From a virus, in the IMG/VR virus record IMGVR_UViG_3300023223_000287, positions 1 to 35,427 of that record: 35,427 bases of DNA; one strand, written 5' to 3'. Below the pieces are notes generated by a model. The model saw nothing but the letters and a program-made list of their open reading frames with translations. It did not search any database and was not told the origin of the DNA. Shown here one piece after another: positions 1 to 35,427 of the stretch. A program made the position numbers and the translations under genes. Within the stretch, counting starts at the first letter, position 1; each line of letters opens with the position of its first letter.

Positions 1-365
1 AGGTTATTTATTTTAAAATTATTAGCGTCTAAATCACTCAGTAATTGCCCGTTTGTAGAGCTTAAAAACGTGCTTACCACGCTGGATCGAACAAAAATAT
101 TCGTCTGGGTTTTGTCTTGCACGGTTATCGAGTAATTAGCATTCGTGAATATATTGCCTGGGTTGCCGCTATTGTCTGGATAACCGGCCGACGTTCTTAT
201 CGGTTGGGTGATTGGTATAGTTGCAGCAGCATCCCAATAAACAGTTATTTGATTTGTTTTCGCGTCCAGGCCTTCAGTCCCGATATAAATATAACCGGCG
301 TCCAAAGGTGTCGCGCCGTCAATCTCGGTTAAATAAGCGTAGGGGTTTAATGCTTCAAATGTCAT
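1..365 (-). CDS. Tailspike/tail fibre, N-terminal head-binding domain (partial at left edge)
   Basis: The frame opens with ATG at 365 and stays open for 121 codons to the left edge, so the 3' part lies outside the window. The start overlaps the stop of the ejection-protein gene upstream (ATGA). The visible part resembles the P22 tailspike head-binding domain: a GYIYIG strand at about residues 24-29, then NQITVYWD, then ITQPIRTSAGYP and a SITVQD strand, matching the P22 order YIG-QI-VY-QP-AAG-YD. This domain attaches the spike to the tail; the receptor-binding part is not seen. It lies last in the structural block, as gene 9 does relative to gene 16 in P22. The similarity is recalled from the family, not computed. 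Confidence 0.75.
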   Translation of the reverse strand, partial: MTFEALNPYAYLTEIDGATPLDAGYIYIGTEGLDAKTNQITVYWDAAATIPITQPIRTSAGYPDNSGNPGNIFTNANYSITVQDKTQTNIFVRSSVVSTFLSSTNGQLLSDLDANNFKINN

Positions 366-3300
366 CTGAGTGCTTCCTTTTCGTTGTCGCTTTGGCTGCC
401 AAAGATAACGCCAAGTAACCAGTTTTCAGGGTTTGAAATCTTAGTCGATTTTGCCCAATTTATGAATGCCTTAGACTTCGAAACCTTTTTGACATTCTGT
501 CTATATTTTGCCGGGTTGGCGGCAACGTCTGAAACCAACAGTTTAAATTCTTCGCTATTAAATAGTTTGCCGGCTGCGGCAATTTTATCCTTGCCGCCCT
601 TAGTTAAGAATTCAGCCACCATTAAACCGCCCGCTACTCCCGGTGTGCCTAGAGCTGCGCCCCCTGCCACAGCAGCCCCTGACCTTACAGCCTTGCCGCC
701 TACAGAAGATTGCAAAATATTCTTTACAACATTTTCAGCCCGCATAGCCTCGACCAACGGTTGATTAGCTTTGCCGGTGGTTAAAACTTTACTTCTAGCG
801 TCCGTTATTCTCTTTGAAACAGAAAATAAATCTCGCAAGGTGTCGCTTGCTTCTTTGCCAATTATCTTATGTATCTTACTGAATAATGGCGGGTTTTGTC
901 TTAGACCGCTGTAAAATTTAACAAACTGTGAAAATCCGAAAACTTTTTCGCCGCCAATAGTGCCCGTTGCAGATTTATTAATAGCTGATAACAACGCTTC
1001 TTTTTGCAAATCTTGTGGGATAACATTTAGCACTTTGTTTAGACCGCTAATGTCGCCCTGCGCGGCATCATTAATGCTTTTAGAAAGCAATCGAACAATG
1101 CTTCCTTGTTCGTCTTTGCCAAATCCTGCAATTATGCTTTTTTGAATTTCTTTTTTACGTGAAGTTAGTTCATGCGCTGCGACTAGTTTATCGCTAACAC
1201 CTTTGCCGCCAAATAATTCAACGTGTTCTAACCTATCTCTTCTTAGGTTTGAGACCAATTCGCCCAAATCAAAACTATCTGAATCAGCAAAAAGGTTTTG
1301 CTTGCCACCTTGCGCGGCGTTTATCTTTTTAATCTTACTATCTATCAAACCATAATTAGGCCTATTTTTACCGTTTGTAATGTCTAAAAATAATTCTCTT
1401 TCGGCTGCGTCCAGCTTGCCAATGCCGCCTAAATCTTCGGCTTTGTTTGCAAGATAATCACGGGTGTTGATCGGGTCGATCTTAGTTCTAGCCCCGACGC
1501 TTTCCTTTACCGATTCATATAATTTACGCTCACCACGTTTAATAGTCGTCAAAGAATTATCAAGCGATTTTTTAACATCGGCTGATATTTCAGAAATTGA
1601 TTTATTATCGGCTAATTTTAGAGCGACTTCATCGGCCTTGTTGACCGCTTTTTTAACAGTTTCTTCCCATATGGCGCTTGCCTCGCTGCCAATCTTAGAA
1701 CGTGTTAGTCCGGCGGCTTGCCTTACAATGGTTTCATCTGAGAAAACGTCTATAGGTAATTCGATTCCTAAACGTTCCGCCGCTTCTTTTGCCTCGATGT
1801 TAGTTTTTGCTTTTTCGGCCAATTGAACCCCTGCCTTGCGGCTGCCAGCCGAGGCTTTGCTTACCAAAGTTCCTATATCGTCTTCAATTCTTACTATTTT
1901 TTCAGCCGTTGGCGTTGCTTTTGGCCTTGCGCCAACTTTAGACCCGCCAAAAATCGCGCCAGTAATGCCAGCCACGGTCTGAGCAACTTCGCCACCGCCA
2001 GCAGCTTTAACACCTTCAGCAGCTAATTCGCCTGTTGCCGCACCTGTAACTTGTGCAATCGGTTGGGCAGTAAAGGCCGATGTAACCAAACGGGTTAAAC
2101 CGTCGACGGCTGGTTTTACTGCGCCCGCGATTCCTATGGTTGTTGCCGCGCCAGTCACCGCTTCGGAAACTCTGCTTATAATCTCTTCAGTCATGGTTGC
2201 CGGTTGGGCAAAACCTTCTTTTGTCAAAACTTCGTTAATACGTTGTCCAAGCATAGGGATTTGATCTTCATTACTTAAAGCCTGGTTCATCAAAACCGCA
2301 ATCGGATTATAAACAATGCCTAATGCACTCTCTAATCCGGTCAAAACGTCTCTTGTCGCCAATTCCGCGCCACGTTTTATACCTTCTTCAGAAACTAATG
2401 GCCGTTCTCCCTGTTGGGCAAGTGCAATTGTTGGCCGTTCCCCTTGCTGTTCAGTGAAGAAAACCTCGCCCTTTTGCACGGCCTGTTCTAACTGCGCCCT
2501 GTGTTCCGGAGTCATAGCACCGCTATTGTAAGCATTCATTACGCCTTCAGGAATCGCTATTCCTTGGTCAACCTGGCGGACAACTTCTTGACGTGGTATT
2601 TCGCCGGATTGAATGCCTTGTTCATATAATGCCCTATGTTCTGGAGTCATTTGTTTGTTATTATAGGCATCGTGCAAGTTTTGAACTTGGATTTCGCGTT
2701 TCTGTTTTGGAGTTCCCGCGGGCTTCGGGGCTGAAACACTGGCGACTTGCCTATCAGGCGTTATCGCTACCGGAGCGGCCAATTGTTGCGCCGGCGCTGT
2801 TTGTATATTATCCGCTGGTCTGCCTAAATTGGCGATAGGGGCAGCAACGTTCGCCGCGAATTGTTCGCCGACCAAGCTTTCGGGAGTACGAGGCCGTTCT
2901 AGTTGACGGTTAAAAAATTCCTCACCTCTAACGGGGCTTGGTTGTGGGCTTAAACCCGCGCTCACGTCTGCAATAACAGCGGGCGCAGTGGGTAATTCTG
3001 GTGTTTGGGCTGCAATTTGGGTCGGTGTCGGGGCTGGGGTTGGTATTTGGGCAATTACGGGCGCTGTTGCTCGTTCCGTGCCGCCACCGACCGAAAGATC
3101 AAATGCATCTGCAACGGAAAGCTGTGCTTCGGGGGCTAATCCGCCCTCTATGCGAGTTGCCGCTGTGTCTGCGCTTATGTCTGCAGTCTCCCTTGCCGCC
3201 GTAGCCGCTGCCTCGCGCTCACGTCTTGCGCTCACATCTAATATGTCTCTGGTGGCTGTGGGGCTTAATATAGTTCCATCTTGGCCGCCAAAAAAAGCGT

Positions 3301-4255
3301 TTTTAGTGTTGAATTCGTCCGGGATAAGGGTGTCGCCGACAATGCTATAAACGCCTTCGTCGCCGTCCATTCTAAAGACCATCTTGCCATTAATACGATC
3401 AACGCCTACGCCCTTAAAGCCCGCGCTACCGGCTGCGCTTATTAAATGCGCTCGACCGTCAAGATTCATGTCGCCTATGTCAATAGAAATGCCGCCGCCT
3501 GGCGTTTCTGTCGCTTCCAATTGGCCGCTTATCGCTTTCAAGCGTTCGAATGCTGTTGCACTGTTTACAGGTGGCGTTGCGCTTCTAGCCCTTGTGGAAA
3601 CTCTGTCAATACTTGGCTTTTGGGGCAATAAACCAGCCGCGCCCGTCATATCTATTTGCTCTAATGGTATGTCTCCATTGCTAAAAACTGGGTTTAAATT
3701 ATTAATTAACTGATCGAATTTATCAGACGCGGCGATAATTTCATTGTCGCCAAACGTGCTAACTATTTTTCGGCCTTCCGCTTCTGTCCTGTGGCCTTTA
3801 GTTAGTTTTAAAATGTTTTGTTTGGCTAAATTAACTCTTTGTTTACTACCGGAATCGGCGTCTTTTTTGCCGCCAAAAGTCCGGCTGAAAACTTGATCGC
3901 CTATTTTAATTCCATTAGGTTGCGCGAATTCTGTTCCACGCTCTGCGGTTATTGTCGGATTCTGAAAGAATAACGCGCCGCCGGTCGGGTCGGTTTGTGG
4001 TGTGTATGAACTAACAAAGCTTCTCAATGATTCCTTTTGAGATTTTGGCAAGCTAGGCATGTTTTTAAACCCGCCAAACTTGCGCCACGGTTCAAACTGG
4101 TTTTTTTGGCTTGCAACGGCATGGAAACTGTCAGGGAATTGACCGCTTGCCATACGATTTAAAATAACCGCGGCAACAGCGTTTTGCCCCTCTATGGGTT
4201 GGTTATCTGCCTCTGCGGCAACCAGTCTTTGAAAATTGTCGAAGTTAAAAGCCAT
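362..4255 (-). CDS. Giant ejection (internal virion) protein with N-terminal SleB-like cell-wall hydrolase
   Basis: 1297 aa, in the position of P22 gene 16 but about twice as long. Residues 1-130 look like a SleB-type cell-wall hydrolase (Hydrolase_2): probable catalytic Glu15 in AAEAD, then GQNAVAAVILNRM, FPDSF, a TGGALFFQNP stretch and a late IGDQVFSRTFG. Residues about 390-520 are rich in Ala, Pro and Gln and look like a linker. Two copies of an AYNxxxMTPEHRA motif begin at about residues 530 and 575 (MTPEHR Met at 536 and 581). The C-terminal half is mostly helical and charged, with a Gly/Ala-rich hydrophobic stretch near residues 1190-1230 that could enter membrane. Such proteins leave the capsid with the DNA and help it cross the envelope; local peptidoglycan cutting fits. 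It starts 3 nt after the upstream stop. Confidence 0.85.
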   Translation of the reverse strand: MAFNFDNFQRLVAAEADNQPIEGQNAVAAVILNRMASGQFPDSFHAVASQKNQFEPWRKFGGFKNMPSLPKSQKESLRSFVSSYTPQTDPTGGALFFQNPTITAERGTEFAQPNGIKIGDQVFSRTFGGKKDADSGSKQRVNLAKQNILKLTKGHRTEAEGRKIVSTFGDNEIIAASDKFDQLINNLNPVFSNGDIPLEQIDMTGAAGLLPQKPSIDRVSTRARSATPPVNSATAFERLKAISGQLEATETPGGGISIDIGDMNLDGRAHLISAAGSAGFKGVGVDRINGKMVFRMDGDEGVYSIVGDTLIPDEFNTKNAFFGGQDGTILSPTATRDILDVSARREREAAATAARETADISADTAATRIEGGLAPEAQLSVADAFDLSVGGGTERATAPVIAQIPTPAPTPTQIAAQTPELPTAPAVIADVSAGLSPQPSPVRGEEFFNRQLERPRTPESLVGEQFAANVAAPIANLGRPADNIQTAPAQQLAAPVAITPDRQVASVSAPKPAGTPKQKREIQVQNLHDAYNNKQMTPEHRALYEQGIQSGEIPRQEVVRQVDQGIAIPEGVMNAYNSGAMTPEHRAQLEQAVQKGEVFFTEQQGERPTIALAQQGERPLVSEEGIKRGAELATRDVLTGLESALGIVYNPIAVLMNQALSNEDQIPMLGQRINEVLTKEGFAQPATMTEEIISRVSEAVTGAATTIGIAGAVKPAVDGLTRLVTSAFTAQPIAQVTGAATGELAAEGVKAAGGGEVAQTVAGITGAIFGGSKVGARPKATPTAEKIVRIEDDIGTLVSKASAGSRKAGVQLAEKAKTNIEAKEAAERLGIELPIDVFSDETIVRQAAGLTRSKIGSEASAIWEETVKKAVNKADEVALKLADNKSISEISADVKKSLDNSLTTIKRGERKLYESVKESVGARTKIDPINTRDYLANKAEDLGGIGKLDAAERELFLDITNGKNRPNYGLIDSKIKKINAAQGGKQNLFADSDSFDLGELVSNLRRDRLEHVELFGGKGVSDKLVAAHELTSRKKEIQKSIIAGFGKDEQGSIVRLLSKSINDAAQGDISGLNKVLNVIPQDLQKEALLSAINKSATGTIGGEKVFGFSQFVKFYSGLRQNPPLFSKIHKIIGKEASDTLRDLFSVSKRITDARSKVLTTGKANQPLVEAMRAENVVKNILQSSVGGKAVRSGAAVAGGAALGTPGVAGGLMVAEFLTKGGKDKIAAAGKLFNSEEFKLLVSDVAANPAKYRQNVKKVSKSKAFINWAKSTKISNPENWLLGVIFGSQSDNEKEALR

Positions 4256-4258
4256 TAG

Positions 4259-5587
4259 TTAACCCCCATATGTATCAAATAAGTTTTGAATGTCATCACT
4301 AACAGCGGGTTCATTCTTCTGTTTTTGAAGTTGAATCCAAGTGTTGATTGTATTGCCTTCTCTTGATAGATGGTCGGAGGCTTCGAGCATAATATCAGCC
4401 ACCTTTTGACGCGCTTCAATAGCTGAATCAATCCAATCAATCAACGGTTGACCTTCTAAATTAGTAGGTAAAGCCGTTTCAAGCGCTAGATCAAGTTCGC
4501 CTTTGGACAATGCGCCAAATGTCACATCACCAATAACTTGCAAACCTAGTTGTTTCTGAATGTTTTTAAGTTTTATTGATTCAGACCTAAGAGTAGGTAA
4601 CAAATCAGCAATAGCGCCAGTTTCAGCGCCATTGATAACATGTTGTCGCGCTTGTCTTAGCAAGGTAATCGTTTTTGTTGATTGGTCGTAATTGTCTAAC
4701 ATCTGACCTGATCTTTTAACCGCTTGCGCCGTTTCTAATTCAGCCCTTTTAATGCCGCCAACCGTTGCCAGTTCAACATCGGCTTGTTCTTCCGCAATCG
4801 TTCTTGCCTTGTCGCCCGCTTCTGTAATGCCAGATTTCCGCGCTGTGGCTATTGCCTGTGCCGCGGCTTTTCCTTCGACGACAACACCTTCAGGATTTTT
4901 AACAATACGATCATTATTGCTCATAATCGACATTGTTGTCCCGTCGTTATATGTGACCGTTTTCGTTACATTTGTCTTTTTGGCTGGGTCAACAGCCGCC
5001 AGAAATAAACCCGCCGACGCTAACGCGGCTTCTGGTGATACATCGACCAGCCTATCCATTTGACTTAAAGTGTCGGCTTCAAGATCACGACCAACCGCCC
5101 GAAGTCCTTCAATACGATCATCGAGTAAAGTTTTCGCAACATCGACATTGCCATTATCAAGCGCGGTTTTAAATTGCTTTACGTTTAAAATGTCATTTTT
5201 TTGGTTTGCTTTATCTAATGTGTCGTGAACCGCTTGCAGTTCTTTTTGATAAGATGGATATTTTGCCAAAAAAGCGGCGTAACTTTCGTCGCTTTGATTT
5301 TGAACCAATGAGGCGGCATCAACTTTGAATTGCTCTGCCTCTGCTTTCTTAGTTTGCAAAACGTCTAAACCAGATTGACGGTCGGTTTGTTGCTGTTGAA
5401 ACAAAAGATCGTCACGGCCTTGCAACACATTTTGACGGGCAAAAGCTTCGTCTTGACGGGCAAAAGCTTTATCTTCTTCTGCTTGCAAAATAGGTTGACG
5501 GCGCAATCGTTCGCCCTCTTGAAGGCCTCGGTTAAGAGCGTCTAGGGGATTATCGACATTTAATATAAAATTTTGTGCTGATGCCAT
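4259..5587 (-). CDS. Ejection protein, P22 gene-20 position
   Basis: 442 aa, close to the length of P22 gp20 (about 471 aa) and in the same place between the gp7-like and the large ejection protein. The N-terminal 110 residues are charged, Gln-rich and probably coiled coil, with a repeated AFARQDE unit; at DNA level this is a 17-nt direct repeat at 5432-5448 and 5453-5469. The middle is helical and Ala-rich, and the C-terminal 150 residues are charged helix. There is no signal peptide or clear enzymatic motif. The start codon overlaps the stop of the gp7-like gene (TAATG), which suggests translational coupling and balanced amounts of the ejection proteins. Function is assigned mainly by synteny. 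Confidence 0.7.
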   Translation of the reverse strand: MASAQNFILNVDNPLDALNRGLQEGERLRRQPILQAEEDKAFARQDEAFARQNVLQGRDDLLFQQQQTDRQSGLDVLQTKKAEAEQFKVDAASLVQNQSDESYAAFLAKYPSYQKELQAVHDTLDKANQKNDILNVKQFKTALDNGNVDVAKTLLDDRIEGLRAVGRDLEADTLSQMDRLVDVSPEAALASAGLFLAAVDPAKKTNVTKTVTYNDGTTMSIMSNNDRIVKNPEGVVVEGKAAAQAIATARKSGITEAGDKARTIAEEQADVELATVGGIKRAELETAQAVKRSGQMLDNYDQSTKTITLLRQARQHVINGAETGAIADLLPTLRSESIKLKNIQKQLGLQVIGDVTFGALSKGELDLALETALPTNLEGQPLIDWIDSAIEARQKVADIMLEASDHLSREGNTINTWIQLQKQKNEPAVSDDIQNLFDTYGG

Positions 5588-6240
5588 TAGAACGGATTCC
5601 CTATATTTGGAATTTGCGGAACGATTTGCCCTGCAACTTGTGAAAGATTAGCAAGTAAGTCCGCGCCAATTTGACCACCGGCTAAAGCTTGTCCAGACCG
5701 AGCCGAGCCTTGTTGTGTAAGTAAATTTGTTACCTGGTCGCCTGTTCTTTGGGCTGCGCCGCCTACCGCACCCGCCGCGTTTTGCCCACTTACAGCGATT
5801 CCGCCTAATGCATTTTGTCGGCTTGCAATAAGTTGATTTAAAATATTGGGTCTAAGTTCGGCCAATGCTCTTTGAGTGTTGCCGCCTCTTAGTTGTCCTG
5901 TCGCGCTGCCTCTGCCTAAGATAGCTTCTTCGGATTGCGAAACCAATTCGGTAAATTGGCCGCCGCTTGTAATTCTATCTATGGCCGCCTGTTCCGCGCC
6001 CTCTTCACCCAAACCGAGCAAGTCAAGTTGTTCAGCAAATGCGCCTTGTCCGCCCTGAACAAACGGGTCTAATAATTCCCGCACAACCTCAAATTGTCGA
6101 CGCTGTTCTTCGATTCCACGTTCAGAAGCTTCGACTTGCGCGTCTGCCGCTGCGCCCGCCGCTCCGGCCTGTATTGCCGCCGAACCAACAGACCCAACAA
6201 GACCAATAACAGCCGGTATAGCAACTAATGGATTAGGCAT
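5587..6240 (-). CDS. DNA transfer/ejection protein, P22 gp7-like
   Basis: 217 aa, near the size of P22 gp7. The N-terminus has a hydrophobic Gly/Ala-rich segment (residues about 6-33, IPAVIGLVGSVGSAAIQAG) followed by a charged helix and LLDPFVQGGQGA. The central signature ILGRGSATGQLRGGNTQRAL (about 107-126) and the Gly/Ala/Gln-rich tail (AVSGQNAAG, LAGGQIGADLL) are typical of gp7-type ejection proteins of P22-like phages. In P22, gp7 leaves the virion with gp16 and gp20 and forms part of a conduit through the outer membrane. The start has a good AAGGA ribosome site and overlaps the previous gene by 8 nt. Confidence 0.85.
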   Translation of the reverse strand: MPNPLVAIPAVIGLVGSVGSAAIQAGAAGAAADAQVEASERGIEEQRRQFEVVRELLDPFVQGGQGAFAEQLDLLGLGEEGAEQAAIDRITSGGQFTELVSQSEEAILGRGSATGQLRGGNTQRALAELRPNILNQLIASRQNALGGIAVSGQNAAGAVGGAAQRTGDQVTNLLTQQGSARSGQALAGGQIGADLLANLSQVAGQIVPQIPNIGNPF

Positions 6241-6679
6241 TGTTAAATTCCTTTTTATATTCTTCGAATGTTTCGCCGTATTGTTTCAATATGTTTTCTG
6301 ATTGAACCCGCGCCATATTTTCGCCATGACATAAATAATAAACCATAAGAACTAAATCATAATAACCGGCGCGCCACATATAGGATTGTTCGTTGGCTCG
6401 ACCGCCGAGTTCGGCTTTGTCCGACGCTTGCCATTTTAATATTTGCATTTCGATAATCGGCATTAGTTGAAGGCTATTTTGCACCCAAAACATATTACGA
6501 TTCATCCCAATGAACAGCGCCCAGATAACGCGGTCTAGGTCTTCGCGCTTGATTTCGTCCTTGTCGGCCACGTCGTCAAATAATTGGATTGAAGCCCACA
6601 TATCACAAAGCCAAGCAATCGCCAATGGTGGCAATTTTAGGTTTTCAAATGTGATTTTGAGGTTTTGTTCGTGCGTCAT
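6233..6679 (-). CDS. Conserved phage structural-region protein (P22 gene-14 position)
   Basis: 148 aa and acidic. The pattern AIAWLCDMWASIQLFDDVADKD, then DLDRVIWAL, then LKWQASDKAE and SYMWRAGYYDLVLMVYY is a conserved layout I recognise from uncharacterised proteins in structural clusters of many tailed phages. No catalytic function is known to me. Its place between the needle-position gene and the gp7-like gene equals P22 gene 14, a head-assembly factor needed before ejection proteins are loaded, so a morphogenesis role is inferred by position only. It has an AAGAGG ribosome site and lies just downstream of a strong hairpin (6699-6727). Confidence 0.6.
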   Translation of the reverse strand: MTHEQNLKITFENLKLPPLAIAWLCDMWASIQLFDDVADKDEIKREDLDRVIWALFIGMNRNMFWVQNSLQLMPIIEMQILKWQASDKAELGGRANEQSYMWRAGYYDLVLMVYYLCHGENMARVQSENILKQYGETFEEYKKEFNNA

Positions 6680-6698
6680 TTATTGCCTCTTAATAATG

Positions 6699-6727
6699 GC
6701 AACGGGAGGCCGAAATAACTCCGTTGC
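6699..6727 (-). repeat. Hairpin upstream of the gene-14-position gene
   Basis: An inverted repeat with arms GCAACGGGAG and CTCCGTTGC (9 pairs, one bulged G) closes a 10-nt loop. It sits in the only sizeable gap (82 nt) of the structural block, between the fibre gene and the 148-aa gene. No T-run follows on the minus strand, so it is not a standard terminator; an RNA-processing or mRNA-stabilising element, or a weak attenuator, fits better. Confidence 0.5.
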
Positions 6728-6761
6728 GGTATCATAACACCATAGAGATATTTAATCAATG

Positions 6762-8075
6762 CTAGGTTGATTCCATTATTATTACGTTTAGGTTTTCAGC
6801 CGTTATCGCGTTGTTACCAGAATTATTATCCGCCCACGTTTCTATAAAATCCCCCGTCTCAAGGGAAACAATCGCCATTGCCGACATTGATTCAGCGCGA
6901 CCGCCAGCATTAGCAGTAGAAGGAATGCCGGAATGCAAGATCGGAACGCCATTTTTTGCAACATACATAACCAACACATTATTATTATTTGAAACAAAGG
7001 CCGCATCTATATCAACATAAAATTTTCTAGTTATCGCGCCTGTGTATGTCATTCTATTATTAGTATGCGTGAATCTTTCAGTCAGCGGGTCTTCGGTTGT
7101 CGTGCCTAATAATTTTGCCGGTGTCCCGCTTGTTATCGGAGTCGCCGTTGCGTTTGCAATCATGTAATAATTGGCTTCTTGGGTACTGTTGCTAATTCCG
7201 CTATTATCAACAAATGCCGCTTTATTATCGTCATGTTGAACGCCGACAATCCTAGAACCAACGCCGGAAAAATTGCAGTTTCTTAATATATAGTTTTCAT
7301 CTGGAATAGTTGCCAAAACACTGACATCTAATGCAGTTCCGCCGGTAGGTGTAAAGAATGCGCTGTCGAATATATCGATACGCCTAGTAATTATCGCAGT
7401 ATCAGCAATTTTAATTGTGGTTTTAGAATCTAAACCGCTGAAGAATGTATTCGTGAATTTCAATGTCCCGAAAGTGCCGTCAAATACAAGGTCTGCACTA
7501 TTTAAAATGCCTAACAGATCGAAAATAGCGTTGCCATAACCGGAAACGTCACCAACTCTAGGGCAGTCTACAAAGTTAACGCCGCGCCAGTCTAATACGG
7601 GGTCTGCGCCGCCACCAGTTAGGCTAATTGCATAGTCTGCATCGTGAAACCCAACATTATTTAATGCAAGAGTGAATGAGCTTTGCAACAATGGCAAAGA
7701 CGGGGGTTTTCCAGTGCTTGTTATTTTACCAATTTCGGGGGTTTCGTTACCAATACTTACAATGCCATCGGCGACCAGAACAGAACCCTCTAAATCGACG
7801 TCTGCCGTTATAATCCAGGCCGTGTTATTGGGCAACGTGATAAATTCGCCTACAGGGCTGGGGAAATCTTCTTTTTTAGAAACAAAATTAAATTGTCCGT
7901 TAGTGACGGAATCAATAATATCTTGCTTGCTGTTGATAGCCTCAATCAAACCGTCAATAACTTCCGGCGATACGTCAACAGACTGAACAAACAAGTCCTC
8001 TATAGCGCGCATTAAGGTTTCGTCGCCACCTGCCCACTCTATTAACACGCTTCGATCTGGAATATCAGTAGCCAT
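6762..8075 (-). CDS. Beta-rich tail fibre/needle-position protein with a TNF-like C-terminal domain
   Basis: 437 aa in the place of P22 gene 26 (tail needle, 233 aa). Residues 1-60 are helical. Residues 60-300 have short alternating strands with Asn/Gly/Asp turns, such as FTLALNNVGFHDADYAISL and NYILRNCNFSGVG, the pattern of a right-handed beta-helix. The last 135 residues (from YYMIANATATPI) resemble the jelly-roll (TNF/C1q-like) knobs found at the tips of phage fibres, including RMTYTGAITRKFYVDIDAAF, LVMYVAKNGV, SMSAMAIVSLETGDFIETW and AENLNVIIM. Sf6-type tail needles also end in a TNF-like knob. It may plug the tail, bind a receptor, or both. The start overlaps the gp10-like stop (TAATG). 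Confidence 0.65.
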   Translation of the reverse strand: MATDIPDRSVLIEWAGGDETLMRAIEDLFVQSVDVSPEVIDGLIEAINSKQDIIDSVTNGQFNFVSKKEDFPSPVGEFITLPNNTAWIITADVDLEGSVLVADGIVSIGNETPEIGKITSTGKPPSLPLLQSSFTLALNNVGFHDADYAISLTGGGADPVLDWRGVNFVDCPRVGDVSGYGNAIFDLLGILNSADLVFDGTFGTLKFTNTFFSGLDSKTTIKIADTAIITRRIDIFDSAFFTPTGGTALDVSVLATIPDENYILRNCNFSGVGSRIVGVQHDDNKAAFVDNSGISNSTQEANYYMIANATATPITSGTPAKLLGTTTEDPLTERFTHTNNRMTYTGAITRKFYVDIDAAFVSNNNNVLVMYVAKNGVPILHSGIPSTANAGGRAESMSAMAIVSLETGDFIETWADNNSGNNAITAENLNVIIMEST

Positions 8076-9487
8076 TAGCTGCGCAATCCCTGCAATTTAG
8101 CTTGTAATCGGGCAATCGCTATATGCGTATCGCTCGACCCTGAAAAGCGTTGTATTTGGAATTGTTCAAATCGGCCAAGTTTTCGCCACTCGACTCTTAT
8201 ATTTCTATCGCCTTGTTTACCGGCTGGCGTTGGGATTGGCTGCGACCAGGTTAAACCATCTATTGAATGTTCCATTGTGACAACAGGATCAGCGCCAAGA
8301 GCGGCCGAACCGGTTAGGCAAACTAATTCTAATGAATGAATAATAACGCCGCGGCCTTCGTTATATATTATATCTGTCCCAAATTGCCATTTTATCTCTT
8401 CGCCGTAATGGGTCGAAACATTGTCCACCATTTTGCCCAATTTGCCCGTTAATGGGTCGGCGGAAAGCCACTCATCATAGCACCATAAAAAACCATGTGC
8501 AGGATATGAAATTTCAATTTCAACACCAGCCGATAATGTAAACCACACGGGACGGCTTAATAATGCGGTCGCGTTTGCATCAAAAACAAGCGTTTTATCG
8601 GGTAATTTAATATATAAAAAAGCATGCGATTTATCAATTCTGGCCTCAACGAATATTTTTGATAGCTGCAATTCGCTATATTCTTTTAATATTTCGTCTA
8701 TCTCTGCAGTCGATACTTTCTGCCATCCGCCATTGGCTGCCAAATAAACGCCTGGCGGCTCATTTCTACCACCTCCAACGAAGGCAACTTTGCCATTAAA
8801 TATAGTCGATGCATAAGTCCCGATTGAACCTTTTGCTATTTGTGCGCCCGATATGCGATCAAACGGAAACTCAACGCCGCCGATGTTTCTGAAAAATTCA
8901 ATAGAATGCCTGTTCACTGCGACTAGCTCATTGCGCAATTCGTGAACACCATTAATCGGGTCGGGGTCAATTTCTGAGCTACCATATTTGAACGGGTTTA
9001 CAGCAAATGGATTATCTAATTCTGTAACGACTAAAAATTCGCCGTCGGTCGTTATGAAATAACCATCGAGCCAAACGAAATCTAAAACCGTTCCTAAATC
9101 TGGGTCTGTGTTTTGGGTTAATGTCGTTCCGTCGTACAACCAAAGCCGACCGCCAGAAGATATTCCCAAAAAATCAGCCGAGTAATCAAAGGTCGATAAA
9201 TCGGTCGCAATAGTTCCCGCGCCAATATCGCCGATGGTCGCCACAACGCCCGCGCTTGAAACTTTAATTAGTTTAGTACCCTGCGACCGGTAACACTCGC
9301 CCAGCCAAGCAACGCCGCCGCGGTCTATGTCTAAGCCGGCGGAAAATAATTCTATCCCTTCGGCTTGTTTCAAATACCCTTGCGAAATGCCTTGATTTTT
9401 TGGTACGGGCATTAAATTTCGGGGGTAGGAGTTTCTAAAATTAGAAGTATTGTCTGTTAATACACCGTTTAAAATGGGTATTTGCAT
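8075..9487 (-). CDS. Tail hub/head-closure protein, P22 gp10-like (packaged DNA stabilisation)
   Basis: 470 aa, almost the same length as P22 gp10 (472 aa). Shared features are an opening with an NMLMPVPKN-type stretch, beta-propeller-like repeats (GGVAWLGECYRSQGTKLIKVS, FLGISSGGRLWLYDGTTL), a FVWLDGYFITTDGE strand, INGVHELRNELVAVNRHSIEFF (gp10: IIGIGTWRDFIVCFGSSTIEYF) and the late SYPAHGF, EWRKLGRFEQFQIQRFSG, which matches WKRVGRIRRLIGFKLRV in gp10. In P22 gp10 binds below gp4 and closes the head after packaging. It has a strong AAAGGGG ribosome site and starts 12 nt after the gp4-like stop. Confidence 0.85.
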   Translation of the reverse strand: MQIPILNGVLTDNTSNFRNSYPRNLMPVPKNQGISQGYLKQAEGIELFSAGLDIDRGGVAWLGECYRSQGTKLIKVSSAGVVATIGDIGAGTIATDLSTFDYSADFLGISSGGRLWLYDGTTLTQNTDPDLGTVLDFVWLDGYFITTDGEFLVVTELDNPFAVNPFKYGSSEIDPDPINGVHELRNELVAVNRHSIEFFRNIGGVEFPFDRISGAQIAKGSIGTYASTIFNGKVAFVGGGRNEPPGVYLAANGGWQKVSTAEIDEILKEYSELQLSKIFVEARIDKSHAFLYIKLPDKTLVFDANATALLSRPVWFTLSAGVEIEISYPAHGFLWCYDEWLSADPLTGKLGKMVDNVSTHYGEEIKWQFGTDIIYNEGRGVIIHSLELVCLTGSAALGADPVVTMEHSIDGLTWSQPIPTPAGKQGDRNIRVEWRKLGRFEQFQIQRFSGSSDTHIAIARLQAKLQGLRS

Positions 9488-9499
9488 TGAGCCACCCCT

Positions 9500-9940
9500 T
9501 TAAGTTATGGTCGTATCGCCAAAGAATGGGTTAAGGGGACGCTTGCCACCCGCGCCTCGTGCCATGCCTTCAATCGAAATTTGGGGAATTGTGGTCGAAC
9601 GGGAAATTAGTTTGTTATATTCTTTATTGGCTTGGCCGACAATCTTCGGGTTTATATCTATGCCATAGTCAGAAGCAAAATCAACGATCAAGTTTAAATA
9701 CATAGCCTTGTTGGCATATAAAGGGGCGTTTGTTTCGTCGGTTAGGTTGCCATCGTTTATTGTGGCGGGTTGCGGGTAAACAGGGTCAAAAACAATTCCG
9801 TCCTCTGTCCAGCCAGCCATTAGAGTGTCGAGTTGTTCCATTGCGTCTTGAAGTTCGCCAGGCGTTAAGTTACGGCCATTTGAAGACAATCCGCCTTTAG
9901 AAAATGCTTTAATTATCGTGTCGCGTTTTGTCCAGCTCAT
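9500..9940 (-). CDS. Tail accessory factor, P22 gp4-like head-completion protein
   Basis: 146 aa (P22 gp4 is about 166). The pattern TKRDTIIKAFSKGGLSS, then LQDAMEQLDTLMAGWTEDGIVF, then LYANKAMYLNLIVDFASDYGIDINPKIVGQANKEYNKL follows the gp4 helical fold that binds the portal ring first after packaging. The family also includes head-tail connectors of other phages. I see no muramidase motif, an activity that has been reported for P22 gp4. It follows the 76-aa gene by 11 nt and is upstream of the gp10-like gene, as in P22. Confidence 0.8.
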   Translation of the reverse strand: MSWTKRDTIIKAFSKGGLSSNGRNLTPGELQDAMEQLDTLMAGWTEDGIVFDPVYPQPATINDGNLTDETNAPLYANKAMYLNLIVDFASDYGIDINPKIVGQANKEYNKLISRSTTIPQISIEGMARGAGGKRPLNPFFGDTTIT

Positions 9941-9951
9941 AGCCCTAGCCT

Positions 9952-10182
9952 TTAATTGTTTTCGGCGGCTTCTTCAGCGGCGGCTTTTTTAGCTTTTTTA
10001 GCGGCGGCTTTTTCAGCTTTAGAATCTGTGTTTGTTTTATTAGGTGATAAATGCGCTTCGACCGCACCGCTTAAACTTGCATGCCAGCCGTCAGGAAGTT
10101 TGCCACCTTCTTCTATTTCACGGTAGGAATATTTTAAACCTTTAGGCGCACGGTGTTGACCGCCAATTTTATAAATAATCAT
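9952..10182 (-). CDS. Small protein with basic Ala/Lys tail between coat and gp4-like genes
   Basis: 76 aa, not recognised. Residues 1-45 look folded (IIYKIGGQHRAPKGLKYSYREIEEGGKLPDGWHASL); residues 46-76 are low-complexity Lys/Ala/Glu (AEKAAAKKAKKAAAEEAAE), encoded by near-repeats of a GCGGCTTTTT-type unit. The start overlaps the stop of the 22-codon ORF before it (ATGA). Position suggests a head-related accessory protein, since small proteins with basic or alanine-rich tails often sit beside coat genes, but no function can be read from the sequence. Confidence 0.6.
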   Translation of the reverse strand: MIIYKIGGQHRAPKGLKYSYREIEEGGKLPDGWHASLSGAVEAHLSPNKTNTDSKAEKAAAKKAKKAAAEEAAENN

Positions 10183-10247
10183 TTCTTTTTACTGCCTTTT
10201 TTCTTGGTGGTTTTTCTAGTGCTTTTCTTCTTGGTGTGTTTAGCCAT
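10179..10247 (-). CDS. 22-aa polybasic micro-protein
   Basis: ATG at 10247, 22 codons, TGA overlapping the next ATG. Twelve of 22 residues are Lys or Arg, and the rest are mainly Thr and Ser (starts MAKHTKKKST). A weak GGA ribosome site precedes it. It could be a DNA-binding virion peptide, or a leader that couples translation of the 76-aa gene after the coat hairpin. The tight ATGA overlap is the main support for it being translated. Confidence 0.5.
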   Translation of the reverse strand: MAKHTKKKSTRKTTKKKGSKKK

Positions 10248-10268
10248 GATAAAATCCATATGTTAGAA

Positions 10269-10288
10269 GGGCGACCCGAAAGCCGCCC
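10269..10288 (-). terminator. GC-rich hairpin after the coat gene (weak terminator/attenuator)
   Basis: On the minus strand, GGGCGGC pairs with GTCGCCC (7 bp, one G-U) around a 6-nt loop, followed by TTCTAACAT. It lies 19 nt after the coat stop. The T-run is poor, so partial termination that lowers expression downstream of the abundant coat protein is the likely effect. Confidence 0.55.
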
Positions 10289-10306
10289 ATCATGTTTAGG
10301 CTTGTT

Positions 10307-11569
10307 TTAGACTTGGCCGAACATTAAAACGCCGTTCATTTCTGGGTTGGTGTTAACCACCCCGAACAGCGTATCAAGCGTGAATAAGGTTTCAAATGTT
10401 GAGTTGTCAAATCGCTTCGACATTACAACTTCGATACCGTTTTCAGTTGTCGCCCGCATAACAGAAACACCTTGATCTGTAGGAATCGCATAACGACCCG
10501 GCAACAGTTCAATTGAATCATAGTACCAGAATGGGTTAACTTGTGCTGTCGTGGTGTTCAAGAACGCCATTGCAGCAGTCGCCGAAGTAGAGGCAACGTT
10601 AACATTTTGGTAATTGATTTCTGGGTCGGTCGGAGACGAATTAGCACCAATCATCGGCGGCGAAACAACCATAGTTGTGCCGTTAGTGATCGAAATGACA
10701 CGGAAGGTTTTAAGCTGCCCTGTGCTTTCTTTGGTGATATGATGAACCGCTTCGATACCCGCAATAGTGTAACAATCGCCAGCGGCTAGGCCAGTTGTGG
10801 CCGAAACCGTAACCGTTTGATAGCGATTATCAACGTTAACCACGCCGTTAGTCGTGCTTTGTGCAGCAAGAGGAATATATCGAACTTGCGCACCGTTAGT
10901 GGCGATAGTTGGCGTTGCAGCTTGACCCGCTAGAGTCTTGCCGATCTGCATTTTATAGGTATCAAAACCAGCAACGGGGCCGACATATGATTTTTCATAA
11001 GCGGTCGACGGCTTGCCATTCATGTTAGCACGTCCTGCCAAATCGCCAGCCATACCTTTATTATCGCGAGATGTTAAAGACATAAACCGGTTCATTTCTG
11101 CGACGCCCTGTTCGTTCATAATGGTTTCGCATTCTGCGATGTCATCATAATCGCCAGCGGCGGCGGTAATCGGAACAACTAAAGTGCCTTGCAACGAAAC
11201 AACATCACGAACAGCGGTATTAATATCCGAAGCTAGACGTTGTGAAGCGGCATCACCTAAACGACCTTCTTGCAACGCATCGCGAAGCTCAAGGGCATTC
11301 ATTGTCCACGGAACAGACTTACTAAAGCCTAAAGTGCTAGGGACAGATAGTTGTGTTCCATCTTGCGGCGTTACCGGCGTACCCATTGTCCGATCTTGCG
11401 ACGCTAGAATATAAGGCGAAGGCCGCCAAATAGTGTCGCTAGTTCGTTCCATGAGCTGGCCTTTAGTGCCATATTTTGAAACATTGCGAGAAATTACCAT
11501 CGAATCATGGAAACCCTCTAGAATGTCCTCGAACGCGACGCGCTCTTCTTTACTGAATTCATTAGCCAT
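10307..11569 (-). CDS. Major capsid (coat) protein, P22 gp5 type
   Basis: 420 aa (P22 coat 430). The HK97-fold coat of the P22 branch is recognisable from the N-terminal helices followed by RTSDTIWRPSPY (P22: RSSNTIWMPV) and, above all, from the inserted I-domain at about 220-345, where VNVDNRYQTVTVSATTGLAAGD is almost the P22 text. A TFRVISITNGTTMVVSPP strand pair, a NVNVAST segment and AQVNPFWYYDSIEL (P22: RTNVFWADDAIRI) follow. The protein forms the procapsid shell on the scaffold encoded just upstream and expands on packaging. Ribosome site AAAGGA is well placed. The hairpin at 10269-10288 follows the gene. Confidence 0.92.
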   Translation of the reverse strand: MANEFSKEERVAFEDILEGFHDSMVISRNVSKYGTKGQLMERTSDTIWRPSPYILASQDRTMGTPVTPQDGTQLSVPSTLGFSKSVPWTMNALELRDALQEGRLGDAASQRLASDINTAVRDVVSLQGTLVVPITAAAGDYDDIAECETIMNEQGVAEMNRFMSLTSRDNKGMAGDLAGRANMNGKPSTAYEKSYVGPVAGFDTYKMQIGKTLAGQAATPTIATNGAQVRYIPLAAQSTTNGVVNVDNRYQTVTVSATTGLAAGDCYTIAGIEAVHHITKESTGQLKTFRVISITNGTTMVVSPPMIGANSSPTDPEINYQNVNVASTSATAAMAFLNTTTAQVNPFWYYDSIELLPGRYAIPTDQGVSVMRATTENGIEVVMSKRFDNSTFETLFTLDTLFGVVNTNPEMNGVLMFGQV

Positions 11570-11581
11570 GAGACTAATCCT

Positions 11582-12424
11582 TTATGATTTTCGGAGCTTC
11601 CGCTTGTAGGCAAAGACATCTGTATAGTTGCCCGTCCGTTCGGCTTCTGCTTCTAATTGTTTTAATGTTCTATCACCCGCATTCCGGCTAGCGTTTCCGC
11701 CGACCTTCGTTTCGGGTGCGTTTCTTGGTTTTTTACCTTTAGTAACTGTCATTTTGCTTTCCAGTCTTGCAACAGCAGCGGAGAATCTGAAACTGTCTTT
11801 GATCTTTGAAAGAGCTTCAAGTTCTTTTTTATTAGAACCCAATCCCCAAACAAGGTTTGCAGCGCCAGAACCTAACACATGAATCATGATAGTTTTCTGA
11901 TCGTTGCTCAATACATCGTCGACAATATCTTTTGCATCTGCGAATTTATCAGCATTAAAAGCTTTTTGACCTTCTGAATATTCAGATTGTTTAGCGTCCC
12001 AGTCCTCGTTTGCCTTGGTCTGTTTGCCTTTCACTTCTTCAGCTTCTTTTTCCGCTTCTACTTTTTTAGCATTCCACACGTCAAGCTCTTTTTCATAAGC
12101 TTCGGCGTCGTAATCAAGGCCTTCCATTGTAGGTTTCGCACCGAGCGGCGATTTTTCTTCGGTTTTAACCTCTTGTTGAGCTTCGAGTTCTTTAATGCGT
12201 TTTTTATCTTCGCGGGCTTGCTTGCGTAAATTCTTAACCCATTCCGCCGCTTCTTGTTCGTCTTCGGCTTCGTCGTCACCTTTAGCGGCTTCGTTACCAA
12301 ATGAAACAACAACGGTTTCCTCTTCTTCGTCGGTTTCAGCCTCATTACCTTCCGGCAATGGCTCTGATTCGTCAGTGTTAGACTCTTGTTGGGCTTCGAT
12401 TTCTTTGACTTGTGCTTCTGACAT
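11582..12424 (-). CDS. Capsid scaffolding protein, P22 gp8-like
   Basis: 280 aa (P22 gp8 303). Very acidic N-terminus (residues 1-60), then charged coiled-coil helix to about 180, and a basic helical C-terminus (TLKQLEAEAERTGNYTDVFA followed by a KRKLRKS end). The C-terminal helix-turn-helix of P22 scaffold binds coat through basic residues, and the same charge layout is seen here. Its position between portal and coat is diagnostic. It starts 3 nt after the portal stop, with an AAGG ribosome site inside the portal's last codons. Confidence 0.85.
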   Translation of the reverse strand: MSEAQVKEIEAQQESNTDESEPLPEGNEAETDEEEETVVVSFGNEAAKGDDEAEDEQEAAEWVKNLRKQAREDKKRIKELEAQQEVKTEEKSPLGAKPTMEGLDYDAEAYEKELDVWNAKKVEAEKEAEEVKGKQTKANEDWDAKQSEYSEGQKAFNADKFADAKDIVDDVLSNDQKTIMIHVLGSGAANLVWGLGSNKKELEALSKIKDSFRFSAAVARLESKMTVTKGKKPRNAPETKVGGNASRNAGDRTLKQLEAEAERTGNYTDVFAYKRKLRKS

Positions 12425-12427
12425 TAG

Positions 12428-14581
12428 TTACCTTAACTCACCATTTAGGCCTGGTGGATTGCCGGGATTACTCACACCTTGGGTCGGCTGTGCGGTTTGC
12501 CGTCTTAATTCTTCTTCTTTGTCCTCTTGCTTCATTTGATCTAATATAGCAAGAATTCTTAATACTTGATTTCCATCAACGTTATCTAATTCGTTAACCG
12601 ATTGCGCTTTTTTCAACTCTGTGTCGGCTTCAACATTTGCCACCTTAGCGACATTTATATCGGCTTCACTGGCGTATTTCATGGCCTGAGCGGAGTCTTT
12701 TTCAGCTTCAGATAACATAACCTGATCGGCTGGGGAAGTTTCTTTCGGTTGTGCGGCGGCGGCTTCCATCTCTTTTTTGTCTTCGTCGTTTGGCTCTTCG
12801 ATACCCATTGCAACCAATTTTTTGCGGGCATATTCTTTATAAGCGCCGAGGCCTTCGCCTTCCATGCTTTGCGCGGCCAATAACATTAATATTGCTTTTT
12901 CGGCTGGGTCTTGCGTAATTGAGGCCATTCCAGTGAATGCGCGAACCATTGCGGCGCGTTTGCTTTCAGTGGAGGCGGTTACATTTACCTCGACGTCAAA
13001 ATTAGCGCGGGATAAATCACCCTTGTTGACCGTCTTACCTTCTTTATTGACTGTTTTTTCGTTCAGTTTAACGCTTCTAACATCGTCTTGAATGCCGATA
13101 ACCTTCATGGCTCTGTCGTCTTCGACATATGTAGCTTTTGCCATGTCTAGCCAGACTTCGCCGAACCTTTGGAAGGTGCGCTCCATATTGGAGACATACA
13201 AATAAGTTCGCATATCAAGCTTGTTCTGGATTAGCTCGACCGCGTTGCCGCTAATATTTGGCTGTGCAACTTCGGCGGCCTCTTGCTGCCCTGTGACTTC
13301 TTTCAAATCAATATCGGCAACACCTAGTAAGGCTGCAGTCGCGGGCGCAATTTCTGGCGGGGTTGTTCTGCCCAATTGAGCAACGGGAATCGGGTTGCCA
13401 TCAACATCGAACATAGGGTTTAAAAGTAGATAGGCGGGGTTTGTGACGTTTTGTTCTGCCCAGTCTGTCTCATGCCCTGCGATCTGTTCAGGGTTAACAA
13501 TGGGAACTGAATTAGCAGAAACGGCGCTTGTTTCCGCAAGTTTGCTCATCATTATATTTTTTAATATCTGCGCGTCTTTGGCGTTTCTAACATGGCCTTG
13601 AAAACGTTCAATACCGCTAATGTAATTTCGTTTAGCATAATATGGAACTATTGGTATCATAGTACCGGGTATAATATCGCCGTCGCCATTAAGAATTTTA
13701 TTGCCGGATAGAATATATTTTCTAACCTGGCGGCGCTTGGCAGTTACTTTTTTAGTTTTTACATGCCCAATAACTTTTAAATGGTCTTGCAATTCTTTCG
13801 TGAAATTATCGTCTATCTCGTATTCTTCGCGCTCGCCGGTTGCGTTTCTATAGACCTGAATTTCGTAATTTACTTTTTCAATTACATAATATTCCGCAAC
13901 CGTTACAACATTAGCCGCCGCCCAATCAAATTGGTCTGATTCAACGGTAGACCCGCGAGTCCAGTTTGCGACTAAATCGTCGTATTCTTCTTCATAAGAC
14001 GGTCTTGTCATTGAATTTAACTTGAATGCATACATTGCATCAGATTTATCGTATCTTTTGGCGTTCAAATCAAAGAATACGACTTGATCGGCATCGAATA
14101 TAGGTACAATAACTACACGCTGTTCGCTATCGCTTGCGCCAAATTCATCGACTAACTCGGTGGTTAGTGCAATTGCGCCCATGCCGCCGGCGACGCCTTC
14201 TTCGAAACAGTTATCGGTTGCAGATTGCCCGCCGCTTGCTTTGTAATCTGAGCGGTAAAGACCTTGACATATTTCGGATAATTCTCGGTTGTCCAGGCCG
14301 TCTTTGCTTGTGAAATTAACGCCTATTCTATTTTGGCGGTATTCCGAAACAATGCTTGTAACCGATGATTGAATCTTATTAATCTCGATACGGGGCTTAT
14401 TGACAAAAGCGGCCTTGATGAATTCGTCTTCCCATTGAGCGCCAGCTATATAGCAAAAACGCCGGTCGGTAATGGCTAATTCACGGCCTTCGCGGTCGAC
14501 GTTCCAAATCTCATCGAAGCGTTGTATCGCCTGTTCATGGACATCATTTTTTTTAGCTTTGTCTGGGACTGTTTTTTTCAT
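12428..14581 (-). CDS. Portal protein, P22 gp1 type
   Basis: 717 aa from the ATG at 14581 (a TTG one codon earlier is also in frame), close to P22 portal (725 aa). Recognisable portions include RFDEIWNVDREGRELAITDRR near the start, QWEDEFIKAAFVNKPRIEINKI, SIVSEYRQNRIG and IPIVPYYAKRNYISG, with a basic and charged helical barrel-like region (EEVKSAQAMKYAS type) at the C-terminus. The dodecameric ring is the packaging vertex and binds terminase and the gp4-like factor. It is preceded by a 60-nt gap containing a good promoter candidate with a palindrome. Confidence 0.9.
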   Translation of the reverse strand: MKKTVPDKAKKNDVHEQAIQRFDEIWNVDREGRELAITDRRFCYIAGAQWEDEFIKAAFVNKPRIEINKIQSSVTSIVSEYRQNRIGVNFTSKDGLDNRELSEICQGLYRSDYKASGGQSATDNCFEEGVAGGMGAIALTTELVDEFGASDSEQRVVIVPIFDADQVVFFDLNAKRYDKSDAMYAFKLNSMTRPSYEEEYDDLVANWTRGSTVESDQFDWAAANVVTVAEYYVIEKVNYEIQVYRNATGEREEYEIDDNFTKELQDHLKVIGHVKTKKVTAKRRQVRKYILSGNKILNGDGDIIPGTMIPIVPYYAKRNYISGIERFQGHVRNAKDAQILKNIMMSKLAETSAVSANSVPIVNPEQIAGHETDWAEQNVTNPAYLLLNPMFDVDGNPIPVAQLGRTTPPEIAPATAALLGVADIDLKEVTGQQEAAEVAQPNISGNAVELIQNKLDMRTYLYVSNMERTFQRFGEVWLDMAKATYVEDDRAMKVIGIQDDVRSVKLNEKTVNKEGKTVNKGDLSRANFDVEVNVTASTESKRAAMVRAFTGMASITQDPAEKAILMLLAAQSMEGEGLGAYKEYARKKLVAMGIEEPNDEDKKEMEAAAAQPKETSPADQVMLSEAEKDSAQAMKYASEADINVAKVANVEADTELKKAQSVNELDNVDGNQVLRILAILDQMKQEDKEEELRRQTAQPTQGVSNPGNPPGLNGELR

Positions 14582-14607
14582 CAAATATAGGCCGAATAAT
14601 TCAATTA

Positions 14608-14641
14608 GGTATTATAATACCAAACTATCGAAATTAGTCAA
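14608..14641 (-). promoter_or_regulatory. Candidate late promoter with palindromic operator before portal
   Basis: Minus strand: -35 TTGACT (14636-14641), 16-nt spacer, extended -10 TGG-TATTAT (hexamer 14614-14619); TATAAT also occurs with a 19-nt spacer. The -10 lies inside a perfect 14-bp palindrome, GGTATTATAATACC (14608-14621). A dimeric regulator bound here would block or reposition polymerase. It is the only recognisable promoter in the structural block and would drive portal onward. Confidence 0.5.
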
Positions 14642-16021
14642 CTATCGGTTTGCCATTGGGTTAGCTCTTGGAAGGACTTTGACAACCGGTGTTGCCTGTT
14701 TAATAACCATTTCGGGGAATAGCGCCGCCATCAGCCAAACAAGTGAATCTGTTCTATCTGGCGAACCTTCGCCCTCATACCCCATACTTGTCATCATTAT
14801 CATTTGATTTTCTAGTTCAACAAACGCCCCTATATGGTGTACTCTGCCTTGTTGGTAAAGCGCCGAAACTGGTTCAGCCCTAACGTGCTTTCCTCTTGAA
14901 GCCCAAACCTCACGAATAGGAATATTTGCCCTTATCGCTTTGATTGTGTTTTTAACCATTGCGCCGCCGTTATTGACTTCGACGACTATAAAATCAGCTT
15001 GCCATTTATCATACATGGCAATTGCTCTTTTTGCCCAATCTGCGGGCGTACCTTTTATGCTGGCATCTTCAAGAACATATGCGTCTTTACCTCCCATAGC
15101 GAGACCGCCAACAATAATTCCGTGTTCATCTCCGTTGCCTTCAATATCTTTTTTCTTCGAATGATTTAAGCCGCCGCTGGCTGGGTCAACAGATACACCT
15201 ATTGTCCCCATTTGTTCGGGTATATCTCTGGTTCGGTATAAATCTATCGTTTCAAGCGACCATAAGGCATTTGGAATATCGCCCAACATTTCGGCTTCTA
15301 ATTCTTGCCGTCCTAATCTTGTGCCGGCATATCGGGTAGTGATTTTATCTAGGAATTTTCTGGCAAGATTTGATTTATTGTCGGTTGTCTTGCCGCGAGT
15401 AACGACCGCGTTACCTTCTTTTCCTGCAATAATATCTTTGATTAATTGTATTGGCCGGGGTGTTGTTGAAATGAAGACTTTCGGGTCGTCGCCAAGCCTT
15501 AAACCGAATTGTAATTGATCCCATGTTTCGCGGGCATAGCGCCATTTGGCTATTTCGTCACCCCAGGCGGCGTGAAATTGCGGCCCCCGTAACTGGTTAG
15601 GCTCTGTGGCGTTGTAACCCAGCGCTATAGCGCCGTTCGGCCATCTAATCTCGACCGGTTTCTTCGTATATATCGGCATTTCTTCGGGGGAATATACAGA
15701 TAATAGGCCGCTTTCGCCTTCGATCATAACTTTTTCAAGGTCTTTTTGGGTTTCGGCAATAAGGGCTATTCTCATGCAACCGGCTTCGACTTGCTCTTTG
15801 ACCCATTCAGCGCCCATTCTGGTTTTGCCAAATCCCCGACCGGCCAAGGCTAGCCATATATCCCAACCACCAGCGGGGGCGATTTGATTTGGTCGCGCAT
15901 TAAAGCCCCGCCAATTATACATTAGCGCTAAGGCTTCTTCTTCTGATAATGATGATATAAAAGCGGTTCTGTCTTCTTCACTCAGGTTCGCTAGTTTCTC
16001 CGCCTCGCTTTGAGATTCCAT
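14642..16021 (-). CDS. terL: Terminase large subunit (ATPase and nuclease)
   Basis: 459 aa. The motor ATPase has Walker A LAGRGFGKT (Lys66, Thr67), Walker B AAWGDE (Asp155-Glu156) and a coupling ISTTPRP motif (184-190). The nuclease domain has three acidic residues in order: Asp279 (GVSVDPASGG), Glu348 (FIVVEVNNGG) and Asp425 (DRTDSLVWLM). The segment ARPNQIAPAGGWDIWLALAG resembles the terminases of alphaproteobacterial gene transfer agents and related phages, whereas P22 gp2 itself differs, so the packaging enzyme may have a separate history from the P22-like head. The gene overlaps the small-subunit gene by 44 nt; the N-terminal helix EEALALMYNW supports this start. Confidence 0.92.
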   Translation of the reverse strand: MESQSEAEKLANLSEEDRTAFISSLSEEEALALMYNWRGFNARPNQIAPAGGWDIWLALAGRGFGKTRMGAEWVKEQVEAGCMRIALIAETQKDLEKVMIEGESGLLSVYSPEEMPIYTKKPVEIRWPNGAIALGYNATEPNQLRGPQFHAAWGDEIAKWRYARETWDQLQFGLRLGDDPKVFISTTPRPIQLIKDIIAGKEGNAVVTRGKTTDNKSNLARKFLDKITTRYAGTRLGRQELEAEMLGDIPNALWSLETIDLYRTRDIPEQMGTIGVSVDPASGGLNHSKKKDIEGNGDEHGIIVGGLAMGGKDAYVLEDASIKGTPADWAKRAIAMYDKWQADFIVVEVNNGGAMVKNTIKAIRANIPIREVWASRGKHVRAEPVSALYQQGRVHHIGAFVELENQMIMMTSMGYEGEGSPDRTDSLVWLMAALFPEMVIKQATPVVKVLPRANPMANR

Positions 16022-16565
16022 TCAAAAAGTCCGTTAATTTCTTTGTTGGGGCTAATTCGTGAGTGAGGCTTACTTTTGATTCTGTTTTATCGACAAACAT
16101 TCCTAAATGCTTACCAATATTAAGCAAGGCGGTAGTTTTATTCAACGTGCTAATTTTATGGACATGCTCAATAACTTGGTTTCCGTCTTCATCGATTTCG
16201 CCCGACTGCCTAACAACAACTTCAATAGATGATATTGCCCCGGCTATGTCGTCGTCCCAATCAGTGGGATTTATTAGATTTCCAGTATTAGAAAGAGTTT
16301 TTCGAAGGTCACTAAACCCAATTTTTGCCATTTCTTTAAGCACCCTATCGGCTGTAATCTCTGTTCTTTCAGAGCGCTTTGCCTTAATTTCGACCAAATA
16401 TTCGGCAACCTTAGCATATGTTAGCAAGCGTGAGGCCTGGACTTCAGCCGTTTTCGGAGTATAACCCGCTCTTATGGCTGCCTGTTTCCCGTTCAAGTCG
16501 ACTAGATATTCTTCGACAAATCGTTTCTGTTTTTCATTCAACTTTTTCGGGTCTTTGCCGCTCAT
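15978..16565 (-). CDS. terS: Terminase small subunit (Terminase_2 type)
   Basis: 195 aa. The N-terminal KLNEKQKRFVEEYLVDLNGK and QAAIRAGYTPKTAEVQASRLL form the helix-turn-helix typical of Terminase_2 proteins, which recognise the packaging site. A middle helical part (VAEYLVEIKAKRSERTEIT, VLKEMAKIGFSDLRK) and KTTALLNIGKHLGMFVDKTE near the end are family hallmarks. It would form a ring and load the large subunit on concatemeric DNA. Ribosome site AGGTATAGG precedes ATG. The pac site is often within or near this gene in P22-like phages, but I cannot point to it. Confidence 0.88.
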   Translation of the reverse strand: MSGKDPKKLNEKQKRFVEEYLVDLNGKQAAIRAGYTPKTAEVQASRLLTYAKVAEYLVEIKAKRSERTEITADRVLKEMAKIGFSDLRKTLSNTGNLINPTDWDDDIAGAISSIEVVVRQSGEIDEDGNQVIEHVHKISTLNKTTALLNIGKHLGMFVDKTESKVSLTHELAPTKKLTDFLNGISKRGGETSEPE

Positions 16566-16622
16566 TGCCTATACCTGTTATAATTCGAGATAAACTAAAT
16601 TAGCACTTTCTAATATAAAAGT

Positions 16623-16907
16623 CTATGCGCGGGTTTCGTGTTGGTTAGCTATAGCGTTAAGCCTCGTATATATCCAATACTCTTTCATAATTTCGTTAGG
16701 GTTAGCTGATCCATTCGTAATGTCCATTATTTCACTCGTAACATCATGTGAACCATGCCATTTTTGTTTTGCATGTGCCACAAGCTTTACATAATCCCAG
16801 CTAACCTGACATATTGGCGGTTTGCCGCCGTCATTAAAGTCTTTAACTTCCACTATATATTTATCCGTCCAAAATTCGTTTATTGTAATTATCTTATAAT
16901 CACTCAA
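16623..16907 (-). CDS. Hypothetical protein with TTG start
   Basis: 94 aa if translation begins at TTG 16907 (LSDYKIITINEFWTDKY); a longer 107-aa reading from ATG 16946 lacks a ribosome site. The TTG has AAGGAG six bases upstream and overlaps the stop of the preceding gene by 8 nt (TTGAGTGA), so it is the better start. The sequence has beta-type N-terminal half and a C-terminal helical part (ANPNEIMKEYWIYTRLNAIA). No family recognised. It is the last small gene before the terminase pair. Confidence 0.6.
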   Translation of the reverse strand: MSDYKIITINEFWTDKYIVEVKDFNDGGKPPICQVSWDYVKLVAHAKQKWHGSHDVTSEIMDITNGSANPNEIMKEYWIYTRLNAIANQHETRA

Positions 16908-17115
16908 TTTTCTCTCCTTCAGGTTCAAATCTATTACATCGGGCATCTACAGAAACGGTTATTTCCTCGATATTATTAAAAGTACAAATCCGCTTTAATT
17001 CCTCGCCGCGGTATGGCGGGTCAACTTCCTTCGAAAACTTACAAGCGCCGCATTTGTCGGGCGTTTCAGTATATCCCATTCGTTTTTTTAGAAGATCGGT
17101 TAAACTTTCTGGCAT
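16900..17115 (-). CDS. Small four-cysteine (zinc-ribbon-like) protein
   Basis: 71 aa, with AAGGGA ribosome site. Cysteines at CGACKF (about 22 and 25), C43 and C59 give a CxxC...C...C pattern that could bind zinc or an iron-sulfur cluster. It contains PPYRGEELKRICTFNN, a layout seen in small phage proteins of unknown role. No catalytic residues visible. Its end carries the ribosome site for the next gene. Confidence 0.6.
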   Translation of the reverse strand: MPESLTDLLKKRMGYTETPDKCGACKFSKEVDPPYRGEELKRICTFNNIEEITVSVDARCNRFEPEGEKIE

Positions 17116-17283
17116 TGTCTTGTCCCTTATATTTTAGGTTTCGGCCTTTCCACTTCTAAAATATGATTTCGACATATATATGACATTTTCTTAAAAATTT
17201 GTCGCTGCGCTCATTCAGAAAAAAATCGCGTTGCTCTGTGCTATTGGTTAATGGTGTTTTAGCCTGGCGCGGCGGGGCGGGTT
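17116..17283 (-). other. 168-nt gap between small genes
   Basis: It holds a possible 19-codon ORF (17186-17127, starts MSYICRNH) with a weak AAGAAA site whose stop is 11 nt before the next ATG; I do not call it a gene. A CATATATATG palindrome and A/T-rich stretches follow. A T-run after GC-rich sequence (near 17210-17225) may weakly terminate, but no clean stem is seen. Confidence 0.3.
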
Positions 17284-17535
17284 TTATTCAAAGTTAATAA
17301 ATCCTCTGCCTAGTCTATCCCGTGCGCGGTCTGTCTCAGCTTCCGTTAACTCAGGCCATACCGTTTGAAATCTCTCGTAAAATCGGCTTTGCGGCATTTC
17401 AGAGTCTTTTATCATTTTTGTCCAAGTAAGATCATCTTTGAAATAGCCAAATATACTTAACCTTAATTTACGCATATGTTCGACAAGGTTTTTATCCCTA
17501 ACCCGCTGCCTATATTTTAATTTGTTAAAGGCCAT
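17284..17535 (-). CDS. Hypothetical basic protein
   Basis: 83 aa, not recognised. N-terminus rich in Lys/Arg (FNKLKYRQRVRDKNLVEHMR), then an SRFYERFQTVWPELTEAETDRA helical stretch that could be a small DNA- or RNA-binding fold. Its ATG follows the stop of the previous gene directly (TAAATG) with no good ribosome site of its own, so translation is probably coupled. About 170 nt of gene-free sequence follow it. Confidence 0.5.
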   Translation of the reverse strand: MAFNKLKYRQRVRDKNLVEHMRKLRLSIFGYFKDDLTWTKMIKDSEMPQSRFYERFQTVWPELTEAETDRARDRLGRGFINFE

Positions 17536-17820
17536 TTAATTTAACCATTTCTTTTTAAGTTTACCTTTTCGGCGAACATTCACATATGATCCGCCAGCCA
17601 ATACCGTTATCGGATATTTTTTCTTTGCCACAACGTAAAAAATCCCGTTTGGCACTCTGAACCTGTAAACAAATGTATCATTGGCGGTCTGCACTACTTT
17701 TTCGACGAAATCTTCTAAACCATAACGAATTGCTTCCGTTATTTCTTTTGCTAGTAAATTAGGGTCGTGAAATACATTTCTTTCAAGGCATCTTTCATAA
17801 AAGTGACTTTTCCCCTTCAT
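17536..17820 (-). CDS. Hypothetical protein with DUF4258/RelE-like small-fold pattern
   Basis: 94 aa from ATG 17820, which has a strong GAGGGGAG ribosome site; an upstream TTG (17862) is in frame but lacks one. The sequence KGKSHFYERCLERNV, then AIRYGLEDFVEKV, then TFVYRFRVPNGIFYVVAKKKYPITVLAGG resembles small alpha/beta proteins of the DUF4258 kind (His near the start, late beta strands). RNA cleavage is known for some relatives of that fold, but the match is weak and no active site can be stated. It lies directly after the tRNA-like gene on the same strand. Confidence 0.5.
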   Translation of the reverse strand: MKGKSHFYERCLERNVFHDPNLLAKEITEAIRYGLEDFVEKVVQTANDTFVYRFRVPNGIFYVVAKKKYPITVLAGGSYVNVRRKGKLKKKWLN

Positions 17821-17895
17821 AAGCTCCCCTCGAATTTTTGATATTACTTGTTTGATTAGCAAGCGGGGTTAGCTTATCAGAACCTTCCCCGCTCT

Positions 17896-18000
17896 ACTCG
17901 ATGATGGGACTTGAACCCACGGCCAATACGATTGATGCCTTCCGACCTGATAAAATCTTCTGGCTATTTCCTACTGCTCTACCCGCTGAGCTACACCGAA
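17896..18000 (-). tRNA. Aberrant tRNA-like gene (no canonical anticodon arm)
   Basis: Read on the minus strand: acceptor arms TTCGGTG and CATCGAG pair over 7 bp (two G-U), then TA, a perfect D stem GCTC/GAGC around AGCGGGTA, then 54 nt instead of about 22, then T stem GTGGG/CCCAT with loop TTCAAGT. No CCA is encoded. I could not find a 5-bp anticodon stem with T33 at the expected place. Within the 54 nt there are two weak hairpins: CCAGA/TCAGG (4 of 5 pairs), and GGC plus CAAT around CGT with ATTG plus GCC. It could be an intron-bearing, decayed or mimic tRNA. No amino acid is assigned. Confidence 0.6.
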
Positions 18001-18007
18001 TTTGATT

Positions 18008-18045
18008 TAAACCCGATTTTACGCTAAATTTGCGATTGGGGTTTA
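18008..18045 (-). repeat. Leader hairpin between promoter and tRNA-like gene
   Basis: TAAACCC (18008-18014) pairs with GGGTTTA (18039-18045), with an inner CGC/GCG pair set around TAAATTT. It sits between the candidate promoter and the tRNA-like 5' end and is likely part of the precursor transcript. Confidence 0.45.
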
Positions 18046-18049
18046 TTTA

Positions 18050-18077
18050 ATTATACACTTTTATGTTGATCTTTCAA
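18050..18077 (-). promoter_or_regulatory. Candidate promoter for the tRNA-like gene
   Basis: Minus strand -35 TTGAAA (18072-18077), 16-nt spacer and a perfect -10 TATAAT (18050-18055). It lies in the last codons of the 47-aa gene and would start RNA near 18043, about 40 nt before the tRNA-like sequence. Confidence 0.5.
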
Positions 18078-18194
18078 GCTAACTTGCGGAACTCTGTATT
18101 TATTTCTTAGAAGTTCGCTGACGGCTTCATATTGTGCTTTGGCCGCGAAGTAAGCAGATAGTGACGAAATAGGGCTAAATATTTGATAAAGCAT
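18051..18194 (-). CDS. Small hypothetical protein (47 aa)
   Basis: ATG 18194 to TAA 18051, 47 aa, with AGAGGG ribosome site inside the last codons of the 164-aa gene and a 4-nt gap to it. Sequence is mildly amphipathic (PISSLSAYFAAKAQYEAVSE) with a basic tail. No family recognised. The promoter of the tRNA-like gene lies in its 3' end. Confidence 0.55.
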   Translation of the reverse strand: MLYQIFSPISSLSAYFAAKAQYEAVSELLRNKYRVPQVSLKDQHKSV

Positions 18195-18198
18195 TTAT

Positions 18199-18693
18199 TT
18201 ACCCTCTTAGCCTGGTGCGGACAAATTCCATTAATTTTTGGTCGGGTTCGAAAATCTCAATTATATCTGAAAATTCAATCCCTCGGATTTTATCTAAATC
18301 GTGTTCAATAAGCATTTTGAAACAAAAAAACTTTTGCCCGTTATACGTTTCTCCGTGCAAGTAACGATTAGACCCAATAAGTTTAATCGAACTTGATTTC
18401 TGTTCCCTAAGATAACTCACTATCGTCGATACCGGACAATCACCGAAAAATATTCCGATAGGTTTTTTATTAGCAACCTCCCTTGTTAATTTAATTGTTT
18501 CAATGCTGCCATCTTTTCGGGTGATTTCGATAATATTTTCTTTAGTCGGGCGCGTTTCGACCGAGTCGCCCGGTTTCATTTTAAAGGTTATTTCTTCGTA
18601 ACCCGCTATTTTTAAGTCAAATTCTTCTGCATTGCGGCCTTGACGACAACGCCAGCCAGCGCCGAAATCGCTAAATCTTTGGTTATCGGTCAT
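18199..18693 (-). CDS. Hypothetical protein (164 aa)
   Basis: Not recognised. Mixed alpha/beta: KAGYEEITFKMKPGDSVE-like beta strands, a DGSIETIKLTREV hairpin, then IGIFFGDCPVSTIVSYLREQ and a C-terminal SDIIEIFEPDQKLMEFVRTR helix. No membrane segment or signal. Its ATG overlaps the stop of the 19-aa ORF before it (ATGA). Confidence 0.6.
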   Translation of the reverse strand: MTDNQRFSDFGAGWRCRQGRNAEEFDLKIAGYEEITFKMKPGDSVETRPTKENIIEITRKDGSIETIKLTREVANKKPIGIFFGDCPVSTIVSYLREQKSSSIKLIGSNRYLHGETYNGQKFFCFKMLIEHDLDKIRGIEFSDIIEIFEPDQKLMEFVRTRLRG

Positions 18694-18749
18694 TTATCAA
18701 CCCTCACATGCCAGTCGCCGTTATCATCGTAAATTATTGTAAAGTTCAT
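18690..18749 (-). CDS. 19-aa micro-ORF (coupling leader)
   Basis: ATG 18749 with an AAAGGA ribosome site six bases upstream, 19 codons, TGA overlapping the next ATG. Starts MNFTIIYDDNGDWHV, which reads like a short beta hairpin. The tight chain TAA-TAATG before it and ATGA after it argues that it is translated, perhaps mainly to couple its neighbours. Confidence 0.45.
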   Translation of the reverse strand: MNFTIIYDDNGDWHVRVDK

Positions 18750-18751
18750 TA

Positions 18752-19039
18752 TTAATCCTTTAGTTCTGGTATTGGCAAACCTTTAATAGTCGCCCGACCG
18801 CAAGACGTTGTTTTTGTCGGTTCAGTTTCCACCGTAACGACATCACCTTCAATTTTATAATTAACCTTTATTCCACTATATTCGATAGGTTTTCCTAATG
18901 ATGGGTCAATAGTCAGGGTTACAAAATTACCGCAATCGCTTATTTCATCGGGTCTTATTACCTCGCCATTTAAAAAAGCAGGATTGCGATCATTATAATA
19001 TTTGGTGGCTGCTTTTGCCTTTGCTACCTTATCTATCAT
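18752..19039 (-). CDS. Hypothetical protein (95 aa)
   Basis: Start chosen at ATG 19039, which follows AGGTGGA and overlaps the previous stop (ATGA); an in-frame GTG lies three codons earlier. The sequence starts with a charged helix (DKVAKAKAATKYYNDRN) and continues as beta strands (FVTLTIDPSLGKPIEYSGIK, VNYKIEGDVVTVETE) with two Cys. No family recognised. Confidence 0.55.
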   Translation of the reverse strand: MIDKVAKAKAATKYYNDRNPAFLNGEVIRPDEISDCGNFVTLTIDPSLGKPIEYSGIKVNYKIEGDVVTVETEPTKTTSCGRATIKGLPIPELKD

Positions 19040-19203
19040 TGCGTCCACCTAACATCAACAATGGCGCAAATTATCCAGCCGACCATTACATTGACGTATG
19101 GAATCCCGAATACATAAGACACGCCCCAACACAGCAACAAAGCAATGATAACCGATATTATTTTGTATAGTGTTTCTAGTATTATTTCATATTTTGTTTT
19201 CAT
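19036..19203 (-). CDS. Small two-helix membrane protein (55 aa)
   Basis: 55 aa. Two hydrophobic segments, IISVIIALLLCWGVSYVFG (about 15-33) and VNVMVGWIICAIV (about 37-49), after a charged N-terminus. Its ATG overlaps the preceding stop (TAATG) and its own stop overlaps the next ATG. Inner membrane is likely. Role unknown. Confidence 0.6.
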   Translation of the reverse strand: MKTKYEIILETLYKIISVIIALLLCWGVSYVFGIPYVNVMVGWIICAIVDVRWTQ

Positions 19204-19316
19204 TAAATCCCCACTATCCAGCGTTCAAAATTGTCGTTACAAGCGTGAGTCATACAAAGATACTCGCCGCATGGTTTTGTAACAACTATGCAATTGTCAT
19301 AAACTTCGATTGTCAT
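19203..19316 (-). CDS. 37-aa four-cysteine peptide
   Basis: 37 aa with Cys 9, 16, 21 and 26 (a CGEYLCMTHAC core), enough for a small metal site. TAATG overlaps on both sides. No family recognised. Confidence 0.5.
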   Translation of the reverse strand: MTIEVYDNCIVVTKPCGEYLCMTHACNDNFERWIVGI

Positions 19317-19507
19317 TAGCTGTTTTCCAATATTTCACGGGCTTCAATCATGCCCTCTATTTTACCGTATAAATTGGCGGCTGCGCGTTCTTGCATAGGG
19401 GATAATTTTCTATCCTCATCATTCGAATCTGTCGTAAGTTCGTAATGTTCCCTTTGATATTTCTCAATATCGGCATTCATTTCTTTGAGTGACCATGCGG
19501 GTTTCAT
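19316..19507 (-). CDS. Small helical protein (63 aa)
   Basis: 63 aa and charged. MKPAWSLKEMNADIEKYQRE, then SPMQERAAANLYGKIEGMIEAREILENS. Probably two helices; unknown function. It ends in TAATG shared with the 37-aa peptide and is preceded by a GGAGAGT-type ribosome site. Confidence 0.6.
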   Translation of the reverse strand: MKPAWSLKEMNADIEKYQREHYELTTDSNDEDRKLSPMQERAAANLYGKIEGMIEAREILENS

Positions 19508-19516
19508 TTTACTCTC

Positions 19517-19930
19517 CTATAATTGCGTTAGTTTTAAGATTGCATCAGCCGTGGTTTTTGCGTCTTCTTTATTATCGAAGGCAAAGCCCAACCCGAAAGG
19601 TAACAACACTTGTTCGTAGTTAAAAGTACTTTCACCCCATTCAAAAACCCCGCCAACGGTTGAAAAATCAACCATAAAAATCTTGTCCAACCCCTTCAAG
19701 CTAGTTAATGGAATAGGGCATTCTATATCGCCGATCATGCGGGTTTTAGGAGGCGGAGTGTCTGGTTTAATGCGGAACTGATAGGCGTTAACTTTTCTGC
19801 CGCCACGAGGCCAAATAAAATCTGGTTCAGTTACCCATTCATTATTTACAGAGTCATAATACTGTAAAATCGCACCATCAAGCCAAGCGTCAAACTCTTT
19901 CTTGTATTCCTTGATTACGTCTTTATTCAT
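19517..19930 (-). CDS. Hypothetical phage protein (137 aa)
   Basis: 137 aa. A helical start (KEYKKEFDAWLDGAILQYYD) is followed by WVTEPDFIWPRGGRKVNAYQFRIKPDT, a pattern common in phage accessory proteins in which a short Trp/Pro-rich region resembles a request for a substrate label, then IPLTSLKGLDKIFMVDFSTV and a C-terminal DAKTTADAILKL helix. No enzyme motif. It could be a small regulator or modifier; I cannot assign it. Confidence 0.6.
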   Translation of the reverse strand: MNKDVIKEYKKEFDAWLDGAILQYYDSVNNEWVTEPDFIWPRGGRKVNAYQFRIKPDTPPPKTRMIGDIECPIPLTSLKGLDKIFMVDFSTVGGVFEWGESTFNYEQVLLPFGLGFAFDNKEDAKTTADAILKLTQL

Positions 19931-19946
19931 TTTATTTTTCCCTTTT

Positions 19947-20126
19947 TCAGTTTAAATAATAGTCCGCCACCGGCAAAACTGCCAATGACACAGGTAATAA
20001 AATAAGCCCTTTGGTCGTGAAATGCCAAAACAAAATCAATTCCATTTTCATATAAGCCACGCCTGAAAACAATATAACCGACAATAAAAGCCCAAAATAT
20101 GAATAGAAGAATATTTCGAATGTCAT
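19947..20126 (-). CDS. Small membrane protein (59 aa)
   Basis: Start placed at ATG 20126, which overlaps the previous stop (ATGA) and has AAAGGG eight bases upstream; an ATG at 20159 is less likely. Two hydrophobic stretches, IFFYSYFGLLLSVILFSGVAY and LILLPVSLAVLPVADYY. Probable two-pass inner membrane protein, unknown role. Confidence 0.55.
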   Translation of the reverse strand: MTFEIFFYSYFGLLLSVILFSGVAYMKMELILFWHFTTKGLILLPVSLAVLPVADYYLN

Positions 20127-20530
20127 TCGGGCAACCCTTTCAATTCGTTCAGTGTGCATTTCTTTTCGGCCTTATGCGCCTTACATTCGGGCAGTAGGCC
20201 ATAAAATTCATTTTCATAAAACCCAATGCAACAATATTTTCTATTGATCGGATTATAGATTTTAACCTTCGAAACGCCTAGAGAACAGCCGATAGTGTTT
20301 GAAGCCATATCAATTAATTCTACCGCGCCAAAGCCAAAGGCATCGAGACCCTCTTTAAATGCGCCTCCAGCTAGACATAATTTTATAGCTTGCTCTTTAG
20401 TCGCGCCAGACTTGTATATGAAGTTGCTGACTATAATAGACACGAACACATGCTCTTTGTCGCCTGTTCTTGCTAATGCTGGTGTTGTAAGCCCTAAAGC
20501 TAGTGCGGCGGACATTATGAGCTTAATCAT
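20123..20530 (-). CDS. Exported cysteine-containing protein
   Basis: 135 aa. The N-terminus IKLIMSAALALGLTTPALA is a classic Sec signal peptide with an ALA cleavage site near residue 20. The mature part has six Cys (near 52, 82, 99, 100, 115 and 125), an even number as expected for disulfides in the periplasm. ATGA overlap with the MucR-like gene before it. No family recognised; a periplasmic role such as superinfection exclusion or an envelope change is only a guess. Confidence 0.6.
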   Translation of the reverse strand: MIKLIMSAALALGLTTPALARTGDKEHVFVSIIVSNFIYKSGATKEQAIKLCLAGGAFKEGLDAFGFGAVELIDMASNTIGCSLGVSKVKIYNPINRKYCCIGFYENEFYGLLPECKAHKAEKKCTLNELKGLPE

Positions 20531-20919
20531 TTTCCGCCCCTGCCTTTTTTGCCAAGACCCATATTTTTCGCCAACTTAGACCGCTGCGCCGCGTAATTAG
20601 GCGCGACCATTGGATAACTAGGCGGCAAGCCCCATTTTTCGCGGTATTCTTTCGGCGACAAGCCGAAGTGACTCCGTATATGGCGCTTTAATGATTTGAA
20701 TTTTTTGCCATCTTCAAGGCAAATTATATAATCGTCAGTTATTGATTTTTTAACCGGAACGGCTGGAACATGTTCGGCGGTCGGCGGATTTTCGAAGCTG
20801 TTTCTAAGCGCTAAATGAACACTGTCGACAAGATCAGAAACAGGCTGGTCATTGGTCACATAGCAACTCGCTACAATCTTAACCGTTGCGTCGAAATAGT
20901 CTTTATCTGTTATTGGCAT
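20527..20919 (-). CDS. MucR/Ros-type zinc-finger transcription regulator
   Basis: 130 aa. MucR/Ros family: the prokaryotic zinc finger lies in CLEDGKKFKSLKRHIRSH (Cys67, Asp70, His80, His84; the second Cys of classical Ros is Asp here, as in many MucR proteins), followed by FGLSPKEYREKWGLPPSYPM and the basic C-terminal VAPNYAAQRSKLAKNMGLGK tail. It binds AT-rich DNA, often repressing accessory genes, in alphaproteobacteria. Probably a phage copy that controls phage or host genes. Its AT-rich targets could include the shared divergent promoter elements, but that is inferred. ATGA at its stop couples it to the exported protein. Confidence 0.9.
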   Translation of the reverse strand: MPITDKDYFDATVKIVASCYVTNDQPVSDLVDSVHLALRNSFENPPTAEHVPAVPVKKSITDDYIICLEDGKKFKSLKRHIRSHFGLSPKEYREKWGLPPSYPMVAPNYAAQRSKLAKNMGLGKKGRGGK

Positions 20920-21173
20920 TTTATTCCCTTTTCTTTGTTGAATTTATATAGATCGCCAGCTTCTTCGCGGTAAAGTCCCCAAAAGCACCGGCTGCCCGAT
21001 TTCTTACGGGCTATTTTTTTAGCTATTTCTTTGAAAAGAAAAGCGTTGGCCTTTTTTACAGCGGGAGTGTACCAAAGAAACCAGGCTGCAGTCTCTTTTC
21101 TACTGCGCGAAATCCGCTCTTTTAACGGCAATTGATATTGAATCCGCCTTTTTAAATCGGCTTGGTTTATCAT
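20910..21173 (-). CDS. Basic hypothetical protein (87 aa)
   Basis: 87 aa, strongly basic: a run of Lys/Arg helices (KRRIQYQLPLKERISRSRK; FKEIAKKIARKKSGSR). It overlaps the MucR gene by 10 nt and the previous gene by 4 nt (ATGA). Could bind nucleic acid. No family recognised. Confidence 0.55.
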   Translation of the reverse strand: MINQADLKRRIQYQLPLKERISRSRKETAAWFLWYTPAVKKANAFLFKEIAKKIARKKSGSRCFWGLYREEAGDLYKFNKEKGIKCQ

Positions 21174-21397
21174 TGTTTTTTACCCAGTTCGGAGATTAAA
21201 GCATCAGCGCAACGAACGGCAAATTTCGCCGTCTGTTCTGGCGATAATTCGTCGTCAGGGTCGGCGGACAACGACCCTTGCATTGCCAGCCCGGCAAAAT
21301 GTTCGCGCTTGGTTAAGCCATAGCTTTCATATTTGATATACTGAATTTGGTCTTTGTCCATTGGTATCGGGTTTATTGGTTCGCTGTTATCGCTCAT
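21170..21397 (-). CDS. Small phage protein (75 aa)
   Basis: 75 aa. The central GLTKREHFAGLAMQGSLSA and the final TAKFAVRCADALISELGKK match a common small phage protein pattern (GLTKREYFA type) with no known function. Lies in the chain of ATGA overlaps with neighbours on both sides. Confidence 0.6.
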   Translation of the reverse strand: MSDNSEPINPIPMDKDQIQYIKYESYGLTKREHFAGLAMQGSLSADPDDELSPEQTAKFAVRCADALISELGKKQ

Positions 21398-21558
21398 TTT
21401 TCGCCGTCCGTTTCTGCATGATTCATGCCACGCATAAAGGCGGTAAATTTCAATGAAACATTTTTGAACTCTTCTTCAGTCATGATTCCCAAATCTCGAA
21501 AAATACCGATAGATCGACCGGCCTCGTTAAGTTGGTGTTTCTTTTCTTTGTTTGTCAT
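21394..21558 (-). CDS. Small hypothetical protein (54 aa)
   Basis: 54 aa; ATG 21558 overlaps the ASCH gene's stop, and its own TGA overlaps the next ATG. Helical and charged (KEKKHQLNEAGRSIGIFRDL; TEEEFKNVSLKF). Unknown. Confidence 0.55.
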   Translation of the reverse strand: MTNKEKKHQLNEAGRSIGIFRDLGIMTEEEFKNVSLKFTAFMRGMNHAETDGEK

Positions 21559-21917
21559 TTCACAAGCTCCCATTTAATTAAGTCGCCATTGAACGGGAAA
21601 CCACCTTCCGCGAAAAACTCCATCAATGCGTTGTGGTTTCTAAACCCGTCAGCATAGGCGAATTTGTTGGCTGCATTAGGCATGGCAATAAGCAACCCGC
21701 TAATAGATATTCTACCGCTTCCTAAAATTTCAATAGGTTCTATGCTTAAGCAAACGGCGTCGGCCAACTTCATGCACTCCGAAGTCCTTAGACCGCTGTA
21801 TAGCTGGAGTCCTTGACCGACTCGTATAGGGTGAACCCTTTTTTTCCGTATGGTTTGAGTTTTAGCGCCCGATTTAACCAACGCCGCGAACTGTTTTTTG
21901 AATCCTATTAAAGCCAT
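21555..21917 (-). CDS. ASCH-domain protein
   Basis: 120 aa from ATG 21917, with an AAAGGGA ribosome site. An upstream in-frame ATG at 22067 would cross the promoter and is rejected. ASCH features are FKKQFAALVKSGAKTQTIR (a KTQTIR site), a basic RKKRVHPIRVGQGLQLYSG strand and a final ADGFRNHNALMEFFAEGGFPF. ASCH domains are PUA-like folds thought to bind RNA or nucleotides, common in phages and usually of unknown target. First gene of the minus-strand small-gene block, 26 nt from the -10 of its promoter. Confidence 0.75.
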   Translation of the reverse strand: MALIGFKKQFAALVKSGAKTQTIRKKRVHPIRVGQGLQLYSGLRTSECMKLADAVCLSIEPIEILGSGRISISGLLIAMPNAANKFAYADGFRNHNALMEFFAEGGFPFNGDLIKWELVK

Positions 21918-21942
21918 CTGCTTCCCTTTGTTTGATAAAACC

Positions 21943-21971
21943 AACATAGCCCAACAAATAACAAACGTCAA
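21943..21971 (-). promoter_or_regulatory. Divergent promoter, minus side
   Basis: -35 TTGACG (21966-21971), 17-nt spacer, -10 TATGTT (21943-21948). Drives the ASCH gene and the block downstream. Its -35 lies in the left arm of the shared operator-like element. Confidence 0.65.
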
Positions 21972-21999
21972 CACGTTTATGTATAACTTTATGTTGACA
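21967..21999. promoter_or_regulatory. Shared divergent-promoter element, copy 1
   Basis: GTCAACA-N18-TGTTGACA, with TTATGTATA at positions 4-12 of the N18. Both -35 hexamers form the inverted arms. The copy at 28977-29009 agrees in 25 of 33 bases and in register; 23283-23315 is a diverged copy. Probably a regulator site. Confidence 0.65.
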
Positions 22000-22022
22000 T
22001 CTGGGATAATGCGCCCTATATT
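21994..22022 (+). promoter_or_regulatory. Divergent promoter, plus side
   Basis: -35 TTGACA (21994-21999), 17-nt spacer, -10 TATATT (22017-22022): near consensus. A TGTTAACATAAACA site (22028-22041) sits at the expected transcription start, so a repressor could also act there. Confidence 0.75.
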
Positions 22023-22052
22023 ATCTGTGTTAACATAAACAAAGGGAATATT

Positions 22053-22265
22053 ATGAAAATCGAACACGTTACCGAATTAGCTGAAGATTTCGGCAATAAA
22101 GACGAAAAAACGCAACAGGCTTTTATTTCCGCCGTTGCTGATGAGTTTGAAATTGCTTCAGAACCAAAGAAACCAAAGGTTAAACTTGAAACAAAATTAA
22201 TCCTTGGTCTGCTTGCGCTAACTCTCGGATATTTTGCCGGGCATGCGTACTGGTATTATATGTAA
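22053..22265 (+). CDS. Small tail-anchored membrane protein (70 aa)
   Basis: 70 aa, the only gene of a short plus-strand unit from the strong divergent promoter (21994-22022) to the terminator (22304-22344). The first 45 residues are acidic and helical (HVTELAEDFGNKDEKTQQAF, then a KKPKVK stretch); the last 23 (LILGLLALTLGYFAGHAYWYY) form one membrane helix. Ribosome site AAAGGGA. No family recognised. Its strong single-gene unit suggests an early function at the membrane. Confidence 0.65.
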   Translation: MKIEHVTELAEDFGNKDEKTQQAFISAVADEFEIASEPKKPKVKLETKLILGLLALTLGYFAGHAYWYYM

Positions 22266-22303
22266 TTAACAGGCCAAGACTGTAGAACAAACCTCCCAGT
22301 AGG

Positions 22304-22344
22304 AATAACCAAGAGAGCTTAATTGTTCACTTGGTTATTTTTTT
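22304..22344 (+). terminator. Rho-independent terminator
   Basis: AATAACCAAG (22304-22313) pairs with CTTGGTTATT (22330-22339) around a 16-nt loop, then a run of T to 22344. Ends the 70-aa gene; it overlaps the stop of the opposite gene. Confidence 0.8.
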
Positions 22345-23021
22345 ATATTCATACTTCGCATTAGCGACGACAAGAAAGCCGGAGTCATTGGGGTTTTTTC
22401 AAGCTTGGTTGCGCGAACTTTTATTCTTAATGTGTGTTCCGTTGCTTCCATTAGACCCCAGCCGTTGGGAAGCTCGTCAGGCTTGATAAGGTCTTTAGGT
22501 GCGGCAACATACCAGAAATCACAAAACTTCTTAATGCGCTCCGCTTTTTCGGGGTGTTTAAGCTCATTTAACCAGTCGCCCCGGCTTGCTTTAATCTCAA
22601 ATCCGACAATTTCATTTTTATATAGATTAACGGCAATGGCATCGGCGCGGGATTTTACCCATCCGATTATATCGCTAACTTCAAACATGAAAGCCCAGCC
22701 GTCGCCGTTGTGTTTTCGTTTAAGTAGGTTTTTAACATGCTGGGTTTTAAAATGGTCGCTGTCAGGCTTGCGCGGTGTCTTTTCAACAATGTTAAACGGC
22801 TTTTGAATAATGTCGTCTGGGTTATAATAACCGTTTTGAATGCGGCCATTCAGTTGAACCGGATATTCCTTGCCTAGAACAGTTACCGCTAAAGAAGGGC
22901 TTTGCGCATTGAAAAATCGCACATTTTCAACCGGTCGCCCGTCTCTGGTTTGAATTCCCAGATCGACGCAATCGTTATCGACAGAAATGCGCCAATCAAT
23001 ATTTTTTGGTATAAGTGCCAT
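22335..23021 (-). CDS. PD-(D/E)XK nuclease-like protein (MmcB-like pattern)
   Basis: 228 aa. The conserved core is SRADAIAVNLYKNEIVGFEI followed by KASRGDWLNELKHPEKAERI; the Asp of ADA and the Glu and Lys of FEIKAS fit the PD-(D/E)XK nuclease pattern. FCDFWYVAAPKDLI and ELPNGWGLMEA are further hallmarks of the family found in many phages and in MmcB-related proteins. A first 90-residue part is beta-rich and unassigned. A role in DNA repair or recombination is likely; no RecT-partner exonuclease is otherwise visible, so this could be the missing nuclease, but proof is lacking. Starts TAATAATG after the 67-aa gene. Confidence 0.7.
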   Translation of the reverse strand: MALIPKNIDWRISVDNDCVDLGIQTRDGRPVENVRFFNAQSPSLAVTVLGKEYPVQLNGRIQNGYYNPDDIIQKPFNIVEKTPRKPDSDHFKTQHVKNLLKRKHNGDGWAFMFEVSDIIGWVKSRADAIAVNLYKNEIVGFEIKASRGDWLNELKHPEKAERIKKFCDFWYVAAPKDLIKPDELPNGWGLMEATEHTLRIKVRATKLEKTPMTPAFLSSLMRSMNIKK

Positions 23022-23023
23022 TA

Positions 23024-23227
23024 TTATTTAACAGACTTTTTTGCCCGCTTCGCCTTTTCGGCCTTATGACTTTCACCAATGAGCCGAGTCATTGTTTTAG
23101 TCATGTTCTGTTTTACGCCGTCCTTTTTTTCGGCTGGGGAAAGCGCTTCTTTTTCCCACCGCATAAGGTCGTCAAGTTTTTCTTTGTCGCTCGGCTTTAA
23201 AGCTAAATGGTGAGAACTTTTGTTCAT
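23024..23227 (-). CDS. Small basic protein, possible ribbon-helix-helix regulator
   Basis: 67 aa, basic. A short strand-like HHLALKPS is followed by DKEKLDDLMRWEKEAL and NMTKTMTRLIGESH helices, the order of a ribbon-helix-helix DNA-binding protein; the match is weak. The tail is KAEKAKRAKKSVK. It is first after the divergent region 23228-23378, so an autoregulator is plausible. Its ribosome site is GAGGGAAA. Confidence 0.5.
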   Translation of the reverse strand: MNKSSHHLALKPSDKEKLDDLMRWEKEALSPAEKKDGVKQNMTKTMTRLIGESHKAEKAKRAKKSVK

Positions 23228-23258
23228 TTTTTCCCTCGTATATAAAATTATGTTTATA

Positions 23259-23287
23259 TTAATAACACCTAGCCCTGTTTATGTAAA
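23259..23287 (-). promoter_or_regulatory. Promoter of the 67-aa gene, overlapping a palindrome
   Basis: -35 TTTACA (23282-23287), 17-nt spacer, -10 TATTAA (23259-23264). The -35 is inside the perfect hexamer palindrome TGTTTA-TG-TAAACA (23276-23289). Confidence 0.5.
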
Positions 23288-23315
23288 CATAATAATGTAT
23301 GCAATCGTGTATATT
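23283..23315. promoter_or_regulatory. Shared divergent-promoter element, copy 3 (diverged)
   Basis: GTAAACA-N18-TGTATATT, with TAATGTATG at the position where the other two copies have TTATGTATA. The left arm holds the minus -35, but the right arm has lost the plus -35. Confidence 0.45.
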
Positions 23316-23378
23316 AATTAGGCAATCGACCGAATTCGTGCTTAACTGTTCTCGATATAAAACAAAGGGAATTAAAAT

Positions 23379-23783
23379 ATGAACAATACAACACAACCAA
23401 GAAAAGAAATCGCAATCGCAATCGTTAATAAAGCTGTTTATGCTACAAGGCCGCTAGGTGGTTCGTCGGTTATAGACGAAAGCGTCGAAAAAGATTTTTC
23501 ATATTATTTATTGGGAAACGTTTTCGGGTTTACGGCTTGCGAAATAGCGAATATGTTCGGCTGTCATTTTAGTAATGTTGTTGATGGCGTTGGTATAAAT
23601 TACGATCTATTCTCAATTCGGATTGAATCTGCCACGTCTTATATAAAAGGTTTAGTCGAAAAACTTACCGGCGAAGATTTTCACATTGAAAAAGCTCCAG
23701 AATACGACGTACAAGCGGAGGCTAGGGCTTCCGTATCGATGCAAAATCTAGCTAATAGATCGCGTCGCGGTAGTTATGATTAA
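23379..23783 (+). CDS. DnaA domain IV-like HTH protein (tentative)
   Basis: 134 aa, with AAAGGGA ribosome site. Residues 40-80 (YYLLGNVFGFTACEIANMFG then CHFSNVVDGVGINYD) match the helix pattern of the DnaA C-terminal DNA-binding domain (family text YLLRELTGLSLPEIG, RDHSTV), though the DH-T signature is changed to CHFSN. It may bind an origin or act as a regulator. It stands alone on the plus strand between divergent promoter and a strong terminator, next to the structured stretch 23867-24048. The assignment is from helix pattern only. Confidence 0.45.
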   Translation: MNNTTQPRKEIAIAIVNKAVYATRPLGGSSVIDESVEKDFSYYLLGNVFGFTACEIANMFGCHFSNVVDGVGINYDLFSIRIESATSYIKGLVEKLTGEDFHIEKAPEYDVQAEARASVSMQNLANRSRRGSYD

Positions 23784-23838
23784 TTAATTATGTTATAGTA
23801 AGACGGGGTTTTATTTTCATTTGACCCCATCCCTAACT

Positions 23839-23864
23839 AGCTTCGCTTCGGTGAGGCTTTTTTT
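23839..23864 (+). terminator. Rho-independent terminator with UUCG loop
   Basis: AGCTTCGC pairs with GTGAGGCT (8 bp, two G-U) around TTCG, then a run of T to 23864. Stable tetraloop. Terminates the 134-aa gene, 55 nt downstream of its stop. Confidence 0.85.
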
Positions 23865-23866
23865 AT

Positions 23867-24048
23867 TTGACATTTAACCGCCAGAATAATATTTTTACAC
23901 AAAAGCAATAGATAGTTGGGCTTCTTAATTGTCGCTATTGCAACGCCACCTTATTTATTTAAGGTCTGTATACCAAGATAAGAGCTTACCAGCGTATCGG
24001 GGGCGGGACGTGCTAATTTAATTTAGACCCCGCCCCCTGAAAATTCAG
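23867..24048 (+). ncRNA. Structured gene-free stretch: candidate noncoding RNA or origin
   Basis: No ORF is supported here. A promoter-like TTGACA (23867-23872), 17 nt, TATTTT (23890-23895) is followed by three inverted repeats: GCAATAG/CTATTGC (23905-23911, 23935-23941), ACCTTA-TTTATT-TAAGGT (23948-23965) and GGGGGCGGG/CCCGCCCCC (23999-24007, 24029-24037), then CTGAA/TTCAG. On the minus strand the first repeat is followed by TTTTGTG, so it could also be a weak terminator for the gene at 24045. Strand and role are uncertain. Confidence 0.35.
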
Positions 24049-24458
24049 TCTTTAAAAACCTCAAACTTTGATTTATCAAAGTCCCTGCCTGGTATGGCAA
24101 AGGCGAAGGTAATGGGTTTCTTGCATACCATTACTAGCTTTAAAATCCTTCCGGCCTTAACAAGCCTATTCTTGCATGCGACCAGCCCTCCGGCTGAATA
24201 TCCTGACTTTTTGCATATCTCAATATTCGAAAGCGGTGTTTTGCTTTCCTCTATAGCCTTAATTACGGCATTGTTTGTAGCTTCGGCTTGAGTCTCGTTA
24301 GACGGCTGCGAAGACCTATTCCGCGTTCTTGTTCTTGATTTTCTTATGTCTGGCTTGTTGTTAAAGCCATATCTTTTCCGCGCCGCCTGGTTTCTCGCCT
24401 CGGCGTCGATTTGGTTTTGAGTTTGTTTTTCTTCTTTTATAATTCTGAAATCTAGCAT
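24045..24458 (-). CDS. Winged-helix-like DNA-binding protein
   Basis: 137 aa. The N-terminal half is basic and low in order (KRYGFNNKPDIRKSRTRTRN). The C-terminal part NAVIKAIEESKTPLSNIEIC, then KKSGYSAGGLVACKNRLVKA and GRILKLVMVCKKPITFAFAI, reads as a winged helix: helix, helix-turn-helix, then a beta wing. Could be a regulator or replication accessory protein. It lies directly upstream of neither promoter nor enzyme partner but shares the strand with the two methyltransferases, 12 nt after them. Confidence 0.55.
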   Translation of the reverse strand: MLDFRIIKEEKQTQNQIDAEARNQAARKRYGFNNKPDIRKSRTRTRNRSSQPSNETQAEATNNAVIKAIEESKTPLSNIEICKKSGYSAGGLVACKNRLVKAGRILKLVMVCKKPITFAFAIPGRDFDKSKFEVFKD

Positions 24459-24470
24459 TTTATTCCCTTT

Positions 24471-25229
24471 TTAAATCATTGTTAATTGCACGGCCTTGAT
24501 AGCCTGGTCGTTCTGTTTTTCGTCTTCGGATTTTTTGGCGAACGCTTCCAAGTTCCGACAAGATAGATCAAACCATTTCTCTTCGATCTCTATGCCTATA
24601 AATTTGCGCCCCAGTAACAACGCGGCCTCCCCTGTGCTACCCGAACCCATGAAAGAGTCTAAAACCGTCTGGCCGCGCTTAGAACTGTTTTTTATATATA
24701 GTTTGATTAGCTCAATTGGTTTTGTCGTCGGATGGGGCGTATTTTTTAGTAATGGGATTCTAACGCAAGACATCGACCCGCAGTCGTCTAGCTGGAAAGC
24801 TTTGCCGACACTACCGAAGAAAGTATATTCGCAGTTCGACATATACCACCGGTTTTGCGTCCCCGCGCCTTTGTCCCAGACTAAAATATTATGCTGATAA
24901 ATTCCGTTTTTCTTCGCGTTAAATATAAGATCTCCTAGATGTCTATGATTTGACATTATGTAACAATGGCTAGGGTTTTTCATAATTGCGGCCAATAGGG
25001 GCATGAAGTCCGGCCAGTCTATATCGCAAGTCACAATTTTTCCGTTGTTGTTATAAGCTTTTCTATCGAACTTTCCGCCACTCATTCCGCCGCTGTTTCC
25101 GCCGGAGGTTAGCTTATAGGGCGGGTCTGTAAATATCATGTCAACCGGTTCAAGAGTGGGCAATATTTTAATCGTGTCGCCAAGGTATAAAACCGCGTCG
25201 CCTATGGTTTCCTTTCGTAAATATGGCAT
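24471..25229 (-). CDS. DNA methyltransferase, N6-adenine/N4-cytosine type (beta class order)
   Basis: 252 aa. Catalytic motif IV TDPPY (Asp35-Tyr38) comes first and the AdoMet-binding motif DSFMGSGSTGEAALLLGRKF with IGIE lies at about 191-214, the order of the beta class. HPTTKP (166-171) is conserved in this family. DPPY favours adenine N6 methylation. Target sequence cannot be read from the protein. The start directly follows the stop of the C5 methyltransferase. No restriction enzyme is near, so the pair probably protects phage DNA or modifies expression. Confidence 0.88.
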   Translation of the reverse strand: MPYLRKETIGDAVLYLGDTIKILPTLEPVDMIFTDPPYKLTSGGNSGGMSGGKFDRKAYNNNGKIVTCDIDWPDFMPLLAAIMKNPSHCYIMSNHRHLGDLIFNAKKNGIYQHNILVWDKGAGTQNRWYMSNCEYTFFGSVGKAFQLDDCGSMSCVRIPLLKNTPHPTTKPIELIKLYIKNSSKRGQTVLDSFMGSGSTGEAALLLGRKFIGIEIEEKWFDLSCRNLEAFAKKSEDEKQNDQAIKAVQLTMI

Positions 25230-26597
25230 TTAAGCATATCCTTTTGAAAAACTGGTTTCTATGTTTGATTTCATATAATCCGGCGCGTTTTCGCTTACAA
25301 TTGCTCTTGCAAGAGCCGGGGGAACTGAATTTCCGCACATATGGACAAGTTTTGTTTTTGTTAATTTTTTGCCGTTAATACTGACATCGAAATTTGTGGA
25401 GTCTGGGAAACCTTGAGCGCGGTAAAGCTCTTTATGAGTTAACATTCTCATTTTGATGTCTGATATTTGGTAATCTTGCCCTTTGATTGTGACAATTAAT
25501 CCGAATCTATCATTCCCGGTTATCGTGTGTAAAGGGTCGTTTAATGTCTGCCCGACACCCGCGCCATAATATTTAATCAAGAAAGCATTAACTAGCCCGA
25601 ATTTAGGACTTCTTGTTATTGTATGAAGCGGCTCATTCAGGCTTTGGCCTATGGCCGTACCATAAAATTTGGTCAAAAAAGCCCTTACTAGTAAATGCTC
25701 GTTTTTGGTGGTTATGGTTGTTAATGGCTGATTAAGCGAATATTGTCTGTTATTTCCGCCCCATCCGGTTTGGCCAATCCTGACAATAAAAGCGTTTTTG
25801 TCTTCAGTCACAAATTTTTGAATCCCTTTCGCAATCCTAGCTAGGGTTTTGTCAGCTAATGGCCGCTTAATTCGCAAGCCTTCCGACTTTACGTCCTTTT
25901 TTGACATAAAAATACTATGAACCGGCTCGTCCCAGTCTATGATGTCTCCGGCTGTTTTATAGGGCAATAGATCGCGGTTGAATAAATCGTGTCTCGTTCC
26001 ATGCGTAATTTTAGGAATCTTAATTGGTAAGCCGTCATTTCTGGCAATTAGAAAAAATCTTTTCCGGCTTGTTGACGCGCCGTAATGATGGGCATGGTAA
26101 ACGCCGAATTCGACTTCGTAGCCTAAAGCCTCAAGATGACTCTTCCATAGATTAAAGGTTTCGCCCTTTCTTTTTTTATCCGGTCGATTTGATTTATCAA
26201 GCGGACACCAGGTGACAAATTCTTCGACGTTTTCTAAAAATATTAAGGTTGGTTTAACCAAGCTAGCCCATTTTAAAACAACCCAGGCGAGGCCGCGAAT
26301 TTCTTTCTTTACCGGCAAGCCGCCCTTGGCCTTTGAGAAATGAGTGCAATCCGGGCTAAACCAAGCGACATCAACGACGCGACCTTCGCAACCTTTCACA
26401 ATATCAAAGTCGTTTACGTCTTCACAAAAATGTTTAGTCTTTGGATTGTTTGCCTTGTGCATAGCTAATGCAGCGGCATCGTGATTTATTGCTATATCAG
26501 TATGGCGACCTAGTGCTTGCTCAATACCTACATCAGCACCGCCACCACCAGCGAAATTAACGGCAATGATTCCTTGTCGTTTAATATTTGTTATCAT
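25230..26597 (-). CDS. DNA cytosine-5 methyltransferase with repeat-type target region
   Basis: 455 aa. Motif I FAGGGGADVG (15-24), motif IV SPDCTHFS (Cys84 is the probable nucleophile; the usual PPC is PDC), motif VI ENV (122-124), motif VIII TSRKRFFLIA (176-185), and motif X GNSVPPALARAI near the end. The target-recognition region has three copies of a SLNxPLxTIT unit at 287-296, 319-328 and 351-360, exactly 32 residues apart, plus a distant DEPVHSI at 223-229. Such a phage family is known. AAAGGGA ribosome site. Target unknown. Confidence 0.9.
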   Translation of the reverse strand: MITNIKRQGIIAVNFAGGGGADVGIEQALGRHTDIAINHDAAALAMHKANNPKTKHFCEDVNDFDIVKGCEGRVVDVAWFSPDCTHFSKAKGGLPVKKEIRGLAWVVLKWASLVKPTLIFLENVEEFVTWCPLDKSNRPDKKRKGETFNLWKSHLEALGYEVEFGVYHAHHYGASTSRKRFFLIARNDGLPIKIPKITHGTRHDLFNRDLLPYKTAGDIIDWDEPVHSIFMSKKDVKSEGLRIKRPLADKTLARIAKGIQKFVTEDKNAFIVRIGQTGWGGNNRQYSLNQPLTTITTKNEHLLVRAFLTKFYGTAIGQSLNEPLHTITRSPKFGLVNAFLIKYYGAGVGQTLNDPLHTITGNDRFGLIVTIKGQDYQISDIKMRMLTHKELYRAQGFPDSTNFDVSINGKKLTKTKLVHMCGNSVPPALARAIVSENAPDYMKSNIETSFSKGYA

Positions 26598-26598
26598 C

Positions 26599-27222
<624 letters not shown>

Positions 27223-27365
27223 CTTGTGAGTCCTTCTATTTAAATCCCCCTCCTATTTTTAATACCCCATAATAAGGGGATGGGCGGCCGAGTATAGAAG
27301 GGAACTCGCACGATGGGTTTTAGCTTTGCAAAGCCAAGTGACCACCGCCTATGTCATATAATATA

Positions 27366-27746
27366 TTAATCTGGCGCCGGTTCAAGTGAAATTTTGGCGC
27401 GTTCATTCTTTCTAATTTGGTAAATTACATTCCCCATGTCCTTTGGACTTATCCTAGTGAACTCACAATATGGAATGGAATCGTCTTTATTAATGTCGCC
27501 CTTCCGTAATTTCACGTTGTTTTTTGTCGAAGATAAATCCTCTGCGATGTAATCGTTTAGGTTTATATACTCGCCAGACACCAAACACTGCGCCCGCCCG
27601 TTATATCCTATCATTAGGTATCTTAGCGGTTTAGCAGGGCTATATCCACGGCCTATAAAGTCGGCCATATACCACCATTCGAAAGGCTTAAATCTTGTCG
27701 ATGGGTTGAAATCTTTTTTAATTAAGCAGTTAAATAGATGTTTCAT
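27366..27746 (-). CDS. Hypothetical protein (126 aa)
   Basis: Not recognised. Aromatic-rich N-terminal half (FKPFEWWYMADFIGRG; LRYLMIGYNGRAQCLVSGEY), then charged turns and YCEFTRISPKDMGNVIYQIRK. No membrane helix or signal. The start overlaps the stop of the 95-aa gene by one base (TAATG), and a 143-nt gap without a gene follows it. Confidence 0.55.
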   Translation of the reverse strand: MKHLFNCLIKKDFNPSTRFKPFEWWYMADFIGRGYSPAKPLRYLMIGYNGRAQCLVSGEYINLNDYIAEDLSSTKNNVKLRKGDINKDDSIPYCEFTRISPKDMGNVIYQIRKNERAKISLEPAPD

Positions 27747-28033
27747 TATTTGGTTTCTTTCTTAATTTGCCTGTCCAATTCATCCCATTCTAGTGTCGGT
27801 TCTTCTGTTCTAACCGTCACTAAATCAGACAAAAAACCGTCAAAATCTATGCAATGATCTTTGTTTTTGATGATAAAATCGTCGCAACATAAATGGCATT
27901 TTGTCATATGAATTTCACCGTAATCGGATGCAATGTACTTTTTGTATTTATTGCCCCTTTTAATGCCTTCAAGACACCATGAACAAGTATGATCTTTGGC
28001 CGCTTTTTGCACCCTTTCGCTTATTAATTCCAT
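27746..28033 (-). CDS. Small zinc-binding-type protein
   Basis: 95 aa. CSWCLEG (Cys17, Cys20) and CHLCCDD (near 46-50) give a Cys4-type zinc site, with GNKYKKYIASDYGEIHM between, the layout of small phage zinc-ribbon proteins. C-terminal half is acidic. The start overlaps the preceding gene by one base (TAATG). Function unknown; a DNA- or protein-binding adaptor is possible. Confidence 0.6.
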   Translation of the reverse strand: MELISERVQKAAKDHTCSWCLEGIKRGNKYKKYIASDYGEIHMTKCHLCCDDFIIKNKDHCIDFDGFLSDLVTVRTEEPTLEWDELDRQIKKETK

Positions 28034-28275
28034 TATTTTCCACCCCGTAAAAGCTGGTTTAATTTTCGTTTAATCGGGTTAAATATAGGGCGCGGGTCTT
28101 TCATTGTTTCCGGCCTGATTTGCTCTTTACGCGCCAGGCGGAAAGCATAGCGCATAAGGCGCTTATTTTGTGGCGTTTCGTTATGGCCGTATGCAATAGC
28201 CCGATCTTTTGCTCTTCGGGTTAATAATGTTTCTGTCCAGTCTGGGATGTGGTTGCCGTTTGAGTCTTTTTTCAT
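28033..28275 (-). CDS. Basic hypothetical protein (80 aa)
   Basis: 80 aa, strongly basic (TRRAKDRAIAYG, RLMRYAFRLARKEQIR, NPIKRKLNQLLRGGK). No family recognised; could bind nucleic acid. ATGA overlap with the gene upstream and one-base overlap downstream. Confidence 0.55.
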   Translation of the reverse strand: MKKDSNGNHIPDWTETLLTRRAKDRAIAYGHNETPQNKRLMRYAFRLARKEQIRPETMKDPRPIFNPIKRKLNQLLRGGK

Positions 28276-28718
28276 CTCTCGCCATCCAAAATTTTGTAAT
28301 ATTCGGTTAATGAATTGCCATCAAGATTTGGAACTAATTTTTCAGTAATAATTCTAATGGCCTCATCTAAGAAGTTTTTGAAGTCCGCCTGGCTCATCTT
28401 TTCAAAGCTGATCGAGCGCGGTATAATCATTATATTATCTGAGCCGTGAACCTTTACGCTATCAACCATGTTTAAATGATATTTGATTTGTGTTAGCAGG
28501 TCGGATGAATTTGCATAGTAATCGGAATGGTCAACGGCAAATTTTAGCAAGCCGAATAAAAGCCGGTGCTGTTTTGGATTCCGTGAGCCTTTTAGGTCGA
28601 TGACAAATTCTTTACCCTCTGCAAGACCTCCCATAAATATTTCCGCTTGCTCTCCGCATCCGAATAAACCCATATTCCCAATATACCGCTCAATTACTCT
28701 CACGTTTATTTTAGTCAT
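28272..28718 (-). CDS. DUF1367-like phage protein
   Basis: 148 aa. SRNPKQHRLLFGLLKFAVDH, then QIKYHLNMVDSVK, then IMIIPRSISFEKMSQADFKN and FLDEAIRIIT follows the DUF1367 pattern (P-QHR, P-SISF-KM), a family found beside phage recombination and replication genes and sometimes compared with NinB-type recombination helpers. Function is not settled. Overlaps the next gene by 4 nt (ATGA). Confidence 0.65.
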   Translation of the reverse strand: MTKINVRVIERYIGNMGLFGCGEQAEIFMGGLAEGKEFVIDLKGSRNPKQHRLLFGLLKFAVDHSDYYANSSDLLTQIKYHLNMVDSVKVHGSDNIMIIPRSISFEKMSQADFKNFLDEAIRIITEKLVPNLDGNSLTEYYKILDGER

Positions 28719-28920
28719 TTATTTTCCCAATCCCCCAATTTTCTTTAGTGTTGCAGTGTTCAACCAATTCATTGGCGGCATCGTTTCCATATTTTTCTGA
28801 AAACATACGCAATATCATTCCAACGGTGTTATGCTGTTCTGCGCCGTCGATAATTTCTTCGGCTTTAACAAACTCGTTATCGTGGTCTAATCCAGTAAAA
28901 CCATTAAATTGTCTACCCAT
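28711..28920 (-). CDS. Small hypothetical protein (69 aa)
   Basis: 69 aa, acidic, with AAAGGGA ribosome site. FVKAEEIIDGAEQHNTVGMI followed by LRMFSEKYGNDAANELVEHC reads as a helical pair. First gene after the divergent promoter (28953-28981); it overlaps the next gene by 8 nt. Confidence 0.6.
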   Translation of the reverse strand: MGRQFNGFTGLDHDNEFVKAEEIIDGAEQHNTVGMILRMFSEKYGNDAANELVEHCNTKENWGIGKIND

Positions 28921-28952
28921 TTGAATCCCTTTCTGTTTTAAAATATACCCTA

Positions 28953-28981
28953 TTGATATGTTATAAATTATAAGTTGTCAA
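28953..28981 (-). promoter_or_regulatory. Divergent promoter, minus side
   Basis: -35 TTGACA (28976-28981), 17-nt spacer, -10 TATCAA (28953-28958). Drives the 69-aa gene and the block to the methyltransferases. Confidence 0.6.
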
Positions 28982-29009
28982 CATCATTATGTATATTAAT
29001 GTGTTGACA
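28977..29009. promoter_or_regulatory. Shared divergent-promoter element, copy 2
   Basis: GTCAACA-N18-TGTTGACA with TTATGTATA at positions 4-12 of N18, in the same register as 21967-21999. Extended arms are TTGTCAACA and TGTTGACAA. Both -35 hexamers are in the arms. Confidence 0.65.
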
Positions 29010-29032
29010 ATCTTTAGGGGGTGATCTAAATT
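29004..29032 (+). promoter_or_regulatory. Divergent promoter, plus side
   Basis: -35 TTGACA (29004-29009), 17-nt spacer, -10 TAAATT (29027-29032). Starts the recombination operon. Confidence 0.65.
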
Positions 29033-29065
29033 ACATCTATTGAATTGATAAAGGGAAAAATCAAA

Positions 29066-29242
29066 ATGCTTTCAATAAAACAAACTAGCGCGGGCTATCA
29101 TTTAACAGACGGGCTTGAAGAAAGAACCTCAAGCGCCGAAGAACTACACGCTTTTAAGGCTGTTCAAATGTGGCATGAATACATAATAGACGGAGATTCT
29201 ATCGTTTACGTGTTTTTTGATAGGGTGGAACAATATGCCTAA
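29066..29242 (+). CDS. Small hypothetical protein (58 aa)
   Basis: 58 aa from ATG 29066 with AAAGGGA upstream; an in-frame TTG at 29045 is too early. Beta/helix mix with MLSIKQTSAGYHLTDGLEER and a helical EELHAFKAVQMWHEYII. Not recognised. First gene of the plus operon; the next ATG overlaps it by 8 nt. Confidence 0.6.
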   Translation: MLSIKQTSAGYHLTDGLEERTSSAEELHAFKAVQMWHEYIIDGDSIVYVFFDRVEQYA

Positions 29243-29657
29243 TAAAGAATTATATATGAACTGGCATAAAAATTTGCAGATAGTTTTAAGAAACCCGACA
29301 ATCACAAAGGCGACTTTAAAATCCCTTTTGATCTTCGAAGACGTTCCGCAATGTGGATTTTATATAAATCACTACAAGCGGAAATTGCCCGATAATGCCG
29401 GATTCAGCGATACAATAATTCAAGGTTGCGCGGTTTGGATGGAAGGCGAAAACCTCCGTTGCAAAATAAACAACCGGTTCATCGATGTCGATATATTTGA
29501 AATAGGCGGCTGGCAATACGTCTATATGAATCCCATAACTGAAAAGCGATATAAAGAACTTGTCGCTTCCGGTGGCGTTAAAAAAGAAAGCGCCGTTAAA
29601 AAAGAAATTAACACCGACCCAAAAAAAGACATTCGCGATGAAGGTCTTATTTATTAA
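29235..29657 (+). CDS. Hypothetical protein (140 aa)
   Basis: 140 aa from ATG 29235 (GGTGGA five bases upstream); an earlier in-frame TTG at 29217 is less likely. Middle portion FYINHYKRKLPDNAGF, IIQGCAVWMEGENLRCKINN and RFIDVDIFEIGGWQYVYMN is beta-rich, followed by a charged Lys-rich tail (KKESAVKKEINTDPKK). No family recognised. Confidence 0.55.
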   Translation: MPNKELYMNWHKNLQIVLRNPTITKATLKSLLIFEDVPQCGFYINHYKRKLPDNAGFSDTIIQGCAVWMEGENLRCKINNRFIDVDIFEIGGWQYVYMNPITEKRYKELVASGGVKKESAVKKEINTDPKKDIRDEGLIY

Positions 29658-29672
29658 AAGGAATTTTAACAA

Positions 29673-29924
29673 ATGAGCAAAGATACCCCCGCCGCTCGAT
29701 GGCGCGAAGATGGCGAACCAGACCCCCACGACGGACGCTATGATTGCAAGCGTTCCGACTTGGGTCTTGGTCACATGACCGACGATATGATAGCTAACGC
29801 TCAATATATGGGCGAAGGCGAAATTATGATGCAAACAGCCGTTAAAGACCGTATTCGGTGGCTTTCTCGACAACTTGAAAATACTAACAAAACAATTAAA
29901 CAACTAGAAAAGGAAAAGGCATGA
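29673..29924 (+). CDS. Small phage protein of ARWRE-GEPDPH type
   Basis: 83 aa. TPAARWREDGEPDPHDGRYD followed by CKRSDLGLGHMTDDMIANA matches a recurrent small protein in phages of alphaproteobacteria, with a C-terminal helical tail (WLSRQLENTNKTIKQLEKE). Function unknown. The stop overlaps the next start (ATGA). Confidence 0.65.
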   Translation: MSKDTPAARWREDGEPDPHDGRYDCKRSDLGLGHMTDDMIANAQYMGEGEIMMQTAVKDRIRWLSRQLENTNKTIKQLEKEKA

Positions 29925-30676
29925 CTAATGCAGGAATAGGCCACAACAGCGGCGAAAAAACAGAAGACGAAAACCAAACCAAATATGAAAAGCTATTGGC
30001 CTTCAGCAATGAAATCGTCGAGGCCGTCGCTCGTTTTCAAGATGCCGTCAAAAATGGAATTGACGACGAAGAAACCGCCGGAAAAGCCGGCAAGTTTTTA
30101 ACTCGGATAAAAGCCCATAGATCGGACTCTGAAAAGCAGCGCAAAATTGACGTTGAACCATCTAACAAAACAACCAAAAAGATAAATGCTGAATATGCAA
30201 TTATTAAAGAGGCCATGACCGGCGCGGTTGGTATGGTCGAAGGAAAATTAAGCGGGTTTCTTGCCAAAAAGCGCGAAGAACAGGAAGCCGCCAGGCTTGA
30301 AGCCGAAAAAGCTGAAGCTGAAGCAAGACAAAAGGCCGAACGTTTAAGAAAAGAAGCCGAAGAAAGCGACAACCTCGAACAACAACTCGCCGCCAAAGAA
30401 GCCGAAAAACAGGTCAAAGCCGCTGCGAAAGAAACTAAAGAAGCTGCCAAGAATAAAGGCATTTCCGGCGGTTCTGTTAGCGGTCGGTCAAAATCTCATA
30501 GAGTAGTAGCGGTTCATAAGGCTAAAATCACACATATTGATTTAGCGGCCAAACATTATAAAAACCACCCGCAAGTCATTGAACTTTTAGAACGTCTGGC
30601 GTCGGCTGAATTAAGAGCCGATCACGACCTTATCATTGACGGTTTCGAGCGTCATATCACTGACGAAATTCGATAG
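29921..30676 (+). CDS. GIGHN-motif coiled-coil protein upstream of RecT
   Basis: 251 aa. Starts with MTNAGIGHNSG, a peptide typical of alphaproteobacterial phage proteins. Residues 20-175 are charged helix, with a Glu/Ala/Lys-rich coiled coil from about 105 to 175 (EEQEAARLEAEKAEAEARQK). The C-terminal part DLAAKHYKNHPQVIELLERL, ASAELRA and GFERHITDE resembles proteins paired with RecT-type genes (DUF1351-like pattern). It is probably a recombination helper. ATGA overlap with the gene upstream. Confidence 0.6.
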   Translation: MTNAGIGHNSGEKTEDENQTKYEKLLAFSNEIVEAVARFQDAVKNGIDDEETAGKAGKFLTRIKAHRSDSEKQRKIDVEPSNKTTKKINAEYAIIKEAMTGAVGMVEGKLSGFLAKKREEQEAARLEAEKAEAEARQKAERLRKEAEESDNLEQQLAAKEAEKQVKAAAKETKEAAKNKGISGGSVSGRSKSHRVVAVHKAKITHIDLAAKHYKNHPQVIELLERLASAELRADHDLIIDGFERHITDEIR

Positions 30677-30684
30677 GGCTTTAC

Positions 30685-30713
30685 TTGTCGGATTATATAC
30701 ACTAGTATATACA
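30685..30713 (+). promoter_or_regulatory. Weak candidate promoter before recT
   Basis: -35 TTGTCG (30685-30690), 17-nt spacer, -10 TATACA (30708-30713), in a 63-nt gap containing two ATATACA direct repeats. Only moderate consensus. Confidence 0.35.
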
Positions 30714-30739
30714 TGAAAGTGTTTACAAAGGGAAAAACA

Positions 30740-31831
30740 ATGACAGATAAGAAACCAGCTTCCACCGCCTTAACTTTACGGGCAGGTGGTGAAGTAAAGG
30801 CCATAATACCGCAAACCTTCGGCGAAATTGCTATTTTAGCGAACGCTATATTTCAATCAAATATGAAGCCGTCAAAACTAAGCGAAATGGATTTAACTAT
30901 CGCTATTATGTGGGGGATGGAACTAGGTTTAACCCCTATGGCCGCGTCGCAAGAAATAGCGGTTATAAATGGCAAGCCCGCCGTTTATGGCAATACCGCA
31001 ATGGCTATTGTCCGCGCCTCCGGTTTTGTTGAATACATAAAAGAAACGCAAGGCCAAGACGACGACGGCAAATTATGGGCAAAATGTGAAGCGCGTCGAA
31101 AAGGCGAAGACATTGACCATGTCAGAACATTTACTCAGGACGACGCGGCCAAGGCCGGTTTATGGTCAAAGTCTGGCGTTTGGGCAAACTACCCAAAAAG
31201 AATGTTACAACATCGGGCGCGGGGTCAAATACTGAATGACGTTTTCCCCGATTGCCTTAAAGGTCTCGCCACTTATGAAGAGGTGCAAGACTATCCTTCG
31301 ACAAATGATAGCCTTTCGACAAGAGACGATTTCTCGCCGGAAAAGGGGCAAGGTAAAAACGCCGGATATTCTGGCGAACCTGATTCCGTCGAAGATTTAT
31401 TCGACGAAGATAAGGTCGTCGACGCTGACTTCGAAGAAGTTCCGGAAACAGAATCAGAACCAGAAAACGGGACTGCAGTCACCGAACCACAACCAGAATA
31501 TTTTTTCGCAATTCAAGAATTTGGTTCGGAAGGCGAAGGCATAGCATTTTATTTGGAACACGGGTTTTTAGAAACGGAAGCAAATATTTTATTTGAGTAT
31601 AATAACGAGCTTTTGATTTGTGACGATATTAAAAAAATCGGATTTGTTAAAGACAGAATCAATAAAGACCGTGCCGGATTTTCTAAAATGCTAATCAAGG
31701 CCGTTCGGGATATGTTTTCCGATTGCGAAGAAAATCTGCCAAAACCCGAACTCGATAAAAAAACTGATTTAGCTTTCGACAAAGTGATCGGAAAAGAAGT
31801 CGGCGACCTAAAAAAAGAATTAGAATTTTAA
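30740..31831 (+). CDS. recT: RecT-family single-strand annealing protein
   Basis: 363 aa from ATG 30740 (AAAGGGA site); an ATG at 30713 is earlier and lacks a site. The core is a RecT-family pattern: IMWGMELGLTPMAASQEIAV, INGKPAVYGNTAMAIVRASG (about 56-94), CEARRKGEDI, FTQDDAAKAGLWSKSG and WANYPKRMLQHRARGQIL (148-165), then a DVFPDCLKGLATYEE tail. It anneals complementary single strands and drives recombination. After about residue 185 there is a 110-residue acidic linker (EDLFDEDKVVDADFEEVPE) and a separate helical C-terminus, longer than typical RecT. No exonuclease partner adjacent. Confidence 0.88.
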   Translation: MTDKKPASTALTLRAGGEVKAIIPQTFGEIAILANAIFQSNMKPSKLSEMDLTIAIMWGMELGLTPMAASQEIAVINGKPAVYGNTAMAIVRASGFVEYIKETQGQDDDGKLWAKCEARRKGEDIDHVRTFTQDDAAKAGLWSKSGVWANYPKRMLQHRARGQILNDVFPDCLKGLATYEEVQDYPSTNDSLSTRDDFSPEKGQGKNAGYSGEPDSVEDLFDEDKVVDADFEEVPETESEPENGTAVTEPQPEYFFAIQEFGSEGEGIAFYLEHGFLETEANILFEYNNELLICDDIKKIGFVKDRINKDRAGFSKMLIKAVRDMFSDCEENLPKPELDKKTDLAFDKVIGKEVGDLKKELEF

Positions 31832-31857
31832 TCTAACTAAATACGAGGAATCAATAA

Positions 31858-32241
31858 ATGAAAAAGCAAACAATGAATAGACCGTCTAGAATGCGATTTA
31901 TCGCTGCCGCTGCCGCCGCCGCTATGAGTATGCAAGGTTCTGCACTCGTGGCAGCAGCGCCAACAAACTCCCAATGGTTTCAACCTGAAGCTATTGTCAG
32001 AAGCGGATTGCGCCAAACCGGAAAACAGCAGAAAAAACGCAACAGACGCAAAACCAACCAACAAGGCCATAAAGCCAACCGCCGCACAATTTTGGAATGG
32101 TGGAATCGTTTGTCGGGCAAAGAGAAAAAAGCATTTGATTTAATCCAGGCCATGACCAATTGGCAAAATTTCCAATGGCGCAAAGCTGGCGGTAGACGCG
32201 ATTTAACGACGGTCGAAAAATTCTCAGCTTTACAGCGGTAA
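31858..32241 (+). CDS. Basic protein with Ala-rich N-terminal hydrophobic segment
   Basis: 127 aa, GAGGA ribosome site. Residues 13-35 are Ala-rich and hydrophobic (FIAAAAAAAMSMQGSALVAA), which could be a signal sequence, a short membrane anchor or a low-complexity run. The rest is Lys/Arg-rich (GKQQKKRNRRKTNQQGHKAN) with a possible helical C-terminus (RLSGKEKKAFDLIQAMTNWQ). No family recognised. Its location between recT and an HNH nuclease suggests a DNA-related role if it is not exported. Confidence 0.5.
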   Translation: MKKQTMNRPSRMRFIAAAAAAAMSMQGSALVAAAPTNSQWFQPEAIVRSGLRQTGKQQKKRNRRKTNQQGHKANRRTILEWWNRLSGKEKKAFDLIQAMTNWQNFQWRKAGGRRDLTTVEKFSALQR

Positions 32242-32250
32242 AAACAAACC

Positions 32251-32655
32251 ATGTCCAAACGTAGCGAATTTACTCAGAAAGTTAAATTAATTGCGTGGGC
32301 AAGGTGCGGCGGCGAGTGCGAAATGTGCGACGAGCCGGTTACTCTCGATCAAGTGAATTTCGATCATATTGTTTCCGATAAAATATTACGCGACCAAGGC
32401 ATAAAATCGAATACCGATGATAATTGCCAGGTTCTTTGTCAACCGTGTCATGTGAATTACAAAACGCCTAAAGATATGGCCGAAATTGTTAAACGCCGGA
32501 AGCAGAACAAAAAGCATGGAGACGCGGCGGGCAAGGGGAAGCGAGGCAAAAGCTTCCCCCGTCCTGAAGAAAACGAAAACTTATGGAAAAGCAGGGGGTT
32601 TGAAAAGCCCAAAAATTATAAAACCAATTGGCCGAAAAGGAAATTTAACAAATGA
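32251..32655 (+). CDS. HNH endonuclease
   Basis: 134 aa. HNH fold: CEMC (Cys23, Cys26), FDHI (Asp38, His39), DNCQVLCQPCH (Asn58, Cys63, Cys66, His67) form a beta-beta-alpha-metal site with structural zinc cysteines. The rest is a basic tail (KRRKQNKKHGDAAGKGKRG). Phage HNH proteins cut DNA for packaging or recombination, or act as homing nucleases; because it is within an operon and not near terminase, a role beside RecT is the inference. The stop overlaps the next ATG (ATGA). Confidence 0.85.
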   Translation: MSKRSEFTQKVKLIAWARCGGECEMCDEPVTLDQVNFDHIVSDKILRDQGIKSNTDDNCQVLCQPCHVNYKTPKDMAEIVKRRKQNKKHGDAAGKGKRGKSFPRPEENENLWKSRGFEKPKNYKTNWPKRKFNK

Positions 32656-32786
32656 AATATTATTCAGTAGCGGGACGGCCTTTCACCCATTACGGCAAGG
32701 CGCTAAGTTATGCCCGTAGGCTGGGGCGTAAAGTTGAAATCAAACGAACGTTTAACATATTTAAAATAATGTATGCAGCAATTTAA
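32652..32786 (+). CDS. 44-aa small protein
   Basis: 44 aa, ATG overlapping the HNH stop (ATGA), basic (MKYYSVAGRPFTHYGKALSY then ARRLGRKVEIKRTF). The overlap supports coupled translation. No family recognised. Confidence 0.5.
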   Translation: MKYYSVAGRPFTHYGKALSYARRLGRKVEIKRTFNIFKIMYAAI

Positions 32787-32814
32787 TCTAAAAACTTAGA
32801 AAAGGAAAACAAAA

Positions 32815-33102
32815 ATGTCTGAACAAAACAACACCGAAGGCTTGAATGATGGCACTGGCGGAAGTGGCGTCGCCCGCGACCGGCTTAAAAGCTTTATTGA
32901 GCGCGTCGAACGCTTGGCCGAAGAAAAGCAAGCCATAATGGCCGATATGAAAGAAATCTTTGCCGAAGCCCGCGGCGAAGGCTTTTCAACCAAAGTAATC
33001 AAAATGATTATTAAAATTCGGGCGCAAGATTCGAACGAACGCGCCGAAGAAGACGCGATCTTAGATTTATACCTTCATGCGCTTGGCATGAGCGACGAAT
33101 AG
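32815..33102 (+). CDS. gapR: GapR-like (DUF2312) chromosome-structuring protein
   Basis: 95 aa. Following a Gly/Asn-rich start, VARDRLKSFIERVERLAEEK, QAIMADMKEIFAEARGEGF and STKVIKMIIKIRAQDSNERA then EEDAILDLYLHALGM is the GapR/DUF2312 signature. In Caulobacter, GapR encircles overtwisted DNA ahead of moving polymerases and aids replication. It is almost confined to alphaproteobacteria and their phages. A phage copy could bind phage DNA during replication or compete with the host protein. Standard ribosome site AAAGGAA. Confidence 0.92.
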   Translation: MSEQNNTEGLNDGTGGSGVARDRLKSFIERVERLAEEKQAIMADMKEIFAEARGEGFSTKVIKMIIKIRAQDSNERAEEDAILDLYLHALGMSDE

Positions 33103-33130
33103 CCAACACCTTAACCAAATGGGTAATTAA

Positions 33131-33700
33131 ATGAACGTTCAAGAATATATAAATAAAGTCGCGCACCAGGTAGAATGGTGTCCAGACCCATCGGTCGAGC
33201 CAACGAAGGCATGGGCATCTAATTTTGACGGGAGTTTTATAATACCTGTCGGTATGGAGGATGAGTTAAAATACTATGCCGAGCGCGAAATCACAGACGA
33301 ATTAACCCACGGCGTTGGATTTAGCCCAAAAGATAACAAATGGTATGGTTGGACGCATCGCGGAATGTATGGTTTTGAAATGGGGTCGAGATGTAAAAAG
33401 GGTGATTGCCATTACAGCGCATCCAACAAAGAGGACTTTATGCGCGACAGGCTAAAGTTTTGGGGTGACGACGATTTCAAGGCAGATAACGCAGTAGTTA
33501 TAGATACCACAAGAGATGGTATTAAGGGGTGTTTAGTTACTGGCAACTATAATTTTTACCCAAAGAACGAAAGCCTTAGATACAAAAAATACGAACACTT
33601 TACGCCATATCCTGAAACTTTTGGCCGTGGAGAATGGGTTGCCGAAACAATGGAAGACGCTAAACAAATGGCGATTGATTTTAGAAATGGCGTTTCGTGA
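33131..33700 (+). CDS. Conserved phage protein of unknown role (189 aa)
   Basis: 189 aa. GVGFSPKDNKWYGWTHRGMY, then GFEMGSRCKKGDCHYS, LKFWGDD, YPETFGRGEWVAETMEDAKQ and MAIDFRNGVS recur in a family of phage proteins, especially marine ones, without known function. No signal or membrane segment. 30 nt after the GapR gene, no ribosome site of the strong type (GGGTAA). Confidence 0.7.
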   Translation: MNVQEYINKVAHQVEWCPDPSVEPTKAWASNFDGSFIIPVGMEDELKYYAEREITDELTHGVGFSPKDNKWYGWTHRGMYGFEMGSRCKKGDCHYSASNKEDFMRDRLKFWGDDDFKADNAVVIDTTRDGIKGCLVTGNYNFYPKNESLRYKKYEHFTPYPETFGRGEWVAETMEDAKQMAIDFRNGVS

Positions 33701-33756
33701 CGTAACAGAAGAATAACCAACCGCGATTAACTCGCAAACCAAAGAAAGGGACTTCA

Positions 33757-34506
33757 ATGTCTAAAAGAGAACCTTACATAAGCAAAGCCCAAAGGGCAGC
33801 TAAGAAAACCGCAAAACTGGCGCTTGTTTCTGGGAAACCAGGCATCAAGAAAAAACGGCCAAACGTTCTAGAATTGCGGTCGCTTTATACCGTATCGAAA
33901 GCCCGAGTTAGAACGCTTGAAGCCGATAACATGGCCTTAGATATAGAAAACGAAAAGAAATCTAGGGCAATTTCAAAGTTAGAAACTGAATCAAAACGTC
34001 TTGTTTCAGCGAATAACCTTCATTGCTTAGATATAAAAAATCTCAAAACCAAAGTCGAAGGACTAGAAACCCGTGACGACGTGGCCGACGAACTATTTGC
34101 CGCCAACGAAGCTAATAAAAAGCTGGCAAAGCAAGTCGAAAGCTGGACTTTAAACGGGCGCAAAAAAGACGTTGAAATCAAAAATCTTCAAGATTTAAAA
34201 TCGTCTGAACATTCGAAGGCAAAGCGCGACCTTATAGCTGCCAACACTGATATATTAGGCATGGCCGGCGCTTTGGAAACCGCGTCTATAAAAATGAAAG
34301 ATCGCGACGACACAATTAAAGTTCTAAACAATACAGACTATCAGCAAGGCAAAAAAATAAAGTCATTGCGCGACAAACTTGCCGAAGAAAACAAAATAGC
34401 CAAGCGTTCTGGCCTTTATTTAACCGTTCTATGCTTCTTTGTTTTGGCAGAAGTCGCCGTCTATGCTAATAACAAGCTAGGCATTCTTGATTTTATATTC
34501 GGATAG
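33757..34506 (+). CDS. Tail-anchored coiled-coil protein
   Basis: 249 aa, AAAGGGA ribosome site. Basic start (KREPYISKAQRAAKKTAK), then about 165 residues of charged helix with heptad spacing (RVRTLEADNMALDIENEKK; ISKLETESKRLV; LREKLAEEN-type), then one hydrophobic segment near the end (YLTVLCFFVLAEVAVYANN, about 220-238) with a short tail. It would sit in the membrane with a long cytoplasmic rod. Last gene of the plus operon. Possible roles are attaching DNA or replication complexes to the membrane, or blocking host functions; not recognised. Confidence 0.65.
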   Translation: MSKREPYISKAQRAAKKTAKLALVSGKPGIKKKRPNVLELRSLYTVSKARVRTLEADNMALDIENEKKSRAISKLETESKRLVSANNLHCLDIKNLKTKVEGLETRDDVADELFAANEANKKLAKQVESWTLNGRKKDVEIKNLQDLKSSEHSKAKRDLIAANTDILGMAGALETASIKMKDRDDTIKVLNNTDYQQGKKIKSLRDKLAEENKIAKRSGLYLTVLCFFVLAEVAVYANNKLGILDFIFG

Positions 34507-34528
34507 CGCTATAAATAGCGTTGTGCAT

Positions 34529-34569
34529 AATATACCCGCTTTTAATCCCTTTTAAGTGGGTATATTTTT
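34529..34569 (+). terminator. Rho-independent terminator of the plus operon
   Basis: AATATACCCGCTT pairs with AAGTGGGTATATT (13 bp, one G-U) around a 12-nt loop, then T5. A second small CGCTA-TAAA-TAGCG hairpin precedes it at the gene stop. Confidence 0.9.
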
Positions 34570-34614
34570 GTCCACTTTTACAACTTACCTTTTTTTGACC
34601 GCGAGTGTAGGCGT

Positions 34615-34645
34615 AAAAAAACGGCCAAGGCGTAAACCTCGACCG
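34615..34645 (-). terminator. Rho-independent terminator of the lysis cassette
   Basis: On the minus strand CGGTCGAGG pairs with CCTTGGCCG (9 bp, two G-U) around TTTACG, followed by T7. It ends minus-strand lysis-gene transcription and faces the plus terminator across about 45 nt. Confidence 0.9.
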
Positions 34646-34717
34646 CTTAAATATGAAAAATATTCTATCTCTCTATTAGCCTTTTTAGCAGTTGCGCTAA
34701 ACAGTGACTCCCTTGCC

Positions 34718-34945
34718 TTAATCTGGCGTTAAAAGTTCTATGTGCGCGTTGTTTCGCGCCTTGCATTTTTCATATTCAATTTTTAACGCAATCGTTTGGG
34801 GTAATAATTTGCCAGCCGTGAAATTAAATTCCGGGCATTCTTCTTTTAACTCCGGCAACGGTTTAGGCTTACTTGATGGTAATGTCTGACAACTCGCGAG
34901 CATCAGAATCACTAATAACGCACTCATTATTTTTAGTGTTTTCAC
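34718..34945 (-). CDS. Outer-membrane spanin (Rz1-like lipoprotein)
   Basis: 75 aa from GTG 34945 (an ATG at 34927 would shorten the signal). LKIMSALLVILMLASCQ is a lipoprotein signal with lipobox LASC, Cys19 becoming the lipidated first residue; the mature part is Pro-rich at its start (SSKPKPLPE), as in Rz1. It overlaps the inner spanin gene out of frame by 77 nt, the classic Rz/Rz1 overlap. Together they fuse inner and outer membranes at lysis. Confidence 0.8.
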   Translation of the reverse strand: MKTLKIMSALLVILMLASCQTLPSSKPKPLPELKEECPEFNFTAGKLLPQTIALKIEYEKCKARNNAHIELLTPD

Positions 34946-35168
34946 TTGCTTTTAAACCTTTTTTATAAATGGTTATCATATCTTGTTTTGTATATCGGAC
35001 AATTAAGACCTGTTTTGCATCAGCTATTTTTTCAGCCGTTCTATAAGGTTCTCGGCCTTCGTTAATTCCCGAATTATAGGCGTAAAAATAGACTAGAGGC
35101 AAAAGATATAGCCATTTTGGTATAATGCCCCATAATTTCAGAAGAATAGCACTATAGGCCATGTTCAT
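34869..35168 (-). CDS. Inner-membrane spanin (Rz-like)
   Basis: 99 aa from ATG 35168 (an ATG at 35162 is also possible). One N-terminal membrane segment, LLKLWGIIPKWLYLLPLVYF, then a periplasmic, charged helical part (GREPYRTAEKIADAKQV...). Short for an Rz (often about 150 aa) but in the right place, upstream of and overlapping the Rz1-like gene. It overlaps the preceding gene's stop. Confidence 0.75.
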   Translation of the reverse strand: MNMAYSAILLKLWGIIPKWLYLLPLVYFYAYNSGINEGREPYRTAEKIADAKQVLIVRYTKQDMITIYKKGLKASENTKNNECVISDSDARELSDITIK

Positions 35169-35427
35169 CAACTTTCTTATTGCGCTCTTTCATTATGTAG
35201 ATAAATAGAGCCGCAACGGCGATTGCTATGATTGGAAACCAACTCCCATTTGAGACAACGCCAATTTGATCGGCAATGTCGCCGCCTTTTTCTGATATTT
35301 CGCTAACTTTATCAATCATGCCGCTGATTGTGTCCCATTGACTAGCAATTAAACCAACCACACCAGACCCAGCCGCCCAATTTGTTTTGCTGGTTAGCTT
35401 AGTTTTTGGCAAACGATAGCCTAGAAC
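35152..35427 (-). CDS. Membrane-anchored lysis protein, C-terminal part (endolysin or holin), open to right edge
   Basis: The frame is open to the right edge: five codons (VLGYR) precede the TTG at 35412, which has no ribosome site. The visible SKTNWAAGSGVVGLIASQ, then a short helical SGMIDKVSEISEKG, then WFPIIAIAVAALFIYIMKER (one membrane helix) resemble the membrane-bearing C-terminal end of peptidoglycan hydrolases from alphaproteobacterial phages, so an endolysin cut by the window is my preferred reading. A stand-alone holin beginning at the TTG is the alternative. Confidence 0.6.
   Translation of the reverse strand, partial: VLGYRLPKTKLTSKTNWAAGSGVVGLIASQWDTISGMIDKVSEISEKGGDIADQIGVVSNGSWFPIIAIAVAALFIYIMKERNKKVDEHGL

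Follow-up and report, generated by a model that had tools for sequence, protein, structure and literature searches.

The window analysed here (the whole 35,427-base record of a P22-like podovirus) carries a 105-nt element in which, on covariance-model and base-pairing evidence, the acceptor, D and T arms and the elbow core of a tRNA are intact and a longer arm stands in place of the decoding arm. We consider it somewhat probable that this element encodes a small RNA that does not decode and that has a tRNA as its scaffold. More interesting than the single element is the class that it fits: judged by pattern searches, the long-arm architecture is strongly enriched in phages and is almost never found in bacterial chromosomes, for which the systematic sample was Bacillota.

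A tRNA shell with an expanded anticodon region

Only one RNA family matches the window, the tRNA family RF00005 of Rfam. The covariance match covers positions 17896-18000 of the minus strand; its 38.7 bits clear the gathering score of 29, and its E value is 7e-5 over the whole window and 8e-7 over the local stretch. A sequence-only reading of the same DNA had placed a tRNA-like gene there, with correct coordinates and strand. All standard pairs are present (acceptor 7/7, D stem 4/4, T stem 5/5), and the elbow and core bases, read off the sequence, are all kept: U8, A14, G15, G18, G19, A21, C48, U54, U55, C56, A58 and C61. ARAGORN calls no tRNA in the element or the window. The nearest shells among 460 phage tRNAs are scattered, so we discarded a single-isotype origin and claim no isotype. 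The genes for the coat, portal and tail stabilisation proteins and both terminase genes all lie on the minus strand of the window.

Table 1. Features of the tRNA-like locus, in 5' to 3' order of the minus strand, with window coordinates
Feature	Position	Strand	Basis
Sigma-70-type promoter match, TTGAAA-16-TATAAT	18050..18077	-	11/12, consensus match only
5' leader hairpin AACCC...GGGTT with inner CGC/GCG, predicted	18010..18043	-	fold, -6.8 kcal/mol
tRNA-like element, 105 nt, without encoded CCA	17896..18000	-	RF00005, 38.7 bits
Acceptor 5' strand UUCGGUG	17994..18000	-	
D arm GCUC-AGCGGGUA-GAGC	17976..17991	-	
Expanded 26-48 region: A26, long arm replacing the anticodon arm, class I variable region UGGCC	17921..17975	-	
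Outer helix 5' side GUAGGA, predicted, pairs with 17926-17931, one G.G mismatch	17969..17974	-	pair probabilities 0.46-0.47
Inner rod, predicted: GCC/GGC (17964-17962 with 17939-17937) around GAUUU/AGGUC (17957-17953 with 17948-17944)	17937..17964	-	
Outer helix 3' side UCGUAU, predicted	17926..17931	-	fold with pair probabilities
T arm GUGGG-UUCAAGU-CCCAU	17904..17920	-	
Acceptor 3' strand CAUCGAG	17897..17903	-	
3' flanking hairpin AGCGGGG...CCCCGCU, directly 3' of the acceptor, no U run	17861..17894	-	-17.2 kcal/mol
Next gene downstream, 94 aa, ATG after GAGGGGAG, leads towards the terminase genes	17536..17820	-	

Positions 26-48 of the element span 55 nt, against 23 in an ordinary tRNA; the sequence-only reading had noticed this long gap between the D and T arms and counted 54 against 22. 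Because the final five of these nucleotides, UGGCC, form a normal class I variable region, the extra ~32 nt sit in the anticodon arm. The covariance alignment leaves 43 nt between two short anticodon-stem remnants: the model keeps the long insertion and gives no standard tRNA. Where an ordinary tRNA has a 5-bp anticodon stem and a 7-nt loop with U33, the element has four of the five outer pairs (27-31:39-43, p=0.066 by shuffling) and lacks U33, and a 7-nt loop with both U33 and R37 arises in none of 24 register or splice choices. Together with the ARAGORN result, this upholds the earlier statement that a canonical anticodon stem-loop is missing.

With the shell fixed, the favoured fold of the expanded region is an extended anticodon arm, GUA.GGA/UC.UAU followed by GCC/GGC and then GAUUU/AGGUC, whose pair probabilities are mostly 0.46-0.58; a competing fold, GCCAG/UUGGC, has a probability of ~0.3. 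The element as a whole folds modestly better than its shuffles (z -1.38). Given the competing folds, the 4/5 outer helix and this z value, the window alone does not prove a functional arm. Homologues of the arm's sequence, its payload, were absent from every collection searched, and its similarity to the payloads of other long-arm elements is at the level of shuffles. An origin by duplication or antisense copying was rejected, as no exact match to it elsewhere in the window exceeds 10 nt, a length that shuffles reach too.

The promoter match sits 50-77 nt upstream of the element and is the sole 11/12 site with 16-18 nt spacing on the minus strand of the window, while shuffled windows hold ~2 sites of the 11/12 type each, both strands counted; that a match at this place and on this strand arose by chance seems unlikely. 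Both upstream features of the sequence-only reading are borne out, the TATAAT promoter as a real sequence match and the leader hairpin as a predicted fold. The 3' hairpin had been missed. The stop codon of a 47-aa ORF at 18051-18194 (-) overlaps the -10 TATAAT of the promoter match. Between the element and the next gene there is no terminator match, so a longer transcript, running towards the terminase genes, may begin with the element. The 94-aa product of that gene has no family match, and the flanking small proteins give no significant family match. Elsewhere in the window, at 33131-33700 (+), Pfam assigns a 189-aa protein to Tad6 (E 8.9e-36), an inhibitor of type I Thoeris, which makes this an anti-defence gene.

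Long-arm tRNA-like elements in phages and bacterial chromosomes

We used a long-gap pattern consisting of the window's D arm, 36-66 free bases (equivalent to 33-63 nt at positions 26-48) and the T arm. It matches at least 120 stretches of IMG/VR, and a stem check (acceptor at least 6/7, T stem at least 4/5) leaves at least 86 distinct elements in 78 clusters. Among the matches listed, a few of the shortest owe their length to the variable arm, their anticodon arm being ordinary (L176, L205, tRNA-Gly), and some with poor acceptors are adjoining tRNA pairs; the long elements are unaffected by such caveats. In contrast, the pattern has no match in 397 Bacillota genomes, with the seed (centre) genome, whose own long-gap match spans an NN assembly gap, set aside. 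A normal-spacing pattern finds 57 matches in 26 genomes of the same Bacillota set, ~2 per genome, and it is the absence of long gaps alongside these ordinary-gap tRNAs, set against the IMG/VR count, that points to phage enrichment. A narrower long-gap pattern run on all species representatives gave two matches, one of them the NN-gap locus of the seed genome.

Among the matches listed, all five pairs 27-31:39-43 are kept in 25/78 clusters, compared with 0.9% in shuffles, and C48 is kept in 75/78; the retention of this 5-bp stem and of C48 shows that the shell is of class I and that the insert lies within its anticodon arm. In the same list the payloads include long hairpins (L161, L107, L144), stems with two hairpins (L149) and open loops (L113), many elements are the sole tRNA match in records of 28-57 kb, and most are intergenic. 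The window's element, with its intact shell, its 55 nt at 26-48 and a UGGCC variable region ending in C48, fits this class. ARAGORN leaves many of the long-arm relatives uncalled and gives others doubtful anticodons, and tRNA is the sole Rfam family that matches the long-arm elements tested. Three long-arm elements of other families had no match when compared with annotated phage records, and a literature search of limited coverage for subscription papers and preprints found no description of such elements.

There are two further arrangements. A 127-kb phage record, L137, with 27 tRNA matches in all, carries three tandem long-arm tRNA-likes of 111-115 nt and 46-53 bits at 276-386, 474-588 and 675-789 (+). 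At L196:3257-3340 (+), a long-gap tRNA-like with 35 nt at 26-48 precedes a gene for a Mu-type transposase by 247 nt.

The class as a whole bears on whether these genes decode. An intron-containing decoding tRNA, one of three suggestions in the sequence-only reading, would agree with an insertion that lies within the anticodon arm. However, among the matches listed, U33 occurs in only 9 of the 26 long-arm relatives that have a perfect anticodon stem, near the shuffled rate, which argues that long-arm tRNA-likes are not intron-bearing decoding tRNAs. In the window itself no splice restores U33 with R37 (0/24 choices), and Rfam returns no group I or other intron family. We regard an intron as exceedingly improbable here. 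The same near-chance frequency of U33 across the class is what suggests a non-decoding role.

Conserved arms and elements beside P22-like terminase genes

One set of long-arm elements shares its arm. Payload family A comprises 37 IMG/VR stretches, including L175:4963-5060 (-), L117 and L153, whose arm carries a conserved UCA-x-GGY-NAAGG-RCC motif with a GGY-NAAGG-RCC hairpin. In its inner helix 96% of cells are paired, and there are 28 double-change cells against 7.3 in shuffles; this strong covariation is evidence of selection on arm structure, in phages other than that of the window. The hosts of family A are mostly tRNA-rich large phages, with solitary occurrences as well. Like the window's element, family A combines a tRNA shell with an expanded anticodon arm, and its member L175 lies in a P22-like phage upstream of TerL; unlike the window's element, it has the motif in that arm. 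Covariance model R1 of family A finds nothing significant in the element, so we rejected membership and, on the same result, dropped a by-eye likeness of the window's arm (UCA..GAAGG..AAU). With neither a homologue nor a family A match, selection on the window's own arm cannot be inferred. A 19-bit model match in L029 is not enclosed by a tRNA shell, and we put it down to chance. Another payload type also recurs; it is 60-63 nt long, combines a hairpin with an ACAGCAA-like stretch and is present in L119, L123, L124, L135, L137, L184, L193 and L096.

Nearer to the window, the tRNA model was run on 50 P22-like or near records and gave one match, a weak one of 24.3 bits in L013, the P22-like phage whose TerL is the closest found to that of the window (51%). 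This aberrant element, at L013:6259-6353 (+), lies between TerL and portal; it resembles a serine-type tRNA whose anticodon arm is shortened and which has a long helix like that of an acceptor, UUGCUGCGG/CCGCAGCAA. The L175 contig, which has a P22-like portal (43%), carries its family A element 468 nt upstream of TerL. The P22-like Pseudomonas phage PfAn1 (PV364321) likewise has a tRNA gene upstream of terminase, but there it is a normal 76-nt tRNA-Met with a CAU anticodon. A tRNA-type gene beside the terminase recurs in the window's phage group, and two of the other three (L013 and L175) are not normal. Relatives sought through the neighbouring small proteins, the portal alone or element-specific DNA patterns numbered none or one. 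The sequence-only reading had held that relatives without the arms would speak against it; such relatives did not appear, and some P22-like relatives carry tRNA-type elements.

A position next to the terminase would also suit a processing mark or leader of the late operon, in which the shell, near the 5' end of the transcript, would direct RNase P and RNase Z to make a defined end ahead of the terminase genes and the arm would matter little. The promoter, the shell, the 3' hairpin and the terminase-ward genes do follow in order on one strand with no terminator match between, and L175 and PfAn1 carry a tRNA-type element at a similar place. Solitary elements in other phages, however, sit in varied contexts, and punctuation does not need a conserved, covarying arm such as that of family A. 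We think a processing mark quite improbable.

Scaffold, decay or decoy

Several known RNAs resemble the element in part. It shares with canonical tRNA (RF00005) the acceptor, D and T arms, the elbow core bases, a class I variable region and a score above the gathering threshold, and departs from it in the length of 26-48, the missing 7-nt anticodon loop and the lack of an ARAGORN call. Like tmRNA it joins a tRNA-like end to other RNA; unlike tmRNA it has an intact D arm, no tag frame and no large insert, and with no tmRNA from ARAGORN and no Rfam tmRNA match this identity was rejected. So was tRNA-Sec, with its long variable arm and UCA anticodon: RF00005 is the sole report at E up to 1, and the variable region is 5 nt. 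In engineered tRNA scaffolds the acceptor, T and D arms are kept and the anticodon stem-loop becomes an insertion region that keeps a hairpin (PMC3753655). The element has the same layout, a likeness of design and not of descent, and differs in being a natural phage gene with a short, unique insert.

Read as a gene for a small non-decoding RNA on such a scaffold, the element would be expressed from the promoter in front of it, have both ends cut back by RNase P and the tRNA 3'-processing enzymes of the host, and receive its CCA there as well. The tRNA shell would protect and present the folded arm, and the arm would do the work, either binding a host or phage factor or sponging RNA. Of the three suggestions in the sequence-only reading, a tRNA mimic that binds a putative factor fits best; its observation is confirmed and its interpretation is partly supported. 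Against the scaffold, the window's arm is without a homologue and does not match family A, its outer helix is mismatched, two folds compete, the whole element folds only 1.4 sd better than shuffles, and 49/50 P22-like or near records have no tRNA match.

The main rival for the window's copy is decay, in which a chance insertion of ~32 nt lengthened the anticodon arm of an ordinary phage tRNA, now on its way to being lost; it holds that place because the window's own arm has no homologue. An ordinary tRNA-Met does stand upstream of terminase in the relative PfAn1, the window's payload is unique, its outer helix is imperfect and CCA is not encoded. Yet every pair survives in the acceptor (7), D (4) and T (5) stems, as do the core bases, a strong promoter match lies upstream, and the architecture recurs in many phages and is absent from the 397 bacterial genomes, which hold many more ordinary tRNAs. 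We judge decay rather unlikely. The earlier claim that the gene is no dead relic has gained from the shared phage architecture, which makes a relic less likely than it would be for a lone case, although the window's copy may still be a decayed one.

The anticodon loop is missing here, which weakens the earlier suggestion of a decoy for anticodon nucleases and leaves decoys of enzymes that act on the elbow or acceptor. Such an RNA might inhibit host defences aimed at tRNA, or tRNA enzymes, if these recognise the acceptor or elbow and not the anticodon; the elbow and acceptor are intact, the anticodon is absent, and the same phage carries the Tad6-type anti-Thoeris protein. Phages are known to use tRNAs to counter tRNA-cleaving defences (PMC12409363 and papers cited there). 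An elbow decoy would nevertheless have no need of a long arm, the best known defences cleave the anticodon loop, and we find a decoy function very doubtful.

Because many unrelated phages have genes built alike, the sturdy fold of a tRNA may serve phages as a vehicle for small RNAs of other kinds. Tentatively, and short of calling it probable, we suggest that natural RNAs on tRNA scaffolds form a large class in phages that has so far gone undescribed. In it a standard shell would be processed and protected by the host tRNA machinery and would display interchangeable structured arms directed at factors of the host or its defences; the window's element would be a member with its own arm. Genes of this kind get annotated as odd or undetermined tRNAs, or are missed. 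Should they be functional RNAs on a scaffold, the tally of phage tRNAs includes genes of another nature, and arms that covary would offer direct handles for finding binding partners. Phages would then have reached the same design by which RNAs are stabilised in bacteria in the laboratory.
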